A stretch of 64,000 nt of DNA from Galbibacter sp. BG1 (GTDB taxonomy: Bacteria; Bacteroidota; Bacteroidia; Flavobacteriales; Flavobacteriaceae), in NCBI RefSeq assembly GCF_013391805.1, contig NZ_CP058364.1:124001-188000 (forward strand). Reading direction: 5' to 3'. How positions within the stretch are numbered: position 1 is the stretch's first letter; every line of letters starts with the position of its first letter. Of this stretch, positions 1-64,000 are shown piece by piece. The translations under genes were made by a program, and so were the position numbers. The notes beneath the pieces were generated by a model, which searched no databases, was not told the DNA's origin, and saw nothing but the letters and a program-made list of their open reading frames with translations.

Positions 1-52
1 ACCTATAATTTTTCTTTGTACTAGATACTTTTTACTTTCTACTGTTCGTAAT

Positions 53-2458
53 TTAATTACGAAGAGGTTTCCCCGTTTTTAACATATGCTGAATACGCTC
101 TAGCGTTTTACGTTCTGTACAAAGTGACAGGAATGCTTCCCGTTCCAAATCCAATAAATATTGTTCTGAAACTTGCGTAGCTTCCGATAAATCCCCACCA
201 GCCATTACATAAGCTAGTTTATTCGCAATTTTCTTGTCATGATCGGAAATATAATTACCTGCATTCATCGAATCAGTCCCTACTAAGAACATCCCCAATG
301 CCTGTTTACCCAGTACTTTTATATCTTTTCTCATTGGCGGCTGTGTATAACCGGCCTCGGCCATTAAAACTGCATGTTTTTTGGCTTCCGCTATTTGTCG
401 GTCTTTGTTAATCACCACTATATCTTTTCCTTTCTGAAGAAGATTTAAGTCGAACGCCTCATGTGCAGATGTTGAAACCTTCGCCATCCCGATAGTTAAG
501 AAATGTTCGCGAAGCACATTGGTTTCCACGTCATCTTTTCTAAATAGATCTGAAGCCCTCAACGTCATTTCCTTAGAACCACCTCCACCGGGGATTACTC
601 CTACACCAAATTCTACAAGACCCATATAAGTCTCTGCAGCTGCAACCACTTTATCGGCATGCAACGAAAGTTCGCATCCACCACCTAAAGCCATTCCATG
701 TGGAGCAGAAATAGTAGGGATTGCCGAGTAGCGCATACGCATCATTGTATCTTGGAACATCTTAATGGCCATATTCAATTCATCATACTCCTGCTCTACT
801 GCCATCATAAAAATCATTCCAATATTGGCTCCAACAGAGAAATTCTGCGCTTGGTTACCAACCACTAAACCTTGAAAATCTTTTTCTGCTAAATCTATAG
901 CTTTGTTAAGTCCGGCAAGGACATCTCCTCCAATGGTATTCATTTTGGATTGGAACTCCACATTTAAAATACCATCACCTAAATCTTCTATAACAACACC
1001 GCTATTTTTCCAAACTTCCTTGGATTTACGGATGTTGTCTAAAATGATAAACGCTTCCTGACCTGGTTTTTCAACCTGTTTTTTAGATGGAATGTCGTAA
1101 TAATAAGTCGCCCCATCTTTTACGGTGTAAAAAGATTTATTTCCGCTTTCCAGCATTTCAGTAACCCATTTAGCAGGTTCCTTGCCTTCCGCTTTCATCA
1201 ATTCGATTCCCTTTTCAACGCCAACAGCGTCCCAAATTTCAAACGGACCGTGTTGCCAACCGAAACCGGCTTTCATTGCATCATCGATTCTATACAATTC
1301 GTCAGAAATTTCAGGAATTCTGTGTTGTACATATGCAAATAAGGAAGCAAAGTTCTTACGGTAGAATTCTCCTGCTTTATCTTTACCATTCACCAAAACT
1401 GGAAATCTGTCTTCTACTTTATCAATAGATTTTGTTTCCTCTAATGTGGCAAATTTCGCTTTGTCTTTTTTTGTGTATTCCATGGTATCCAGATCCAATG
1501 AAAGAATTTCACTCTTTCCATCGTCTCCTTTTACCTTTTTATAAAAACCTTGTCCGCTTTTACTTCCCAACCATTTATTATCCATCATTGTTTGGATAAA
1601 GTCTGGAAGCTTGAATAAATCATGCGCTTCATCATCAGGACAGTTTTCATAGATTCCATTGGCCACATGCACCAAGGTATCAAGCCCTACAACATCTACA
1701 GTTCTAAAAGTGGCCGATTTTTGGCGACCAATTACAGGACCTGTAAGTTTATCTACTTCTTCAACCGTCATCCCGAGTTCTTTCACTTGATGGAAAAGAC
1801 TTTGAATTCCGAAGATACCAATACGGTTACCTATAAAAGCAGGCGTATCTTTTGCCAATACGGAAGTTTTACCTAAAAACTTCTCCCCGTACATCATTAA
1901 GAAGTCTACCACCTCTTGCTTACAATCGGGTCCTGGTACAACTTCAAAAAGTTTTAAATAACGTGGAGGATTGAAAAAGTGAGTTACCGCAAAATGCTCT
2001 TGGAAATCTTTACTTCTACCTTCATTCATAAAATGAATTGGAATACCAGAAGTATTCGAGGTAATTAAAGTACCTGGCTTACGGTGCTTTTCAATTTTTT
2101 CGAAAACGCTCTTTTTAATATCCAAACGCTCTACAACCACTTCAATAATCCAATCAACATCTTTAATTTTAGAAATATCGTCTTCCATATTTCCAGTAGA
2201 AATACGGTCTGCAAATTTCTTATTGTAAATTGGAGAGGGTTTCGACTTTAAAGCACTTTGAAGGTTTTCGTTTACCAACCTATTCCTTACCGCTTTATCT
2301 TCAAGGGTAAGACCTTTTGCTTTTTCTTTGTCTGTTAATTCTCTTGGTACAATGTCGAGTAGCAAAACTTCAGCTCCGATATTGGCGAAATGGCAGGCTA
2401 TGCCGCTTCCCATAATTCCGGAACCAATAACTGCAACTTTCTTTATTCTTCTGTTCAT
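53..2458 (-). CDS. fadN: 3-hydroxyacyl-CoA dehydrogenase / enoyl-CoA hydratase (FadN-like)
   Basis: Bifunctional beta-oxidation enzyme of 801 aa that hydrates enoyl-CoA and oxidises the 3-hydroxyacyl-CoA with NAD+. The N-terminal Rossmann fold has the dinucleotide loop GSGIMGSG at residues 12-19. The dehydrogenase catalytic His is visible in THFFNPPRY (His160). The enoyl-CoA hydratase/crotonase half follows (about 500-700), with the oxyanion-hole stretch HGMALGGGCEL. Dehydrogenase-first order and the length match the FadN/YusL class rather than E. coli FadB. It lies 14 bp downstream of a MarR-type regulator on the same strand, so the two probably form one transcript. A thiolase partner would be expected beyond the window edge, which is inference. 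The Met at 2458 gives a natural start just before the Rossmann strand. Confidence 0.93.
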   Translation of the reverse strand: MNRRIKKVAVIGSGIMGSGIACHFANIGAEVLLLDIVPRELTDKEKAKGLTLEDKAVRNRLVNENLQSALKSKPSPIYNKKFADRISTGNMEDDISKIKDVDWIIEVVVERLDIKKSVFEKIEKHRKPGTLITSNTSGIPIHFMNEGRSKDFQEHFAVTHFFNPPRYLKLFEVVPGPDCKQEVVDFLMMYGEKFLGKTSVLAKDTPAFIGNRIGIFGIQSLFHQVKELGMTVEEVDKLTGPVIGRQKSATFRTVDVVGLDTLVHVANGIYENCPDDEAHDLFKLPDFIQTMMDNKWLGSKSGQGFYKKVKGDDGKSEILSLDLDTMEYTKKDKAKFATLEETKSIDKVEDRFPVLVNGKDKAGEFYRKNFASLFAYVQHRIPEISDELYRIDDAMKAGFGWQHGPFEIWDAVGVEKGIELMKAEGKEPAKWVTEMLESGNKSFYTVKDGATYYYDIPSKKQVEKPGQEAFIILDNIRKSKEVWKNSGVVIEDLGDGILNVEFQSKMNTIGGDVLAGLNKAIDLAEKDFQGLVVGNQAQNFSVGANIGMIFMMAVEQEYDELNMAIKMFQDTMMRMRYSAIPTISAPHGMALGGGCELSLHADKVVAAAETYMGLVEFGVGVIPGGGGSKEMTLRASDLFRKDDVETNVLREHFLTIGMAKVSTSAHEAFDLNLLQKGKDIVVINKDRQIAEAKKHAVLMAEAGYTQPPMRKDIKVLGKQALGMFLVGTDSMNAGNYISDHDKKIANKLAYVMAGGDLSEATQVSEQYLLDLEREAFLSLCTERKTLERIQHMLKTGKPLRN

Positions 2459-2472
2459 TTTTCTTTATTGAA

Positions 2473-2925
2473 TTAATTTGTTGATACGTCTTCCGTATAT
2501 ATTTTCTTTTCTGAAATAAGTTCGTTTACCGCAGTAATCACCTTAAAAAAACCTTCCAAATCACTTTCTTTAATATGATTGCGAACAGTTTCATTAAACT
2601 TCAGTACCACGTCTTTTGAGTATTCCCTTTTTTCCCTTCCAAATTCAGTAAGGCAAATAAGTACGCCCCTACCATCTTTAGGATTGGGCTTTCTTATTAT
2701 TAAACCCTTTTCTTCCATACTTTTTAAGGTTCTAGACAAACTAGTACCTTCCATGCCCATTTTGGGGCCCAAAGCTGTTGAGGGGGAACCTTTTTCGGGG
2801 TCTATACTTAAGAGTGTAAAACCTGTAGCCATCGTGCTATCTTGTTTTCCAGCTTCTTCGTTATACATTTTAGCAACTGCTTGCCATGTTGCCCGTAACG
2901 CATAATCTATAGTTGTATCCTTCAT
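2473..2925 (-). CDS. MarR family transcriptional regulator
   Basis: Winged-helix regulator of 150 aa, the usual MarR length. The recognition helix and wing are visible in the stretch KMGMEGTSLSRTLKSMEEKG, followed by LIIRKPNPKDGRG, whose Asp-Arg wing is typical of the family. The first gene of a probable two-gene transcript, it sits directly upstream of the FadN-like enzyme, so it is likely to control fatty-acid oxidation, perhaps with an acyl-CoA ligand; this is inferred from context. A TATGC-N2-GCATA palindrome and a -7 element lie just upstream of its start and could be an autoregulatory site. Confidence 0.9.
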   Translation of the reverse strand: MKDTTIDYALRATWQAVAKMYNEEAGKQDSTMATGFTLLSIDPEKGSPSTALGPKMGMEGTSLSRTLKSMEEKGLIIRKPNPKDGRGVLICLTEFGREKREYSKDVVLKFNETVRNHIKESDLEGFFKVITAVNELISEKKIYTEDVSTN

Positions 2926-2944
2926 TTTCTTGTAGTGGTGAGCT

Positions 2945-2952
2945 CAAATATA
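2945..2952 (-). promoter_or_regulatory. Promoter -7 element of marR-fadN
   Basis: On the minus strand this reads TATATTTG, an exact match to the Bacteroidetes sigma-A -7 element TAnnTTTG. It is 20 bp from the marR start codon, a normal leader length. No clear -33 TTTG was seen. Confidence 0.5.
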
Positions 2953-2964
2953 CAAATATTTTAT

Positions 2965-2976
2965 TATGCACGCATA
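2965..2976. promoter_or_regulatory. Candidate MarR operator palindrome
   Basis: TATGCACGCATA has 5-bp inverted arms TATGC/GCATA around two bases. It lies between the expected -33 and -7 positions of the marR promoter, where a bound dimer would block RNA polymerase. Assignment to the adjacent MarR protein rests on position alone; no second copy was noticed upstream of the acyl-CoA ligase. Confidence 0.35.
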
Positions 2977-3034
2977 GTAAATTAATGTAAAATTTGTTAA
3001 AGCTTAAAATGAAGACTAATTATATATTAAGATA

Positions 3035-3064
3035 ATAAAAAAACTCCCCAAAATTGAGGAGTTT
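3035..3064 (-). terminator. Rho-independent terminator after acyl-CoA ligase
   Basis: Arms AAACTCC and GGAGTTT enclose a short loop. On the minus strand the hairpin is followed by a run of T (the A-run at 3035-3043). It lies 26 bp past the ligase stop codon. Confidence 0.7.
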
Positions 3065-3089
3065 GATAAAAATTTATGTTAACATTATA

Positions 3090-4865
3090 TTACTTGGGTC
3101 CGTAGATCTTAGTATATAAATCGGCATATTTTTCTTTAATTATTCGACGCTTCAATTTAAGCGTTGGCGTTAAATGCCCTTCTTCCACACTCCACTCTTC
3201 TGGGGTAAGTTCGAAAAGTTTAACTCTTTCCCAGCGTCCGAATTTTTCGTTATAATGGTCTACCTCTTCTTGTATACGCTCTATAACTTTAGGATGGGAT
3301 ATTAATGCTTTACGATCGCCGCTAATATCGACTTGATGTCTTTTTGCCCACGCTTCAACAAACTCAAAGTTTGGTTGTATAATGGCTGCTGGCATCTTTT
3401 CCCCTTCACCAATAACCATAATTTGTTCGATAAAACGAGATTGCTTCATTAAATTTTCAATGAGTTGCGGAGCCACGTATTTACCCCCAGAAGTTTTAAA
3501 GATTTCTTTTTTACGATCTGTTATCTTCAAGAAACCGTCATCATCTACTTCCCCTATATCCCCGGTATGAAAATACCCGCCTTCCATAACCTCGTTGGTT
3601 TTTTCTTCATCTTTGTAGTACCCTATCATAACATTAGGTCCTTTACAAAGAATTTCCCCATCTTCTGCAATTTTAACCTCAACACCGGGTAGCATTCTTC
3701 CAACTGTTCCAATCTTCCAACCGCGGTTTTTCTGGTCGTTCACTGCAATAACGGGAGAAGTTTCTGTGAGTCCGTATCCTTCCATTACGGGAATATCGGC
3801 AGCTCCAAAAACCCTTCCAAGCCTTGGTTGTAAGGCTGCACTACCGGAAACCATTACTTTCAGGTTCCCTCCAAGTCCTTCTTGCCATTTGCTAAAGATT
3901 AATTTTCTGGCTATCCCTAACTGAAAATTATACCAAGCACCATTGGTATTGTAAGGCTCGAACTTATGGCCTAATTCTATGGCCCAGAAGAAAAGTTTCT
4001 TTTTAATGCCACTTAACTCTGTTCCCTTTGCATAAATTTTATCGTATACCTTTTCCAGAAGTCTAGGCACCACCGTCATAACGTGAGGTTTTACTTCTTT
4101 AAGGTTATCGCTCATTTTTTCGATCGATTCTGCAAAATATATTTTTATACCGCAATTTTGGTAAAGATAAACCACCATTCTTTCAAAAATATGGCAGATA
4201 GGCAAAAAGCTTAATGCCACATCATGTGGTTCTAGAGGGACCCTTTCCTCACTCGCCAAAACATTGGAAACAATATTTTTATGAGAAAGCATTACTCCCT
4301 TAGGTCTTCCAGTAGTACCAGAAGTATAAATAATGGTCGCTAAGTCTTCAGTGGTAACTGCATCTTTCCTCGCTTCTACTTCATTCTGATTACTGCTGTC
4401 TTCTCCCAAGGCTAAAATTTCCTCCCAATTATTGGCGCCTGGTAAATCCACAAAAGAATACACTCCCTTAAGGGAAGGAACATTTTGTTTTATGCTGTTT
4501 AGCTTTTCCAATATTTCAGCATCGGAAACTATTACATAAGAGGCTTCAGAATGGTTTAAGATGTATTCGTAATCTTCTTCAGAAATGGTTGGATAAATTG
4601 GAACATTCTGTGCTCCTGTTTGCAGAATACCAATATCTGCGATATGCCATTCCGTTCTGTTTACATGCGTAATTACCGCAATTTTTTCATTAGGCTGTAC
4701 CCCCAACCTTAAAAGTCCCCTACTGAATTGATTCGCTTTGTCTACATATTCTTGCGAAGATGTATGCACCCATTCGTCTCCATATTTAGTAGAAAAGGCA
4801 ATGTCCAAATTATATTTTTCCAATTGATGGTATGGAAAGTCAAACAAACGGGTAACTTTATTCAT
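3090..4865 (-). CDS. Long-chain fatty acid--CoA ligase (AMP-forming)
   Basis: Activates fatty acids to acyl-CoA with ATP, feeding the beta-oxidation genes just downstream. The protein is 591 aa from the chosen start. The AMP-binding P-loop YTSGTTGRPKGV is at residues 180-191, EGYGLTETSPVI gives the adenylate motif, and HTGDIGEVDDDGFLKITDRKKE covers the hinge region. The reading frame stays open to an ATG at 4922, but the 19 extra residues are not like the family, and the start at 4865 (MNKVTRLFDF) matches the usual N-terminus. A hairpin terminator of the upstream purL gene lies just beyond, at 4933-4963. It shares strand with marR-fadN but is separated from them by its own terminator. Confidence 0.92.
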   Translation of the reverse strand: MNKVTRLFDFPYHQLEKYNLDIAFSTKYGDEWVHTSSQEYVDKANQFSRGLLRLGVQPNEKIAVITHVNRTEWHIADIGILQTGAQNVPIYPTISEEDYEYILNHSEASYVIVSDAEILEKLNSIKQNVPSLKGVYSFVDLPGANNWEEILALGEDSSNQNEVEARKDAVTTEDLATIIYTSGTTGRPKGVMLSHKNIVSNVLASEERVPLEPHDVALSFLPICHIFERMVVYLYQNCGIKIYFAESIEKMSDNLKEVKPHVMTVVPRLLEKVYDKIYAKGTELSGIKKKLFFWAIELGHKFEPYNTNGAWYNFQLGIARKLIFSKWQEGLGGNLKVMVSGSAALQPRLGRVFGAADIPVMEGYGLTETSPVIAVNDQKNRGWKIGTVGRMLPGVEVKIAEDGEILCKGPNVMIGYYKDEEKTNEVMEGGYFHTGDIGEVDDDGFLKITDRKKEIFKTSGGKYVAPQLIENLMKQSRFIEQIMVIGEGEKMPAAIIQPNFEFVEAWAKRHQVDISGDRKALISHPKVIERIQEEVDHYNEKFGRWERVKLFELTPEEWSVEEGHLTPTLKLKRRIIKEKYADLYTKIYGPK

Positions 4866-4932
4866 AGCGTATTTTATTATTTTACAGAATTGCAAATTAT
4901 GAAATTTGCTGAGTATTTTCAAAAGAAGTCAC

Positions 4933-4963
4933 AAAAAAAGGAGTTGATTGTTGGCAACTCCTT
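4933..4963 (-). terminator. Rho-independent terminator after purL
   Basis: Perfect 9-bp arms AAGGAGTTG and CAACTCCTT, with a seven-base A-run on the plus strand that becomes the U-tract of the minus-strand transcript. It is placed 26 bp after the purL stop. Confidence 0.8.
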
Positions 4964-4988
4964 AATTTTATACGATTTATCTGTAAAT

Positions 4989-7900
4989 TTATTTTTTATC
5001 CAACCACTTTTTGGCGTTTACAAACGCTTCCAACCATGGAGAAACTTCATCTTTTCGTCCTTCTGGATAGTAGGGCCAATTCCATTGAAAGATGGAACGC
5101 TCAAAATGAGGCATGGTTACTAAATGGCGCCCATCGTCTGAAACCATCATGGCCGTATTGAAATCAGATCCATTTGGATTGGCCGGATACGTTTCGTAGC
5201 CGTATTTCGCAACGATATTGTACTTTTCTTCTTGGTAAGGAAAATTAAATTTCCCCTCTCCGTGAGATACCCATATCCCTAATTTACTGCCCACCAAAGA
5301 GGAAAGCATCACCGATTTGTTTTCTTGAATTTCCACGGAAGTAAATATACTTTCGTGCTTTCCACTATCGTTATGAAGCATTTTTGGCTTTTCCTCATGA
5401 TCCGGATTTATAAGTCCGAGTTCCACAAAAAGTTGACACCCGTTACAAATACCAATAGAAAGCGTATCTTCCCTTTTAAAAAAGTTCTCTAATGCCTTTT
5501 TCGCTTTGTCGTTGTAAAGGAATGCTCCTGCCCAACCTTTTGCCGAACCTAGAACATCTGAATTGGAAAATCCTCCTACGGCACCAATAAACTGAATATC
5601 TTCAAGGGTTTCGCGTCCAGAAATAAGATCGGTCATGTGTACATCCTTAACATCGAAACCAGCCAAATACATGGCATTGGCCATTTCACGCTCCGAATTA
5701 CTTCCTTTTTCACGTAAGATAGCCGCTTTAGGACGTTTCCCAGTAATTTCAGGCAATTTTCCCGTAAAATGATCGGGGAATGTATAGGTAAGCGGTTGAT
5801 TTTTATAATTGTTGTATCTCGCTTCCGCTACATTGTTCTTTGTTTGTTTTTGGTCTAGCAAGAAAGAAGTTTTATACCAAACATCCCGAAACTGACTAAT
5901 ACTGAAGGAAAAACTATCTTCATTATTTACAATTTGGAGTCGGTCGCCTTCCAATGGCTTCCCTATTTTATGGAAGTTTATTCCCGCTTCCGCTAGACTT
6001 TTCTCCACTTTTGAATCTTCTTTGGCTTGAAAAACAATACCAGCGTTTTCATTAAAAAGTGTTTTTATGGAATCTACTTCCCCTAAAGAAGAAAGATCTA
6101 ATTGAGCACCCAAATTTAAATCGGCAAAACACATTTCCAGAAGGGTTGTAATTAAACCACCGCTTGCTACATCGTGCCCAGCTAAGATTTCATTGCCTTT
6201 AATTAACTGCTGAAGGGTATTGAAGGTATTTTTTAAATTCTCGGCACTTTTTACCGTTGGAACTTTATTTCCTATGCTATTTAAAACCTGACCTAAAGAA
6301 GAACCACCCAACTTAAAGTCATCTTCCGAAATATTTATGTAGTAGATACTTCCACCATTTCTTTGCAATACAGGCTCTACCACTTTAGTAATATCGCTAC
6401 AATGAGCCCCAGCAGAAATTATTACCGTTCCGGGAGAAATAACCTCTTCCGTAGGGTACTTTTGCTTCATCGAAAGGGAATCTTTTCCAGTCGGGATATT
6501 AATCCCTAGATCAATCGCAAACTCCGAACATCCCTTTACAGCCTCATACAAACGGGCATCCTCACCTTCGTTTTTACAGGGCCACATCCAATTGGCAGAT
6601 AGCGAAACCGATTTTAAACCTTCTTCCAACGGTGCCCAAACGATATTTGTTAAAGATTCTGCAATGGAATTTCTACTTCCCGCAACAGGATCTACCAAAG
6701 CAGATACCGGTGAGTGACCTATTGATGTGGCAATTCCTTCTTTTCCTTTGAAATCCAACGCCATTACCCCACAATTGTTCAATGGTAGTTGTAAAGGCCC
6801 TGTACATTGCTGTTTCGCCACACGGCCACCAACACAACGGTCCACTTTATTCGTCAACCAATCTTTACAGGCTACTGCTTCCAATTGAAGCACTTGCTCC
6901 AAATAAATATAAACCTGATCTAAACTATATGCCGAGTTTTTGTAATTTCTTTGTACCGTTTTATCGGTCATTATGGTCTTTGGAGAACTTCCAAACATAT
7001 CTTCCAACGCCAAATCCATTGGTTTGTCCCCTTTGGTAGCCGATTCAAAACAGAATACATCATCCCCGGTAACCTCACCAACTTCATACATAGGTGAACG
7101 CTCGCGCTCTGCTATTCGCCTAAGTTTATCGGTATGATCTTTCCCAATGACCAAGCCCATACGTTCCTGACTCTCATTGCCAATAATTTCTTTTGCAGAA
7201 AGTGTTGGATCGCCAACGGGCAGTTTATCCAAATCAATTTTTCCACCGGTGTCTTCCACCAATTCCGATAGGCAATTTAAATGTCCCCCAGCTCCGTGAT
7301 CATGAATGGAAACTATTTCGTTTTCCTCACTCTCTACCATACCCCTAACGGCGTTGGCAACACGTTTTTGCATTTCTGGATTGGATCTTTGTACAGCATT
7401 GAGCTCGATACCGCTGCTAAATTCTCCGGTATCTGCTGAAGAAACGGCGGCACCACCCATTCCAATTCTATAATTTTCTCCTCCTAAAACAATAATTTTA
7501 TCACTCGCTTTGGGCGTATCTTTTATTGCTTGTTCTTGCTTTCCGTAGCCAATGCCACCGGCCAACATAATAACTTTATCGAAACCTAGTTTTCTAGCTT
7601 CTTCCTCATGCTCAAAAGTGAGAACCGAACCAGCGATAAGCGGCTGACCGAATTTATTTCCAAAATCAGAAGCTCCATTGGAGGCTTTTATTAAAATATC
7701 TATCGGCGTTTGGTACAACCATTTACGCTCGTCCATTGCTTTTTCCCAAGGACGGTTTTCTTCCAATCGGGAATAGCTCGTCATGTAAACTGCAGTTCCT
7801 GCCAACGGTAAAGAACCTTTACCTCCTGCCAATCGGTCGCGAATCTCTCCCCCGGAACCCGTAGCAGCACCGTTAAATGGCTCCACAGTGGTAGGGAAAT

Positions 7901-8648
7901 TATGAGTTTCTGCTTTTAGCGATAAGACTGAATTAAAGTCTTTTTCTAAATAAAAATCTGGTTTATCAGCTGTTTTCGGGGCAAATTGTACCGCTTTAGG
8001 GCCTTTTAAGAAGGCTACGTTGTCTTTATATGCCGAAACAATACCATTAGGATTTTCTTCGGAAGTCTTTCTGATCATTTTAAACAAAGACATTGGCTTT
8101 TCTTCTCCATCGATTACAAAAGTGCCATTGAAGATTTTGTGGCGACAGTGTTCTGAATTTACCTGGGAAAAACCAAAAACTTCAGAGTCTGTCAGTTTTC
8201 TATCCAATTTTTCTGAAAGTTGATTTAAGTAAGCAACTTCCTCTTCATTTAATGCCAATCCTTCCTGTTGATTGAAAGTGGCTATATCTTCAATCTCTTT
8301 GATTGCTTCTGGCTGGATATCCACAGTAAAAATATCCTGATCTAGTTTTGGGTATTTCTGACTCAACATGGGATCAAAATCATCAGCCTCTGCAGTAGAC
8401 GCATAAAACTCTTCAATCCTAATAATTCCAGGAACACACATATTCTGTGTTATCTCCACTGCATTGGTACTCCAAGGCGTAATCATGGCTGCCCGCGGAC
8501 CAATAAAAAAAGCGTCTATAGACGCCGATTCGATGAGTGGCTGATTGCCAAATAACCATGAGAGTTTTGCTGTGTTTTCTTGTGAAATTTTGTCGTTGGT
8601 TTGAACGGCAAATACCTTACTTTTTGGGTTTCCGAAGAAAAGGATCAT
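4989..8648 (-). CDS. purL: Phosphoribosylformylglycinamidine synthase (large, single-chain)
   Basis: Fourth step of de novo purine synthesis: converts FGAR and glutamine to FGAM, using ATP. At 1219 aa it is the long single-chain form found in Proteobacteria and Bacteroidota, with all parts fused. It shows an N-terminal domain, a synthetase half beginning around KAETHNFPTTVEPF (about residue 245), an inactive repeat of that half, and a C-terminal glutamine amidotransferase. The amidotransferase has GICNGCQLF with the nucleophilic Cys near residue 1073 and the catalytic His in MPHFERSIFQW. It is a monocistronic unit with its own terminator; a -7 promoter element lies 54 bp upstream of the start. 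Confidence 0.97.
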   Translation of the reverse strand: MILFFGNPKSKVFAVQTNDKISQENTAKLSWLFGNQPLIESASIDAFFIGPRAAMITPWSTNAVEITQNMCVPGIIRIEEFYASTAEADDFDPMLSQKYPKLDQDIFTVDIQPEAIKEIEDIATFNQQEGLALNEEEVAYLNQLSEKLDRKLTDSEVFGFSQVNSEHCRHKIFNGTFVIDGEEKPMSLFKMIRKTSEENPNGIVSAYKDNVAFLKGPKAVQFAPKTADKPDFYLEKDFNSVLSLKAETHNFPTTVEPFNGAATGSGGEIRDRLAGGKGSLPLAGTAVYMTSYSRLEENRPWEKAMDERKWLYQTPIDILIKASNGASDFGNKFGQPLIAGSVLTFEHEEEARKLGFDKVIMLAGGIGYGKQEQAIKDTPKASDKIIVLGGENYRIGMGGAAVSSADTGEFSSGIELNAVQRSNPEMQKRVANAVRGMVESEENEIVSIHDHGAGGHLNCLSELVEDTGGKIDLDKLPVGDPTLSAKEIIGNESQERMGLVIGKDHTDKLRRIAERERSPMYEVGEVTGDDVFCFESATKGDKPMDLALEDMFGSSPKTIMTDKTVQRNYKNSAYSLDQVYIYLEQVLQLEAVACKDWLTNKVDRCVGGRVAKQQCTGPLQLPLNNCGVMALDFKGKEGIATSIGHSPVSALVDPVAGSRNSIAESLTNIVWAPLEEGLKSVSLSANWMWPCKNEGEDARLYEAVKGCSEFAIDLGINIPTGKDSLSMKQKYPTEEVISPGTVIISAGAHCSDITKVVEPVLQRNGGSIYYINISEDDFKLGGSSLGQVLNSIGNKVPTVKSAENLKNTFNTLQQLIKGNEILAGHDVASGGLITTLLEMCFADLNLGAQLDLSSLGEVDSIKTLFNENAGIVFQAKEDSKVEKSLAEAGINFHKIGKPLEGDRLQIVNNEDSFSFSISQFRDVWYKTSFLLDQKQTKNNVAEARYNNYKNQPLTYTFPDHFTGKLPEITGKRPKAAILREKGSNSEREMANAMYLAGFDVKDVHMTDLISGRETLEDIQFIGAVGGFSNSDVLGSAKGWAGAFLYNDKAKKALENFFKREDTLSIGICNGCQLFVELGLINPDHEEKPKMLHNDSGKHESIFTSVEIQENKSVMLSSLVGSKLGIWVSHGEGKFNFPYQEEKYNIVAKYGYETYPANPNGSDFNTAMMVSDDGRHLVTMPHFERSIFQWNWPYYPEGRKDEVSPWLEAFVNAKKWLDKK

Positions 8649-8701
8649 ACTGTGTTGTATTTATGTCTTTTTTTAAAAGACTTCTAGTTTAAAATAGACC
8701 G

Positions 8702-8709
8702 CAAATTTA
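8702..8709 (-). promoter_or_regulatory. Candidate purL promoter -7 element
   Basis: Minus-strand TAAATTTG fits TAnnTTTG. It is 54 bp upstream of the purL start in a 168-bp intergenic gap. No convincing -33 element or riboswitch was seen. Confidence 0.4.
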
Positions 8710-8816
8710 AACAATTACTTCTTATTTTAAGCCCTATTTTTTATTCAAAATAACATTCGTAATCTCAAAAATTCCTTAAAAGAATATCTAAATTCCCGAA
8801 TCCAAATATCCCTCAA

Positions 8817-9500
8817 TTACTTTAAAACAGAATTTATGGCATCCTCTATAATGGGCTCCATAATTTTATACCCTTTTGAGGTTGGGTGCACCCCATCTTT
8901 AGCCAATGCCGGACTTAGTCCCATTTCGTCATTAACCATGGCTTTGTAGTAATCTACGTAAGTAATAGCATTCTCCTTGCAGTATTCTTTAAGAAGTTCA
9001 TTCAGTTGAACCACCTTATCGGCAGGTTTTATACGCTCCCTCCACGGAAAGCGATTTGCTGGAAGCGTGGAACACACGATAGGAATTATACCGTTTGCTT
9101 TGGCAAGCTCTACCATAGAAGCAATGTTTCCAAAAATATCTTCGATTGCTATTGGGCCTGTATTTTCTGCTATATCGTTTATTCCCGCCAGGAAAACAAC
9201 CGCCTTTGGTTTTAAATCTATTACATCCTTTCTAAAACGCAACAACATTTGCGACGTTGTTTGTCCGCTTATCCCCCTATCTACATAAGAATTGTTTTCA
9301 AAAAAATAAGGATGCATTGTTTTCCACCCTTCGGTTATGGAATTCCCCATAAAAACCACACGGTTTTCGTCTGGTTCTGGTGCTGGTAATGCTTCATTTT
9401 CTGCAGCGTATTTATCGAAATTGGCGAATTTCACCGCATTTTCTTGAGAGAAAGATTTTAAAAATGTAAACATAAAAAGTAGTAAAAAGTATTTTTTCAT
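8817..9500 (-). CDS. Secreted SGNH/GDSL-type esterase
   Basis: Exported hydrolase of 227 aa. The Met at 9500 starts a clear signal peptide (MKKYFLLLFMFTFLKSFSQE); the open frame runs 10 codons further to 9530 but would bury the signal. The SGNH blocks are present: FMGNSITEGW carries the nucleophilic Ser (block I), LAGINDIAE the Asn (block III), and DGVHPTSKGY the Asp-His pair (block V). Such enzymes deacetylate or de-esterify carbohydrates and lipids; the substrate here is not predictable. It is on the same strand as purL but about 170 bp upstream of it, and probably a separate unit. Confidence 0.9.
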   Translation of the reverse strand: MKKYFLLLFMFTFLKSFSQENAVKFANFDKYAAENEALPAPEPDENRVVFMGNSITEGWKTMHPYFFENNSYVDRGISGQTTSQMLLRFRKDVIDLKPKAVVFLAGINDIAENTGPIAIEDIFGNIASMVELAKANGIIPIVCSTLPANRFPWRERIKPADKVVQLNELLKEYCKENAITYVDYYKAMVNDEMGLSPALAKDGVHPTSKGYKIMEPIIEDAINSVLK

Positions 9501-9579
9501 TTTAAAAAAATTGGTGTTTAATGCTTCCAAAGATAAGTTTTTATAATAAATTATGTATTTGAAACTTTAAAACGATCTC

Positions 9580-10050
9580 ATGCACTATAGAATTGAAGAA
9601 GCTCCTGCAAGTATTCTTTTAGGTTTAAGTACCGAAATGTCTTTAGTTGATAACAAGACAAAGTTCCTTTGGAGTTCTTTCATGCCAAAACTCGGCGAAA
9701 TAACCAACAGAAAAGACGAATTCTTTTATTCGGTAGAAGAATATCCCGACGATTATTTTAAAACTTTTAATCCTACCAAAATATTCAAAAAATGGGCCGC
9801 TATTGCAGTATATGAAATGTCTGACAAAAAAGATTTGGAAATCTTAAAAATCCCAAAAGGGAAATATGCTGTTTTTAATTATGTTGGAAAGTCTTCTAAA
9901 GTCTATACTGCTTACCAATATATTTACGGTGAGTGGTTGGCCAAAACCAACTACAAACTGGACGACAGGCCACATTTTGCTTTGATGGGTGCAAAATATA
10001 AAAATGGTGATCCCGCCTCTGAAGAAGAGCTATGGATCCCCATTAAATAA
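9580..10050 (+). CDS. GyrI-like / effector-binding domain protein
   Basis: Protein of 156 aa made of a single GyrI-like (bacterial transcription activator effector-binding) domain: the YPDDYFK segment, then KWAAIAVYEMSD, then the IPKGKYAVFNYVGKSS strand, which resembles the ligand-binding half of AraC/MerR regulators without any DNA-binding domain. Stand-alone members bind small hydrophobic molecules or hydrolyse cyclopropanes. It is divergent from the SGNH esterase (79 bp apart) and convergent with fabH. The function here is unknown. Confidence 0.78.
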   Translation: MHYRIEEAPASILLGLSTEMSLVDNKTKFLWSSFMPKLGEITNRKDEFFYSVEEYPDDYFKTFNPTKIFKKWAAIAVYEMSDKKDLEILKIPKGKYAVFNYVGKSSKVYTAYQYIYGEWLAKTNYKLDDRPHFALMGAKYKNGDPASEEELWIPIK

Positions 10051-10155
10051 ACCCTATCTATTTCCTTTGATCCCCTTTTAAAAGATAGACATTGGAGATT
10101 TTTACAATAATTTTCATGCAGTGCTTTGGTGAATAAAGCTTCAATCTAAGTCATT

Positions 10156-10187
10156 AAAAAACCCTTCAAAGCAAAACCTTGAAGGGT
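10156..10187 (-). terminator. Rho-independent terminator after fabH
   Basis: Arms ACCCTTCAA and TTGAAGGGT are perfect complements. The flanking A-run at 10156-10161 gives a U-tract on the minus strand. Confidence 0.75.
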
Positions 10188-10222
10188 AAGAGAATATTTT
10201 AGTTTTTCTTTTTAAATAGAGC

Positions 10223-11233
10223 CTACCATTTTATAATCGCACTACCCCAAGTAAAACCACTACCAAAAGCCGCTAGAACAACAGTATCGCCTTCTTTAAC
10301 TTTTCCTTGCTCCCAAGCTTCCGTTAGCGCAATTGGAATGGAAGCAGCAGTGGTGTTTCCATATTTCATAATATTATTAAACACCTGATCATCGCTGAGC
10401 TTAAATTTCTGCTGAATGAATTGAGATATTCTCAAATTTGCCTGGTGCGGCACTAACAAATCAATATCTGCAGGAGTAAGATTGTTTGTTTGCAATCCTT
10501 CGTTGATTACTTCACTAAAACGAACAACCGCATTTTTAAACACAAACTGACCGTTCATATGTGGATAATAAGAGGTATCCTCCTTATCGTCATCTTCCAA
10601 TATATCGGTCACCCAACGTTTTCCCATTCCTGGCGCAATTAAAGATAACTCTTCTGCATGCTCACCTTCTGAGTGTAAATGGGTAGACAATACACCTTTA
10701 GAAGTATCTTCTTCCCTACTTAATACAGCAGCTCCCGCTCCGTCGCCAAAAATAACGGAAACCCCTCGTCCACGAGTACTCATATCCAATCCGGTAGAAT
10801 GTAATTCAGACCCTATAATTAGAATGTTTTTATACATTCCTGTTTTTATGAATTGATCTGCGACCGATAAAGCATAAATAAAACCAGAACATTGATTTCT
10901 AACATCCAATGCTCCAACTGTTTTAATGCCCAATTCTCTTTGTACCAAAACTCCGGGACCAGGAAAATAGTAATCTGGACTTAGCGTAGCAAAAATGATA
11001 AAATCAATATCATCTTTATGCAATCCAGACCTTTCGATGGCCACTTTAGCGGCTTTCACCCCCATAGTAGTCGTTGTATCACCATCTCCCTTTACTACAT
11101 GACGCCTTTCTTTAATACCAGTACGTTCTTGTATCCAAGCATCGTTGGTCTCCATTATTTTAGATAAATCGTCGTTGGTTACCACATTCTCTGGAACATA
11201 ATAGCCTAATCCCGTTATTTTTGAATTGTACAT
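10223..11233 (-). CDS. fabH: Beta-ketoacyl-ACP synthase III
   Basis: Starts fatty-acid chains by condensing acetyl- or branched-chain acyl-CoA with malonyl-ACP. At 336 aa it has the normal KAS III length. The catalytic triad is visible: Cys115 in VRNQCSGF, His263 in VPHQANLR and Asn293 in MKYGNTTAASIP. It stands alone with its own terminator, not in a fab/plsX cluster, so it may be a second FabH copy or a paralogue with another acyl preference; that cannot be decided here. The ATG at 11233 directly precedes the conserved first strand. Confidence 0.93.
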   Translation of the reverse strand: MYNSKITGLGYYVPENVVTNDDLSKIMETNDAWIQERTGIKERRHVVKGDGDTTTTMGVKAAKVAIERSGLHKDDIDFIIFATLSPDYYFPGPGVLVQRELGIKTVGALDVRNQCSGFIYALSVADQFIKTGMYKNILIIGSELHSTGLDMSTRGRGVSVIFGDGAGAAVLSREEDTSKGVLSTHLHSEGEHAEELSLIAPGMGKRWVTDILEDDDKEDTSYYPHMNGQFVFKNAVVRFSEVINEGLQTNNLTPADIDLLVPHQANLRISQFIQQKFKLSDDQVFNNIMKYGNTTAASIPIALTEAWEQGKVKEGDTVVLAAFGSGFTWGSAIIKW

Positions 11234-11531
11234 TGATAAATTCTTTTTTTGAAAAAATAAAATTAATCGAATTCTATTACGATTAAGGTAAAAATTAGCG
11301 CCGCAAGTTACGTAATATTACTAACTCTTTAAAAAAGCGAACGATAAAAGATAATTAAAAAAAATGGCATTTAGAATCTTTTAAAAATATAAAGCACCTC
11401 CATTTTCAAAGATAACAGACCTTTAACAACTTTTGTTAAACATCTCTAAAACTGCTACCTGGATGTTAATTTTAGTCTAATCATGATTATATTATAAAGA
11501 GTCTGTTTAAATCATGTTATATATAAAGCCT

Positions 11532-13667
11532 ATGAAAAATAATTACCTAAAAATTCGTTCGTATTATCAAATTAAAGAATCTGTAATTTCTAAAAATCTT
11601 CTATCAGTGTTAATTATTTTTTTCTTTTGCAGTATGGGATTTTCGCAGGCCGACCTTTCCATTACTGCGTTTCTAGAATCCAATGATAGAAATGCAAACG
11701 CAGGTGACCGTATTTCTCTTGAATATACTATACGGAACAATGGTAACGTCGAGGTTGATGACCCTGTGGTAGGATTTTACTTATCTAATGATCAAACCTT
11801 CGATTCCAACGACATATTATTAGAAACTGAAGATGTTTCAGATCTTGATCCCTACGAAAGTGATGACGAAGGGGAACAAGTCCCACTGCCTTCGAATGTT
11901 AATTCGGACTACTATTACATTCTTGTAGTAGCAGATCCTTTCAATAGCGTTTATGAATCGGATGAAAATAACAATACCGCCAGCGCCGCAATTACCATAG
12001 GAAATCCGGCAGAGGATGATGGAGATGACGATAATGATGACGGAGGAGATTCTGATGATGACTCTGACAATGAAGATTCTGATGACGGAGATGACTCTGA
12101 TAACGATGACGATGATGGTGATGACTCCGATAATGATGGAGATGATTATGACGGTGCTGATTTAATATTTGCTTCAGCTTTTATTGAAGAAAACGATTTG
12201 CAATCAACCCCCGGAAGTCGGATTACCATAGAATATGCCTTAGGAAACAACGGTAACGAAGACGCCGAAGAATTTAATGTAGGTTTCTTCATATCTAATA
12301 ACACCACACTTTCTGAAGATGATCAGTTTCTAGAAAATGATAATATAGGAAATGTAGAAGTTGATGAAATTGAAGATGAGAACGACCAAATAACCTTACC
12401 CAATTCTCTTTCTTCTGGAACTTATTACATTATCTTAAAAGCCGATGTCGATAATTCGGTAGAAGAAACCAATGAAAACAATAATACCATAGCCCTCGCA
12501 ATAGAGATCGCTTCCACCCAAGAAGATCCAAATGAGGAAGCAAAAAATCAAATCGGGCAAGCTTCAAATATTCTGAAGAAACAAAATACAGGCGAATTTG
12601 CCAGTTATTTTTTTGAAGCCTCTTACTCAAATCCTGTGGTGGTGATTCCCTCCATATCCTATAACGGGAGTCAGCCTGCATTTGCCCGTATAAAAAACAT
12701 TCAGCCTAATGGTTTCGATTATAAAATTGAAGAATGGGATTACTTAGACGGCAAACATGTTGAAGAAACCCTACCCCTTTTGGTTGTAGAAGAAGGTGTA
12801 CATACCCTTGCCGACGGAAGGACAGTAGAAGCTGGATTTATTGATATCGGCACTTCCTCAACTACCATCCCTTTTAATGCTAGTTTCGAACAAACACCCA
12901 TTGTTCTAACCTCCGTAGTTTCAAATAACGATAGCCGAGCTGCGGTAACTAGAATGGATAAAATAAGTAATACTCAATTTAGTGTTAGGCTACAGGCACA
13001 GGAAAATATAAAAGAACAACACGAGATAGAACGTGTGGCTTATATAGCTATTACCTCTGGATTTGGAAATGACGATAATAAAAATTTTGAGGCCATAAGA
13101 ACTGCGCGACAATTTACAGAAAATTGGTATTCCATTAATTTCTTTCTCCCGATGGAAAATCCAGTATTTCTAACTTCGATGCAAACTACTAATGGCATAG
13201 ACACGGCTGTTTTGAGGTTTAAAAACCTTACATCTACTTCTGTACAGTTGAAAGTCCAAGAAGAAAAATCTAAAGATGAAGAAGTGAAACACGCCACGGA
13301 AGTAGGTGGATATGTGCTTTTTGAAGCAGGTAATATTTTTGCTGAAGAAGAACTTGATGATTCCACTCAAAACGATATAGCATCTACTCTTAGTGCGAGA
13401 AACGATCCAAAAGTTGTGAGCGTACAAAACTATCCGAATCCCTTTACTTCTCAAACTAAAATATCCTATAATCTTTTAGAAACTTCGCTAGTTAACTTAA
13501 GCGTTTTGGATTGGAATGGAAGGAGCATTAAAACCTTGGTCAATGGAAAACAAGAAGCCGGAGAATACGAAATTTCATTTCAGAGCTTCGGATTAACACC
13601 TGGAATTTATTTATGTGCATTACAAGTGGATGGAGAAAAATTATATCATAAAATGGTTATAGAATAG
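11532..13667 (+). CDS. Secreted CARDB-domain protein with T9SS sorting domain
   Basis: Surface or secreted protein of 711 aa. A signal peptide ends near SMGFSQADLS. Two CARDB-like beta-sandwich domains follow, each with a DNSVxExNENNNT-type ending (FNSVYESDENNNT and DNSVEETNENNNT). They are joined by an Asp/Ser/Gly-rich acidic linker encoded at about 12010-12155, likely to bind calcium or act as a flexible spacer. The next region (about 350-600) contains two related beta-rich segments resembling H-type-lectin folds (VEAGFIDIG, VAYIAITSGFG). The last 80 residues (YPNPFTSQTKISYNL to the end) are a type A type IX secretion sorting domain. The ligand is unknown. Start chosen at 11532 because the earlier in-frame ATG (11514) adds only six residues. 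Confidence 0.85.
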   Translation: MKNNYLKIRSYYQIKESVISKNLLSVLIIFFFCSMGFSQADLSITAFLESNDRNANAGDRISLEYTIRNNGNVEVDDPVVGFYLSNDQTFDSNDILLETEDVSDLDPYESDDEGEQVPLPSNVNSDYYYILVVADPFNSVYESDENNNTASAAITIGNPAEDDGDDDNDDGGDSDDDSDNEDSDDGDDSDNDDDDGDDSDNDGDDYDGADLIFASAFIEENDLQSTPGSRITIEYALGNNGNEDAEEFNVGFFISNNTTLSEDDQFLENDNIGNVEVDEIEDENDQITLPNSLSSGTYYIILKADVDNSVEETNENNNTIALAIEIASTQEDPNEEAKNQIGQASNILKKQNTGEFASYFFEASYSNPVVVIPSISYNGSQPAFARIKNIQPNGFDYKIEEWDYLDGKHVEETLPLLVVEEGVHTLADGRTVEAGFIDIGTSSTTIPFNASFEQTPIVLTSVVSNNDSRAAVTRMDKISNTQFSVRLQAQENIKEQHEIERVAYIAITSGFGNDDNKNFEAIRTARQFTENWYSINFFLPMENPVFLTSMQTTNGIDTAVLRFKNLTSTSVQLKVQEEKSKDEEVKHATEVGGYVLFEAGNIFAEEELDDSTQNDIASTLSARNDPKVVSVQNYPNPFTSQTKISYNLLETSLVNLSVLDWNGRSIKTLVNGKQEAGEYEISFQSFGLTPGIYLCALQVDGEKLYHKMVIE

Positions 13668-13700
13668 GTTGTATATATTCATTCTGAAAACATATTTATG

Positions 13701-13743
13701 AGGGATTTAAAATTTAGCTATTAAATTTTAGATCCCTTTTTTA
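13701..13743 (+). terminator. Rho-independent terminator after the CARDB gene
   Basis: Long arms AGGGATTTAAAATTTA and TAAATTTTAGATCCCT (one mismatch) followed by seven T. It lies 33 bp after the stop codon. Confidence 0.85.
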
Positions 13744-13802
13744 TTTTCTTGACCGAATTTAAATTTAGATTTTTTAAATTACAGATTACAGACAGAATAG
13801 TG

Positions 13803-15008
13803 CTACTCTTTTCCATCGACATAATCCTGTAAATAGGCATACCTCTCGGTAAGTTTCCCTTGATGAGTCATTCGAGCACGTTCTAAGATACCGTCCTTAT
13901 CATTATTAAAAAAAGCAGGAATAACATGGTTTACAAAACTTTCCCCAAACCCTCCGCTGGCGTCAGCTGGCAATTCACATGGTAGGTTATCCACCGCCAT
14001 TACCGCTATGGCATTGGTATTTAAATAATCCACTTCTTTTTCTGAAACTGGATCGTAACCATAAATAGGCTCTGCTATGGTAGATGGACGAATTGTTGAG
14101 GCCACGGGACCATCGATATCACAACTAATATCGGCCACTACCTTGATATTAAAACCAGAGGCTTTGGCATCTTCCCGAGTGTATAAGTACGGTGCCCCAT
14201 CCCCATAAAAATGCCCTGCAATAAAGAAATCGGTTTTTTGGGCAAATCTCATGAAATTAGATTGGTAATCCTGTGGATTGCTATAGAAGTCTTGAACATC
14301 GGGAAAAGTACCGTCTTTTCGCTTGTTATAGTCCAAAACATCAATTTGACAATAAACCGGCTCTAGAAAATCTTTATCCAAATATTCATCTACAGAAACT
14401 TCCCTGATTTTCATAGCATCTAGCATCTCCTTGGCACCATTACCCACTCTTCCTTTTCCAGTAAGCAAAATTTTAATATTTGGAATACGAATTCTGAGGA
14501 GAGCGTCGATAAGAGCTTTTCTATTGGGCAGACTTTCTGCTTTTGGCAAGTTGTACAAATTAAATTTAAGACCGTATGCTCTAAAACCATTATAGGCACC
14601 CACGATTCCTGCGTATCGCCCGAAAGCTACTAAGCGTTGACCGTTTGTATTGGTTATAACTTCATGGTCGTAGAGTTCTATATTCTTTTGAAGTACCGCT
14701 TGAAGTAAATCTCGATTGTAGGGTTGTTTTTTTATGGTATGTGAAAAAAAGAAATATTTTTTGTTCGGAATAAGCGCAGCAATAGGAACTTCTTTTACCC
14801 CCAGCAAAACATCACAATTGGCCATATCGTTGGAAATTGGGAAACCATATTTTTCATATTCTGAATCTGAAAATACTCGAATATTAGAAGGTTCTACAAC
14901 AATTTCGGCTTGAGGAAACTTATCCTTGACAATTTGACAGGCCTCTGGTGACAAAACTACCCGACGATCTGGTGGTGTTTTGCGCTCTTTTATAATTCCG
15001 AATTTCAC
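13803..15008 (-). CDS. NAD(P)-dependent dehydrogenase, saccharopine/alanine dehydrogenase family
   Basis: Protein of 401 aa. The N-terminal alanine dehydrogenase/transhydrogenase domain is recognisable from GIIKERKTPPDRRVVLSP. A nucleotide-binding core follows (KILLTGKGRVGNGAKEMLDA, about residues 180-200) and then a late ADISCDIDGPVASTIRPST segment. The layout is closest to lysine-forming saccharopine dehydrogenases (LYS1 type) and their bacterial relatives. Saccharopine pathways are not general in Flavobacteriia and this genome carries a diaminopimelate decarboxylase (lysA at 44904), so lysine synthesis is not its obvious job; the true substrate is unclear. Monocistronic, minus strand. Confidence 0.8.
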   Translation of the reverse strand: MKFGIIKERKTPPDRRVVLSPEACQIVKDKFPQAEIVVEPSNIRVFSDSEYEKYGFPISNDMANCDVLLGVKEVPIAALIPNKKYFFFSHTIKKQPYNRDLLQAVLQKNIELYDHEVITNTNGQRLVAFGRYAGIVGAYNGFRAYGLKFNLYNLPKAESLPNRKALIDALLRIRIPNIKILLTGKGRVGNGAKEMLDAMKIREVSVDEYLDKDFLEPVYCQIDVLDYNKRKDGTFPDVQDFYSNPQDYQSNFMRFAQKTDFFIAGHFYGDGAPYLYTREDAKASGFNIKVVADISCDIDGPVASTIRPSTIAEPIYGYDPVSEKEVDYLNTNAIAVMAVDNLPCELPADASGGFGESFVNHVIPAFFNNDKDGILERARMTHQGKLTERYAYLQDYVDGKE

Positions 15009-15085
15009 ACGTTTAATTTTTATGCAAGTTATTTCAATTACTTGATTTAAGCGAAAATACTTCGATTATTAAAAGCAGGCAAAAA

Positions 15086-15298
15086 TTATTCAGCCCTTTC
15101 CACTTCACTTTCAGATTTTAGCACATAATCGCCGTCCTCTTGCTTAATATACAAAGCCTTGTCGTTTTTTTGACCGTCTCGTGTAATTTCATTCCCTTTT
15201 ATGGTTTTGGTTATTTTACTGGTATATGTCTTTTCTACTTTTCCTTCTGCGGTACCGTTACCCCATTTCCACTTTACTTTTGTTCCTTCTTTGATCAT
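15086..15298 (-). CDS. DUF2945 (Tudor-like) small protein
   Basis: Protein of 70 aa covering one DUF2945 domain ('hypervirulence-associated protein TUDOR domain'). It opens with KEGTKVKWKWGNGTAEGKV, then a charged middle and YVLKSESEVER near the end. The molecular role is not established. It is divergent from the RNA locus at 15430-15958. Confidence 0.82.
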   Translation of the reverse strand: MIKEGTKVKWKWGNGTAEGKVEKTYTSKITKTIKGNEITRDGQKNDKALYIKQEDGDYVLKSESEVERAE

Positions 15299-15429
15299 TT
15301 TTTTATTTTAAAGATAGCTTCTTTTAGGCAGATTGGTTCTTAATATTATTCTAAATTAAGATTGGAATGGCTTTTGAACTATTATTTTTACTATTTTCGC
15401 ACTCCCTTACAAGTTTAGAGTTTGTTTGG

Positions 15430-15535
15430 AAAGTGCATTAGGGATAGCAGCGGCATCCCCCGACGCCAAATGTCGGGGATATAGCGTATAGCCCGACCTT
15501 TAAGCCGACCATGGGAGGTGTAAGGAAATGCCAAG
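15430..15535 (+). ncRNA. Structured RNA candidate upstream of ssrA (Flavo-1-like)
   Basis: GC-richer than its surroundings and without a reading frame. An outer stem GCATT (15435-15439) pairs with AATGC (15527-15531). An inner hairpin pairs ATCCCC(C)GAC (15455-15464) with GTCGGGGAT (15472-15480), with conserved-looking single strands GATAGCAGCGGC and ATATAGCG around it. GGGAT at 15441-15445 could also pair with ATCCC at 15455-15459, giving an alternative fold. The GATAGCAGCGGCATCC...GATATAGCG pattern is one I recall as recurring in flavobacterial intergenic regions and may be the Flavo-1 RNA motif; this is from memory, not a search. It ends 27 bp before the tmRNA. Confidence 0.5.
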
Positions 15536-15561
15536 AAAGTTCTTTAAAATAAATTTTTTTT

Positions 15562-15958
15562 GGGGTCGACTGGTTTTGACAGCGAGTCTAATGAAAGTGT
15601 AAGCATGCAGAGCGCTGGGATACAGCTCTTAAATCTCATATTTCACATTTTTTAAATGGCGAGAATAACTACGCTCTTGCTGCCTAATCTGAAGTTATAG
15701 TAAGATTTTGGCCATGTCCCTGCAAGGCAGGGAGGCGAGATGTCTCTGGGTAGCCCTTGTTGATGGCGACCCGTTTTGAGACACCATAAAAGTCAACATA
15801 GAAATGGTGTAGCTTCGGCACTGTTTCAAAACTTAAGAAGCTAAGCGCGTAGTGGGCGGTTTTCGGTCAGTTGCGCGTCGACAATTAAACGAAGACTAAG
15901 CATGTAGAAAGCATTTTGATTGCTTGTTTGGACGGGAGTTCGAATCTCCCCGACTCCA
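15562..15958 (+). ncRNA. ssrA: tmRNA (transfer-messenger RNA)
   Basis: Rescues stalled ribosomes together with SmpB. The 5' end GGGGUCGACUGGUUUUGACAG is diagnostic. The acceptor stem pairs GGGGTCG (15562-15568) with CGACTCC (15951-15957) and keeps the G-U wobble at the third pair that alanyl-tRNA synthetase reads. The T arm is GGGAGTTCGAATCTCCC. The tag reading frame at 15658-15687 encodes GENNYALAA followed by TAA. After the discriminator A (15958) the sequence is CAA, so the terminal CCA is not encoded and must be added enzymatically. A hairpin terminator follows 10 bp later. Confidence 0.97.
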
Positions 15959-15968
15959 CAAACAAAAA

Positions 15969-16007
15969 CCCCAACTAATTAAAAATAAATTAGTTGAGGT
16001 TTTTTTT
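15969..16007 (+). terminator. Rho-independent terminator after ssrA
   Basis: CCCCAACTAATT (15969-15980) pairs with AATTAGTTGAGG (15988-15999) with one mismatch; a run of eight T follows. Confidence 0.85.
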
Positions 16008-16091
16008 ATTTTATTGCATTAGCTAATAACGTGTCGATCTTATCTCGAAAATCGAGATATATTTAAATTACACAATTTACCAACCTAGGTT

Positions 16092-18296
16092 TTATAGCCT
16101 TCGAACCTTATCAATACCGTGGATTTTTTTCAAATTCTCCAATAGCTTTTTCAAAATGGTCTTGTTTTTAACTTCTACCGTAATTTTTCCTGAAAAAACA
16201 CCACCCTCCGTATCAAAATTGATACTTTTCATGTTTACGTGCATATTATTGGAAATTACTTTGGTGACGTTGCTTACCAAACCTAGATTATCGATACCAT
16301 CCAGTTTTAGGATGGCTGTAAATTCCTGTTGGGTAGAATCAATCCATTTAGCAGAGATAATCCTATATGCGTAGTTTGACTGCAGTGTAATGGCATTCGG
16401 ACAATTTTTTTTATGAACTTTAATCCCTTCATTTACGGTAATAAATCCAAAAACATCATCCCCGGGGATAGGACTGCAGCAATTGGAAAACTTATAGTCC
16501 AGTTTTTCTTCTTCCTTCCCAAAAACAAGTTGATCGTAATTGGTGGTTATTTCTTCCCTATTAATTTCTTCGGCAGATGCTGGTTTGCGCATCTTATTTT
16601 TAAAGAAATTTATAAAAGTGTTGCTACGGGAAGCGGCAAAATCTTTAAGCATTTGGTTGTCTATAGTGCTTATTCCCACCCTGTAAAAAAGGTCTAGACT
16701 TGTTTTTAGTTTGAAATAGACCACGAGGTCGTTCACTATATTTTCATTCAGCGTAATTTTAAGCTGCTTGAGTTTTCTTCGGAGTATTTCTTTTCCTTCT
16801 TCTGCAATTTGTTTTTTCTCGTCTTTAAGGGAAGATTTTATTTTAGCCCTTGCCCTTGCTGTGGTGGCGTAATCTAACCAGTTTGCATTAGGTTTGGAGC
16901 TTTCTGAGGTGATTACTTCTACTTGATCCCCACTTTTTAATTCCCTGCTAAGGGGAACTAATTTTCCATTGACTTTGGCCCCTCTGGTTTTTAAACCAAC
17001 CTCGGTATGTATGCTGAAGGCAAAGTCTAAAGGGGAGGCTCCTTTGGGCAGCGATTTCAATTCGCCTTTGGGAGTAAATACAAAAATCTCTTGGGAATAA
17101 AGGTTTAGCTTAAATTCTTCCACAAAATCCACTGCATTTCCATCGGCGTTTTCTAGTGCTTCCTGCAAGCGGTTGAGCCATATCTCTATACCTTGCTCTT
17201 TTTGATCTCCATGCTTGTATTTAAAATGTGCCGCATATCCCTTCTCTGCAATTTCGTGCATCCGCTCACTGCGTATTTGCACTTCTACCCATCTGCCTTT
17301 GGGCCCGATAACGGTAATGTGCAATGCTTCATACCCAGTTGTTTTGGGGGAAGAAATCCAATCCCGGAGTCGCGTTGGATTGGGTCTGAAGTGATCGGTG
17401 ACGATGGAATAAATTTTCCAAGCTAGGAATTTTTCATTGTCTCGATCGCTTTTATAAATAATGCGGATAGCAAATTTATCGTATACTTCATCAAAGCTTA
17501 CGTTTTGGGATTTCATTTTCCTTCGGATGGAAAAAATAGATTTAGGGCGACCTTTAATCACATAATTCAACCCTTCAACATCCAAACTCTCTTTTATTAC
17601 ATTGCTAAAAGACTCAATATATGCTTCTTGGTCTTCTTTGCTTTCCTGCATTTTATTAAGAATGTCGTTGTAGACATCTGGTTCGGTGTATTTTAATCCC
17701 AAATCTTCAAGCTCTGTCTTTATATTGTAGAGCCCAATCCTATGTGCTAAGGGAGCGTAAATGTAAAGGGTTTCCGAAGCTATTTTAACCTGCTTATGGT
17801 CTGCCATGGAATCCATGGTTTGCATATTGTGTAAGCGATCGGCTATTTTTATAAGAATTACCCTTACATCATCGTTAAGGGTGAGCAGCATTTTCCTGAA
17901 GTTTTCTGCTTGCAAGGAAATATCTTGCTCTGATGTCATTTGGGAAATTTTGGTAAGTCCGTCCACAATACGTGCTACGGTCTCCCCAAACAAGCGTTCC
18001 ATATCTTCCAAGGTGTAGGAAGTATCTTCCACCACATCGTGCAACAAGGCAGCCGCAATAGCGGTAGCATCCAGCCCGATTTGCTGCGCCACTATCTTGG
18101 CAACCGCAATGGGATGGAAAATGTAAGCTTCGCCACTCTTTCTACGCTGATCTTTATGCGCATCTACAGCCGTATCGAAAGCCAACCGGATGAGCTTTTT
18201 ATCTTCATCTGAAAGGGTTTGATAACTGATGCGCAATAACTCCTTATATTGCCTGGCTATCTGCTTGTTTTCCTTTTCTACATCAAGTACCTTCAT
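16092..18296 (-). CDS. Bifunctional (p)ppGpp synthetase/hydrolase (Rel/SpoT)
   Basis: Stringent-response enzyme of 734 aa, the usual Rel length. The HD hydrolase domain has its metal motif in ALLHDVVEDT (about residues 85-95). The synthetase domain shows RLRDWISSPKTTGYEALH; its basic RxRD motif is the class seen in bifunctional enzymes rather than the acidic EXDD of RelA. A TGS domain starts at EIFVFTPKGELKSLPKGA, a cysteine motif (FSNCCSPIPGDD) follows, and an ACT domain closes the C-terminus. Both active sites look intact, so it should both make and degrade (p)ppGpp. It faces ssrA tail to tail. Confidence 0.95.
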   Translation of the reverse strand: MKVLDVEKENKQIARQYKELLRISYQTLSDEDKKLIRLAFDTAVDAHKDQRRKSGEAYIFHPIAVAKIVAQQIGLDATAIAAALLHDVVEDTSYTLEDMERLFGETVARIVDGLTKISQMTSEQDISLQAENFRKMLLTLNDDVRVILIKIADRLHNMQTMDSMADHKQVKIASETLYIYAPLAHRIGLYNIKTELEDLGLKYTEPDVYNDILNKMQESKEDQEAYIESFSNVIKESLDVEGLNYVIKGRPKSIFSIRRKMKSQNVSFDEVYDKFAIRIIYKSDRDNEKFLAWKIYSIVTDHFRPNPTRLRDWISSPKTTGYEALHITVIGPKGRWVEVQIRSERMHEIAEKGYAAHFKYKHGDQKEQGIEIWLNRLQEALENADGNAVDFVEEFKLNLYSQEIFVFTPKGELKSLPKGASPLDFAFSIHTEVGLKTRGAKVNGKLVPLSRELKSGDQVEVITSESSKPNANWLDYATTARARAKIKSSLKDEKKQIAEEGKEILRRKLKQLKITLNENIVNDLVVYFKLKTSLDLFYRVGISTIDNQMLKDFAASRSNTFINFFKNKMRKPASAEEINREEITTNYDQLVFGKEEEKLDYKFSNCCSPIPGDDVFGFITVNEGIKVHKKNCPNAITLQSNYAYRIISAKWIDSTQQEFTAILKLDGIDNLGLVSNVTKVISNNMHVNMKSINFDTEGGVFSGKITVEVKNKTILKKLLENLKKIHGIDKVRRL

Positions 18297-18450
18297 ATAT
18301 TAAAAATAAGCTAAACATTACAATTTAACAACAAAATCCATGCCTTATCTACACGGTTTGAAATAAAGTCGTTGAAGCGCTATCCAAATAAAATTGGATG
18401 CTTATAACCTAACAAAAAATAATTGATAAATGTGATTTTAAGCTTAACGA

Positions 18451-19683
18451 TTAGCTTTTTAAATTCTCGAACCGCTGCTGCAATGTTGGATGCGAATAAT
18501 GAACAAAAACATAAGCAGGATGCGGGGTAAGATTGCTCAAACTGTTTTTTGAAAGTTTTTTAAGCGCATTAATTAGAGGTTGGGCCGCATAGGTGTTTTT
18601 AGCATAATCGTCTGCCTGATATTCAAACTTACGCGAAAAATAATTCATTATGAGTCCGGTTAATTGCGAAATCGGACTATAAAGTATCCCGAAAGCGATT
18701 AAACCCGCGTGGAAACTTGGCTGTTTAACACCAATGGCCAAAGACAATTCGGGAATGTTAATGAATAAGGAAAGAATAAATAACGTTACGCCAGTTAATA
18801 ATACTGAAGCAAAAATGTTGAAGATAATATGTTTTTTCTTGTAATGACCGACCTCGTGAGCCAGGACCGTTACAATTTCTTCATCTTCCAAATCGTTTAC
18901 CAAAGTATCGAACAATGTAATTCGTTTTTGTTTGCCGAATCCAGAAAAATAGGCGTTGGCTTTTGTAGATCTTTTGGAACCATCTATCACAAAAATATTA
19001 TCCAATTGAAAGCCTACTTTAGCAGCATAATTTTCAATGTTTGTTTTTAAAGAGCCGTTCTCTAAGGGCGTTTGTTTATTGAACATTGGAACAATAATCT
19101 TACTGTAAAACATATTCATAAAAATGGTAAATACTGCTACGATTATCCAAGCGTAAATCCAAAAATTGGCGCCCGCCAGTTGGTAAAATAAAATAATAAG
19201 GGCAAGGATTCCACCACCGATTACAGACATCATCAGCCAACCCTTGAGCTTATCCAGAAAAAATGTTTTTTTAGTGGTTTTGTTGAAACCAAATTTTTCT
19301 TCAATCACAAAAGTATGGTAGTAAGAAAAAGGGGTGGTTAAAATATCGCTTGCAAAAGTTATAATTCCGAAGAAAAGCAAAGCAATTACTATATAGTTGT
19401 TACTGATACTTCTTGCAATTTCGTCTACCCATTGAAAACCGTCCAAAAAGAAAAACGCCAAAGTTAGCGTTAACGAGAACAAGGAACTTATGCTAGAAAA
19501 CCGATAATTTGCTTTTTTATAGGCTTGGGATTTTTTGTATTCCTTTTCATCATAAACATCTGCCAGTTCTGCCGGAATGGGATTGTTGAAGTTTTTGGCA
19601 TTTAGGGAATCCAAGATCTTATCGATAATAAAATCAAGGATTAGAATGGCAATTATTATATAAAAAAGGGTTTGTGGGCTCAT
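18451..19683 (-). CDS. M48 family membrane metallopeptidase (CAAX prenyl protease 1-like)
   Basis: Integral membrane zinc protease of 410 aa from the Met at 19683. The zinc motif HEVGH is in LAHEVGHYKKKH near residue 275, and the third ligand Glu is in FEYQADDYAKN. Several hydrophobic segments surround the catalytic part, and KSQAYKKANYRFS is a typical Ste24 N-terminal motif. Bacteria lack prenylated CAAX proteins, so its role is probably membrane-protein quality control (family-based inference). The frame extends to 19740 but those 19 residues contain no family match and precede the first membrane helix. Confidence 0.9.
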   Translation of the reverse strand: MSPQTLFYIIIAILILDFIIDKILDSLNAKNFNNPIPAELADVYDEKEYKKSQAYKKANYRFSSISSLFSLTLTLAFFFLDGFQWVDEIARSISNNYIVIALLFFGIITFASDILTTPFSYYHTFVIEEKFGFNKTTKKTFFLDKLKGWLMMSVIGGGILALIILFYQLAGANFWIYAWIIVAVFTIFMNMFYSKIIVPMFNKQTPLENGSLKTNIENYAAKVGFQLDNIFVIDGSKRSTKANAYFSGFGKQKRITLFDTLVNDLEDEEIVTVLAHEVGHYKKKHIIFNIFASVLLTGVTLFILSLFINIPELSLAIGVKQPSFHAGLIAFGILYSPISQLTGLIMNYFSRKFEYQADDYAKNTYAAQPLINALKKLSKNSLSNLTPHPAYVFVHYSHPTLQQRFENLKS

Positions 19684-19751
19684 AATACAATTGTAAAATC
19701 CGGTTCTAATTTTAAAAGTAAGAACCGGATGTTTTTGCAAATCTAAGTCTT

Positions 19752-19779
19752 AAAAAAGGAAATATTAAATATTGCCTTT
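19752..19779 (-). terminator. Weak hairpin after nadV
   Basis: AAAGG-a-AATA and TATT-g-CCTTT form an imperfect AT-rich stem directly after the nadV stop codon, with six A on the plus strand serving as a short U-tract. Marginal as a terminator. Confidence 0.35.
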
Positions 19780-19781
19780 AT

Positions 19782-21260
19782 TTAAACAGTTTCAACTGGT
19801 TTTTGGGTGTCGTTTTTAATGCGTTTTCTAATCTCTTGTAAACTTTGGTCTACTATTAATTCCCCATCTTTAAAAACAACCTTTAAAGCTCCTTCTTTCT
19901 CTTCATCCCAGCTCACTCTATCATACATCTTGTACTCACCATTTTCTAGCTCAATTTTTATTAAACCTTTGGCAGATTTCTTGGTACCGTCATCTGTAAT
20001 AGGGTCTTTATAAATTTCCCTTCCTTCGCCATTAACTTCCCCATAGGTTGCTTTCATGGCAAACCCAAAAGTGTCCCTCGTATTATATTGGTAGGTAAAA
20101 GAACCAATTCCCAAAACCACATTCGTAGATGCAAATCCTTTATTTTTTAATCGTTCGCAAATTTGGGTTGCTCTTTCTATGGTTATGCTGTCCCCATAAA
20201 TAGCACCGATATGAGGATCCAGTTCTTTGTAGCCTTTTTTATTTTCGGTGCCACCAAAAATATCCCATAAAAGTTCAATAACCCCTTTTCTTTCTTCAAC
20301 GGTTTTACCATTAGGGTTTCCACAAATAATATCCACAGGATCTCCACTGTCTGGGCGTACTACAACTTTCCCTTCCCTTCTTAGCACCTCTTCTTTAAGT
20401 TTTGGTAAGTAAACAGTGAGTACTTTCCATAAATCCCAAGTATCGGAAACAATGGAAACAATACCCTTGGGATAAATTTCTGTGATCAACCTTTTAAATG
20501 TTTCTAGCTCACCACTATTTGTTCCCATAGACATTACAGAGTGTTCTGTAGCCGCTACAGAGCCCCCAATTAACTCTTTATCTGCATCTGCACCGTAATA
20601 ATTTTCAAGAAAATCTATTGCAGGAACCGTATCGGTACCAGTAAAACTCAATAAATGTCCGGCAGCACTCAACAAGGCAGCTTCCAAACCGGCCATTCCT
20701 CGCATGGAAAAATCGTGCCCTTGCCAATCAACCAATTCTTCAACAGTAGAAGTTTCTTCAGCATATTTATCCAAAACCAAACGGTATTGCTTGGCAATGG
20801 TAGCAGAATTACATGGCAACCAAACTGTTGTAGATAACAGGGTTTCAAAATAATTAGTCAACCAAAAGAACTCTGGGATGGTATTGTACATGGTAAACAT
20901 GGGAACCCGTATGGGTACAGAAACCCCTTCTGGCAGGGCTTTTATGCACATGGGAATATACCCTAAATCATGCAGTGCTTCTATGTGCGCTATTCCTACT
21001 GAATTTTCGCCTAAATAATTATTAATTCTACGGGTGTATTTTTTACATACTTCAGCTTTAGGTTGATCGAAAAAATTGATTTTGAAGTCCTCTAGGATAT
21101 ATTTTTTAATGAAGTATTGGAGGCCGAAAAACACGACCTTATCAATACCTTCAATACGACTTTTTCGTGGTGTCCAGTTGGAATAAACCAAGGTTGTTCC
21201 ATCTGGATATTGTCTTCGGTGATCAATTTTATAACCGTCTGTAAATAGTAATGGGTTCAT
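19782..21260 (-). CDS. nadV: Nicotinamide phosphoribosyltransferase
   Basis: Converts nicotinamide and PRPP to nicotinamide mononucleotide, the rate-setting step of the short NAD salvage route. The 492-aa length and conserved segments fit NAMPT/NadV: LTDGYK-like start FTDGYKIDHRRQYP, aromatic YSNWTPRKSR, the segment with the candidate active-site His in AATEHSVMSMG (near residue 240), and RPDSGDPVDI for phosphoribosyl binding. It starts 7 bp after prs, so the two are co-transcribed and one supplies the PRPP the other uses. The nearby NrtR-type regulator and three palindromes suggest repression when NAD is plentiful. Confidence 0.96.
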   Translation of the reverse strand: MNPLLFTDGYKIDHRRQYPDGTTLVYSNWTPRKSRIEGIDKVVFFGLQYFIKKYILEDFKINFFDQPKAEVCKKYTRRINNYLGENSVGIAHIEALHDLGYIPMCIKALPEGVSVPIRVPMFTMYNTIPEFFWLTNYFETLLSTTVWLPCNSATIAKQYRLVLDKYAEETSTVEELVDWQGHDFSMRGMAGLEAALLSAAGHLLSFTGTDTVPAIDFLENYYGADADKELIGGSVAATEHSVMSMGTNSGELETFKRLITEIYPKGIVSIVSDTWDLWKVLTVYLPKLKEEVLRREGKVVVRPDSGDPVDIICGNPNGKTVEERKGVIELLWDIFGGTENKKGYKELDPHIGAIYGDSITIERATQICERLKNKGFASTNVVLGIGSFTYQYNTRDTFGFAMKATYGEVNGEGREIYKDPITDDGTKKSAKGLIKIELENGEYKMYDRVSWDEEKEGALKVVFKDGELIVDQSLQEIRKRIKNDTQKPVETV

Positions 21261-21267
21261 AATTCTA

Positions 21268-22110
21268 TTATTTTAAAAGTTGATTAATTTTAATTTGAGT
21301 AACTCCCTTCATTTCCGATAAGGATTTAAAGGAGTCAGTTGTATAAATTTCTTCAAAGTGAGCAGATAATTCATCGAAACCTTTGCTGAAAATACCGTGT
21401 GTTACGGCCAAATAAATATTTCCAGCATTTTTCTTCTTCAATTCTTGAGCCAGGCCAATAAAAGTTCCTCCACCATCGCAAATATCGTCTACAATTAAAC
21501 AGTTTTGCTTTTTGAGGTCTTCAGCATAAACTTTAAAACCAGATAATGTGCCTGTTTTTACATCCCTCGTTTTAGAGCATTCAACTACTGGATAATCTTT
21601 TAGGTAAGCAGCCACTTTGTAAATCTTTTTTAGGGCGCCACCATCTGGCGAAATAAGCAATAGATCACCACTCAAAGAGTTTGTGATATGTTTTATAAAA
21701 CTGAAGTTATCTAAGGCTTCACAATTGTCAATCAAGGCCGGAGTGACTTCAGAATGCGGATCTAAAATGGTTACCTTTTCAAGTTTCAAATTATTGATAA
21801 CATCAGCATATACTTTAACCGTTAAAGGTTCCCCCGTTACCATTAACCGATCTTGCCTTGCCCCAGGAAAATAAGGAAGAAAGGCACGAATGCTTTTAAC
21901 CCCCATATTTCTTAAAGCATTCACCGCTACCATAAGAAGACCCAAATCGTTAAAAGAAGTGATTCTATGTGTTATGGTAACCTCCTTTTTGGGATCTAAA
22001 GCGCTTTCAATTTTAATATGAGGCTCGCCACCGTAGAATGTAAATGCTTTAAAGCTTATTTCGTTTTGGTTGCCAAAAGGCCTGAAGTTAGTATCGAGAT
22101 TCAGTATCAT
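21268..22110 (-). CDS. prs: Ribose-phosphate pyrophosphokinase of the NAD-salvage operon
   Basis: Makes PRPP from ribose 5-phosphate and ATP. It is 280 aa from the Met at 22110, shorter than housekeeping Prs (about 310-315 aa), which suggests a specialised copy. The PRPP-binding loop is CLIVDDICDGGGTFIG, and the N-terminal half has the LLMVAVNALRNMGVKSIRAF segment. The frame opens at 22131, but that ATG lies inside the operator and -7 element at 22112-22136, so 22110 is preferred. It is the first gene of prs-nadV. A second, housekeeping prs would be expected elsewhere in the genome. Confidence 0.92.
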   Translation of the reverse strand: MILNLDTNFRPFGNQNEISFKAFTFYGGEPHIKIESALDPKKEVTITHRITSFNDLGLLMVAVNALRNMGVKSIRAFLPYFPGARQDRLMVTGEPLTVKVYADVINNLKLEKVTILDPHSEVTPALIDNCEALDNFSFIKHITNSLSGDLLLISPDGGALKKIYKVAAYLKDYPVVECSKTRDVKTGTLSGFKVYAEDLKKQNCLIVDDICDGGGTFIGLAQELKKKNAGNIYLAVTHGIFSKGFDELSAHFEEIYTTDSFKSLSEMKGVTQIKINQLLK

Positions 22111-22111
22111 G

Positions 22112-22132
22112 TTTGCGTATGTTTTACACAAA
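22112..22132. promoter_or_regulatory. NrtR box A (prs-nadV promoter)
   Basis: 21-bp palindrome TTTGCGT-N7-ACACAAA. It ends two bases upstream of the prs start codon and overlaps the -7 element at 22129-22136. Its arms are identical, read from the other strand, to box B at 22164-22184. Binding by the neighbouring NrtR protein is inference. Confidence 0.6.
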
Positions 22133-22136
22133 TATA
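22129..22136 (-). promoter_or_regulatory. prs-nadV promoter -7 element
   Basis: Minus-strand TATATTTG fits TAnnTTTG and overlaps box A, so a bound repressor would cover it. Confidence 0.5.
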
Positions 22137-22163
22137 GAATTAAAAATTAGAAATAAAAATTAA

Positions 22164-22184
22164 TTTGTGTTTTTTTTACGCAAA
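22164..22184. promoter_or_regulatory. NrtR box B
   Basis: 21-bp palindrome TTTGTGT-N7-ACGCAAA, where the spacer is seven T. It overlaps the nrtR stop codon (22176-22178). Its centre is 52 bp from the centre of box A, close to five helical turns, so the two sites lie on the same DNA face. Confidence 0.5.
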
Positions 22185-22865
22185 CTTAATTTCAAAGTGG
22201 AATCCTTTGTTTTCTAACTCTTTATATGTTTTGAGATTGAATTTATAGAGTTTTGCCGGCCTCCCACTGCTAGGCTTAAATGTTTTGTTGGTTTTGGTTA
22301 AAATACCAAAACTCATCATTTTCTTCCTAAAGTTTCTACGATCTATTTTTCTATCCAGAATGGTTTGATAAAGATTTTCCAAATCGGAAAAAGGGAATTC
22401 CGTAGAAAGGAGTTCAAAGCCAATAGGTTGGTAATGAATTTTATTCTTTAGACGTTGCCATCCTTTTTCAAGGATTGTTTGGTGGTCGAAGGCCAAAGAA
22501 GGAATTTCTTTTATAGCGAACCACTTGGCATCTACCGCATCCGTAGAGGCTTTAAGTGTAATGTTATCAGGATTTATGAGAGCCATGTATGCTATAGAAA
22601 TAGTGCGTGCCCTAGGATCTCGTTCGGTAGCACCAAAGGTGTATAGCTGTTCTAGATAATTGGCTGCAACACCGGTTTCTTCTATGAGCTCCCGGTTAAC
22701 AGCATCGGCCAGGGATTCATCATTTTTAACAAATCCTCCAGGAAGTGCCCATTTATTCTTTTCGGAACCAAATTTTTGCTGAATTAAAAGGATATGCAAT
22801 TCTCCATGAGTATATCCAAATACTACAGCATCTACGGCCACTTTTATATCCTGATCGATCTTCAT
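22176..22865 (-). CDS. nrtR: NrtR-type Nudix transcriptional regulator of NAD metabolism
   Basis: Protein of 229 aa from the Met at 22865. An N-terminal Nudix domain (about 1-140) has a complete Nudix box: the Gly and Glu of GGFVKNDE, then RELIEETGV. A C-terminal winged helix follows (about 150-229, KIDRRNFRKKMMSFGILTK and SSGRPAKLYKF). This is the NrtR architecture, in which the Nudix part senses ADP-ribose and the winged helix represses NAD genes. The intact Nudix box means hydrolase activity may remain. It lies 65 bp upstream of prs-nadV on the same strand, and three like palindromes flank it. The ATG at 22889 falls inside box C and is rejected as start. An arabinose-type regulator of the same fold is the alternative, made unlikely by the neighbours. 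Confidence 0.9.
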   Translation of the reverse strand: MKIDQDIKVAVDAVVFGYTHGELHILLIQQKFGSEKNKWALPGGFVKNDESLADAVNRELIEETGVAANYLEQLYTFGATERDPRARTISIAYMALINPDNITLKASTDAVDAKWFAIKEIPSLAFDHQTILEKGWQRLKNKIHYQPIGFELLSTEFPFSDLENLYQTILDRKIDRRNFRKKMMSFGILTKTNKTFKPSSGRPAKLYKFNLKTYKELENKGFHFEIKFA

Positions 22866-22871
22866 AAGTTT

Positions 22872-22892
22872 TATGTGTTCAATATACACAAA
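22872..22892. promoter_or_regulatory. NrtR box C (nrtR promoter)
   Basis: TATGTGT-N7-ACACAAA, one base from the box A/B consensus TTTGYGT-N7-ACRCAAA. It lies 6 bp upstream of the nrtR start and overlaps the -7 element, suggesting autoregulation. Confidence 0.55.
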
Positions 22893-22896
22893 GTTA
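22889..22896 (-). promoter_or_regulatory. nrtR promoter -7 element
   Basis: Minus-strand TAACTTTG fits TAnnTTTG; its last four bases are the first bases of box C, the same arrangement as at prs. Confidence 0.45.
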
Positions 22897-22949
22897 CGTA
22901 ATGGACATCATATAAAACGGAAGGAAAATAGTATTTGAACCTAAAGTTT

Positions 22950-23744
22950 TTAGAAACCTCTTTGCCTTAGCGCTTCAAAAATAATAATAGCGGCAGAAAC
23001 AGAAACATTCATGGAATCTATCTCCCCTTTCATAGGAATTATAATATTGTTATTGGAAGCTTCCAGCCATTCATCACTAAGCCCAGTGGCCTCTGTACCC
23101 ACAACGATGGCAGTTGCTTTGCTGTAATTAACAGTGCTGTAATTTACGGAGGCCGATAAGGCCGCGCAGTTGATTGAAATATCTTTTTTTTGTAAAAAAT
23201 CTATAATTTCAGAAGTGGTTCCTGTGGCAATGGCATTGGTAAATACACAACCCACGCTGGAGCGCAATATATTTGGGTTGTACATATCGCTTTTAGGGTT
23301 CGCAATAATTACGGCATCTAAATTGGCAGCATCGGCTGTGCGTAATAAAGCTCCGATATTTCCTGGTTTTTCTGGTGCTTCTGCAACTAGAATCAGCGGA
23401 TTCTTATTCTTAAACTGTAATTTTTCTAAGGAATGGTTTTTGCTTTTTGCAATGGCTATAACGCCTTCAGTGGTTTGTCGGTAAGCAATTTTTTGGTAAA
23501 CTTCTTTAGAGATTTTTATTATCTGTGTTTTATTATTTCCTAAAAGTTGCTCTACCTCCTTTTCCAAAATAATCTCATCATTAAAAAGAAGTGTATCCAA
23601 TTCATAACTCCCCTTTAAAGCTAGCTGCGTTTCCCGAATTCCTTCTAGAATAAATAAACCAGATTTCCTTCGTTCCCTTGATTTATCTTTTAAATGAAGG
23701 ATTTGTTTTACAAGCGGATTTTGAACACTGCTAATTTCTTTCAA
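22950..23744 (-). CDS. SpoU/TrmH-family RNA 2'-O-methyltransferase
   Basis: SAM-dependent RNA methyltransferase of 264 aa. The N-terminal SpoU substrate-binding domain (SVQNPLVKQILHLKDKSRERRKSGLFILEG) is followed by the knotted SPOUT domain with its three motifs: EKPGNIGALLRTADA (motif 1), IVVGTEATGLSDEW (motif 2) and IPMKGEIDSMNVSVSAAI (motif 3). It resembles the YsgA/RlmB group acting on 23S rRNA or tRNA; the target nucleotide cannot be assigned. Confidence 0.93.
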   Translation of the reverse strand: MKEISSVQNPLVKQILHLKDKSRERRKSGLFILEGIRETQLALKGSYELDTLLFNDEIILEKEVEQLLGNNKTQIIKISKEVYQKIAYRQTTEGVIAIAKSKNHSLEKLQFKNKNPLILVAEAPEKPGNIGALLRTADAANLDAVIIANPKSDMYNPNILRSSVGCVFTNAIATGTTSEIIDFLQKKDISINCAALSASVNYSTVNYSKATAIVVGTEATGLSDEWLEASNNNIIIPMKGEIDSMNVSVSAAIIIFEALRQRGF

Positions 23745-23789
23745 ACCAATTTTTTTTCAAAAATACTATAAAATGACAACAACACATTT

Positions 23790-23825
23790 AAAAAATCCCC
23801 AAAGAAAAACATATTCTTTGGGGAT
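23790..23825 (-). terminator. Rho-independent terminator after amidohydrolase-like gene
   Basis: Perfect 12-bp arms ATCCCCAAAGAA and TTCTTTGGGGAT; six A on the plus strand provide the U-tract. Confidence 0.85.
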
Positions 23826-23847
23826 AAAAGTTTTATAAAAAACATTC

Positions 23848-25143
23848 TTATTTTCCTTCATATTTTTTTGAGTAACGCTGCCATAATTCTGTTTGGTGCG
23901 TTTCTAAACTCACATCCCTCCCTTGGATAAATGCTTTGCTTAGAATATTGGTACGCATGTCTAGTGCATCACCTTCAGAAATAAAGAGCGTAGCGTGTTT
24001 ACCAACTTCCAAAGTACCTACCAGATCGCTAACCCCTGCTATTTCTGCAGCATTTTTTGTAATATATTGCACCGCCGTTTCTTTGGGCAAACCATAAGCG
24101 GCAAAAGATCCAGCATAAAAAGGCAGGTTACGGGTATTCATACGCTCCATTCTTCCACTGGGGTCAATACTACAAAGGATTCCTGCTTTATCCAGCGCTG
24201 CAGCAAGCACAAAAGGATGCTTAACGTTTTCGTCTTCACTTGTTGGCAAACGATGTGGACGCTGTATAACCACTGGAATGTTATTAGCAGCCAATAATTG
24301 ACTCACCTCATCTGCTTGATCGCCACCAACAATCACTATTTTACTGATTCCAAGTTTATCTGCAAAGTTTACGACATCGGTTATTTCCCTTTTTCCGTCG
24401 ACATGAACAAATAGTTTTTTGGAACCATTAAAAAGCCCTTCGGAAGCTTCATAAGGCAAATTTCTTGGTTCTTTATCCCCTGCGGCATAGGCCTTTGCTT
24501 CTGTTAAAAATTGTGTCACTTCCTCCACCTCTTTGGTATAGTCTTCATTCGGTTTAAGTCCGGGATCTTCACCTCTCCAGGGACGTCCTCTTTTTAAACT
24601 ATTTGGCCAGTTTAAATGTATGGCATCATCTGTCTTTACTGCAGCATCTTCCCAGTTCCAAGCATCGAACTGCACTATAGATGAAGTCCCTGAAATACGT
24701 CCCCCTCTCGGGGTTATTTGTCCCATTAACACTCCATTGGGCCGCATCGATTCTACTATTTTGGACTCTGCGTTGTAGGCAATTAAACTCCTAATATGAG
24801 GTAAAAGAGACCCAATTTCGTCCTCATCATCGGTTGCTCTTACAGCGTCTATTTCTACAAGACCAAGAGTGGAATTTAAAGCTATAAAACCAGGGTAAAC
24901 GTGCTTTCCTTTTGCATCGATAATTTGTTGATAGTCGCTACTGTCAACTTCGGTTATTTTTCCAACAAAAGTGATTTTTCCTTCTTGAAAACCTACAGCT
25001 GCATCTTCAATTACGGTGCCATCTCCAATATGTGCTGTGACTCCAGAAATTAAAATGCTTTCTATTTGTTCTCGGGCCGGAGTCTGCTGGGCGTAAGAAA
25101 CTGTGACCAACAATAGCAATACAAGTTTTATTATTTTTTTCAT
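23848..25143 (-). CDS. Secreted amidohydrolase-like protein, metal site degenerate
   Basis: Exported protein of 431 aa with a signal peptide ending near VTVSYAQ. It follows the imidazolonepropionase-like amidohydrolase fold (ILISGVTAHIGDGTVIEDAAVGFQ at the start, LEVGKHATLFISEGD near the end). The metal-binding HxH that should follow the YPGFI segment is replaced by LNST, and the late Asp motif reads CSIDPSGR. It is probably a non-catalytic partner or a very divergent enzyme. It is transcribed in the same direction as the 1000-aa amidohydrolase, but the two are now separated by a small GIY-YIG element. Confidence 0.82.
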   Translation of the reverse strand: MKKIIKLVLLLLVTVSYAQQTPAREQIESILISGVTAHIGDGTVIEDAAVGFQEGKITFVGKITEVDSSDYQQIIDAKGKHVYPGFIALNSTLGLVEIDAVRATDDEDEIGSLLPHIRSLIAYNAESKIVESMRPNGVLMGQITPRGGRISGTSSIVQFDAWNWEDAAVKTDDAIHLNWPNSLKRGRPWRGEDPGLKPNEDYTKEVEEVTQFLTEAKAYAAGDKEPRNLPYEASEGLFNGSKKLFVHVDGKREITDVVNFADKLGISKIVIVGGDQADEVSQLLAANNIPVVIQRPHRLPTSEDENVKHPFVLAAALDKAGILCSIDPSGRMERMNTRNLPFYAGSFAAYGLPKETAVQYITKNAAEIAGVSDLVGTLEVGKHATLFISEGDALDMRTNILSKAFIQGRDVSLETHQTELWQRYSKKYEGK

Positions 25144-25205
25144 TTCTAAAATTTTTATAGTTCTTAAAAACTCTATGTTTTTATGTGTTTTTTTAAGCTA
25201 CTAAA

Positions 25206-25231
25206 CTGTCTCCCCGAGCGGAGTCGAGGGG
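25206..25231 (+). repeat. Left terminal inverted repeat of the GIY-YIG element
   Basis: 26 bp: CTGTCT, then a hairpin CCCC-(GAGCGGAGTCGA)-GGGG. Five bases separate it from the GIY-YIG stop codon. The right copy at 25561-25586 shares CTGTCT and 11 of 12 core bases but has a different, still complementary, stem. Confidence 0.8.
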
Positions 25232-25236
25232 TAAAT

Positions 25237-25551
25237 TTAAAGTTTGTTATTTTTTGAATTAGTATCATTTTTACATTCAGAAAATAGTTTAAGGCTGTTA
25301 AAATCTTCTTTGGCTAATGCTCTTTTTTTATTTCTTCTCCATTTTTTTAATTTCTTTTCAAACCTCTCGGCCTGTTGAAACTGAATAAAAGATTGATAAA
25401 AAATTAAATTTACTGGTCTTCTTTTAAAGGTATAAGAAGTTTTGTCTAAACCTTGATTATGCTCATTTATTCTTCTTTCAAGATTATTTGTAAGCCCCGT
25501 GTAAATGGAGTTATCTGAACATTCTAACATATATACATAATAATTTTTCAT
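25237..25551 (-). CDS. GIY-YIG superfamily endonuclease (URI/YhbQ-like)
   Basis: Protein of 104 aa from the Met at 25551, covering one GIY-YIG domain. The signature appears as Y5-V-Y7 and Y17-T-G19; Arg26/27 (NLERRINEHN) and Glu62 (QQAERFEKKLKKW) are the expected catalytic residues. The C-terminus is short and lysine-rich with no DNA-recognition domain. The frame opens at 25590 inside the right repeat, but the 13 extra residues have no family match. Because it sits between inverted palindromic repeats, it may act on them, much as RAYT transposases relate to REP sequences; that is hypothesis. Confidence 0.9.
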   Translation of the reverse strand: MKNYYVYMLECSDNSIYTGLTNNLERRINEHNQGLDKTSYTFKRRPVNLIFYQSFIQFQQAERFEKKLKKWRRNKKRALAKEDFNSLKLFSECKNDTNSKNNKL

Positions 25552-25560
25552 TTTACCGGA

Positions 25561-25586
25561 TGTCTCGACTACGCTCGACAAGACAG
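25561..25586 (-). repeat. Right terminal inverted repeat of the GIY-YIG element
   Basis: Read on the minus strand: CTGTCT, then TGTC-(GAGCGTAGTCGA)-GACA. It has the same length and layout as the left copy, with the 4-bp stem changed on both sides so that pairing is kept. Confidence 0.8.
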
Positions 25587-25661
25587 ACACTATAGAAGTT
25601 TATTAAAATACTCGTAAATAAATCTTTTTTATAAACTCCTATCTTTTCAACTTGTTACAAT

Positions 25662-28600
25662 TTATAACTGGTAGATTAAAGTATCGCAATGAAACTCTTC
25701 TTCCTCCTTAACAGTTGGTGTTTTTGTCTTTACACCTTTATTTTTTTCACGGATCATCATATTGGTAAGCTCATTTTTCTTTTTCTGAATTTCCTTTTCC
25801 TTCTTTTTCATTTCTTCATAGTCGTAGTAAACCGCTCCTTCAATTATTGTTTTTTCTGCAATAGCATAAATAGACATGGGGTGATTGTTCCAAAGCACTA
25901 AATCGGCATCCTTCCCCTCTTTTATACTTCCCACATGCTCATCTATATGAAGCAATTTTGCAGGGTTTATGGTAACAAACTTCCAAGCTTCTTCTTCACT
26001 CATCCCTCCGTATTTGACTGTTTTTGCGGCTTCTTGATTTAATCTTCTGGACATTTCCCCGTCATCGGAATTAATAGCAACCGTTACACCTTGGTTATGC
26101 ATAATGGCCGCGTTGTAAGGAATGGCATCGTTTACTTCATATTTATAGGCCCACCAATCGGAGAATGTGGAGCCACCTACCCCGTGTTCTTTCATTTTAT
26201 CGGCCACTTTATAGCCCTCCAAAATATGGGTAAAAGTATTAATGTTGAAGTTAAATTTATCTGCGACCTTCATCAACATGTTAATTTCACTTTGCACATA
26301 GGAATGGCATGAAATAAAACGCTCTTTGTTTAAAATTTCTGCCAAGGTCTCCAGCTCTACATCGTATCTAGGAGCTTTAGTATTTTTCTTTTTGGAAGAA
26401 GAAAATGAATTGTATGCTTTCCACTTTTTATCATATTCTTGAGCTCTTTGGAAATAATCTGTAAAAACCTGTTCTACCCCCATTCTGGTTTGTGGAAATC
26501 GTACCGTTTGTGCATCTCCCCAATTTGATTGCTTTACATTTTCCCCAAGCGCAAATTTTATAAATTTAGCACGGTCTTCCATTAGCAAATCCTCCGGATC
26601 TTCTCCCCATTTTAGTTTTATAATTGCCGATCGCCCTCCTATTGGATTGGCAGAACCGTGTAATATTTGAATCGTTGTAACACCCCCAGAAAGATTCCTA
26701 TAAATATCTGAATCTTCCGAATTAACAACATCTTCAATCGTTACTTCAGCAGAACTATTATGCCCCGCTTCGTTAATAGAGGCTGCAGCAATATGCGAAT
26801 GCTCATCTATTATTCCAGCCGTCAGATGTTTTCCTGTAGCATCGATAACCTCGGCTCCAGAGCTTGATAAATCAGTACCGATTTTTGCGATTTTCCCGTT
26901 TTTAACCAAAACATCGGTGTTTTCCAAAACCCCTACATCTTCACTGGTCCAAACAGTAGCATTTTTAAAAAGTATATCTCTTGGTACGGGCAAACTCGCC
27001 ATCCCAAAAGCCTTATTGGGATAAGTAACCGGTAGCACCTTGTAAATGGAATCTGTATCTTCTTCTTTATCCTCTTTTTTAAATGCCGATGAATTTCTAG
27101 TGGCCGTCCAAGTACCTTCATTCCCATTGGGTAAAACTGCATTTCCAATTAATTTTTCTGAAGTGGAAATTTTTGAGGATAACCTTACGAACTCATCCTT
27201 CTCCCCTTCCGGGTTAAAAAATAGATGAAACCAACCGTTGGTATAATCTACGCTGGAAGCTATTTTAGTAGTTCCTTTTTTCAGTTCAGGTTTTAATTTA
27301 TCAGGTTCTCCTGTGAGTGCTAAGTCATAATTTTCTCCATTGATTTTTAAGGAGTAATCACCTCTTAAATCAACTATATTCATATCGTTAACAACATGTT
27401 TATTCCCTTGAACCCAGTTTTCGTATAAAATGGTTTCTTTGTCAAAAACATCTCCAGAAGTAATTAAAAAGTTGGCATAACGTCCCTTTTCCAAAGAGCC
27501 TATGGTTTCATTGGCCTTCAGTAAATTTGCGGGAAGTGTAGTAAGCGCTTCCAGTGCTTTCGTTTTGTCCAACCCATACTTAATAGCTTTTAAAAGGTTG
27601 GTTTTAAAATCACTTAATTTTTTATTATCGGCTGCGGTAAAGGCAAATCTTACCTCGTTTTCAGCTAAAACTTTTGGATTCGTGGGCGCTTGATTCCAAA
27701 GTAGCATTTCTTCCAAGGCTATTTTCCCGGCCATATACGGATCTGAAACATCATAGGCTTCTGGAAAATTTAACGGTAAAATATAAGTTGCCTCGGTTTC
27801 CTTTATTTCCCCGATGCGCTCAAACTCATTCCCACCGCCTTTAATTAAGTAATTCAGTTGAAATTCGTTAGCCAGCTTAGCAGCTCTTAAATCGTTTAGT
27901 TTATCATCTGCAGCAAAAATTTGGGGTAATTTTTTATTGTCGTTCAATGCTTCCAAAGACAAATCTTTGCTTTCCGCATTACCACCAGCATACCAATTGG
28001 CATCGTAGTACATTTGCCGTAATAAAGCTATAGCACCCATTAGGGATGTGGGATAGGCTTGACGGGAAGACTTGCTCTTTTCAAAGGATAAAAATTGCGC
28101 TACGTCTTCTGCAATAATCCTTTCATTATCATTACCGTTTTCATTCAAGGTAACGAGCATGCTGGTTCCGCGTACAATCCCATCATTTACATGCGTATTC
28201 ACAACTCCAAAGCCGACTTCCAAAAGTTCTTTGGCCTTCTTCTTATCAAAAGAGAATTTTTCAATAGCCCTTTGCTCAGGCATAATATGGTCGTTCCAGT
28301 AATATCCTTCGCGTGAAGCGTCGTATTGTGGACGCTCACTATCTTTAGGCTTGTTCGGCTCTGAAATCCCAAAACTTGAGAATATATCGATAAAAGAAGG
28401 ATATACATTTTTTCCATCCAAATCTATAGTTATAGCATTTTTCGGGATGGTTACTGAACTACCCACGGCTTTTACCTTACCATTTTGAATAAGCAATGTA
28501 CTGTTTTCGATAATGTTTGAAGGGGTCACATAAATTTTTGCATTGGTGAATGCCGTGTAATTGGAATTTTTTGTTTTAACACCGTCGTTTTTTGGAAAAT

Positions 28601-28664
28601 ATTCTTGTGCCTGTAACGACAAAGAACATACGAACAGTGCCAAAAAGCATAGCTTTAATTTCAT
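25662..28664 (-). CDS. Secreted two-domain amidohydrolase
   Basis: Exported protein of 1000 aa; the signal peptide ends near SLSLQAQ. It holds two tandem amidohydrolase-like domains. The first (about 35-430) starts TAFTNAKIYVTPSNIIENST and lacks the HxH motif (YPSFIDIFSSFG), like the separate 431-aa neighbour. The second (about 560-980) keeps metal ligands: IIDEHSHIAA, CHSYVQSE, THILEGYK and INSDDGEMSRRL. The C-terminal domain is therefore the likely catalyst, perhaps of an imidazolonepropionase or dipeptidase-like reaction; the substrate is unknown. Length is about twice a usual amidohydrolase. Confidence 0.88.
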   Translation of the reverse strand: MKLKLCFLALFVCSLSLQAQEYFPKNDGVKTKNSNYTAFTNAKIYVTPSNIIENSTLLIQNGKVKAVGSSVTIPKNAITIDLDGKNVYPSFIDIFSSFGISEPNKPKDSERPQYDASREGYYWNDHIMPEQRAIEKFSFDKKKAKELLEVGFGVVNTHVNDGIVRGTSMLVTLNENGNDNERIIAEDVAQFLSFEKSKSSRQAYPTSLMGAIALLRQMYYDANWYAGGNAESKDLSLEALNDNKKLPQIFAADDKLNDLRAAKLANEFQLNYLIKGGGNEFERIGEIKETEATYILPLNFPEAYDVSDPYMAGKIALEEMLLWNQAPTNPKVLAENEVRFAFTAADNKKLSDFKTNLLKAIKYGLDKTKALEALTTLPANLLKANETIGSLEKGRYANFLITSGDVFDKETILYENWVQGNKHVVNDMNIVDLRGDYSLKINGENYDLALTGEPDKLKPELKKGTTKIASSVDYTNGWFHLFFNPEGEKDEFVRLSSKISTSEKLIGNAVLPNGNEGTWTATRNSSAFKKEDKEEDTDSIYKVLPVTYPNKAFGMASLPVPRDILFKNATVWTSEDVGVLENTDVLVKNGKIAKIGTDLSSSGAEVIDATGKHLTAGIIDEHSHIAAASINEAGHNSSAEVTIEDVVNSEDSDIYRNLSGGVTTIQILHGSANPIGGRSAIIKLKWGEDPEDLLMEDRAKFIKFALGENVKQSNWGDAQTVRFPQTRMGVEQVFTDYFQRAQEYDKKWKAYNSFSSSKKKNTKAPRYDVELETLAEILNKERFISCHSYVQSEINMLMKVADKFNFNINTFTHILEGYKVADKMKEHGVGGSTFSDWWAYKYEVNDAIPYNAAIMHNQGVTVAINSDDGEMSRRLNQEAAKTVKYGGMSEEEAWKFVTINPAKLLHIDEHVGSIKEGKDADLVLWNNHPMSIYAIAEKTIIEGAVYYDYEEMKKKEKEIQKKKNELTNMMIREKNKGVKTKTPTVKEEEEFHCDTLIYQL

Positions 28665-28742
28665 CTGTAGTTTTTGATTAAGAATTCGTTGAAGCTAAAT
28701 TTAAGACATTTTGTTACAAAATCAACATTACAATAGAGAATC

Positions 28743-29810
28743 CTACAGTTTTTTATCTTTATAATAATTTACGAGGAGCGCCACTACGTAACTGTAACTT
28801 TTAAGTCCTTTTTTTTGATTATTTGCTTTGAGGAAGGTATTAAACGAATTTTTAAAAACAGGTTCTGCTTTTGTTTTGTGTCGACGCCAAAAATTGGCCA
28901 CTTCCACATAGTTTTTTATAATTCCGAGGTGTACAATTTCGTTATATTCCTCAAACTTTTTGATGTCCCTTCTTTTTACTTCACCTAAACAATAACGCAA
29001 TACATAGATATAACCGGAATATTTAAAATAAAGGTCATCATTGGAGGTAGCGGCAAGGAAAGCCACGAAATTAGCCTCATTCTCTGCGGAATAACCTATT
29101 TGATGCGCCTCTTCATGACAACTCACCGTTGGATATTTAAAATCTATTTGAAGTCCGTTCACCTGGGCTTCATTGGTAAACGGATTCAGGTAGCCGCTGT
29201 AACCCATGTACGTAAGTGCCGTGCTATATAAGGAGGTTTTTATACTTTTCGGACTGTAACTAAACTCTGGGATTATCTTACCCAGTGTCTCATAACCAGA
29301 CATCGTTTTTTTATAGATTTCAGGTTTGGAATAAGGTATTTTCACCATTACCGTATCGTTATTGGTAAGTTGGGAGTGGATTTCGTTGCTTTTTTCAATC
29401 AACCGCTCTGTGAAATCGTATAATTCTTCGGAAGTGTATTCACTGGATAAATTCAATTTTTTATGAATGGGAAGCCGATAATAATTAAACCCCCAAAATA
29501 AATGAAAAACGAAATAGACAAAAGAAACCACTAAAAATACTTCCCTTAAAAAAATTCTAGTACCGTAAAAAAACAAGCGTCCCTTGGTTATTAAAAACCG
29601 GATGATAAAAATAACCAAAAGCGTGTAAAGAATATCCCCAATAGAAAAAGGGACCCACCCAAATGCATACCGAAAGCCTTTAGAAATAAATTGATAGACA
29701 AAATTACTGTAATAGGTTTCTATAAATTCTGGATATCCAGCCAACCATTTAACTAAAATGTACTGGGGGATAATGGAAAGTGCTAAAAATGTTTTTAGGC
29801 GGTCGGACAT
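28743..29810 (-). CDS. DUF3810 membrane protein with zincin-like motif
   Basis: Protein of 355 aa from the Met at 29810 (MSDRLKTFLAL). Three hydrophobic segments occupy about the first 130 residues (FLALSIIPQYILV, IGDILYTLLVIFIIRFLI, VFLVVSFVYFVFHLFWGF). The rest is a soluble domain with SCHEEAHQIGYSAENEANFVAFLA near residue 230: HExxH plus a downstream ENEAN, the pattern of a gluzincin metallopeptidase. DUF3810 has no established function that I know of. The frame runs open to 29975, past the start of the divergent pepD, which argues against the longer start. Confidence 0.85.
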   Translation of the reverse strand: MSDRLKTFLALSIIPQYILVKWLAGYPEFIETYYSNFVYQFISKGFRYAFGWVPFSIGDILYTLLVIFIIRFLITKGRLFFYGTRIFLREVFLVVSFVYFVFHLFWGFNYYRLPIHKKLNLSSEYTSEELYDFTERLIEKSNEIHSQLTNNDTVMVKIPYSKPEIYKKTMSGYETLGKIIPEFSYSPKSIKTSLYSTALTYMGYSGYLNPFTNEAQVNGLQIDFKYPTVSCHEEAHQIGYSAENEANFVAFLAATSNDDLYFKYSGYIYVLRYCLGEVKRRDIKKFEEYNEIVHLGIIKNYVEVANFWRRHKTKAEPVFKNSFNTFLKANNQKKGLKSYSYVVALLVNYYKDKKL

Positions 29811-29920
29811 ATGGTCAAAAATAGAAATAATTTGGTTGATAACGGAAGTTATTTTTTTGTCAGGATAATTATTTTCTACAGAATTATGGCGTTGGTAAAG
29901 CTTTTTAAAAATGCAATTCT

Positions 29921-29928
29921 TATTTTTG
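29921..29928 (+). promoter_or_regulatory. pepD promoter -7 element
   Basis: TATTTTTG matches TAnnTTTG, 20 bp before the pepD ATG. No well-spaced -33 TTTG. Confidence 0.45.
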
Positions 29929-29948
29929 TGAAAATCTAAGCAATCAAT

Positions 29949-31415
29949 ATGAGTAAAGAAGTAAGAGCCCTGCAACCTAGTGAGGTTTGGGAAAAATTTG
30001 CCGATTTAAATGCGGTACCCAGACCCTCCAAAAAAGAAGAGCGTGTAATAGCCTTTATGGTGGATTTTGGGAAAAATCTTAATCTTGAAACATTTAAAGA
30101 TGAAGTAGGAAATGTAATTGTGCGCAAACCGGCAACCCCTGGAATGGAAAATAGAAAAACGGTGGTGCTACAGTCGCATTTAGATATGGTTCATCAAAAA
30201 AATAACGATACGAAATTCGATTTCAGTACCGAGGGTATCAATATGTATGTTACCGAAGATGGATGGGTGAAAGCGAAAGGAACTACACTTGGAGCCGATA
30301 ATGGCTTGGGAGTAGCTGCGATTATGGCAATTTTGGAAAGTAAAGATATTTCCCATCCTGCCATTGAAGCACTCTTTACCATCGATGAGGAAACAGGAAT
30401 GACCGGAGCTCAAGGCCTAAAAGGTGGTGTTCTTAAAGGTGATATCTTACTGAATTTAGATACCGAGGAAGACGATGAAATTGATATTGGCTGTGCTGGA
30501 GGTGTCGATATTACCGCCACTAGAAAATATGAAGAGGAAGAAACCCCTAATAATGTTACAGCCTATAGAATTTTGGTAAAAGGACTGCAAGGTGGACACA
30601 GTGGTATGGATATCCACCGTGGTTTTGGAAATGCCAATAAAATCATGAACCGATTGCTGTTCGATGGTTTCGAAAATTTCGGACTCAGAATTGCGATGAT
30701 TGATGGCGGAGGGTTACGAAATGCCATCCCGAGGGAGAGTGAAGCCATTATTGTGGTAGATGAAATTCATCATGATGCATTTGCACTCGAATTTAATCAA
30801 TTGGCTACCGTAATTAAAAAAGAGTATCGAACCAATGAGCCTTCTTTATCCATTACTGCAGAAGTTATAGATATTCCCTCAAAGGTTATGAATATTGGGG
30901 TTCAAGAAGGAATTACAAGGGCATTGTATGCAGCACATAATGGCGTGTATGCCATGAGCCCAGATATGGAAGACCTCGTGCAAACATCCAATAATATTGC
31001 ACGTGTTAAAATTAAGGAAGGAAAAATTAAAGTATTGTGCTTGACAAGATCATCGGTAGAATCTTCTAAAATAGATTTGGCAAACGGACTTCGGGCTGCA
31101 TTCGAACTTTGCGGTTGTGAGGTTTCTTTAAGCGGAGAATACCCAGGCTGGAAGCCAAATCCTGAAAGTGCCATTTTAAAGGTTTTAAATAAAAAATATC
31201 AAACGCTTTTCAAAGAAAAACCAGAAGTGGTGGCTTGCCATGCCGGATTGGAATGCGGTATTTTAGGACAAAATTATCCAGAAATGGATATGATTAGCTT
31301 CGGACCTACGATTAAAGGTGCACATTCTCCAGATGAAAGAGCGAATATAGCGTCGGTTCAAAAGTTTTGGACTTTCCTAAAAGAAATTTTAAAAGAGGTT
31401 CCGGTTAAAGACTAA
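29949..31415 (+). CDS. pepD: Aminoacyl-histidine dipeptidase (Xaa-His dipeptidase)
   Basis: Cytosolic M20-family zinc dipeptidase of 488 aa that cleaves Xaa-His dipeptides such as carnosine. The metal ligands are visible: His77 and Asp79 (QSHLDMVHQ), Asp117 (GTTLGADNGLG), catalytic Glu147/Glu148 (TIDEETGMTGA), Asp171 (LNLDTEED) and a late His in IKGAHSPDERAN. The dimerisation domain lies between, with KGLQGGHSGMDIHRG. Divergent from the DUF3810 gene; followed by its own terminator. Confidence 0.95.
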   Translation: MSKEVRALQPSEVWEKFADLNAVPRPSKKEERVIAFMVDFGKNLNLETFKDEVGNVIVRKPATPGMENRKTVVLQSHLDMVHQKNNDTKFDFSTEGINMYVTEDGWVKAKGTTLGADNGLGVAAIMAILESKDISHPAIEALFTIDEETGMTGAQGLKGGVLKGDILLNLDTEEDDEIDIGCAGGVDITATRKYEEEETPNNVTAYRILVKGLQGGHSGMDIHRGFGNANKIMNRLLFDGFENFGLRIAMIDGGGLRNAIPRESEAIIVVDEIHHDAFALEFNQLATVIKKEYRTNEPSLSITAEVIDIPSKVMNIGVQEGITRALYAAHNGVYAMSPDMEDLVQTSNNIARVKIKEGKIKVLCLTRSSVESSKIDLANGLRAAFELCGCEVSLSGEYPGWKPNPESAILKVLNKKYQTLFKEKPEVVACHAGLECGILGQNYPEMDMISFGPTIKGAHSPDERANIASVQKFWTFLKEILKEVPVKD

Positions 31416-32153
31416 TATATTTCGTTTACGATATTGAAAGCACTAAAAGTCCCTGTAAGATAAAAATGTTACAAGGACTTTTATTTTCGAATTAAATTGA
31501 AAACAAAATTATCGACCTCAATATTTTGGCAGTTTGACGTTAACCGAAAGGCAGTCAGGTTTTATTCTTTTGCATCTTACTGTTCGAAATTATTACAAAA
31601 ACGCTTATTTTAGGTGCTTAAAAAAAATAGATCGCATTTAGAAGCAAAACTTTGTTTTTTTGATTTAAAATGCGAGGTTGGTATAGAGAAATACTTCTAT
31701 TTCTAACAGGTTTTCCGATTTTTGTAAATATCAAAGTCAGTTTTTTCTATCTGTTATAGGCATTTTTAAATGTAGAACTATAAAATCGCGAAAAGTGTCC
31801 TTTTGGGCTCTTAATTTTGGAAATGTCTTGTCTTGGTTTATAACTAATTTTCGTTTGTAAGAATTCGCTAATCATTGCACTACTACCAAAAAACAATTAT
31901 TGTGGCCACCATTATCATCAATAATCTTATTTTTTTGCAGTGTTTTTATTTATTCCCTCCATTATACCGTGTGATGTATGAAAAAAGCAGTAAATTTCGA
32001 ATGCGTATAACTCATGGAAAATTTTTATTAATTGAGAACAAATGTAATTATCTATTTTCCGGTTTTCCAATCACGAAGGGTATAATAATTCATTTAGTCT
32101 AGTGCTTGTTCTGTTGGTATAATGCGCTCAAGATTTATGGTAAAAAATTAAAC
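31416..32153. other. 738-bp gap between pepD and the CheB-CheR kinase
   Basis: AT-rich. It holds the pepD terminator at 31445-31484. The rest contains no recognisable gene, RNA or repeat; the only open frame (31875-32102) looks spurious. Promoter elements for the kinase could not be placed. Confidence 0.5.
31445..31484 (+). terminator. Rho-independent terminator after pepD
   Basis: AAAAGTCCCTGTAA pairs with TTACAAGGACTTTT with one mismatch, and T-rich sequence follows. Confidence 0.75.
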
Positions 32154-35100
32154 ATGTCAACAGAAAAAACAATCGAGCCATTTCCAATAGTAGGTATTGG
32201 TGCATCCGCTGGTGGAATTGATTCATTTTCCAAATTTTTGAGTACTATACCCGACGATTCTGGGATGGCTTATATATTGGTACAGCACCTTGCGCCTTCC
32301 CACGAAAGTATCTTATCTCACATTCTTGCCAAAATAACTACGTTGCCTGTAAAAGAGATAACAAACGACTGTAAAATTTTGCCTAATCATATTTATGTTA
32401 TTCCTGAAAATAAAATGCTGGAAGTAACAGATCATGAATTAAAGCTTTATCCTAGGGATATCAAAATCCAACACATGCCTATTGATGTTTTCTTTTCTTC
32501 ACTGGCAAGAGTTCACGGCACCCAAGCCATTGGGGTTGTACTTTCTGGTACCGCCAGAGATGGCACCTTAGGTTTAAGGGATATAAAAGAATATGGAGGG
32601 ATTACTTTTGCTGAAGATCCTGACATGGCAGCATGGGATGGAATGCCAACAAACGCTATCGAAGCCGGGGTAGTTGATTTTGTTTTACCAGCTGAAGAAA
32701 TCTTCCCTAAGTTAATAGATGTATATACCGCCTACGAAACCAATGGTGCTCGTGGCAGTCTTGGGATTGACACAAAAAAAATAACCGAAGACGGACTTCA
32801 TAGGATTCTATCATTGGTACAGCAGGAAAGCGGCGTAGATTTTAGTTATTACAAGCGTCCCACCATTTTGAGACGAATTGCCCGCAGAATGGCGATAAAC
32901 CAAGTTCCCAGTCACGTTGTATATTTAGAATTACTTCGAGAAAACAAATCCGAACAGGCCGCTTTACTTCAAGATCTCCTTATTAAGGTTACTTCTTTTT
33001 TCCGGGATCCCGAAATATTTGATAAATTAAAAGAAACGGTAATACCACAGCTATTGGAAAATCGGCTTCCGGATAAGCCGATCCGAGCCTGGGTAACAGC
33101 GTGTGCAACGGGTGAAGAGGCCTACTCACTAGCAATTACTTTTTTAGATGCATTAGACCAAAAGGATAGCGAAAGTTCCAGTTACAATACCAAGATCCAG
33201 ATATTTGCTTCAGATATTTCAGAAGTGGCTATAAATAAAGCAAGAGCAGGTGTATACACTGCAGCTGAGGTTCAACCGCTTTCTAAAAGGCAGTTGGATC
33301 GATATTTTACCAAGATAGATGGTAATTATAAAGTAATAAAATCCTTAAGGGATACTATCGTTTTTTCTGAGCACAATTTTCTGAAAGATCCACCATTTAG
33401 CAAATTAGATTTGATAAGTTGCCGTAATGTATTGATTTATTTGGATGCATTTTTGCAAAAGAAATTGCTGTCTACCTTTCATTATGCTTTAAAGGATAAT
33501 GGTTTTCTGCTCTTGGGCAAGTCGGAAACTACGGGAACTTTCCCAGATATTTTTGTACCTTTTTCAAAGCAGGCTAAAATATATACCCGTAAATCTGGTT
33601 CCGAGCGTTTATTTCAAGTTTCTGGGGTACGAAAAGAAAATAAAGTGCCTCCAGTTAAACCCATTCAAACGGACAATATTCCAAAAACTGATTTTAGGCA
33701 AAGTGCCAATACCATTTTACTCTCTGGTTATACACCTGCAAGTTTAATTGTGGATGAACACATGGAAATTGTTCAAATTAATGGGAATATGACTCCCTTC
33801 TTAGAATTTTCTTCTGGGAAACCTTCTCACGAACTGATGAAAATAGCTAGGAAAGAACTCGCTTTTGAACTTCGCAATGCCTTGCACAAGGCTAAAGAAT
33901 CTCAAAAAAAAGTAAGTAAAGAAAGGATTTCCTTAAAAAACAATTCAGATCAGTTTTTTGTCAATATAGAAGTTATACCACTTAATGACATTAGAGTTCC
34001 TTATTATTTAATACTCTTTCATAAAAAGGAGCCTATTAATTCTTTTTGGAGCAATTTATGGAACCGATGGTCTCTTGCTTTCAGTCCTTCGTCAAAAAAT
34101 CATCTTACAGACCGGAATGAGGCACTACAGAGAGAATTAGAACAGGTGCGTGAAGATATGCATCGCATCAGTGAAGATCAAGAGGCTTCCAACGAAGAAC
34201 TGCAAAGCGCCAACGAAGAGTTACTTAGTAGTAATGAGGAAATGCAAAGTTTGAATGAAGAACTGGAAACTTCAAAGGAAGAATTACAATCCACCAACGA
34301 AGAACTGGTCGTAGTTAACCGTGAACTTATGGAGAAGCAAACAGAGCTTACCCATACCTTAAATTATTTGGACGCTATTATAGCAAATCTTCGTGAACCT
34401 TTTGTGGTGCTAGATAAAGACTTCCGTGTTTGCAATGCTAATTTGGCTTATTACAACAAGTTTAAGGTTGATAAGTTGGAGACCGAAGGAAAATCTTTTT
34501 TTCAGGTACAGCAGAGTTTATTTGACAATCCGAAGTTAAGGCACCTAATTCAAAAAATACTCTCCGAAAAAGATCGGGTATTGGATGAAGAGATTATTAT
34601 CAATTTTTCATCTGGGAACAAAAAATCTTTTATGTTCAATGTTCGAAAAATTGAGAACCCACAGGAATCAAAAAAATTAATATTACTATCTCTGGAGGAT
34701 ATCACCGAGAGAAAAATGACAGAAAGTTATAAAAATATTATTGCGGAACTTCAAAAAACCAATGAACAACTGGACCGATATGTACATGTAGCTAGCCACG
34801 ACTTACAAGAACCACTAAGGAAAATATTGATTTTTTCGGATCTTCTATTGGAAGATGATCGTATTGGAATAGAAGGTAAAAGGGAAGTTGTTGAAAAAAT
34901 ATCTTCTTCAGCCGCAAGAATGTCCAATCTTATAAAAGGATTGCTAGAATATTCCCGTGTTGCTCATCACGAAGAACTTTTAGATCAAGTGAATCTCAAC
35001 AATATTGCGAAAGAGATTCTTTTAGATTTCGAACTGCTGATCGAAGATACGCAAGCAAAAATTAAAATTGGGGAACTTCCCTTAATTGAAGCAGTTCCTT

Positions 35101-35480
35101 TACAAATGAATCAGTTATTAAGGAATCTTTTAGATAATGGACTCAAATTTACCAAAACAGGAGTAGCACCCAACATTGAAATAAGTTCGCATAAACTTTC
35201 AAAAAATGAAATCGAAAAGTATCCAAAGCTCTCTACGGAGCTAAACTACTATGAAATTATAGTGAGCGATAAGGGTATTGGGTTTAGCCCCGAATACCAA
35301 GAAAAGATTTTTTTGATTTTTGAACGTCTTATGGGATCTCTGGATCAAAAGGGAAGTGGAATAGGTCTTTCATTGGTAAAAAAAATTGTGGAGAATCACA
35401 ACGGTATTATTTATACAGTTTCCACGGAAGGAAATGGGGCAGCTTTTCATGTAATTCTTCCCGAAGTTCAACCGAAATAA
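32154..35480 (+). CDS. CheB-CheR-PAS-histidine kinase fusion
   Basis: Signalling protein of 1108 aa. The order is a CheB methylesterase domain (Ser18 in GASAGG, His45 in VQHLAPSHES, Asp in SGTARDGTLG); a CheR methyltransferase domain (about 205-480, SAM motif TACATGEEAYSLAI); a Glu-rich coiled coil of SNEELQSANEEL-type repeats (about 660-750); a PAS domain; HisKA (HVASHDLQEPLRK); and HATPase_c (LLDNGLKFT, SDKGIGFSPEY, GSGIGLSLVKK). There is no receiver domain. No chemoreceptor or flagellar gene is nearby, so this is not a classical chemotaxis protein. The start at 32154 opens directly into the CheB domain; the upstream in-frame ATG at 32106 adds 16 unrelated residues. Confidence 0.93.
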   Translation: MSTEKTIEPFPIVGIGASAGGIDSFSKFLSTIPDDSGMAYILVQHLAPSHESILSHILAKITTLPVKEITNDCKILPNHIYVIPENKMLEVTDHELKLYPRDIKIQHMPIDVFFSSLARVHGTQAIGVVLSGTARDGTLGLRDIKEYGGITFAEDPDMAAWDGMPTNAIEAGVVDFVLPAEEIFPKLIDVYTAYETNGARGSLGIDTKKITEDGLHRILSLVQQESGVDFSYYKRPTILRRIARRMAINQVPSHVVYLELLRENKSEQAALLQDLLIKVTSFFRDPEIFDKLKETVIPQLLENRLPDKPIRAWVTACATGEEAYSLAITFLDALDQKDSESSSYNTKIQIFASDISEVAINKARAGVYTAAEVQPLSKRQLDRYFTKIDGNYKVIKSLRDTIVFSEHNFLKDPPFSKLDLISCRNVLIYLDAFLQKKLLSTFHYALKDNGFLLLGKSETTGTFPDIFVPFSKQAKIYTRKSGSERLFQVSGVRKENKVPPVKPIQTDNIPKTDFRQSANTILLSGYTPASLIVDEHMEIVQINGNMTPFLEFSSGKPSHELMKIARKELAFELRNALHKAKESQKKVSKERISLKNNSDQFFVNIEVIPLNDIRVPYYLILFHKKEPINSFWSNLWNRWSLAFSPSSKNHLTDRNEALQRELEQVREDMHRISEDQEASNEELQSANEELLSSNEEMQSLNEELETSKEELQSTNEELVVVNRELMEKQTELTHTLNYLDAIIANLREPFVVLDKDFRVCNANLAYYNKFKVDKLETEGKSFFQVQQSLFDNPKLRHLIQKILSEKDRVLDEEIIINFSSGNKKSFMFNVRKIENPQESKKLILLSLEDITERKMTESYKNIIAELQKTNEQLDRYVHVASHDLQEPLRKILIFSDLLLEDDRIGIEGKREVVEKISSSAARMSNLIKGLLEYSRVAHHEELLDQVNLNNIAKEILLDFELLIEDTQAKIKIGELPLIEAVPLQMNQLLRNLLDNGLKFTKTGVAPNIEISSHKLSKNEIEKYPKLSTELNYYEIIVSDKGIGFSPEYQEKIFLIFERLMGSLDQKGSGIGLSLVKKIVENHNGIIYTVSTEGNGAAFHVILPEVQPK

Positions 35481-35938
35481 GGAATATTATAAATTGCAAA
35501 AAAATTACTAAGAGTAAATGTTAGTTTCAACAATTATTGCGAGAAATTTTAAGTTTATGCATAAAGGAAAAATCTTCACTTAAAGGTGAAGATTTTTCGC
35601 TCATTTGGTTAGATTAGTGATATTCCGTAAAAATGCTCAGTTACTTCTTCATGAGAACTTCGTACCTAATACTTCTCGCAACACATTCATTTTTGCACCA
35701 ATAATCCATAGAAGATTTGGGGTGGTTTGGAGGTATTCCATGGGTTTTCCATAGCCACATTTAAGGGATTAGCCGAAATAACATTGAAAATTAGGCAAAA
35801 CCTTAAGTTAGTATTAATCCTAAAAGCATAAAGTTTGACTTTAAAAAATTATGGATAAAATTATATTAAAAAATAGATGGAGCTGTCTAAAGTATGGTAA
35901 CCAAATAAAAATTTTTTTTAATAAACGTAATGATTGGG
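35481..35938. other. 458-bp gap after the CheB-CheR kinase
   Basis: Contains the kinase terminator at 35567-35598. The part from 35600 to 35800 is less AT-rich and has overlapping short frames (35641-35760 minus is the best) that cannot be tied to any known protein. Possibly a gene remnant; nothing else seen. Confidence 0.4.
35567..35598 (+). terminator. Hairpin terminator after the CheB-CheR kinase
   Basis: Perfect 13-bp arms GAAAAATCTTCAC and GTGAAGATTTTTC with a 6-base loop; the U-rich part is inside the 3' arm. Confidence 0.7.
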
Positions 35939-36958
35939 TTATTCTTTATGTTCGATCTCTATTCTTTTAATTCTCACTTTATCTATTGCAGTATTTTCTG
36001 GGGAACCAATAGCACCTCCCAATATTGCTACGGCAGCACCTAAAAGAAATATGAGAAAAGTTATAATATAATATTTGCTAATGGCACGGGCTCTTTTGTT
36101 CGCATATTCAATAGCCTTCATTTTGGCTTCTGTATATTTGTTCTGTGCGTTTTGTGTAGCCGAATCTAAATTGTTTTCCCACTTATTTATTTTATCGTTA
36201 ATATCGGTGCCACTAAGGTGGGTCTTTTTACTCAAATAAACTTTTAAAGAAGATCTATCAAAAAAATTTTCACTTCCCCCTACTCTAATACTTAAATCAC
36301 CGCTTTCATCCAATTCGTAGGAAATATCATTAAAAAAACTCTCAATTTCTTCTTCCAATTTCAAATTATTTCTAGAATCTAAGGGGAATTCCAGAGTATC
36401 GGCTGGAGTCTCCTCAGAAATTAAATCTGATCGTTTATTAGCATTGATTAACCTATAGGCTTGCCTTTTAATTTTTAAATAGGCCAAATCTGTTTCTTCC
36501 TGACATTTTTTGGAAACCATCTCCATCCCCACTGATCCATTTTTTGAATGAACATTATTAAAGCTTCCAAATATGGATTCTGTAATCTTATGATTAACAC
36601 CGCCAATTAATATTAAAAAGAAAAAGATAAGTAAAACATAGAGTGCCCATGCCAAAAAGCCGTGCATGGCTCCGTCGATATTAGAATGAAAACCAGACAT
36701 TCGAGCAGCAAGGAAACCACCAACAAAAAGCACCAATAGATGGGAAATTGCCCACCAGATTATGGCTCCTATCCCCAATGTGTAAAATGGGGAATGTTGA
36801 GCTGAAAAATCTAAAGTTGAGAGCCCAATCCCAATTCCCAATAAATTTAGCAATATTATAATGGCGATGGACGCTAAACATCCGCCAAGGATCGCCGCCC
36901 ATGATATTTTTAATGTTTTTTTCTTGCTTGTACCAACTTCAGTGGATTCTGGCGTCAT
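35939..36958 (-). CDS. YrzE/PhnA-like multi-pass membrane protein
   Basis: Protein of 339 aa. The N-terminal half holds three hydrophobic segments: ISWAAILGGCLASIAIIILLNLLGIGIG, the stretch IGAIIWWAISHLLVLFVGGFLAARMSG, and HGFLAWALYVLLIFFFLILI. This 'SWAAI..G...GIGIGLST' pattern is shared with proteins often labelled YrzE or PhnA-like. A charged 150-residue loop follows, and a final membrane segment YIITFLIFLLGAAVAILGGAIG. The function is unknown. The gene faces the AraC gene at 37401 back to back with a 440-bp gap. Confidence 0.75.
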   Translation of the reverse strand: MTPESTEVGTSKKKTLKISWAAILGGCLASIAIIILLNLLGIGIGLSTLDFSAQHSPFYTLGIGAIIWWAISHLLVLFVGGFLAARMSGFHSNIDGAMHGFLAWALYVLLIFFFLILIGGVNHKITESIFGSFNNVHSKNGSVGMEMVSKKCQEETDLAYLKIKRQAYRLINANKRSDLISEETPADTLEFPLDSRNNLKLEEEIESFFNDISYELDESGDLSIRVGGSENFFDRSSLKVYLSKKTHLSGTDINDKINKWENNLDSATQNAQNKYTEAKMKAIEYANKRARAISKYYIITFLIFLLGAAVAILGGAIGSPENTAIDKVRIKRIEIEHKE

Positions 36959-37400
36959 AAGCAGTTTATGTTTTTAATAAAGAATATTTTTAGTTACATA
37001 TCTATTCTCTCTTAAAATTTAAGTTTATAGAGGTTTTGCTTTAAGTTTGAAACTATTTTTCTCGTATCTTTTCAAATTAGTAAACAAAAATGATGTAGTG
37101 GTGTCGTAAAAACCAATATGTTAACGCTAAAAAATTTTTGCTATTAAATTAATGTGGTTGCAAAGAGTTAAATCACGAGATATGAAGTATGATTTTTACC
37201 GAAAGACTTTCTAAATAAAATCGATTATGTGAATAGATGTTTTTTTGAATAAAACTGGTTTATTTTATTGAAAATGAAGTTATTTCTGTAATATCGATAT
37301 TAATTCAGGTATTTTTATTATTTTAAATAAAAAAGGTTTGTTTATTACTTCCACATTTCGCAGAGCTATTTTTTTGAAGGATGAATAACCATTAAAAGCT
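36959..37400. other. 442-bp divergent intergenic region
   Basis: Very AT-rich spacer between the divergent membrane-protein gene and the AraC regulator. No open frame, RNA or clear palindrome was seen; it presumably carries both promoters. Confidence 0.4.
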
Positions 37401-37973
37401 ATGAAGCTAAGAGTTAAATTTGATGATAAGCTAGTTTTTAGAAATCTTCTAAAACAGCAGCTAGATTCATTGGGAGTTCCCTATGAGATTCTAGCTAATT
37501 TAGATATTATTATCAAAGACGGCACTAAAGTTATAGAAATTGGGGTCTTAGAGCAGGATTTAGCCAAAGTGGGAATTGTAATTTTGAGTGATGAAAAAAT
37601 TCAATTGTCAGAACGAATCAAAGAAGTAATAACTGAAATGATTCACCACAATAATAAAACCCAACGATATAAGTTTTCTAAATATCTATCAGATAAATTG
37701 AATTATTCTTACAGCCATTTGGCCAATGTATTTTCCGAAACGACGCATACTTCTATCGAACGTTTTATTATTTTAAAGAAAATAGATTATGCAAAAACCT
37801 TAATGACAAATGAGGGTCTTACACTAACCGAAATCGCCTATCAATTAAATTACAGCAGTGTAGCACACCTCTCAAACCAGTTTAAAAAGATAACAGGACT
37901 TAGTCCTAGCCTTTTTCAGGAAATTGTGGCCAAACGTAATTTAGAAAGAAAATTTGTACAGTCAGTGACTTAA
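37401..37973 (+). CDS. AraC-family transcriptional regulator (short)
   Basis: Protein of 190 aa. The C-terminal 100 residues carry two helix-turn-helix motifs of the AraC type (YKFSKYLSDKLNYSYSHLANVFSE and LTLTEIAYQLNYSSVAHLSNQFKKITGLSPS). The first 70 residues form a small alpha/beta segment (FDDKLVFRNLLKQQLDSLGV) with no cupin fold, so it is not a sugar-type AraC protein. The next gene, a receiver domain, starts one base after its stop, so the two are translationally coupled and the receiver may act with it. Confidence 0.87.
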   Translation: MKLRVKFDDKLVFRNLLKQQLDSLGVPYEILANLDIIIKDGTKVIEIGVLEQDLAKVGIVILSDEKIQLSERIKEVITEMIHHNNKTQRYKFSKYLSDKLNYSYSHLANVFSETTHTSIERFIILKKIDYAKTLMTNEGLTLTEIAYQLNYSSVAHLSNQFKKITGLSPSLFQEIVAKRNLERKFVQSVT

Positions 37974-37974
37974 T

Positions 37975-38421
37975 ATGATTAACAAAAAAATGCTTGTGGC
38001 CGTTGCCGATGATGATGCAGAAGACCTTTTGTTTTTTAAAAAGGCCATTGCAAGTGTTAAAATGGCAACCGAACTTTTTCTATTTAATAACGGCCAGGAA
38101 CTTATGGATTATTTGAATACGCCTGGCAATCCGATGCCCGATATTGTCTTTTTAGATCTTAACATGCCCGTTAAAAATGGTATGGAGAGCCTACGTGAAA
38201 TTCGTTACAATAGCAGATTTAAAAATCTTTCAGTAGCTATTTATTCAACTTCCACATCAGAATCCGATATCAAAAAAACATTTATTCTTGGTGCCAATGT
38301 CTATATAAATAAGCCTAACAGTCTCGTACTTTTAAAAGAAGTGATAGAGAAGGTGCTAAATATGAATTGGCAATACCAGAATTCTAAAATGGATAAAGAC
38401 AATTTTTTACTTCGCCTTTAA
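37975..38421 (+). CDS. Stand-alone response regulator receiver
   Basis: Single receiver domain of 148 aa with no output domain. The phospho-acceptor is Asp61 (VFLDLNMPVKNGM), the acidic pair Asp12/Asp13 sits in VADDDAED, Thr/Ser follows in AIYSTSTSES and Lys113 in YINKPNS. The longer loop around Asp61 is typical of Rcp1-type receivers that take phosphate from PAS-linked kinases. The CheB-CheR-PAS kinase at 32154-35480 has no receiver of its own and is a plausible partner (inference). One base separates it from the AraC gene. Confidence 0.92.
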   Translation: MINKKMLVAVADDDAEDLLFFKKAIASVKMATELFLFNNGQELMDYLNTPGNPMPDIVFLDLNMPVKNGMESLREIRYNSRFKNLSVAIYSTSTSESDIKKTFILGANVYINKPNSLVLLKEVIEKVLNMNWQYQNSKMDKDNFLLRL

Positions 38422-39146
38422 AAATTTAAAATTTTCAGTGTCTACTTTCGCGGTTGGAATTAACTTTTTTTAGACAGTCTACTGTTCCTTCAATTTATTC
38501 AGGATAAGAATGAATTTAGTAAACACTCCCTTTTTACAGTTCTATTTTGCAGGTATTGATAGTGGTACCCCAAATCCAATTCATATAAATTTTTCTTTTC
38601 TATAAGATTTGTTTTTAAAAACTGAACCTTCGAAAAAATCTTCAGAAAATTGAGGACTTCTAAGTAAGAGAAAAAAACATCTTCATATAAAATAACATTG
38701 CAATCTCTAAGGTGGTTATTCTAACTTTTTAATAAAATATATTATTGCGAGTGTTTTCAATGCTGCCGAATGATGTAAGAAAACCGTCATATTGTGTAAG
38801 GAAGAATTTAAAGTAATTATAAATCTTTGTGTGAATACCAAAGAAAGAAGTAATACGGTAAATTTTAACCTCATATTTTAGAAATAATATCCGATTCAAA
38901 TATTAAAATTTTGTAGAGATTCTTTTAAAGACTGGCAAGTTAAATTGATTATCGGTTAGATTCCTTAAAAAAATGTAGAAAATTAAACGAAGGAATCAAT
39001 AGTCTGTTAAATCTAATCGTATTCAGTGAAGAGGCGTTAGCAGTTTTAATTTGTTTAGCGCGAGGTTTTCTTTTCTTGCTGAAAAAATTTGGAGATCCCA
39101 ATTTCACAAGGTCATAAATGTACTGGAAATATAAAAATAGTAGTAT
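38422..39146. other. 725-bp gap between receiver and AraC genes
   Basis: AT-rich with many short interrupted frames in all directions. I see no gene, structured RNA, repeat or clear promoter. The 71-codon minus frame at 38949-39164 overlaps the next gene and looks random. Confidence 0.45.
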
Positions 39147-40187
39147 ATGAATATACATCAGCAACTTTTAAAGAAGGGCAATCGAAGCGTACTCAATCGG
39201 TATAAGAATGTCTTAGGAGGTTCTATGAAAATTGGAACGGAGGAATCTCGATTGGTTTTTGACAATGAAGTAGCTTCCGGTTTTATTCAATCGGTCAATC
39301 TTAGAAATGGCATTTCGTTTTTGCAATATGATATGACAATATTCCGAGATGCCGAAATTGCTCATATAAATTCAGGGGGTAGCCCTTTATATTTAATTTA
39401 CTGCTCGGAAGATGATCTCATTCACAGTTTTAGTTCTAAAGGATTAAAACGAAAATTAGGTAAATTCCAGACTACTATCCTAACAAGCAGTCATGATTCT
39501 AACAGTATATTCCATTTTGTAAAGAATAGGAAATACAAAATACTGCTTATAAAAATAAATCCTTACAATACCTTCCAAAATACTTCCTTTAATAGTTTGA
39601 AAAATAGTATAGAAGCTAAAATACATGCCACGCAAACGAGTGATTACCTAGTTTACATTGGTTCTTACAATTTAAAAATTGCCAATGAAATTTCTCAAAT
39701 TAAAAATGTTCCCCAAGATCAACTAGTTCGTTCCTTGTTATTGGAAGCCATAATAAACAAAGTTCTTGCATATGGAATTCAGCAATTCGAAAATGATAAA
39801 AATCTTAATTTTTATAGCTTTTCCAAATACCTAACCAAAAAAGAAATGTGTACAATACAAGAACTTGCCGCATTTATTGCAAATGGACCCGAAAAAGAAT
39901 ACACTATTAAATCTTTGTGTGGCCGGGTTGGAATGTCCTCAACAAAATTACAGCATGGTTTTAAATTGTTATATGGAACCACGGTAAAAGACTATATTAG
40001 GGACGTACGGCTTGATATGGCTGAAGAATTGATAAAAAACACAGATTTATCTATTTCTGAAGTAGTGTATAGTATAGGTCTCACGAGTAGAAGCTACTTT
40101 TCGAAAATTTTTAAGAAGAAGTTCGATTGTAGTCCTAAGAAATTTAGAGAACAACAAAATTCCTTTTATGACTATTGTGTAGCATAA
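39147..40187 (+). CDS. AraC-family transcriptional regulator (346 aa)
   Basis: The N-terminal 220 residues form a sensor part (FIQSVNLRNGISFLQYDMTIFRDAEI). The C-terminal AraC DNA-binding domain runs from about 250 (YTIKSLCGRVGMSSTKLQHGFKLLYGTTVKDYIRDVRLDMAEELI) through the second motif (LSISEVVYSIGLTSRSYFSKIFKKKFDCSPKKFRE). The architecture is common in Flavobacteriia as stand-alone regulators; ligand and targets are unknown. It is isolated by long gaps on both sides. Confidence 0.88.
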   Translation: MNIHQQLLKKGNRSVLNRYKNVLGGSMKIGTEESRLVFDNEVASGFIQSVNLRNGISFLQYDMTIFRDAEIAHINSGGSPLYLIYCSEDDLIHSFSSKGLKRKLGKFQTTILTSSHDSNSIFHFVKNRKYKILLIKINPYNTFQNTSFNSLKNSIEAKIHATQTSDYLVYIGSYNLKIANEISQIKNVPQDQLVRSLLLEAIINKVLAYGIQQFENDKNLNFYSFSKYLTKKEMCTIQELAAFIANGPEKEYTIKSLCGRVGMSSTKLQHGFKLLYGTTVKDYIRDVRLDMAEELIKNTDLSISEVVYSIGLTSRSYFSKIFKKKFDCSPKKFREQQNSFYDYCVA

Positions 40188-40276
40188 TCGATATACCTGA
40201 CAAAAATCCAGTACTTCCTTGAAAAAAACTGGTTCTCAGCTAAGAAATTACTTTAAATAAGATAATTGAAAGCCTA

Positions 40277-40420
40277 TTAAGCATTATCCCGAGGCTGATG
40301 TTTTTCTTTTCGCTTTTCTACTTGATGATTTATCTTTTTACCATCGGTTTCTTTATGGTTTATAGCTTGCTCACTTGTACTCTGTTTTTTTTGTTCTGAT
40401 GTTTTATCCTTTGTATCCAT
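40277..40420 (-). CDS. Small hydrophilic protein (47 aa)
   Basis: An open frame MDTKDKTSEQKKQSTSEQ... ending in HQPRDNA, rich in Lys, Gln, Glu and Asp and free of hydrophobic segments. Composition looks like a real small disordered protein rather than random AT-rich sequence, whose chance products are usually rich in Phe, Ile and Leu. No family is recognised; stress-protection proteins sometimes look like this. It lies alone in the 535-bp gap between an AraC gene and the ZIP gene; the remaining 302 bp upstream of it hold nothing that I can identify. Confidence 0.45.
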   Translation of the reverse strand: MDTKDKTSEQKKQSTSEQAINHKETDGKKINHQVEKRKEKHQPRDNA

Positions 40421-40722
40421 TTCTTAATTGTTTTAAATTATCATTTCGAGTTTCTTCACTTGAATTTTAATTCTGCTTCTTCAAGTTACCTTAATATAAT
40501 CATATTTTAGGGTTCATACAACTTACTGTTATTTAAATATTTAAATTCTTTGTAATAACCTTTTTAATTTGGCCATGAAGTATAGATAATAAAGCCCTTT
40601 TTAATCCTAAAGCAATTACATTTCTTCTAGATGACTAGGAACTTTAATAACTAGGATACTTTGGTATGATATCTAGTTTGAATTATCTGTAGGTGGATTA
40701 AATAGCAGCCTTGAAGATATTT

Positions 40723-41421
40723 CTATTCGCCCAAGGTGTTTAAATACAAGGCTAAAATTAAACCGATGGCGGTTGCTAATCCCGTCCAATATTTATCCTT
40801 TTTGAATGCTTTTGGAAAAACTTCTGTAGCGAGGGAGGCCGCAACGGCTCCACCTGCAAAGCATTTTATGTAATTCAAGTATTCTTTTGGAACATCGGCT
40901 AATAAAAAGTGTCCCAATAGTGCAGAAATTGAAAGTATAACTGCCGTGCCTACCCAGAGTAGAAGTACTTTCTTTTTTGAAATGTTATTACTTGTCATTT
41001 CTTTGGAACCACCTGCGGCTTCAGGTAAATTGGACAATAAAATAGATCCCGATAAGGCAGCTACAGAAAGTGGACTTGCCCCAATAAGTGCAACTCCTAA
41101 AGCAAGATTTTCTGGAATTCCGTCTAAAGTAATGGCAGCAAGTAAACCACCTCCACTTTTAGAACCCCATTTTTCCTTTACTAGATAGTCTAAAATGGTA
41201 AATATAACGGCGCCAGCGAAAACCATGGATAAGGTAATAGCTATTGAATCTTCCTTAAGTGCAGGATGTATTAATTCCAAGAGTGCAGATACCAAAAGTG
41301 CTCCACCAGCTAAGGCTACCAAAAAGCCTTCAAGACTATCGGACATGTGTCCATAAATACCCCATACAGCTCCAATAATAAGTGCGCCCGAAACTATAAG
41401 AATTACGATAATTGTCATCAT
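40723..41421 (-). CDS. ZIP-family metal transporter
   Basis: Inner-membrane permease of 232 aa with seven to eight hydrophobic segments. The central LDGIPENLALGVALIG and LLSNLPEAAGG stretches correspond to the two metal-binding ZIP helices, but the usual His before IPE is Asp here and the second motif also lacks His. Metal choice may therefore differ from the zinc-type members. The ATG comes one base after the stop of the endonuclease/phosphatase-like gene, so the two are one transcript. Confidence 0.85.
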   Translation of the reverse strand: MMTIIVILIVSGALIIGAVWGIYGHMSDSLEGFLVALAGGALLVSALLELIHPALKEDSIAITLSMVFAGAVIFTILDYLVKEKWGSKSGGGLLAAITLDGIPENLALGVALIGASPLSVAALSGSILLSNLPEAAGGSKEMTSNNISKKKVLLLWVGTAVILSISALLGHFLLADVPKEYLNYIKCFAGGAVAASLATEVFPKAFKKDKYWTGLATAIGLILALYLNTLGE

Positions 41422-41422
41422 A

Positions 41423-42439
41423 TTAATTCGTATTTTTAGTTACGTTACTATTTTTCAATACCAACTCCGCATAAATTGGAAAATGATCGGAACCTATTTT
41501 TGGTAATCGTTCGAGTTTTTTTAATTGAAATTCCTCCGTCACAAATACATGATCCAACGGCCAGCGTGTTAAAAAATTCTTTGCATTGAAACTGTTGTAG
41601 AAACCCCTACCAACCCTTACATCATAAAGTATATTTTTTGTTTCAGTCAAATCGTCTACGTAAGACCAAACAACATCATTTAAATCCCCTGCAACAACAG
41701 TTGGATACTTTCTTGCTTCAATTCTTTTCCCTAATTTTTTAAGAGCATTTTCTTGTTGTCCAGCATTGTCGGGTAAATCCTTAAAATGTGTAGGGGGCAC
41801 AGGATGGAGCGTGTGGAAACTAATATACTTTCCATTGGGAAGGGTAACCGTACTTTCAAAGGAAGGCACTTCTTTATGCGTAAGGTAATCCACTTCCACT
41901 TTTTTCAACGGAAATTTACTGAACAATACCATCCCATAGGCAACTTCGTTAATGGTGTGTTGAGAATAGGGATACTCATTTTTCAAAACCTTCAGTTCTT
42001 TGTTCCATGACGCATCAACCTCCATCATTAAAATTAAGTCTGGTTCTTTTTTTTCAATTACTCCAAGTAAGGCCTTTACTTTTTTATTTGTCATTTTCAC
42101 ATTGGAAAGTAAAATGCTGAATTGCCCATTGGAAGATTTTATATCCCTTGCCCACTGTACTTCCACTGGCACCATGCTTGTATAATTGATTAAGAAAAAA
42201 CTATTTATAAACAATCCGCTTAAAAGTCCACAAATAATTAGATAGTCAAACCATTTCCATTTTTTTAGTAGCATTAAAAGTGCCAGGAAGCTAATTATTG
42301 AAATGACGAAAAATTGAATCCGAGGAAAATCAAGCATTTTTAAATAACGAATCTCAGAATTTCTAAATGCAGAAAGGATTGAGCATAACGCCACAACTAC
42401 AGAAATCACGTAAAGAATGATTATGAGGACTTTTTTCAA
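41423..42439 (-). CDS. Membrane-anchored endonuclease/exonuclease/phosphatase family protein
   Basis: Protein of 338 aa. Three membrane helices fill the first 90 residues (VLIIILYVISVVVALCSIL, FFVISIISFLALLMLL, YLIICGLLSGLFINSFF). A metal-dependent EEP domain follows: LILMMEVDASW with the Glu, VAGDLNDVVWS, and the final GSDHFPIYAEL with the catalytic Asp-His. The domain probably faces the periplasm, where it could act on phosphodiesters or lipids. First gene of a two-gene transcript with the ZIP transporter. Confidence 0.87.
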   Translation of the reverse strand: MKKVLIIILYVISVVVALCSILSAFRNSEIRYLKMLDFPRIQFFVISIISFLALLMLLKKWKWFDYLIICGLLSGLFINSFFLINYTSMVPVEVQWARDIKSSNGQFSILLSNVKMTNKKVKALLGVIEKKEPDLILMMEVDASWNKELKVLKNEYPYSQHTINEVAYGMVLFSKFPLKKVEVDYLTHKEVPSFESTVTLPNGKYISFHTLHPVPPTHFKDLPDNAGQQENALKKLGKRIEARKYPTVVAGDLNDVVWSYVDDLTETKNILYDVRVGRGFYNSFNAKNFLTRWPLDHVFVTEEFQLKKLERLPKIGSDHFPIYAELVLKNSNVTKNTN

Positions 42440-42612
42440 TTTTTTTAGTTTAGAGCTTTCATTTATTTAAGTTAAGAAATAATGTGGTAGTTAATTTATA
42501 ATTGCTCTAATTAATTTATTTTTAATAATTAAGACATTACTAACCAAACTATTGGAAATCTAAAAACAACTTAATAATAGAGCATTCTGTCCTGCCGGAT
42601 CTGTGCATATGA

Positions 42613-42647
42613 ACAAAAAAAGCTGCCCCAATTAAGAGACAGCTTTT
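42613..42647 (-). terminator. Rho-independent terminator after sucC
   Basis: AAAAGCTG (42618-42625) pairs with CAGCTTTT (42640-42647); the A-run at 42615-42621 is the minus-strand U-tract. Confidence 0.7.
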
Positions 42648-42673
42648 GTATTTTATTTAAAAAGTACTCTAGC

Positions 42674-43867
42674 TTATTTTAGCACTTCCTGTACTTTGTC
42701 TGCAGCTTCTTTAAACTCAATAGCCGATTGCACTGCCAATCCTGAATTATCGATCAATTCTTTAGCGATATCTGCATTGGTTCCTTGTAAACGTACAATA
42801 ATTGGAACTTTAATAGCATCACCCATATTTTTGTAAGCATCTACAATACCTTGCGCCACACGGTCGCAACGTACAATACCTCCAAAAATATTTACCAAGA
42901 TAGCTTTTACGTTAGGATCCTTTAAAATCATTCTAAAAGCCGTTTCCACACGCTTTGCATCTGCAGTTCCCCCAACATCCAAGAAGTTTGCTGGTTCCCC
43001 ACCTGCCATCTTAATTAAATCCATGGTAGCCATTGCCAAACCAGCACCGTTTACCATACATCCAACATTTCCGTCAAGATTTACAAAATTCAAGCCCGCT
43101 TCTTTAGCCTCAACTTCAATAGGATCTTCTTCTCTAAGATCTCTCATTTCAGCATAATCTTTATGACGGTAAAGGGCGTTATCATCTATAGTTACTTTAG
43201 CATCAACGGCCATGATTTTATCATCGGATGTTTTCAATACCGGGTTGATTTCAAATAAAGAAGAGTCAGATGATTCGTAAGCTTTATAAAGTGCGGTAAC
43301 AAATTTTGTCATTTCTTTAAAAGCCGTTCCGCTTAAACCTAGGTTAAAAGCAATTCTTCGTGCTTGAAAAGGTAACAATCCTGTCGCAGGGTCTACTTCT
43401 TCATTAAATATTAAATGAGGTGTTTTTTCAGCAACCTCTTCGATATCCATTCCACCTTCGGTAGAATACATGATCATATTCTTTCCTTTGCTTCTATCTA
43501 AAAGTACCGACATGTAAAATTCTGAAGTTTCGCTATCTCCAGGATAATAAACATCTTCTGCTACCAATACCTGATGTACTTTTTTCCCCTCTTTGGATGT
43601 TTGAGGAGTAACCAAGTTCATCCCGATTATATTTCCAGAAATTTCTTCTACTTCTTTAAGGTTTTTAGCAAGCTTAACTCCACCACCTTTTCCGCGTCCA
43701 CCGGCGTGCACCTGTGCTTTTATTACATGCCACCCGGTTCCGGTTTCTTCTGTTAATTGTTTTGCTGCTTCAACTGCTTCTTGTGGATTTTGTGCCACAA
43801 TACCTCGCTGAATGCGAACTCCAAAACTTGCTAATATTTCTTTTCCTTGATATTCGTGTAAATTCAT
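42674..43867 (-). CDS. sucC: Succinate--CoA ligase (ADP-forming) subunit beta
   Basis: TCA-cycle enzyme subunit of 397 aa, the usual length. The ATP-grasp domain begins MNLHEYQGKEILASFGV, with the KAQVHAGGRGKGGGVK loop. The C-terminal ligase domain has the LDVGGTADAKRVETAF and NIFGGIVRCDRVAQGI segments. The alpha subunit (sucD) is not adjacent, as is common in Bacteroidota. A promoter -7 element lies 30 bp upstream and a terminator downstream, so it is a single-gene unit. Confidence 0.97.
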   Translation of the reverse strand: MNLHEYQGKEILASFGVRIQRGIVAQNPQEAVEAAKQLTEETGTGWHVIKAQVHAGGRGKGGGVKLAKNLKEVEEISGNIIGMNLVTPQTSKEGKKVHQVLVAEDVYYPGDSETSEFYMSVLLDRSKGKNMIMYSTEGGMDIEEVAEKTPHLIFNEEVDPATGLLPFQARRIAFNLGLSGTAFKEMTKFVTALYKAYESSDSSLFEINPVLKTSDDKIMAVDAKVTIDDNALYRHKDYAEMRDLREEDPIEVEAKEAGLNFVNLDGNVGCMVNGAGLAMATMDLIKMAGGEPANFLDVGGTADAKRVETAFRMILKDPNVKAILVNIFGGIVRCDRVAQGIVDAYKNMGDAIKVPIIVRLQGTNADIAKELIDNSGLAVQSAIEFKEAADKVQEVLK

Positions 43868-43896
43868 AACGATACGTTGTATAATTTAAAGCGGAA

Positions 43897-43904
43897 CAAA
43901 AGTA
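43897..43904 (-). promoter_or_regulatory. sucC promoter -7 element
   Basis: Minus-strand TACTTTTG fits TAnnTTTG. A TTG at 43926-43928 (minus) about 21 bp further upstream could be the -33 element. Confidence 0.5.
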
Positions 43905-44038
43905 ACAAATGGAGTTTAATAAACCCAATCTGGATATATTTTTTTGAAGGTGAATGCCAGAATTATACAATTACAGACACGGTTTGAAGCAGTAAAGGAA
44001 GGAATGACGATGGAATTTAAAAATAGAAGTTGTAATTG

Positions 44039-44668
44039 TTAGAATTTTAAAGGATCGAAATTTCTAAAATGTCCATTTAACTGAATTCTTTTTTTAGTCT
44101 CATTGATCTGTTCTAAAACTGGAATCACCTTTTGCAAATGGTTTTTTATGAACAGCAACCGTTCACTTTCACTCGGCAATTGAAGCAGTTGGTATTCCTG
44201 TTCTAAATTCAAGCCCAGCTTATGGGCAAAAAGAAAACTTTTAAATTCATTGGGCTCCATGGGTTCGATGGGCATATCGATATTTCGATACATACGATAT
44301 ACCAAATCCAACACCTCCTGTTGAGTTTCTATGGTCGCATCATCTATATTCTCCATGAAATGCACCTCTCCCCCAGCGTACAATTTGTTGGGAATGGGAT
44401 TAAAAAACTTTTCAATCTTAAATGCCCTAACCCCACTGCAAATAATGTCTAAACTACCATTTTCGTATTTCTTTACAATTTTATCGATGGAAAGTTCGGT
44501 TCCAAAACCTAATTCCCCATTTATATAGGTAGGAATCCCAAAGTTTAAATTTCGCCGGACACAATCTTTAACCAATTGCTTGTACCGTTCTTCAAAAATG
44601 TGAAGTGGCAACCGCTCCGTTGGGAAAACAACGGTTTGTAAAGGAAATAACGGAATTATACGACTCAT
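44039..44668 (-). CDS. Lon N-terminal substrate-binding domain protein
   Basis: Protein of 209 aa consisting of the Lon substrate-binding domain only: IIPLFPLQTVVFPTERLPLHIFEERYKQLV at the start, then a helical C-terminus (LLQLPSESERLLFIKNHLQKVIPVL). There is no ATPase or protease domain. Stand-alone members occur widely and may deliver or bind protein substrates; the function is not settled. Divergent from lysA. Confidence 0.88.
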   Translation of the reverse strand: MSRIIPLFPLQTVVFPTERLPLHIFEERYKQLVKDCVRRNLNFGIPTYINGELGFGTELSIDKIVKKYENGSLDIICSGVRAFKIEKFFNPIPNKLYAGGEVHFMENIDDATIETQQEVLDLVYRMYRNIDMPIEPMEPNEFKSFLFAHKLGLNLEQEYQLLQLPSESERLLFIKNHLQKVIPVLEQINETKKRIQLNGHFRNFDPLKF

Positions 44669-44877
44669 GAGTGATTGAATTTTAATACGATAGCAAAAAA
44701 CTTAGGTTTCGATTTTTGCTGAAATTGATGTAAATAAATCCTTTCTTTTCTTTAAATTTACAAAAAATAAAACGAGAACCACGTATGATCGCGGTTTTCA
44801 AGATTGTTACAAATATAACATCGTGTTTTATTTTTATTTTTTTAATCAATTTTCTTTTACATCCTTCGGCTCTTTAA

Positions 44878-44885
44878 TAATTTTG
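44878..44885 (+). promoter_or_regulatory. lysA promoter -7 element
   Basis: TAATTTTG fits TAnnTTTG, 18 bp before the lysA ATG. No clear -33 TTTG. Confidence 0.4.
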
Positions 44886-44903
44886 CCGTCTAAATTTTGA
44901 TTT

Positions 44904-46145
44904 ATGAATAATAGCGACCTTTTAAATGTAGCCAAGGAGTTTGGTAGTCCGGTATACGTTTACGACTCAGAAAAAATTGTTTCTCAATACAAAAGGCTTA
45001 CTTCTGCCTTTAAAAATGTGAAACATTTAAAGTTGAATTATGCCGTAAAGGCGCTATCCAACGTGTCTATATTAAAACTTATGAATTCTATGGGAAGCGG
45101 GCTCGATACCGTTTCTTGGCAAGAGGTACAATTGGGACTTATGGCTGGTTTTAAGCCAGAAGACATTATCTTCACCCCCAATGGTGTTTCCTTGGAAGAA
45201 ATAGAAGAGGTTGCTAAATTGGGCGTACAGATAAACATAGACAACCTATCAATACTGGAGCAATTTGGTACAAGAAACCAAGATATTCCAGTTTGCATTA
45301 GAATTAATCCGCATGTTATGGCGGGAGGGAATTCCAATATTTCCGTTGGACATATCGACTCTAAATTTGGGATAAGTATTCACCAAATACCGCATATTTT
45401 AAGAATTGTAGAAAATACTGGGATGCGCGTAAACGGTATCCACATGCATACAGGGAGCGATATTTTAGATATTGAAGTCTTCCTGTATGCTTCAGAAATA
45501 TTATTCGATACAGCCAAGCATTTTGAAGATCTAGAGTTTATAGATTTTGGTAGTGGCTTTAAAGTGCCATACAAAGAAGGGGATATCGAAACCAATGTGG
45601 AAGAATTGGGTAAAAAACTCACCAAACGTTTCAATAACTTTTGCAAGGAGTTTGGCCGCGATTTAACCTTGGCTTTCGAACCTGGTAAGTTTTTAGTGAG
45701 TGAAGCCGGTTTTTTTCTTGCCAAAGTAAATGTGGTAAAGCAAACTACTTCTACTGTATTTGCAGGGATCGATTCGGGGTTCAATCATTTAATTAGACCG
45801 ATGCTTTATAATTCTTACCATAGAATTATAAATATTTCCAATCCTAAAGGTAAAGAACGCTTCTACTCTATCGTTGGGTATATCTGCGAAACCGATACTT
45901 TTGGCAGCAACCGCCGTATTACCGAAATTTCTGAAGGGGATATCTTATGCTTTAAAAACGCTGGGGCTTACTGTTTCTCCATGGCTAGTAATTACAATTC
46001 GAGATACAGGCCAGCAGAAGTTTTATGGTACAATGGTAAAGCTCATTTAATACGCAAATCGGAAACTTTAGACGATATTATAGCAAATTTAGTGGAGCCT
46101 AACATTCCAGAATTTAACAAAAAAGAAATGGTGGATCAAGCCTAA
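44904..46145 (+). CDS. lysA: Diaminopimelate decarboxylase
   Basis: Last step of lysine synthesis: decarboxylates meso-diaminopimelate with PLP. At 413 aa it matches the family. The PLP lysine is Lys49 in LNYAVKALSN. The barrel carries HMHTGSDI, EPGKFLVSEAG and the phosphate-binding GSGF loop; the C-terminal domain has GYICETDTF with the Cys donated to the partner active site and AGAYCFSMASNYN. The Met at 44904 directly precedes the conserved start. Monocistronic with its own terminator. Confidence 0.95.
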   Translation: MNNSDLLNVAKEFGSPVYVYDSEKIVSQYKRLTSAFKNVKHLKLNYAVKALSNVSILKLMNSMGSGLDTVSWQEVQLGLMAGFKPEDIIFTPNGVSLEEIEEVAKLGVQINIDNLSILEQFGTRNQDIPVCIRINPHVMAGGNSNISVGHIDSKFGISIHQIPHILRIVENTGMRVNGIHMHTGSDILDIEVFLYASEILFDTAKHFEDLEFIDFGSGFKVPYKEGDIETNVEELGKKLTKRFNNFCKEFGRDLTLAFEPGKFLVSEAGFFLAKVNVVKQTTSTVFAGIDSGFNHLIRPMLYNSYHRIINISNPKGKERFYSIVGYICETDTFGSNRRITEISEGDILCFKNAGAYCFSMASNYNSRYRPAEVLWYNGKAHLIRKSETLDDIIANLVEPNIPEFNKKEMVDQA

Positions 46146-46163
46146 TCTAATAAACAATATATC

Positions 46164-46188
46164 AAACCCGATTCTTTCGGGTTTTTTT
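46164..46188 (+). terminator. Rho-independent terminator after lysA
   Basis: AAACCCGA pairs with TCGGGTTT, followed by a T-run; 18 bp after the stop. Confidence 0.85.
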
Positions 46189-46284
46189 ATGTCTTTAAAT
46201 ATTCCCGCTTCCCGTTTTCGTTTTCTAAGCTGATATTTCACTATATTTAGCCTTTAAAATTCAAAAAAAAAAGGGAAAATAGAA

Positions 46285-46797
46285 ATGAAAAACCTCCTCA
46301 TCTTACTTACAATCTTCTTTCTTTCTTCGGGAGCGATGGCACAAGAAATAGAATGGATGTCCTGGACAGAAGCCGTAGAGAAAACTCAAACCGATAAAAA
46401 TCCGAAAAAGATTTTTGTGGATGTCTATACCGATTGGTGCGGGTGGTGTAAAAAAATGGACAAAGACACCTTTAACAACCCAGAGGTAGCCGAATACATG
46501 AAAGCAAATTTTTATATGGTTAAGATGGATGCCGAAAGTAAAGAGGATGTGGTTTATAAAAACAAAACCTTTAAATATGTAACGCAAGGAAGAAACGGTT
46601 ACCATGAATTGGCAGCGGCGCTATTGCAAGGTAAAATGAGTTTCCCAACCGTTATATTTTTAAATGAAAAACAAGAAATCCTCTCCCTCGTACCCGGGTA
46701 TCAAAAACCCCAAGGATTTTTAAAAATTGCCAAATATTTTGGGGACGACATCTACAAAGACAAAGACTGGAAAGCATACGATGCTGAAAAAAGCTAA
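46285..46797 (+). CDS. Periplasmic thioredoxin-fold protein
   Basis: Exported protein of 170 aa: a signal peptide ends near SSGAMAQ (residue 20), followed by a thioredoxin domain with active-site Cys52 and Cys55 (TDWCGWCKKMDKDTF). The cis-Pro region is MSFPTVIFLN. The motif CGWC and the inserted segment resemble the DUF255/thioredoxin-7 group. It probably reduces or isomerises periplasmic disulfides. It leads a same-strand run with the lipoprotein hydrolase (20 bp gap) and the VOC protein. Confidence 0.9.
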   Translation: MKNLLILLTIFFLSSGAMAQEIEWMSWTEAVEKTQTDKNPKKIFVDVYTDWCGWCKKMDKDTFNNPEVAEYMKANFYMVKMDAESKEDVVYKNKTFKYVTQGRNGYHELAAALLQGKMSFPTVIFLNEKQEILSLVPGYQKPQGFLKIAKYFGDDIYKDKDWKAYDAEKS

Positions 46798-46817
46798 TAT
46801 TTAACCTCCAACTACCT

Positions 46818-47987
46818 ATGATAAACAACCTTCCAAAAATTTTAATAGTCTCTTTTATCAGTTTACTGATCGGTTGTGCTTCCGAAGAGAAAAAAGAAAA
46901 TGAAGAAGCTTCAGCAGAAGCCATTTTAAATCCGCTTGAAAAGGCCCTTAGCAGCAAAGACACACTTATTGCTAAAGTGATGGAAAATCCAGAGGACTAC
47001 GAATTGCAGATTATCTTTACCGAGATCAACCGTGGAGATAGCAAAGTAACTTTTAAGGATTACAGCTACCAAGTTGATGACTCTGTATATTTCTATCCAG
47101 CAAGTAGTGTAAAATTTCCCATTGCGGTTCTCGCCCTCGAAAAGTTAAATAAAGATGCGCGCTTTAACAGAAAAACTCCTTTTTACATAGAAGGGGATAG
47201 TGTAGAAACTACTTTCGAAAAAGAAATCAATAAAATATTTGCGGTAAGCGATAATGATGCTTACAACCGCCTTTATGAATATTTAGGTAAAGATTATATC
47301 AACAAAATATTACATGAGAAAGGCTTGGAAGCTGTGAGAATAAGTCACCGTCTTTCCATACCCAACGCCAATGATCTTGAAAACAAACCGCTGCTCTTTA
47401 GGGTAAACGATACGCTTACAGAAATTCCTGGTAGTGTTAATTCACCCATCGATACGCTTCGTATTAAAAGCCTTTATAAAGGAAAAGGATACACACAAGG
47501 TGATTCTTTAATTAGCCAACCGATGGATTTTTCATTAAAAAACTATCTTCCGGTAACGACCCTGCATCATATTATGAAGAGGGTTATATTCCCAGAGAAT
47601 TTTTCTGAAAAAGAGCAATTTCACTCAAGTGAAGATGATCGTAGTTTCCTTCTAACATCCATGTCTTCCCTTCCAAAAGAACATGGCTACGATCCCGAGG
47701 AATATTACGATAGCTACGGGAAGTTTTATATGTATGGCGATAGCAAAGACACCATCCCAGACCATATAAAAATCTACAACAAAGTGGGTTATGCCTATGG
47801 CTATTTAACCGATTGCGCGTATATAAAAGACACTAAGAACAATGTTGAATTCTTGGTTACTACTACCATTCATGTAAATAAAAACAAAATTTACAACGAT
47901 GGTTTGTACGAATACAAAGAAGAAGGCATCCCATTTCTGGCCGCATTGGGAAGGGAATTATACAACATCGAAAAAAACAAGGAATAA
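46818..47987 (+). CDS. Beta-lactamase-like serine hydrolase lipoprotein
   Basis: Protein of 389 aa with a lipoprotein signal (LLIGC, Cys20). The three active-site motifs of the class A beta-lactamase/DD-peptidase fold are visible: Ser96-Ser-Val-Lys99 (PASSVKFP), Ser144-Asp-Asn146 (AVSDNDAYN) and a KVG variant of KTG (NKVGYAYG). It is about 100 aa longer than secreted class A beta-lactamases, with an insert near 180-260, so a peptidase or esterase role is as likely as antibiotic hydrolysis. The stop is one base before the next start. Confidence 0.82.
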   Translation: MINNLPKILIVSFISLLIGCASEEKKENEEASAEAILNPLEKALSSKDTLIAKVMENPEDYELQIIFTEINRGDSKVTFKDYSYQVDDSVYFYPASSVKFPIAVLALEKLNKDARFNRKTPFYIEGDSVETTFEKEINKIFAVSDNDAYNRLYEYLGKDYINKILHEKGLEAVRISHRLSIPNANDLENKPLLFRVNDTLTEIPGSVNSPIDTLRIKSLYKGKGYTQGDSLISQPMDFSLKNYLPVTTLHHIMKRVIFPENFSEKEQFHSSEDDRSFLLTSMSSLPKEHGYDPEEYYDSYGKFYMYGDSKDTIPDHIKIYNKVGYAYGYLTDCAYIKDTKNNVEFLVTTTIHVNKNKIYNDGLYEYKEEGIPFLAALGRELYNIEKNKE

Positions 47988-47988
47988 A

Positions 47989-48444
47989 ATGAGAAAAAGT
48001 ATATCCATTTTGTTTTTTATACTGCTAATAACTTTTTCTATTTCAGGTAAGATGAATGCACAGGAATTTAATTTAGAATTTGATCACCATGCCATATTGG
48101 TACAGGATTTAACGGAAAGTTCGAACTTTTACTTAAACATTATCGGTTTAAAGGAAATTGAAAACAAGACTCAAAAAAAACACATCCGTTGGTTTTCTTT
48201 GGGAGGAAAGACATCCTTACACGTAATCGAGGATAAAACACATAGTGTCCCTGATGTAAAAGGTGTTCATTTTGCTTTGAGCACTAAAGATTTAGACGGA
48301 TTTATAGCACATCTAAGGAATAATAAGGTGAACTTTGAAAATTGGCCTGGCGAACCAAACACTACTAATACCCGTCCGGATGGCGTGCGTCAAATTTATT
48401 TAAAAGACCCTAACGGCTATTGGATTGAAGTGAACGAAAACTAA
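47989..48444 (+). CDS. Secreted VOC (glyoxalase-like) protein
   Basis: Protein of 151 aa from the Met at 47989: signal peptide (SILFFILLITFSISGKMNAQ) then one vicinal-oxygen-chelate domain (FDHHAILVQDLTESSNFYLNIIGL, HFALSTKDLDGF, QIYLKDPNGYWIEV). The His and Glu metal positions of the family are present (DHHAIL, WIEV). VOC proteins are usually cytosolic, so export is notable. Starts one base after the beta-lactamase-like stop, so translation is coupled. The frame runs back to 47899, but that overlaps the upstream gene. Confidence 0.86.
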   Translation: MRKSISILFFILLITFSISGKMNAQEFNLEFDHHAILVQDLTESSNFYLNIIGLKEIENKTQKKHIRWFSLGGKTSLHVIEDKTHSVPDVKGVHFALSTKDLDGFIAHLRNNKVNFENWPGEPNTTNTRPDGVRQIYLKDPNGYWIEVNEN

Positions 48445-48458
48445 AAAAATTATCGTTT

Positions 48459-49037
48459 ATGGACATAAGCATCAACATCCAAAAAGAAACCGTTCTTTCC
48501 GATAATTGGTATGTCCTTAAGAGAATTGACTTCAGTTTTAAAAACAAGAAAGGAGAATGGAAATCGGTACATCGCGAAGTATACGATCGAGGTAATGGAG
48601 CGGCAATTCTTTTATACAACAAACTAAAAAAAACAGTTATTCTTACCCGGCAATTTAGAATGCCCACTTATTTAAACGACAATTCCAATGGAATGATGAT
48701 TGAAGTACCAGCCGGTATTATCGAAAATGAGGATGCAGAAACTTCCATTATTAGGGAAACGGACGAAGAGACTGGTTACAAAATACAGGAAGTAACAAAA
48801 GTAATGGAAACTTACACGTCTCCCGGAGCTGTAACAGAACGACTCTATCTTTTTGTAGCGGAATATAATGATAGAATGAAAGTTCACGAAGGCGGCGGAC
48901 TGGAAAGTGAAAATGAAGAAATAGAGGTTTTTGAGATTTCCTTTGAAAAAGCCTTGAAACTCATCTCGGAGGGTACCATAAAAGATGCCAAAACAATTAT
49001 GTTATTGCAGTATGCAAAACTGGAAAATCTTATTTAG
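48459..49037 (+). CDS. Nudix hydrolase, NudK (GDP-mannose hydrolase) type
   Basis: Protein of 192 aa. The beta-strand-rich N-terminus matches the NudK/ADP-sugar group (VHREVYDRGNGAAILLYN, TVILTRQFRMPTYLN). The Nudix box, encoding PAGIIENE and RETDEETGY, is one residue shorter than the classic GX5E spacing, which is typical of NudK. It hydrolyses nucleotide sugars such as GDP-mannose or ADP-ribose. Last gene of a four-gene same-strand run; a bidirectional terminator follows. Confidence 0.88.
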   Translation: MDISINIQKETVLSDNWYVLKRIDFSFKNKKGEWKSVHREVYDRGNGAAILLYNKLKKTVILTRQFRMPTYLNDNSNGMMIEVPAGIIENEDAETSIIRETDEETGYKIQEVTKVMETYTSPGAVTERLYLFVAEYNDRMKVHEGGGLESENEEIEVFEISFEKALKLISEGTIKDAKTIMLLQYAKLENLI

Positions 49038-49054
49038 AAAATCCTGTTAAAAGC

Positions 49055-49095
49055 AAAAGCCAGGCTATTTTAACGTTTTCAATAGCCTGGCTTTT
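49055..49095. terminator. Bidirectional terminator between NudK-like and GH15 genes
   Basis: Perfect 15-bp arms AAAAGCCAGGCTATT and AATAGCCTGGCTTTT between convergent genes; A-rich before and T-rich after, so it can end both transcripts. Confidence 0.9.
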
Positions 49096-49121
49096 TATAT
49101 TGTAAAAAGATTTCTAAATTT

Positions 49122-50930
49122 TTAATCCTGCCTTACATTCCCTCGAATTTGTTCCTCCTCGGTAATGTAATTGGATAAATTTATAGCCGTTTCTATTAGC
49201 GCTAGATGGGAATATGCCTGCGGAAAATTCCCTAATAATCTTTTTGTTTTAAAGTCAATATCTTCACTAAACAACCCTAGATGATTACTGTAAGAGAGTA
49301 ATTTTTCAAAAAGTTCCACTGCCTTATCGTGTTCCCCAATTTTATTCAATGCGTTGATATACCAAAAAGTACAAATGGTAAAAGAAGAAGAAGGTAAGCC
49401 AAAATCATCCTGATTTTTGTACCTGTAAAGAAGTCCGTCATTGCTAAGTTCTTCACCAATAGCCTTAACAGTATTTATGTAACGTTCATCTTTTGCATCT
49501 ATAAATCCATAAGGTTCCATTAAAAGTACAGAAGCATCCATATCTTTAGAACCGTAGAATTGGGTAAATGCCTGCACCTCCTCATTCCAAGCGTTTTTAT
49601 GGATATCTTCCCGAATTTCGGTTTCCAAAGCTGTCCATTTTTCAATTTTCCTGGTTTTATTCAGCATTTTAGCTACCCTTAAGGCTTTATCTACCGCTAC
49701 CCAGCATAGAACTTTTGAAAAGGTAAAATGTTTCTCTTCCGTACGGAATTCCCAAATACCCTTATCAGTTTCACGCCAGTGTTTATTTACCACCCATACA
49801 ATTCCTTTGGTAATTGTCCATAAATCCTCACAATTTTCCAATTGGGTATTAAACTTCATAAACTGTTCATAAATAACGTCCATGAGTATTCCATAGATAT
49901 CATTTTGACGCTGCTCATAAGCGGCATTCCCTATTCTTACCGGCTTAGATCCCTTATATCCGCTTAAATGGTCTAAGGTTTTTTCGGTAAGTGTTTTCTC
50001 CTTGTTAATACCGTACATAATCTGCAATTTTTCATCTTTATCCGGTATTAGGTCGATAATAAACTGAAGAAAACGTTTGGCCATGTTTTTGTGGCCCAAT
50101 TCGGAAACCACCTTAATTACCATAGAAGCATCGCGGATCCAGCAGAAACGGTAATCCCAATTTCTTACCTCCCCAATAGTTTCTGGAAGCGAAGTGGTAG
50201 CTGCTGCCAATACAGCACCCGATTTATCATAACTAAGCATTTTTAAGGTTAAAGCACTTCTTAAAATTTCCTTATTGTATTTTTTATAAGTTGGGGTTCG
50301 TTCCGACCAGTTCAACCAGTAAACCTTAGTTCGCGAAAGTTCTAAAAATGCCTTGTTTACTGTTGGTACAAATATTTTTTCATTATACCCCACCAAAAAG
50401 TAACCATCGCTTTCTATTTCAATTTCTTCACCTTCAGCAACTTTGTTTTTATCAAAACTCGTGTATAAAAATAAGGTATCGAACTTTTCCTTATCAGTTA
50501 AGCTTACTATAAAGTCTTCTTTAACATAGATGTTTGTAACGCCCAAAGCATATTCCAATTTGGGTTTATAATCCACTCGAAATTTTGGGGTTCCCTTGAT
50601 ATACTCAATGTACCTGATAATATCCGGAGGAGAGTTATAGCCACCATCTTCCTCATAATACCTTGGCATAAAATCCCAAACGGTAAAGGCATCATTTCCG
50701 TTTGAAAAATGAGTTTTCAGCACACTTGTATTTTTATAGTATTCTTGGGTAATGGTATACGAATCGTCTACCTTAAAACCAAAATTCCCACCAATCTCTT
50801 CATCTAAAATTTTAGCGAATACAGAAGAAGAATCAAATTCGGGTAAACAACACCAGTCTATCGATCCCGTTTTAGAAATTAAAGCAGCGCTTCTGCAATT
50901 TCCAATGATTCCATATTCTAAATTATTCAT
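49122..50930 (-). CDS. GH15 family glycoside hydrolase (glucoamylase/trehalase-like)
   Basis: Protein of 602 aa with the GH15 (alpha/alpha)6 barrel. It begins EYGIIGNCRSAALISKTGSIDWCCLPEFDS, typical of the trehalase-like subgroup. Catalytic segments are RNWDYRFCWIRDAS, the general acid region KGIWEFRTEEKHFTFSK and the general base region LFSEDIDFKTKRLLGNFPQAYSHL. No signal peptide, so it acts in the cytoplasm. It is divergent from a trehalose-6-phosphate synthase/phosphatase, so trehalose hydrolysis is the best guess; glucoamylase activity is the alternative. Confidence 0.9.
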   Translation of the reverse strand: MNNLEYGIIGNCRSAALISKTGSIDWCCLPEFDSSSVFAKILDEEIGGNFGFKVDDSYTITQEYYKNTSVLKTHFSNGNDAFTVWDFMPRYYEEDGGYNSPPDIIRYIEYIKGTPKFRVDYKPKLEYALGVTNIYVKEDFIVSLTDKEKFDTLFLYTSFDKNKVAEGEEIEIESDGYFLVGYNEKIFVPTVNKAFLELSRTKVYWLNWSERTPTYKKYNKEILRSALTLKMLSYDKSGAVLAAATTSLPETIGEVRNWDYRFCWIRDASMVIKVVSELGHKNMAKRFLQFIIDLIPDKDEKLQIMYGINKEKTLTEKTLDHLSGYKGSKPVRIGNAAYEQRQNDIYGILMDVIYEQFMKFNTQLENCEDLWTITKGIVWVVNKHWRETDKGIWEFRTEEKHFTFSKVLCWVAVDKALRVAKMLNKTRKIEKWTALETEIREDIHKNAWNEEVQAFTQFYGSKDMDASVLLMEPYGFIDAKDERYINTVKAIGEELSNDGLLYRYKNQDDFGLPSSSFTICTFWYINALNKIGEHDKAVELFEKLLSYSNHLGLFSEDIDFKTKRLLGNFPQAYSHLALIETAINLSNYITEEEQIRGNVRQD

Positions 50931-51330
50931 ATATATTATTTATTTTGATAATTATTTTATTGGAGCTTCTAAAAGCAAAACAGCTATTTCTTTAGATTAG
51001 TACAATCTTCTTTTCCCTTTTTATCCCTAAAAAGTGTTCTGCTATTCTGGTAACACGGCCTAAAAAAGCTTTCAATATCCATTATAAGAATATTGGAATA
51101 ATTTATCCACATCCTTATATTAATTATATTTTTTATAACGTTTAAGACCTAATTATTCCTTAAATTAACGAAAATCTTATTTGTAAACCAATATTCTCAT
51201 CTTAAATGAAACTTAATAAATAAATACATTTCGATTATGATAAAATCCTACTTGTTTTTATCCTATTATCGTAAAAATAATCATAAATAAAAATCAACTT
51301 AAAAAAAAGAAAAACAGCAACCAAAAAACT
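50931..51330. other. 400-bp divergent region of the trehalose genes
   Basis: AT-rich spacer between the GH15 gene (left, minus) and otsA-otsB (right, plus), presumably with both promoters. No exact TAnnTTTG, palindrome or open frame stood out. Confidence 0.4.
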
Positions 51331-53541
51331 ATGAGTAAGACAATTATTGTTTCCAACCGATTACCGCTTCAAGTAAAACTTAATAACGATGAGCTAGAGA
51401 TTACTCCCAGCGTAGGTGGTTTGGCAACTGGAATGAAATCGGTGCACAAAGACGGCGGTGGAATTTGGATTGGATGGTCTGGACTTACAGACGAGGAACT
51501 GAATAGCGAACTAGAGGCAAAAGTAGATAAAGCCGTGGCCAAGGAAAACTGTGCGGCGGTTAACCTCTCCCAAAACGATATTGATAATTTCTATTACGGT
51601 TTTAGCAACCGAACACTTTGGCCGTTGTTCCATTATTTCATGGAATATACCGAGTTTGAAAAGGACTTTTGGGAATCTTACAAGAGTGTGAACCAGAAAT
51701 TTGCCGATGTAGTAATCGATCATTTGGAAGACGGCGATAAAGTTTGGGTACACGATTATCAACTGCTATTATTACCGCAACTTATAAAAGAAAAAAAGCC
51801 AGATACTTCCATAGGTTTCTTTTTGCACATCCCCTTCCCCTCCTATGAAATTTTTAGGACTTTCCCCTGGCGGGAAGAATTGCTTACGGGAATGTTAGGG
51901 GCAGACCTTTTAGGGTTCCACACCTATGATTACGAGCGTCATTTTTTAAGCTCTATAAAAAGAATATTAAGGTTGGATGTAAAATTCAACGAAATTGTGT
52001 ACCACGATAGAATTGTAAAGGTGGACTCTTTTCCAATGGGAATCGATTATAAAAAATTTCATGATGCTGCGGTCCAGCATACCGAACTGCAATCGAAGGA
52101 TCGATCGGAATTACAACAGCGATTAGACGACCATATTCAAGCTTCTGAAGATACTAAGCTTATTTTATCCATAGACCGGCTCGATTACACCAAAGGAATC
52201 CCAAACCGAATTCGCGCATTCGAGTATTTTTTAAATAAATATCCGCAGTTTAAAGAGAAAGTGAGGTTGATCATGCTTTCGGTACCTTCACGATCCAACG
52301 TCCCCCAATATCAGTTACTTAAAAAAGAAACCGATGAATTGGTGGGAAGAATTAATGGACAGTTTGCAACCGTTAGTTGGACCCCCATTTGGTACTTCTA
52401 TCGATCCATGCCCTTCGATAATTTAATAGATCTCTATACCTCTTCGGATGTTGCCCTAATTACACCAGTTAGGGACGGAATGAATTTAGTGGCCAAAGAA
52501 TATGTTGCTACCCGCACCAATAAAGACGGGGTGCTTATTTTAAGTGAAATGGCAGGGGCTTCCAAAGAAATGAATGAAGCACTACTGATAAATCCTAACA
52601 ATTTTGAAGAAATTGCCGATGCCATAAAGCAGGCATTGGAAATGCCAAAAGAAGAACAAATATCTAGAAACACAATTCTCCAGAGACGTTTGGAGCGTTA
52701 TAGCGTTGAAAAATGGGCTACGGAATTTATGAAATCCCTCGACGCCACCAAAAATTTAGGTCAGGTTATCGTTTCGGAAAGATTAGACGAAACACTACAA
52801 AACCAAATGTTTACCGATTTCAAAAAAGCTAATAGCAAACTTATTCTCTTGGATTACGACGGTACACTTTCCGGTTTTCAAGACAACCCGCAAAATGCCA
52901 GCCCAGACGCCGATCTTTTAAAACTTCTGGATAAGGTTAACGACTTACCAAATACAGATATGGTTATAATTAGCGGCAGGGATAAAGAAACCTTTGAAAA
53001 ATGGTTTGGTCTGAAAGATTATTCCCTTATAACAGATCATGGGGTATGGCTTAAAAAACACGATAAGAACTGGGAAGCCCTAGAGCGCATCAAAACCGAA
53101 TGGATGGAAAACATCCGACCGATTTTGGAAACTTTCGTAGACCGAACGCCGGGAACCTTCATCGAAGAGAAGAAATATTCCCTTGCTTGGCATTACAGAA
53201 AGGCCGATCCAGAATTGGCACAAATAAGAACCATCGAACTGAATACGGTACTTACCAGTTTAATTTCCAATAACGATCTTACTGTTCTTAAAGGAAATAA
53301 AGTCATCGAAATTAAGAGTAGCAGCGTTAACAAGGGACGTGCCGCTTCTAGACTCTTATCGGCTAAAGATTACGATTTTATTTTTACCATAGGAGACGAC
53401 TGGACCGATGAATATATGTTTGAGGAAGTTCCCGACGATTCTTATACCGTGAAAGTTGGCTTTAAAAAAACGAAAGCTAAGTACTATGTAAAAGACACTC
53501 AGGAAGTACGAACCATTTTAAACAAGTTTACTCAAAACTAG
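51331..53541 (+). CDS. otsAB: Trehalose-6-phosphate synthase/phosphatase fusion
   Basis: Makes trehalose from UDP-glucose and glucose 6-phosphate in one 736-aa chain. The N-terminal GT20 synthase (about 1-470) has FLHIPFPSYEIFRTFPWREELL, the SIDRLDYTKGIPNR loop and VRDGMNLVAKEY. The C-terminal HAD phosphatase (about 500-736) has LLDYDGTLSGF with the nucleophilic Asp, MVIISGRDKETF and TIGDDWTDEYMF. Both active sites look intact. The fused form is common in Bacteroidota and in eukaryotes. Trehalose is a stress protectant; the divergent GH15 gene may recycle it. Confidence 0.96.
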   Translation: MSKTIIVSNRLPLQVKLNNDELEITPSVGGLATGMKSVHKDGGGIWIGWSGLTDEELNSELEAKVDKAVAKENCAAVNLSQNDIDNFYYGFSNRTLWPLFHYFMEYTEFEKDFWESYKSVNQKFADVVIDHLEDGDKVWVHDYQLLLLPQLIKEKKPDTSIGFFLHIPFPSYEIFRTFPWREELLTGMLGADLLGFHTYDYERHFLSSIKRILRLDVKFNEIVYHDRIVKVDSFPMGIDYKKFHDAAVQHTELQSKDRSELQQRLDDHIQASEDTKLILSIDRLDYTKGIPNRIRAFEYFLNKYPQFKEKVRLIMLSVPSRSNVPQYQLLKKETDELVGRINGQFATVSWTPIWYFYRSMPFDNLIDLYTSSDVALITPVRDGMNLVAKEYVATRTNKDGVLILSEMAGASKEMNEALLINPNNFEEIADAIKQALEMPKEEQISRNTILQRRLERYSVEKWATEFMKSLDATKNLGQVIVSERLDETLQNQMFTDFKKANSKLILLDYDGTLSGFQDNPQNASPDADLLKLLDKVNDLPNTDMVIISGRDKETFEKWFGLKDYSLITDHGVWLKKHDKNWEALERIKTEWMENIRPILETFVDRTPGTFIEEKKYSLAWHYRKADPELAQIRTIELNTVLTSLISNNDLTVLKGNKVIEIKSSSVNKGRAASRLLSAKDYDFIFTIGDDWTDEYMFEEVPDDSYTVKVGFKKTKAKYYVKDTQEVRTILNKFTQN

Positions 53542-53562
53542 TATAATAAAACATCTTTATAC

Positions 53563-53597
53563 AACCCGTGACGTTGAAAAAACGTCACGGGTTTTTA
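53563..53597 (+). terminator. Rho-independent terminator after otsAB
   Basis: Perfect 13-bp arms AACCCGTGACGTT and AACGTCACGGGTT, then T-run. Confidence 0.9.
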
Positions 53598-53705
53598 GTT
53601 TATATGCTATCCATAAAAGGATTACATCGATTATTTCTTGTAGCTTGTAGAAATTCCCTTAATTACAACATAACTTTTTATAAATTAGATAGATAAACCA
53701 ATCTA

Positions 53706-53752
53706 AACAACCAATAAGGCTTCATTGCTTCTAGTTGGTTGTTGTATTTTTG
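53706..53752 (+). promoter_or_regulatory. Inverted repeat and -7-like box at the propeller-VOC start
   Basis: AACAACCAA (53706-53714) pairs with TTGGTTGTT (53735-53743). TATTTTTG (53745-53752) follows, fitting the -7 element TAnnTTTG, with ATTG 17 bp upstream of it. The box ends two bases before the ATG, so it implies a nearly leaderless message; or the hairpin plus T-run is a second terminator. Confidence 0.35.
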
Positions 53753-53753
53753 T

Positions 53754-55061
53754 ATGAAACTGACCCAAATGTGTGCGCTACTTATTACTGTGGTATCTTA
53801 TGCCCAGTCGCCTACCGAGGTTTATATTTTTGATATGGATTCCAGCTATAGGCTTACCAATCCCGTTAATATTTCCAACAATCCAGAAGTTTACGACAAT
53901 CAACCCTATTTTGTGGACAACCATACGCTTTTATACGTTTCCACCAGAGATGGACAGACCGATATAAAAGCAGCAGATTTAAAAAAAGGAATCCAAGAAT
54001 GGATAACCAATACTCCCGGTAGTGAGTATTCCCCGGAAGCACCATCAAAGTCAACTTACTCCGCCATACGCCTGGATAATGACAGTATTCAAAGTTTATA
54101 CAACTACAATAAAAACAATGGAGGTTACAACGAGCTAATTAAAGATCAAAAAATAGGATATTATACATGGTACGATAAGAATACCATAGTCTCCTTTATT
54201 GTTGCGGAACCTTCAGAATTAAGAGTGAACAACCTCAAAGAAGGTACCAGTTTTACTTTCAAAGAAAACATTGGACGTTCCGTTAAAAACATTCCAAATA
54301 CCAAACTAATAAGTTATATCGACAAGAGTAACGAACCTTGGGAAATTTATTCGTTCGACCCGATATCTGGAGAGAGTGCTTTTATAGCAAATACCTTGGA
54401 AGGTTCAGAAGATTTAGTTTGGACACCCAACGGGGTGCTTCTAATGGGACAAAATGAAATTCTTTACAAATACGATCCAAAAAAGGAACAAAAATGGATA
54501 CCGGTGACATCCCTTGAATATTTTAACCTTAAAGATATTTCGCGCCTGGCCGTGAGTCCGAATGGGAAAACAATCGCCGTGGTGGTAGGAGAAGATATTC
54601 CCGAACCGCCAAAACCACCTAAGAATGCTATCGTAGACATAGGGATTGTGGTAACGAACATGGAAAAATCATTAGCCCTCTATAAAGATGTATTGGGTAT
54701 GAAAGAAGTAAATGCCTTCACCATTGATAAGGATTTTGGTAAAAAATCTGGTTTAACCAGCGGCCTTTCAACCGATGTAAAGGTGTTACAAATGGAAGAG
54801 GGCGAGCAATCTACCCAACTAAAACTTATGACGTTTGGGAAACACAAAGATTGGTATCCAGACTATATTCAGCAGGACCTTGGCGTTCAATACATTACCA
54901 TTCATGTTGACGATATTGCCCCGTTTCTCGATAGAATCAAAAAATACAAAATTAAGCTTCTCGGAGAAACACCCATCTCTTTAGGCGACGGCAGGCAATT
55001 TGTACTCATTAAAGATTACGATGGTACGTTTATCGAAATCATCAGTAAGCCTAATGGTTAA
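53754..55061 (+). CDS. Secreted TolB-like propeller fused to a VOC domain
   Basis: Exported protein of 435 aa; the signal peptide ends near VVSYAQS. Residues about 30-280 form a TolB/WD40-like beta-propeller with repeated strands (DNQPYFVDNHTLLYVSTRDGQ, LVWTPNGVLLMGQNE, ISRLAVSPNGKTIAVVVGED). A proline-rich hinge (IPEPPKPPKN) leads to a glyoxalase-like VOC domain (about 295-435, DIGIVVTNMEKSLALYKDVLGMKE, YITIHVDDIAPFL, LIKDYDGTFIEI). The combination is unusual; the function is unknown. First of four same-strand genes for exported proteins. Confidence 0.82.
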   Translation: MKLTQMCALLITVVSYAQSPTEVYIFDMDSSYRLTNPVNISNNPEVYDNQPYFVDNHTLLYVSTRDGQTDIKAADLKKGIQEWITNTPGSEYSPEAPSKSTYSAIRLDNDSIQSLYNYNKNNGGYNELIKDQKIGYYTWYDKNTIVSFIVAEPSELRVNNLKEGTSFTFKENIGRSVKNIPNTKLISYIDKSNEPWEIYSFDPISGESAFIANTLEGSEDLVWTPNGVLLMGQNEILYKYDPKKEQKWIPVTSLEYFNLKDISRLAVSPNGKTIAVVVGEDIPEPPKPPKNAIVDIGIVVTNMEKSLALYKDVLGMKEVNAFTIDKDFGKKSGLTSGLSTDVKVLQMEEGEQSTQLKLMTFGKHKDWYPDYIQQDLGVQYITIHVDDIAPFLDRIKKYKIKLLGETPISLGDGRQFVLIKDYDGTFIEIISKPNG

Positions 55062-55139
55062 ACTTCAATTAGCGACCTAAATATACCTCGCATAACGATC
55101 CGTTTTTTTATCTTTAAGGTTTAAACGCTAATAAATCTT

Positions 55140-56474
55140 ATGAAAAAAATTATATCGCTTACGCTGTTGCTTACAGCCACAATTTCATTTTCCCAAACCG
55201 ACGCACGTATTTACGATATTATAGAAAACATTTCTTCAGAAAGAATAGAAGCGGATATTACCAAACTCGTAAGTTTTGGAACGCGACATACCTTAAGCGA
55301 TACAGTTTCTAAAACACGAGGAATTGGAGCGGCAAGAAAATGGATAAAAAGTGAGTTTGAAAATATTTCCAAAGATTGCAATAAATGCCTGGATGTTTTT
55401 TATCAGAAGAACTTTGTGGAAAAAGGAGCCAATGAGCGCATTACAAAAGATGTCTGGATTAACAATGTAGTTGCGGTTCAAAAAGGTATAAAGTATCCAA
55501 ACCGCTACATTATTATGAGCGGTGATATCGATTCCAGGGTTTCCGATGCCAACAACTACACTTCCGATGCTCCCGGAGCCAACGACAATGCTAGTGGTAT
55601 GGCAGGAACTATAGAAGCTGCTCGTGTGCTTTCTCAATATAAATTCGACAACAGTATTATCTACGTAGGCTTATCGGGTGAAGAGCAAGGTTTATTTGGG
55701 GGTAAGGGATTGGCCGAATATGCCAAAGAGAAAGGCTGGCAAGTTATTGGTATTTTTAACAATGATATGATTGGTAATATTAAGGGTGTTGACGGGATTA
55801 TTAGCAATACCGATTTCAGGATTTTTTCAGAACCTGTCCCACCTACGGAAACAGAACGGGAAAGAACATTGCGCCGATTTTATGGTGGTGAAGTAGATGG
55901 GATTTCCCGTCAATTGGCACGATATGTTCATAAAAATGTAGAAACTTATATGCCGGAGATGAACCCCATGCTTATTTACAGGTTAGATCGTTTTGGACGT
56001 GGCGGGCACCACAGACCGTTTAACGATGCTGGTTTTGCCGGAATTAGAATTATGGAAGCGCATGAAAATTATACCCAACAGCACCAAGATATACGCACCG
56101 AAGATGGGATTAAATACGGCGACCGACTCGAATATGTAGATTTCGATTATGCCGCAAAGCTTACTGCGGTGAACGCCATTAATCTAGCGTCTATTGCCTG
56201 GGCCCCGCCCGCTCCAGAAAAAGTAGCTATCGGTGGGATTGTGGAAGCTTCTGCAAAACTAGAATGGAGCAAAGTAGCCGGTGCTAAAGGATATAAAATC
56301 TATTGGCGCGATACCACCTCCCCTACTTGGGATCATTCGCGTTATGTTGAAGACGTTACCTCATTTACACTCGAAGGTATTGTAATTGATAATTTCTTTT
56401 TTGGTGTTGCCGCTGTTGGTGAAAACGGACACGAAAGCGTGGTTGTTTTTCCAAATGCGATTATAAGGGACTAA
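55140..56474 (+). CDS. Secreted M28-family peptidase with C-terminal Fn3-like domain
   Basis: Protein of 444 aa; a signal peptide ends near ATISFSQ. The M28 zinc aminopeptidase domain (about 20-345) shows PGANDNASGMAG (zinc Asp), LSGEEQGLFGGKG (Glu pair) and FNNDMIGNIKG (Asp). The first metal ligand, normally His in an HxD motif, reads MSGDIDSRV, so His is replaced by Asp. The C-terminal 90 residues (ASAKLEWSKVAGAKGYKIYWRDT) look like a fibronectin type III fold. It probably degrades peptides in the periplasm or at the surface. Confidence 0.89.
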   Translation: MKKIISLTLLLTATISFSQTDARIYDIIENISSERIEADITKLVSFGTRHTLSDTVSKTRGIGAARKWIKSEFENISKDCNKCLDVFYQKNFVEKGANERITKDVWINNVVAVQKGIKYPNRYIIMSGDIDSRVSDANNYTSDAPGANDNASGMAGTIEAARVLSQYKFDNSIIYVGLSGEEQGLFGGKGLAEYAKEKGWQVIGIFNNDMIGNIKGVDGIISNTDFRIFSEPVPPTETERERTLRRFYGGEVDGISRQLARYVHKNVETYMPEMNPMLIYRLDRFGRGGHHRPFNDAGFAGIRIMEAHENYTQQHQDIRTEDGIKYGDRLEYVDFDYAAKLTAVNAINLASIAWAPPAPEKVAIGGIVEASAKLEWSKVAGAKGYKIYWRDTTSPTWDHSRYVEDVTSFTLEGIVIDNFFFGVAAVGENGHESVVVFPNAIIRD

Positions 56475-56535
56475 AACCCAGCTGCTATTTGTTTAATTTT
56501 CAATATCTTTAGGTTGATTCACAAATTAAATCATA

Positions 56536-57363
56536 ATGAGAAATAGTATCCTGTTATTGTTCGCTTTTTTAGCGCTTTTTAGCTGTAAGACAGAAACAAA
56601 AAAAGAAAAAGATCAAGTTGCGGAAGCGGTTTCAGAAATAAGTGAAGAATTGGCGGAATCGCAACGTCATCACGAATGGGTAGATTTAAAAAGGGAAAAC
56701 GGAACGTTTAAGGCTTTCGTCGTCTACCCTGAAAGCAATGTTTCTACCGATGCGGTTATTGTTATCCACGAAAACCGAGGATTAAACGATTGGGCACGGT
56801 CTTTTGCCGATAAATTGGCCGAAAAGGGATATTTGGTTATCGCGCCCGACCTTATTTCCAATACCGTGGAAGGCATTGAAAAAACAACCGATTTTGAAAA
56901 TAGTGATAAAGCCAGGGAAGCCATTTATGCTTTAGATGCAGATCAAGTAACTAAAGACCTAAATACCGTTTTTAATTATATAAAAAATGACCCTTCGAGT
57001 ACCGGCAAGGTTTCCGTTGCCGGTTTTTGCTGGGGAGGTTCGCAGAGTTTCCGGTATGCTACCAACAATACTGAGGTACAAAAAGCCTTTGTTTTTTACG
57101 GTACCGCTCCAGAAGATAAAACCATGTTGAAAAAAATCACAGCACCAGTTTATGGTTTTTATGGTGGAAATGACAACCGAGTAAATGCTACCATTCCCGC
57201 TACCAAAGAAGCTATGGAAAAATTCAATAAAGTCTATGAAACTGAAATTTACGATGGCGCCGGACATGCTTTTATGAGAAGCGGAGCAGCTCCCGATGCA
57301 GATTCTGCAAATAAAGTGGCACACGATAAGGCGTGGGAACGACTTTTAAAATTGTTGAAATAA
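56536..57363 (+). CDS. Dienelactone hydrolase family lipoprotein
   Basis: Protein of 275 aa with a lipoprotein signal (LFSC, Cys17). The alpha/beta-hydrolase domain has the dienelactone-type nucleophile Cys in GFCWGGSQSF, the acid in YGGNDNRVNA and the His in DGAGHAFMRSG. Such enzymes cleave lactones or esters; a location in the envelope suggests a role outside aromatic catabolism. It starts 61 bp after the M28 gene on the same strand. Confidence 0.9.
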   Translation: MRNSILLLFAFLALFSCKTETKKEKDQVAEAVSEISEELAESQRHHEWVDLKRENGTFKAFVVYPESNVSTDAVIVIHENRGLNDWARSFADKLAEKGYLVIAPDLISNTVEGIEKTTDFENSDKAREAIYALDADQVTKDLNTVFNYIKNDPSSTGKVSVAGFCWGGSQSFRYATNNTEVQKAFVFYGTAPEDKTMLKKITAPVYGFYGGNDNRVNATIPATKEAMEKFNKVYETEIYDGAGHAFMRSGAAPDADSANKVAHDKAWERLLKLLK

Positions 57364-57441
57364 AATTAAAGATTGCCTAAAACCTATTTTTTTAACCTCC
57401 ATCTTCCCGCATCTGGCATCTCTATTTATAATCAATTTTAT

Positions 57442-57449
57442 TAGCTTTG
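57442..57449 (+). promoter_or_regulatory. M1 peptidase promoter -7 element
   Basis: TAGCTTTG fits TAnnTTTG, 15 bp before the M1 ATG, suggesting this gene can be transcribed on its own. Confidence 0.45.
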
Positions 57450-57464
57450 TGAAAATCATTTTTT

Positions 57465-59111
57465 ATGAAGAAAACTTTCATCGCGGTGCTAAGTTTGTTT
57501 TTAGCTACAAGCATTCATGCGCAAGAAACTGGCCTATTCAACAATACTGAAACGTTTACCAAACAAGATACTTTGCGCGGTAGCATTACTCCAGAAAGGG
57601 CTTGGTGGGATTTAAATTATTACCATTTATCAGTTACCGTAGACCCAGATGAAAAATATATTTCAGGTAAAAATGTTATTCGGTACAAGGTCTTAAAATC
57701 CAATCAAACCCTTCAGATAGACTTGCAGCCGCCGTTGAAAATTGAAAAAGTCACCCAAAATAATAAAGAATTGGAATTTACTTCCGAAGTAAATGCTCAC
57801 TTTGTTCAATTGAAAGAACCTCAAAAGAAAGGAGATTATAACGAGATTCTCGTTTATTATTCAGGAAATCCTAAGGAGGCGGTTCGCGCACCTTGGGATG
57901 GAGGGTTTTCTTGGAAAAAAGATAAAAATGGGAAACCTTTTATAGCTACCTCTTGTCAAGGTTTGGGAGCGAGCATTTGGTGGCCCAATAAAGACCATAT
58001 GTATGATGAAGTGGATAGTATGAAAATAAGTGTTACCACTCCCAAAGGATTAATGGATGTTTCCAACGGCCGTCTTGTTGGGGTTGATATGGAGGAAAAT
58101 ACAAATACATTTCATTGGAAGGTCAACAACCCTATTAATAATTATGGAGTAAATGTAAATATTGGTGATTACGTTCATTTTGGTGAGAAATACAAGGGTG
58201 AAAAGGGAATTTTGGACATGGATTATTATGTTTTAAGTTATAATCTAGAAAAAGCAAAAGAACAATTTAAACAGGCTCCCAAGATGATGGAAGCTTTTGA
58301 ACACTGGTTTGGCCCCTACCCTTTCTACGAAGATGGCTACAAGCTTGTGGAAGTTCCCTATTTGGGTATGGAGCACCAAAGCTCGGTTACTTATGGCAAT
58401 CAATACAAAAATGGATATCTAGGAAGGGATTTATCTGGCACTGGTTGGGGCTTGAAATCCGATTTTATTATTGTTCATGAAAGCGGACACGAATGGTTTG
58501 CGAATAATATCACCTACAAGGATATTGCAGATATGTGGATACACGAAAGTTTTACAGCCTATTCCGAGAATCTTTTTATTGATTATTACTACGGAAAGGA
58601 GGCCGCAGCCGAATATGTAATTGGGACTAGGAAAAACATTCAAAACGACATCCCAATCATAGGTAAATACGATGTAAACAATGAAGGTTCTGGAGATATG
58701 TATTACAAAGGCGCTAATATGCTTCACACGCTTCGGCAACTTGTAGAGGATGATGAAAAATGGAGGGCTATTTTAAGAGGTTTAAATAAAGATTTTTACC
58801 ATCAAACGGTTACTACCGAGCAAATTGAAAATTACCTTTCAGAAAAAACCGGTAAAAACTTGGATGCCTTCTTCAATCAATATTTAAGAACGGTTATGAT
58901 CCCAAATCTTGAATATAAAATTGAAAATAAAATGCTGAAATTTAGATATACCGATGTGGTCGAAAATTTCGATATGCCAATACAGGTTTATTTAAATGAT
59001 AAAGAAGAATGGATTTTCCCAACAACGAAATGGAAAGAAATTTCTGCCGATAAAAAGATAGAGACTTTTAAGGTAGACGAAGATTTTTATATCGACAGCA
59101 ATAAGGTCTAA
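57465..59111 (+). CDS. Secreted M1-family metallopeptidase
   Basis: Zinc aminopeptidase-like protein of 548 aa with a signal peptide ending near TSIHAQE. The zinc motif is HESGHEW (in IIVHESGHEWFANN), the third ligand Glu is in MWIHESFTAYSENLF 18 residues on, and a Tyr-rich stretch supplies the transition-state Tyr. The usual GAMEN exopeptidase motif is replaced by LGMEHQSSVTYG, so N-terminal substrate binding may differ. It lacks the long C-terminal helical domain of PepN. Its stop overlaps that of the convergent APP1-like gene. Confidence 0.91.
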   Translation: MKKTFIAVLSLFLATSIHAQETGLFNNTETFTKQDTLRGSITPERAWWDLNYYHLSVTVDPDEKYISGKNVIRYKVLKSNQTLQIDLQPPLKIEKVTQNNKELEFTSEVNAHFVQLKEPQKKGDYNEILVYYSGNPKEAVRAPWDGGFSWKKDKNGKPFIATSCQGLGASIWWPNKDHMYDEVDSMKISVTTPKGLMDVSNGRLVGVDMEENTNTFHWKVNNPINNYGVNVNIGDYVHFGEKYKGEKGILDMDYYVLSYNLEKAKEQFKQAPKMMEAFEHWFGPYPFYEDGYKLVEVPYLGMEHQSSVTYGNQYKNGYLGRDLSGTGWGLKSDFIIVHESGHEWFANNITYKDIADMWIHESFTAYSENLFIDYYYGKEAAAEYVIGTRKNIQNDIPIIGKYDVNNEGSGDMYYKGANMLHTLRQLVEDDEKWRAILRGLNKDFYHQTVTTEQIENYLSEKTGKNLDAFFNQYLRTVMIPNLEYKIENKMLKFRYTDVVENFDMPIQVYLNDKEEWIFPTTKWKEISADKKIETFKVDEDFYIDSNKV

Positions 59112-60070
59112 AGCAATCCAATTTTTTTGGAATGTGAAATGGCAATGGCACTATCTTTAAAATAGCAAGTTGGCATATTAAAGTCTTTTAGGTTTTCCAG
59201 GGCTTCTACCGTCTTACTTTTTTGTTTTTTTCCTGTTTGCCGTATGTAAATGGCGGCTACATTGCGTGGAAAATATTTAACTATTTTCTGATACAGATAC
59301 GGGTCTTTTTGGGAGTCGTCCCCCATTAATACAAAGCGCATTTCGGGATAAAATTCTAAAATATCCTTTATTTTTTGAAATTTATGGTCGTGACTGCCAC
59401 GTCCTGAAAAGAGAAAATCGCCCAAGCCTGTTTTAATTTTCTTTAATTTAAAAACCGATTTTGGTAAGCCGTGCAACCGGGTGAAATTCAAGATAAAACT
59501 ATAAAGGTTCCACTCACTACTGGAAACATAAAAAAAAGTGTTTTTTTCCATCTCCCCAGATCGTCCCGCTTCGCTCAACAGTTTATAATGATAGGCCACA
59601 TCTTCAAATATCTTACGTTTTTTCACATTCTTGGTAAGAAGCACATACAGCTTTTTTAAGATATTATTGGTATGGGAGATTAAAAAAGTATCGTCTATAT
59701 CTGTTATTACCCCAATTTTTCCGGGGTAAGGTTTTAGAAATTCACTCAACTGTTTGGTTTGGTAATCTTCATAATTTGCTTCAGCAGAAAATTCATGCCA
59801 ACCCGCCTTTATATTTTCACAAGGGATACAAACCCTAAAATAACCGTCTTTAGTTGTTTTTGTGGTAACAATTTCATCTTGAAAAGAGATTTTTACGGTA
59901 GCATTTTCCAATGTCTTTATGGTAAACATTTCATAAATCCCTTTGGCATGTTTATACCCTTTCTTATCCGTCAATAAATAGTCTGGAGCCAAAGATCTAA
60001 ATACATGTCCAAATAAAATGACTTGCTTCTCGTTTGCGTATCCCCTATACAGCTTGAGATCGAATTTCAT
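59108..60070 (-). CDS. APP1-like phosphatidate phosphatase (DUF2183)
   Basis: Protein of 320 aa. A beta-rich N-terminal domain (about 1-110) precedes a HAD-like catalytic domain with GVITDIDDTFLISHTNN (the DxDxT nucleophile motif), FYVSSSEWNLY and FVLMGDDSQKDPYLYQ. Relatives such as yeast App1 dephosphorylate phosphatidic acid. It is divergent from a diacylglycerol-kinase-like gene (66 bp apart), which catalyses the opposite reaction. No signal peptide. Its stop codon overlaps that of the M1 gene (CTAA). Confidence 0.88.
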   Translation of the reverse strand: MKFDLKLYRGYANEKQVILFGHVFRSLAPDYLLTDKKGYKHAKGIYEMFTIKTLENATVKISFQDEIVTTKTTKDGYFRVCIPCENIKAGWHEFSAEANYEDYQTKQLSEFLKPYPGKIGVITDIDDTFLISHTNNILKKLYVLLTKNVKKRKIFEDVAYHYKLLSEAGRSGEMEKNTFFYVSSSEWNLYSFILNFTRLHGLPKSVFKLKKIKTGLGDFLFSGRGSHDHKFQKIKDILEFYPEMRFVLMGDDSQKDPYLYQKIVKYFPRNVAAIYIRQTGKKQKSKTVEALENLKDFNMPTCYFKDSAIAISHSKKIGLL

Positions 60071-60136
60071 ACAATTATACTTTCCTTAATATCTATGTTT
60101 ATTTATTTTGATTAATTTAGTTAAAATACTTTTTAC

Positions 60137-61009
60137 ATGGAGCATCCCAAACAAATTTTATTGATTGTAAATCCAATTTCAGGAGATAAAAATAAAAATA
60201 AGATCATTGAGAGAATCGAGAAGAAAGCCAAGAGCAATGATTTAGAAGTTTCTACCTATAAGACTACTGGAAAAAACGATTTAGAATCCATCAAGGAAAA
60301 AATTGAAAAAATCAATCCGCATCGGATAATTGTTGTGGGGGGCGATGGGACTATTAAACTTTGCGTTGATGCACTTGAAAACAAAGACATTCCCCTTGGC
60401 GTAATACCAGCTGGAAGCGCCAATGGTATGGCCGTAGACTTAGAGATTCCTTTGGATATTAAAAAGGCGGTTCATACGGCTTTAAATAAAGACCCAAAAA
60501 ATATTGATGTACTTAATATTAATGGGGAAACCGCCATTCATATAAGTGATTTAGGGATTAATGCCGCTCTTGTTAAAAAATATGATGAAAGCAGTGTTCG
60601 GGGAAAACTTGGTTATGCCCTTCAATCCATTCCAACCCTTATCGACTTTAAAGATCCCTTCCGATTTAAAGTTAAGGCCAATGATAATTTAAAGGAAGGT
60701 AGCGCCATGATGATTGCCATTGCCAACGCCCGAAAATATGGGAATGGTGCTGTTATTAATCCACTTGGAAAATTAAATGACGGAAAGTTTGAAATCCTCA
60801 TCTTTAAAACCCTACAAATTAATAAGATACTACAAACTGTTCTCAATAAAATCCCATTAGATGACGATTTTGTAGAAGTAATTTCTACCGACTATGCAGA
60901 GATTGAAACTACAAACCCGATTCCATTTCAAATAGACGGCGAATATATCGCTGAAACCAAGAACATAACTATTCGTATGGAAAAAAAGCAATTGGCCATT
61001 GTTTATTAA
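60137..61009 (+). CDS. Diacylglycerol kinase-like lipid kinase
   Basis: Protein of 290 aa of the DAGK catalytic/YegS group. The N-terminal domain starts ILLIVNPISGDKNKN and has VVGGDGTIKLCVDAL (the GGDGT nucleotide loop) and GVIPAGSANGMAVDL. The C-terminal beta-sandwich has GALVKK-like ALVKKYDESS and ends QIDGEYIAETKNI. It phosphorylates diacylglycerol or related lipids; with the neighbouring APP1-like phosphatase it could balance phosphatidate and diacylglycerol. Confidence 0.92.
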   Translation: MEHPKQILLIVNPISGDKNKNKIIERIEKKAKSNDLEVSTYKTTGKNDLESIKEKIEKINPHRIIVVGGDGTIKLCVDALENKDIPLGVIPAGSANGMAVDLEIPLDIKKAVHTALNKDPKNIDVLNINGETAIHISDLGINAALVKKYDESSVRGKLGYALQSIPTLIDFKDPFRFKVKANDNLKEGSAMMIAIANARKYGNGAVINPLGKLNDGKFEILIFKTLQINKILQTVLNKIPLDDDFVEVISTDYAEIETTNPIPFQIDGEYIAETKNITIRMEKKQLAIVY

Positions 61010-61093
61010 AGTGCAATGAAATGAAGAGTAAAAAACCTATTAAGTAAAATTTCACTTACAAATATTCGTGAAAACTTCGTTAATTAAACCTAT

Positions 61094-61101
61094 TAATTTT
61101 G
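61094..61101 (+). promoter_or_regulatory. Candidate -7 element for the YceI-like lipoprotein
   Basis: TAATTTTG fits TAnnTTTG and would give a 50-base leader. Confidence 0.3.
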
Positions 61102-61157
61102 GTAGGGCTCTACTTCTTCTTACCTTAGATCTGTAAATATAAATATGAATTTTTAAT

Positions 61158-61763
61158 ATGAAAAAAACTGGGTTTATCCTAACTGCCCTTGTGTTGTTTA
61201 TTGCTTTAGGCTGTAAACAAAAGGAAAAAACTTCCGAAGTAAAAAAAGAAGAAGTAACCGAAACCGAAAAAAAACAACCGTTAAAGCTTAAAGATTCGCT
61301 GCGATTTACCGCATTTAAAACAGAACAAAAAATAGGAGTCAACGGTACTTTTACAGACATACAACTTTCTGACTTCCATGATGAAAAAGAAAATATGGTT
61401 GATTTGCTTACGGGAGCTAACTTTAAAATCAATACCAAAAGTATTTATACAAAAGACCCAGCAAGAGATGCAAAATTGGAGAAATTCTTTTTTGAGAACC
61501 TAGCTTCCTCAGAAATTACTGGGAAGTTTAAAAGTTTTAACTCTGAAAAAGCGATGGTTCAACTGGAAATGAATGGTATCGAAAAAGAAATTCCATTCGA
61601 ACTAAATGCTACTAAAGATCAGGTAGAATTATCTGGAAGCATTGATATGATAGAGGATTTTTCAGCCAACAAAGCGTTTCAGGCCATACACGAAGCTTGT
61701 AAAGTTTTGCATGAAGACAAAACATGGACTGATGTTGACTTAAAAATTATCATCAGCAAATAA
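61158..61763 (+). CDS. YceI-like lipoprotein
   Basis: Protein of 201 aa with a lipoprotein signal (ALGC, Cys19) and a Lys/Glu-rich linker. The remaining 155 residues fit a YceI-like lipocalin fold: LRFTAFKTEQKIGVNGTFTDI, ANFKINTKSIYTKDPARDAKL and FELNATKDQVELSGSIDMIEDF. YceI proteins bind isoprenoid-type molecules; the ligand here is unknown. The signal and linker closely resemble those of the SodC gene 104 bp downstream. Confidence 0.82.
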   Translation: MKKTGFILTALVLFIALGCKQKEKTSEVKKEEVTETEKKQPLKLKDSLRFTAFKTEQKIGVNGTFTDIQLSDFHDEKENMVDLLTGANFKINTKSIYTKDPARDAKLEKFFFENLASSEITGKFKSFNSEKAMVQLEMNGIEKEIPFELNATKDQVELSGSIDMIEDFSANKAFQAIHEACKVLHEDKTWTDVDLKIIISK

Positions 61764-61867
61764 AAAAAGTTCAAAATTTAAGCTAACTTTATAAAAATTA
61801 GCCCTTTAAAACTGAATCAAAACCTGCTTGTGTAGGATTAAATTAAGTTTAACCAAAAAAAAGTAAA

Positions 61868-62452
61868 ATGAAAAAAATAGGATTAAGTCTTATAGCTCTC
61901 ATGCTGATTTTTACGGTAGCATGTAAGCAAAAAGAAAAGAAAGAAGAAAGCGTTGATAAAGAAGCAACCACAGAAGTAAAAGAAGAAGTAAAACAAGAAG
62001 CCAAGAAAGTAAAAGTCTCCATGGGGTCTGAAAGCGATTCCAACGTTAGTGGAAATGTTGTTTTTAAAGAAGAAAATGGCATGGTAACTATGACAGCAGT
62101 TTTCGATGGATTGAATCCAGGTACCCACGCTATACATTTGCATGAAAAAGCAGATTGCAGTGCCCATGATGGAACTTCTGCCAATGGACACTGGAACCCT
62201 ACCAATGAAAAACATGGAAAATGGGGAAGTCCGGATGGATATCACAAAGGAGACATTGGAAACTTTGAAGCAGATGAGAATGGAAATGGAGCCGTTACCT
62301 TTGAAACCGACGAGTGGTGTATTGGTTGTGGAGATGCCAATAAGGATATTCTCAACAGAGCGGTTATTGTACACCAAGGCGGAGACGACTTTACATCTCA
62401 GCCGAGTGGAGATGCAGGTGCCCGTGTAAGTTGTGGCGAGGTTGTAATGTAA
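61868..62452 (+). CDS. sodC: Cu/Zn superoxide dismutase lipoprotein
   Basis: Protein of 194 aa with a lipoprotein signal (TVAC, Cys19), a Lys/Glu-rich tether and the SodC beta-barrel. Copper and zinc ligands are visible: HAIHLHEKADCS, GHWNPTNEKHG and a GDIGNFEAD segment; VIVHQGGDD and ARVSCGEV close the fold with the disulfide Cys. It removes superoxide in the periplasm. A terminator separates it from the sigma factor. Confidence 0.93.
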   Translation: MKKIGLSLIALMLIFTVACKQKEKKEESVDKEATTEVKEEVKQEAKKVKVSMGSESDSNVSGNVVFKEENGMVTMTAVFDGLNPGTHAIHLHEKADCSAHDGTSANGHWNPTNEKHGKWGSPDGYHKGDIGNFEADENGNGAVTFETDEWCIGCGDANKDILNRAVIVHQGGDDFTSQPSGDAGARVSCGEVVM

Positions 62453-62482
62453 TTTCAACTTTTTTACATATACAATATTGTT

Positions 62483-62511
62483 AAAGACTGCTTTATTGCA
62501 GTCTTTTTTTT
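62483..62511 (+). terminator. Rho-independent terminator after sodC
   Basis: AAAGACTGC pairs with GCAGTCTTT, followed by a T-run; 30 bp after the sodC stop. Confidence 0.88.
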
Positions 62512-62561
62512 GTCAATCTAAAAACAAATTTGTTTCTTTAAAGTATAAATTCTCTTTTACC

Positions 62562-63092
62562 ATGGAGCAAGAGCTACTTATGAAACGTATCGTAGAAAAA
62601 GACCCAAAAGCTTTCGATACACTTTACCAAAATTATTCCCAAAGTTTACTAGGTGTTATTTACAACATTGTTAAAAGTGAAGAAATTGCTGAAGAAATTC
62701 TTCAAGATGTCTTTATAAAAATATGGGATAAGGCCAATACCTATACACCAGCCAAGGGGAGAATTTTCACTTGGATGTTAAATATAGCGCGTAATGCGGC
62801 CATTGATAAAACTAGATCTAAAGGATTTAATAAAAGTAAACAAAACCTAAGCTCAGAAAATTTCGTAGATATTTTAAAACATCACGATAACTTAAACGAC
62901 CAAGTTGATGCGATTGGAATTTCGAAATATGTTACCAAATTAAAGGAAACGTGTAAGTCGTTAATAGAACTTTTATATTTTAAAGGTTTTACACAAAAAG
63001 AGGCCTCAGAAGAACTTAACATCCCTATTGGTACCGTAAAAACAAGAAATAGAAATTGTATTTCAAACTTAAGGGAAATGCTACTTAGATAA
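62562..63092 (+). CDS. ECF-type RNA polymerase sigma factor
   Basis: Protein of 176 aa from the Met at 62562. Region 2 is ALLGVIYNIVKSEEIAEEIL-like (AEEILQDVFIKIWDKANTY, GRIFTWMLNIARNAAID), and region 4 is FKGFTQKEASEELNIPIGTVKTRNR. The frame stays open back to 62478 but there it crosses the sodC terminator, so the shorter start is right. The anti-sigma gene overlaps its stop by one base (TAATG). A perfect 14-bp palindrome lies 27 bp upstream. Confidence 0.93.
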   Translation: MEQELLMKRIVEKDPKAFDTLYQNYSQSLLGVIYNIVKSEEIAEEILQDVFIKIWDKANTYTPAKGRIFTWMLNIARNAAIDKTRSKGFNKSKQNLSSENFVDILKHHDNLNDQVDAIGISKYVTKLKETCKSLIELLYFKGFTQKEASEELNIPIGTVKTRNRNCISNLREMLLR

Positions 63093-63886
63093 TGGATATT
63101 AGAGAATACATAGAATCAGGAATTTTAGAGCTTTATGTAGCGGGAGTGCTTACAGAAAAGGAAAATAATGAAGTATCTGAAGCTATTAGGGAACATCTTG
63201 AACTTAAAAGTGAAGTTGAAGAAATAGAAACAGCTATTGTAAAACTTACGGCAGCGGTTGCCCCTAAAGATGCGCAGAAACTTTACGATAAAATTAAAAC
63301 CAAGGTTCTAAATGAAGAACCTAAAGTGATACCAATAACACGTAAGAAAACCAACTGGGCGGCTTATACAGGTTGGGCAGCAGCTGTTATTCTTGCCGTT
63401 GGACTCTTCTATTTATACGAACAGAAAAACGATATTGAGTACGAACTTCAAATAACAGATGCTAAAAACGCTGTTTTAGAAAACAAAATAGCCAAAACCA
63501 GCAGAGACTTACAAAAGGCTGAAGAATTGGTAACCTTACTTCGCGCACAGGATATTACCACTATTAATCTGGGTGGCCAGCAGGTAGCCCCAGAGTCTTA
63601 CGCTAAGGTATACTGGAAAAAAGACAACAATGTAGTTTATATTGATGCTTTGGGGCTTCCAGAACCACCACCGGGCAAAGTGTACCAGGTATGGTCTTTA
63701 ACTTTAGACCCTCTTACCCCAACAAGTATTGGTTTACTGGACGATTTTGTAAGCGATGATAATAAGGTATTTGAGCTTCAAAATCCGAACGAATCCCAAG
63801 CATTTGGAATTACCCTAGAGCCAGCTGGTGGTAGCGAAACACCAACCATGGAACAATTATATACCTTGGGTATCGTACAATCGTAA
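63092..63886 (+). CDS. Membrane anti-sigma factor (RskA-like)
   Basis: Protein of 264 aa. The cytoplasmic N-terminal part (about 1-80, ELYVAGVLTEKENNEVSEAI) would hold the sigma factor. One membrane helix follows (WAAYTGWAAAVILAVGLFYLY, about 90-110), then a coiled coil and a periplasmic RskA domain (VYWKKDNNVVYIDALGLPEPPPGKVYQVWSL). The one-base overlap with the sigma gene and the architecture make it the cognate regulator. Release would follow an envelope signal that cannot be read from sequence. Confidence 0.93.
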   Translation: MDIREYIESGILELYVAGVLTEKENNEVSEAIREHLELKSEVEEIETAIVKLTAAVAPKDAQKLYDKIKTKVLNEEPKVIPITRKKTNWAAYTGWAAAVILAVGLFYLYEQKNDIEYELQITDAKNAVLENKIAKTSRDLQKAEELVTLLRAQDITTINLGGQQVAPESYAKVYWKKDNNVVYIDALGLPEPPPGKVYQVWSLTLDPLTPTSIGLLDDFVSDDNKVFELQNPNESQAFGITLEPAGGSETPTMEQLYTLGIVQS

Positions 63887-63914
63887 CCAATGCTATAAAT
63901 GAGTTTTAGAGGTT

Positions 63915-64000
63915 ATGGATGTTCCTTATGTTGCTGACAAAGAATTTAAAGGAGAGAATTACGAAACTTCTAAGTTTCCAAAAGCAGAATACGATCATTG
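63915..64000 (+). CDS. Pentapeptide-repeat protein, N-terminal fragment
   Basis: Open frame cut by the window end. It starts MDVPYVADKEFKGENY and continues ETSKFPKAEYDH, like the N-terminus of flavobacterial pentapeptide-repeat proteins. The repeats themselves lie outside the window, so this rests on recall of a short opening segment. Confidence 0.5.
   Translation, partial: MDVPYVADKEFKGENYETSKFPKAEYDH

Follow-up and report, generated by a model that had tools for sequence, protein, structure and literature searches.

Introduction

Ssn proteins, said to have been presented in Nature Communications in 2025 as site-specific single-stranded nucleases of the GIY-YIG superfamily, are reportedly small and paired with a genomic repeat in many copies; in Neisseria, nuclease and repeat are said to modulate transformation. 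The system analysed here is similar in that a small GIY-YIG protein is paired with a many-copy genomic repeat of its own, and part of our findings is probably already covered by the Ssn family. The repeat of the present system is a stem-core hairpin with a TGTC tag, and its enzyme would probably cut single strands as well. With REP/RAYT systems and REPINs the focal system shares a gene located between its own palindromes, gene-free pairs elsewhere and a tag at fixed distance, but the enzyme is a GIY-YIG protein and not a Y1/HUH transposase, and the tag is TGTC instead of GTAG. The nearest sequences with solved structures, the UPF0213 proteins 1zg2 and 1ywl (E 9.7e-13 and 1.4e-11), are described only as hypothetical.

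CGTC-tagged REPs were published without an associated transposase gene (Di Nocera and others, 2013, PMC3733652). According to the accessible parts of that paper, they carry an unpaired terminal tag, CGTC or frequently TGTC, an 8-9-bp stem, a 4-5-base loop and a CCA-like tail, and occur inside genes and in opposite-orientation pairs, predominantly head-to-head dimers, among them unexplained heterodimers. The group takes in Neisseria dRS3 and Rickettsia RPE-4 and RPE-6, Azospirillum lipoferum and N. aromaticivorans are both named as hosts, and these parts of the paper name no GIY-YIG protein or other nuclease as partner (PMC3733652). The repeats described here likewise have an unpaired end tag, form opposite-orientation pairs, heterodimers among them, and occur inside genes. 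Moreover, such repeats flank related GIY-YIG genes in members of other phyla, among them A. lipoferum and N. aromaticivorans. The present units differ in having a 4-bp outer stem and a 12-base core instead of the published plan of stem, loop and tail. Their dimers have the tags outward, which may or may not correspond to the head-to-head arrangement of PMC3733652. Rickettsia palindromic elements, two families of which are CGTC repeats according to the same source, are similar in that palindromes are inserted in frame in coding genes. A literature search, weak in its negative outcome because most subscription papers were outside its coverage, found no link of GIY-YIG with 'repetitive extragenic palindromic' or dRS3. 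Within the same coverage, papers matching repeat sequence strings were unrelated by title, and the sole overlap of GIY-YIG, palindromic repeats and Bacteroidetes was a phage paper.

We consider it fairly probable that the locus belongs to a REP-like element family, in which the autonomous member consists of repeat, nuclease gene and repeat, the nuclease recognises and cuts the hairpin and the host does the copying. In the best reading, the family would thus be RAYT-like in behaviour with an unrelated enzyme.

Results

The window, meaning the whole stretch of 64 kb that was analysed, comprises positions 124001-188000 of the complete 3.71-Mb genome of Galbibacter sp. BG1. The first-pass annotation had described two 26-bp inverted repeats, CTGTCTCCCCGAGCGGAGTCGAGGGG at 25206-25231 and TGTCTCGACTACGCTCGACAAGACAG at 25561-25586, separated by 5 and 9 bases from a 104-aa frame. 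The repeats were confirmed base for base, and so were the inverted orientation, the distances and the stems CCCC/GGGG and TGTC/GACA, which enclose GAGCGGAGTCGA and GAGCGTAGTCGA (Table 1). The 26-nt unit consists of TGTC, one base, a 4-bp stem, GAGCGNAGTCGA and the stem again, and the tags point outward at the focal locus; the better register is TGTC, one base, 4-bp stem, 12-base core, stem and one further base.

Table 1. Features of the focal locus (positions in the window).
Feature	Position	Strand	Evidence or remark
GIY-YIG nuclease gene, 104 aa, ATG at 25551	25237..25551	-	PF01541, E 6.7e-21
Repeat unit 3' of nuclease gene: TGTC tag, stem CCCC/GGGG, core GAGCGGAGTCGA	25207..25232	+	
Repeat unit 5' of nuclease gene: TGTC tag, stem TGTC/GACA, core GAGCGTAGTCGA	25560..25585	-	
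Flanking amidohydrolase gene, context outside unit	23848..25143	-	PF07969, PF01979
Flanking amidohydrolase gene, context outside unit	25662..28664	-	PF01979, PF07969

Both flanking amidohydrolase genes share the strand of the nuclease gene. The longest possible nuclease frame has 117 aa with a GTG start and would overlap the right-hand repeat; the ATG start fits the relatives. The protein is a GIY-YIG domain with hardly anything beyond (PF01541, 74.8 bits versus a cut-off of 22.6). The catalytic-type residues Y7, Y17, R27, H31, E65, K69 and K75 are retained in 109-110 of 110 relatives (Y7 in 109, Y17 in 110, R27 in 109, E65 in 110), and we take the conserved Tyr, Arg and Glu to have catalytic roles. 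NCBIfam contained no family match, viral_contigs no relative of the nuclease, and none of 21 matches among phage records spanned 80% of the query. A function as defense gene was dropped, with weak PADLOC matches (E 0.003 and 0.008).

Pairing of nuclease and repeat was analysed at 111 loci, made up of the 30 best matches (focal locus included), 80 further loci among the matches listed, where most rows that had in-frame stops or reached a contig end were skipped, and L027. A pattern-free comparison of the flanks, done first, placed 51 of the 111 listed loci above the maximum of 150 shuffles and 65 above the 99% point. Class patterns (A, B, C etc.) were written from inspection of the flanks and then counted: a same-class, correctly oriented pair was present at 72 listed loci, different classes at one, a unit on one side at 31 and none at 7. 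At least one repeat unit was thus found at 104/111 listed loci, and the 39 loci without a strict same-class pair count against our favored reading. As controls we used 56 amidohydrolase and ridA loci, of which three were too short, with two unit-bearing ridA loci excluded. The same patterns, accepted in either orientation, gave no pairs and three single units at the 53 control loci, and two of these single units adjoin a nuclease unit, namely the focal one and that of L067, with which the control shares genome and operon.

The hairpin itself is under constraint, as the first-pass annotation had claimed. Among class-A units with exact core, 109 of 120 show perfect pairing at all four stem positions, with 18 stem sequences represented, compared to a mean of 21.1 and a maximum of 37 in 2000 arm shuffles; in class C it is 20 of 27 units, with a shuffled maximum of 9. 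The TGTC tag stands at the fixed distance in 110 of the 120 class-A units, the next position holds T in 73 units and C in 39, and the two stems are unlike in 39 of the 53 loci having both units. The exact 14-mer CGAGCGNAGTCGAG has seven copies in the 3.7-Mb focal genome and its reversed control has none, but this excess shrinks to 24 versus 8 when up to two mismatches are allowed. Within the window, class-A units are confined to the two focal copies. Class-B repeats resemble class A with a longer loop hairpin. In L003, L044, L045, L102, L132 and L141, other palindromes follow GAGC within the loop of tagged repeats; several of 14 rows compared are of this type, and some others are tandem repeats.

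The repeat class follows the nuclease phylogeny. For 110 nucleases, of which 102 have a repeat class, a tree built on a short alignment and with 55 of 106 inner branches weak required 6 class changes where 3 is the minimum possible; shuffled labels required 52.7 changes and were never as low as 6 in 200 trials. Enzyme and repeat co-evolve. It is very improbable that the repeats are simply terminators of transcription or RNA hairpins accompanying a housekeeping nuclease gene. Hairpins only a few bases from either gene end would agree with this, but the tag is fixed and unpaired, a matching hairpin lies 5' of the start codon, the same units occur inside coding genes (see below) and the class tracks the nuclease clade.

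For core density, nuclease matches were joined with exact-core counts in 299 genomes from 236 genera. With a cut for close nucleases of 1e-27.5 that was picked after the data were seen, the core was present in 52 of 53 genomes with a match at this level or better, in 37/59 with matches of 1e-15 to 1e-27.5, in 23/43 with matches of 1e-8 to 1e-15 and in 35/144 without a match. The median was 10 cores per genome with a close nuclease (n=53) and 0 without a match (n=144), and 37 of the 53 close-nuclease genomes exceed two cores per nuclease match. The first-pass annotation had named hairpins at similar density in nuclease-free genomes as evidence against its reading. They do occur there, since at least five cores were found in 13 of the 144 genomes without a match, but are rarer than in close-nuclease genomes (41 of 53). 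Together with the locus pairing and the tree, the densities bear out the tie between nuclease and palindrome that the annotation had proposed. Within the focal genus, more than one core was found in all three genomes with a close nuclease (G000 with 7, G299 with 39 and G302 with 25 cores; nuclease identity to the focal one 60% in G299 and 51% in G302) versus none of the four others, with one core in G300 (relatives of 46-47% identity) and none in G301 (37%), G030 and G256 (no relative). Counting against our reading are G226, where the exact core is missing despite a close nuclease, and eight genomes with at least 10 cores and no nuclease match at 1e-8. Among these eight, PF01541 was found only in frames of at least 459 aa in G080, G097, G228 and G282, in one small other GIY-YIG protein each in three more, and in five matches, including one of 220 aa and a weak one of 136 aa, in G222.

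Genomes that keep repeats without the nuclease would be expected if the repeats were marks that spread by another route, and the nuclease cut incoming or exposed single strands and thereby shaped recombination or natural transformation. What is reported for Ssn and transformation in Neisseria points in the same direction. Nevertheless, we regard such a guarding function as unlikely to be the explanation, because the gene lies within the repeat pair and comes and goes at sites with the pair, and because repeats are rare in congeners lacking a close nuclease.

Relatives of another GIY-YIG gene of the focal genome (L030) occur in 33 plasmid records. In six of 14 records read, from A. lipoferum, N. 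aromaticivorans, Rhizobium CIAT894, Shinella and two near-identical Sphingobium, the gene is located between two CGTC-tagged palindromes with tags outward; in A. lipoferum 4B it lies between sufB and sufC. The remaining eight are from Spirosoma, Aeromonas, N. gonorrhoeae, S. meliloti, Planktothrix, R. tumorigenes, Photobacterium and Sinorhizobium K101. Reading of the Spirosoma record revealed TGTCATCC-type units on both sides of the gene, which the tagged-pair scan had missed, and Aeromonas has a partial arrangement only. In N. gonorrhoeae and S. meliloti, the repeats closest to the related gene point inward, which counts against our reading, and no repeats were found beside it in R. tumorigenes and Photobacterium. 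Two source records labelled as plasmids (L331, L335; N. gonorrhoeae, 2.17 Mb; Aeromonas caviae, 4.94 Mb) have the size of chromosomes, and the label may be wrong. In an Alkaliphilus bin, TGTCACCCTGAGCG-type repeats flank a relative on either side. Six of twelve distant loci (L361, L362, L368, L370, L371 and L372) scored above the shuffled 99% score of 24.5, with a TGTC tag only in L361 and L362. For the G299 nuclease (L352), no inverted pair was found, though a core adjoins the gene. Other small GIY-YIG genes of the focal genome (L026, L028, L034, L033-L036) either adjoin tRNA genes, with tRNA-like duplications, or form a tandem triplicate.

Gene-free dimers were analysed in G131, which has 106 tagged units. 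The 100 units listed form 19 tag-outward pairs within 100 bases and 3 opposite ones. In all 19 tag-outward pairs, one stem starts with C and its partner with G; shuffling gave 9.7 such pairs on average and never reached 19 in 10,000 trials. Four dimers folded into one long imperfect hairpin of about -22 to -25 kcal/mol, compared to about -3 for one focal repeat, and the folding did not support an energetic reason for the unlike stems. In a second G131 stretch compared with G392, repeats lie inside coding genes in one species but not in the other. The same comparison shows a dimer with its spacer inverted between the two species (L280, about 1043-1090, versus L329), with mismatched stems in one, which points to exchange within the cores. 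The leucyl-tRNA synthetase gene of the focal genome (near 1316394; L004) contains two in-frame units at 1493-1518 and 2265-2289, one of class A (TGTCACTTCGAGCGCAGTCGAGAAGT) and one of class C (TGTCATGCTGAGCCTGTCGAAGCAT); the same genome has nucleases with class-A and nucleases with class-C repeats.

The comparison of amidohydrolase loci for an empty site, proposed in the first-pass annotation, showed the unit to be absent in four congeners, where the amidohydrolase genes are adjacent and the 700 bases before the second gene contain no core; no match to that gene was found in the other two congeners. The best case was a G131 stretch of 7.5 kb, for which 166 congeners were searched and nine were read. 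It is an operon containing a ridA gene (PF01042 in G432) and looks like one for kynurenine degradation, the genes other than ridA being presumptively named. Site S1 carries a gene-free dimer in G131 and G392 and a nuclease unit in G362, the far repeat of which is damaged; G378, G438, G492 and G458 have no repeat there. Site S2 is empty in G131 and G378, carries a dimer in G392 and G362 and has other sequence in G458 and G492. Site S3 has a unit in G131, G492 and, by alignment, G375, and none in G392, G458, G378, G432 and G362. A dimer in G438 cannot be assigned to S2 or S3, because it combines the left flank of S2 with the right flank of S3 and the intervening gene is absent. Nuclease unit, gene-free dimer and empty site are thus alternative states of single sites among species, and the direction of change, gain or loss, is fixed at no single site.

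In other genera, nuclease units lie in the S1 gene gap, beside the same gene pair, in L053, L055, L062, L067, L103 and L127, and between the ridA and dehydrogenase genes in L050, L057, L058, L059, L066 and L068. GIY-YIG orthologues in fixed positions without flanking repeats had also been named as adverse evidence in the annotation; positions do recur, but with repeats beside them. Among 28 ridA loci from 99 genomes, G265 and G329 have a unit that is absent in their congeners G331 and G326, where absence was judged by cores and by eye, as the nuclease motif test was negative even at occupied loci. G019 seems by eye to contain a decayed unit, and exact cores were found at one other ridA locus, L193, the genome of which has a unit nearby. 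Nuclease units fill several gaps of one catabolic operon (L269 and relatives) in different genera, and the use of several gaps suggests short-range movement or a preferred target. In G432, a Y1_Tnp gene (L318, 3721-4290; PF01797, 25.4 bits, cut-off 23) sits between other palindromes (ACCTCACAGGTTTTAAAAACCTGTGAGGT) in a gap where congeners have a GIY-YIG repeat dimer; a Y1 transposase gene in the same operon implies that other movers exist, which counts against our reading.

The occurrence of a dimer at S1 in one species and of a gene between the repeats in another would also agree with homing, in which the nuclease gene is a passenger entering older dimers that spread otherwise, for example by a RAYT, and the Y1 transposase gene in a congener is in line with this. 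By eye, however, the S1 dimer spacer begins and ends as the nuclease unit does, for which reason the dimer looks like an internal deletion, a better fit to loss of the gene. Moreover, the congener sites of the focal locus and most empty sites carry no repeat at all, and we consider homing quite improbable.

Discussion

In the REP-like family that we favor, the autonomous form would consist of a repeat, the GIY-YIG nuclease gene and an inverted repeat with TGTC tags outward, and the gene-free dimers and single repeats elsewhere would be non-autonomous forms. The nuclease would recognise its own tagged hairpin, probably in single-stranded DNA, and introduce a cut there or close by; replication, repair or recombination by the host might then place a copy of the unit or dimer elsewhere. 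This last step is the weakest of the explanation, because strand joining by the enzyme itself is unlikely; GIY-YIG proteins act as hydrolytic nucleases and are not known to join strands. The first-pass annotation had offered two possibilities. The first, a nuclease by which its own palindromes are maintained or spread in the manner of a RAYT, describes the system well, with cutting and copying as the steps that we infer. The second, a minimal transposon in the classical sense, is not supported, given the hydrolytic chemistry and the sites read, at which no target duplication was seen by eye, the best flanks being only 87-88% identical with inexact ends. A strict terminal-repeat transposon was rejected as well, since the copies are self-complementary, often have unlike stems and also occur alone.

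Several points may be new: the tie between GIY-YIG nucleases and tagged REPs, the plan of stem and core, the rule for heterodimers, and the occurrence of a single site with unit, with dimer or empty. More tentatively, and with slightly less than even confidence, we propose that GIY-YIG nucleases are dedicated, HUH-independent mobilisers of the TGTC/CGTC-tagged REP superfamily across bacteria, with autonomous units that yield gene-free heterodimers and with co-evolution of enzyme and repeat. REPs are widespread in bacteria, and the accessible parts of PMC3733652 present the CGTC group without a dedicated transposase. If the proposal is true, it would supply the partner reported missing in 2013 for CGTC REPs and a second enzymatic route to REP spread. 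Since the repeat sequence changes with the enzyme, the question of the missing transposase becomes testable with a 104-aa protein and 26-base oligonucleotides. The natural enzyme-hairpin pairs offer a way to learn how a GIY-YIG nuclease reads folded DNA, and the system indicates how small a self-spreading element may be.
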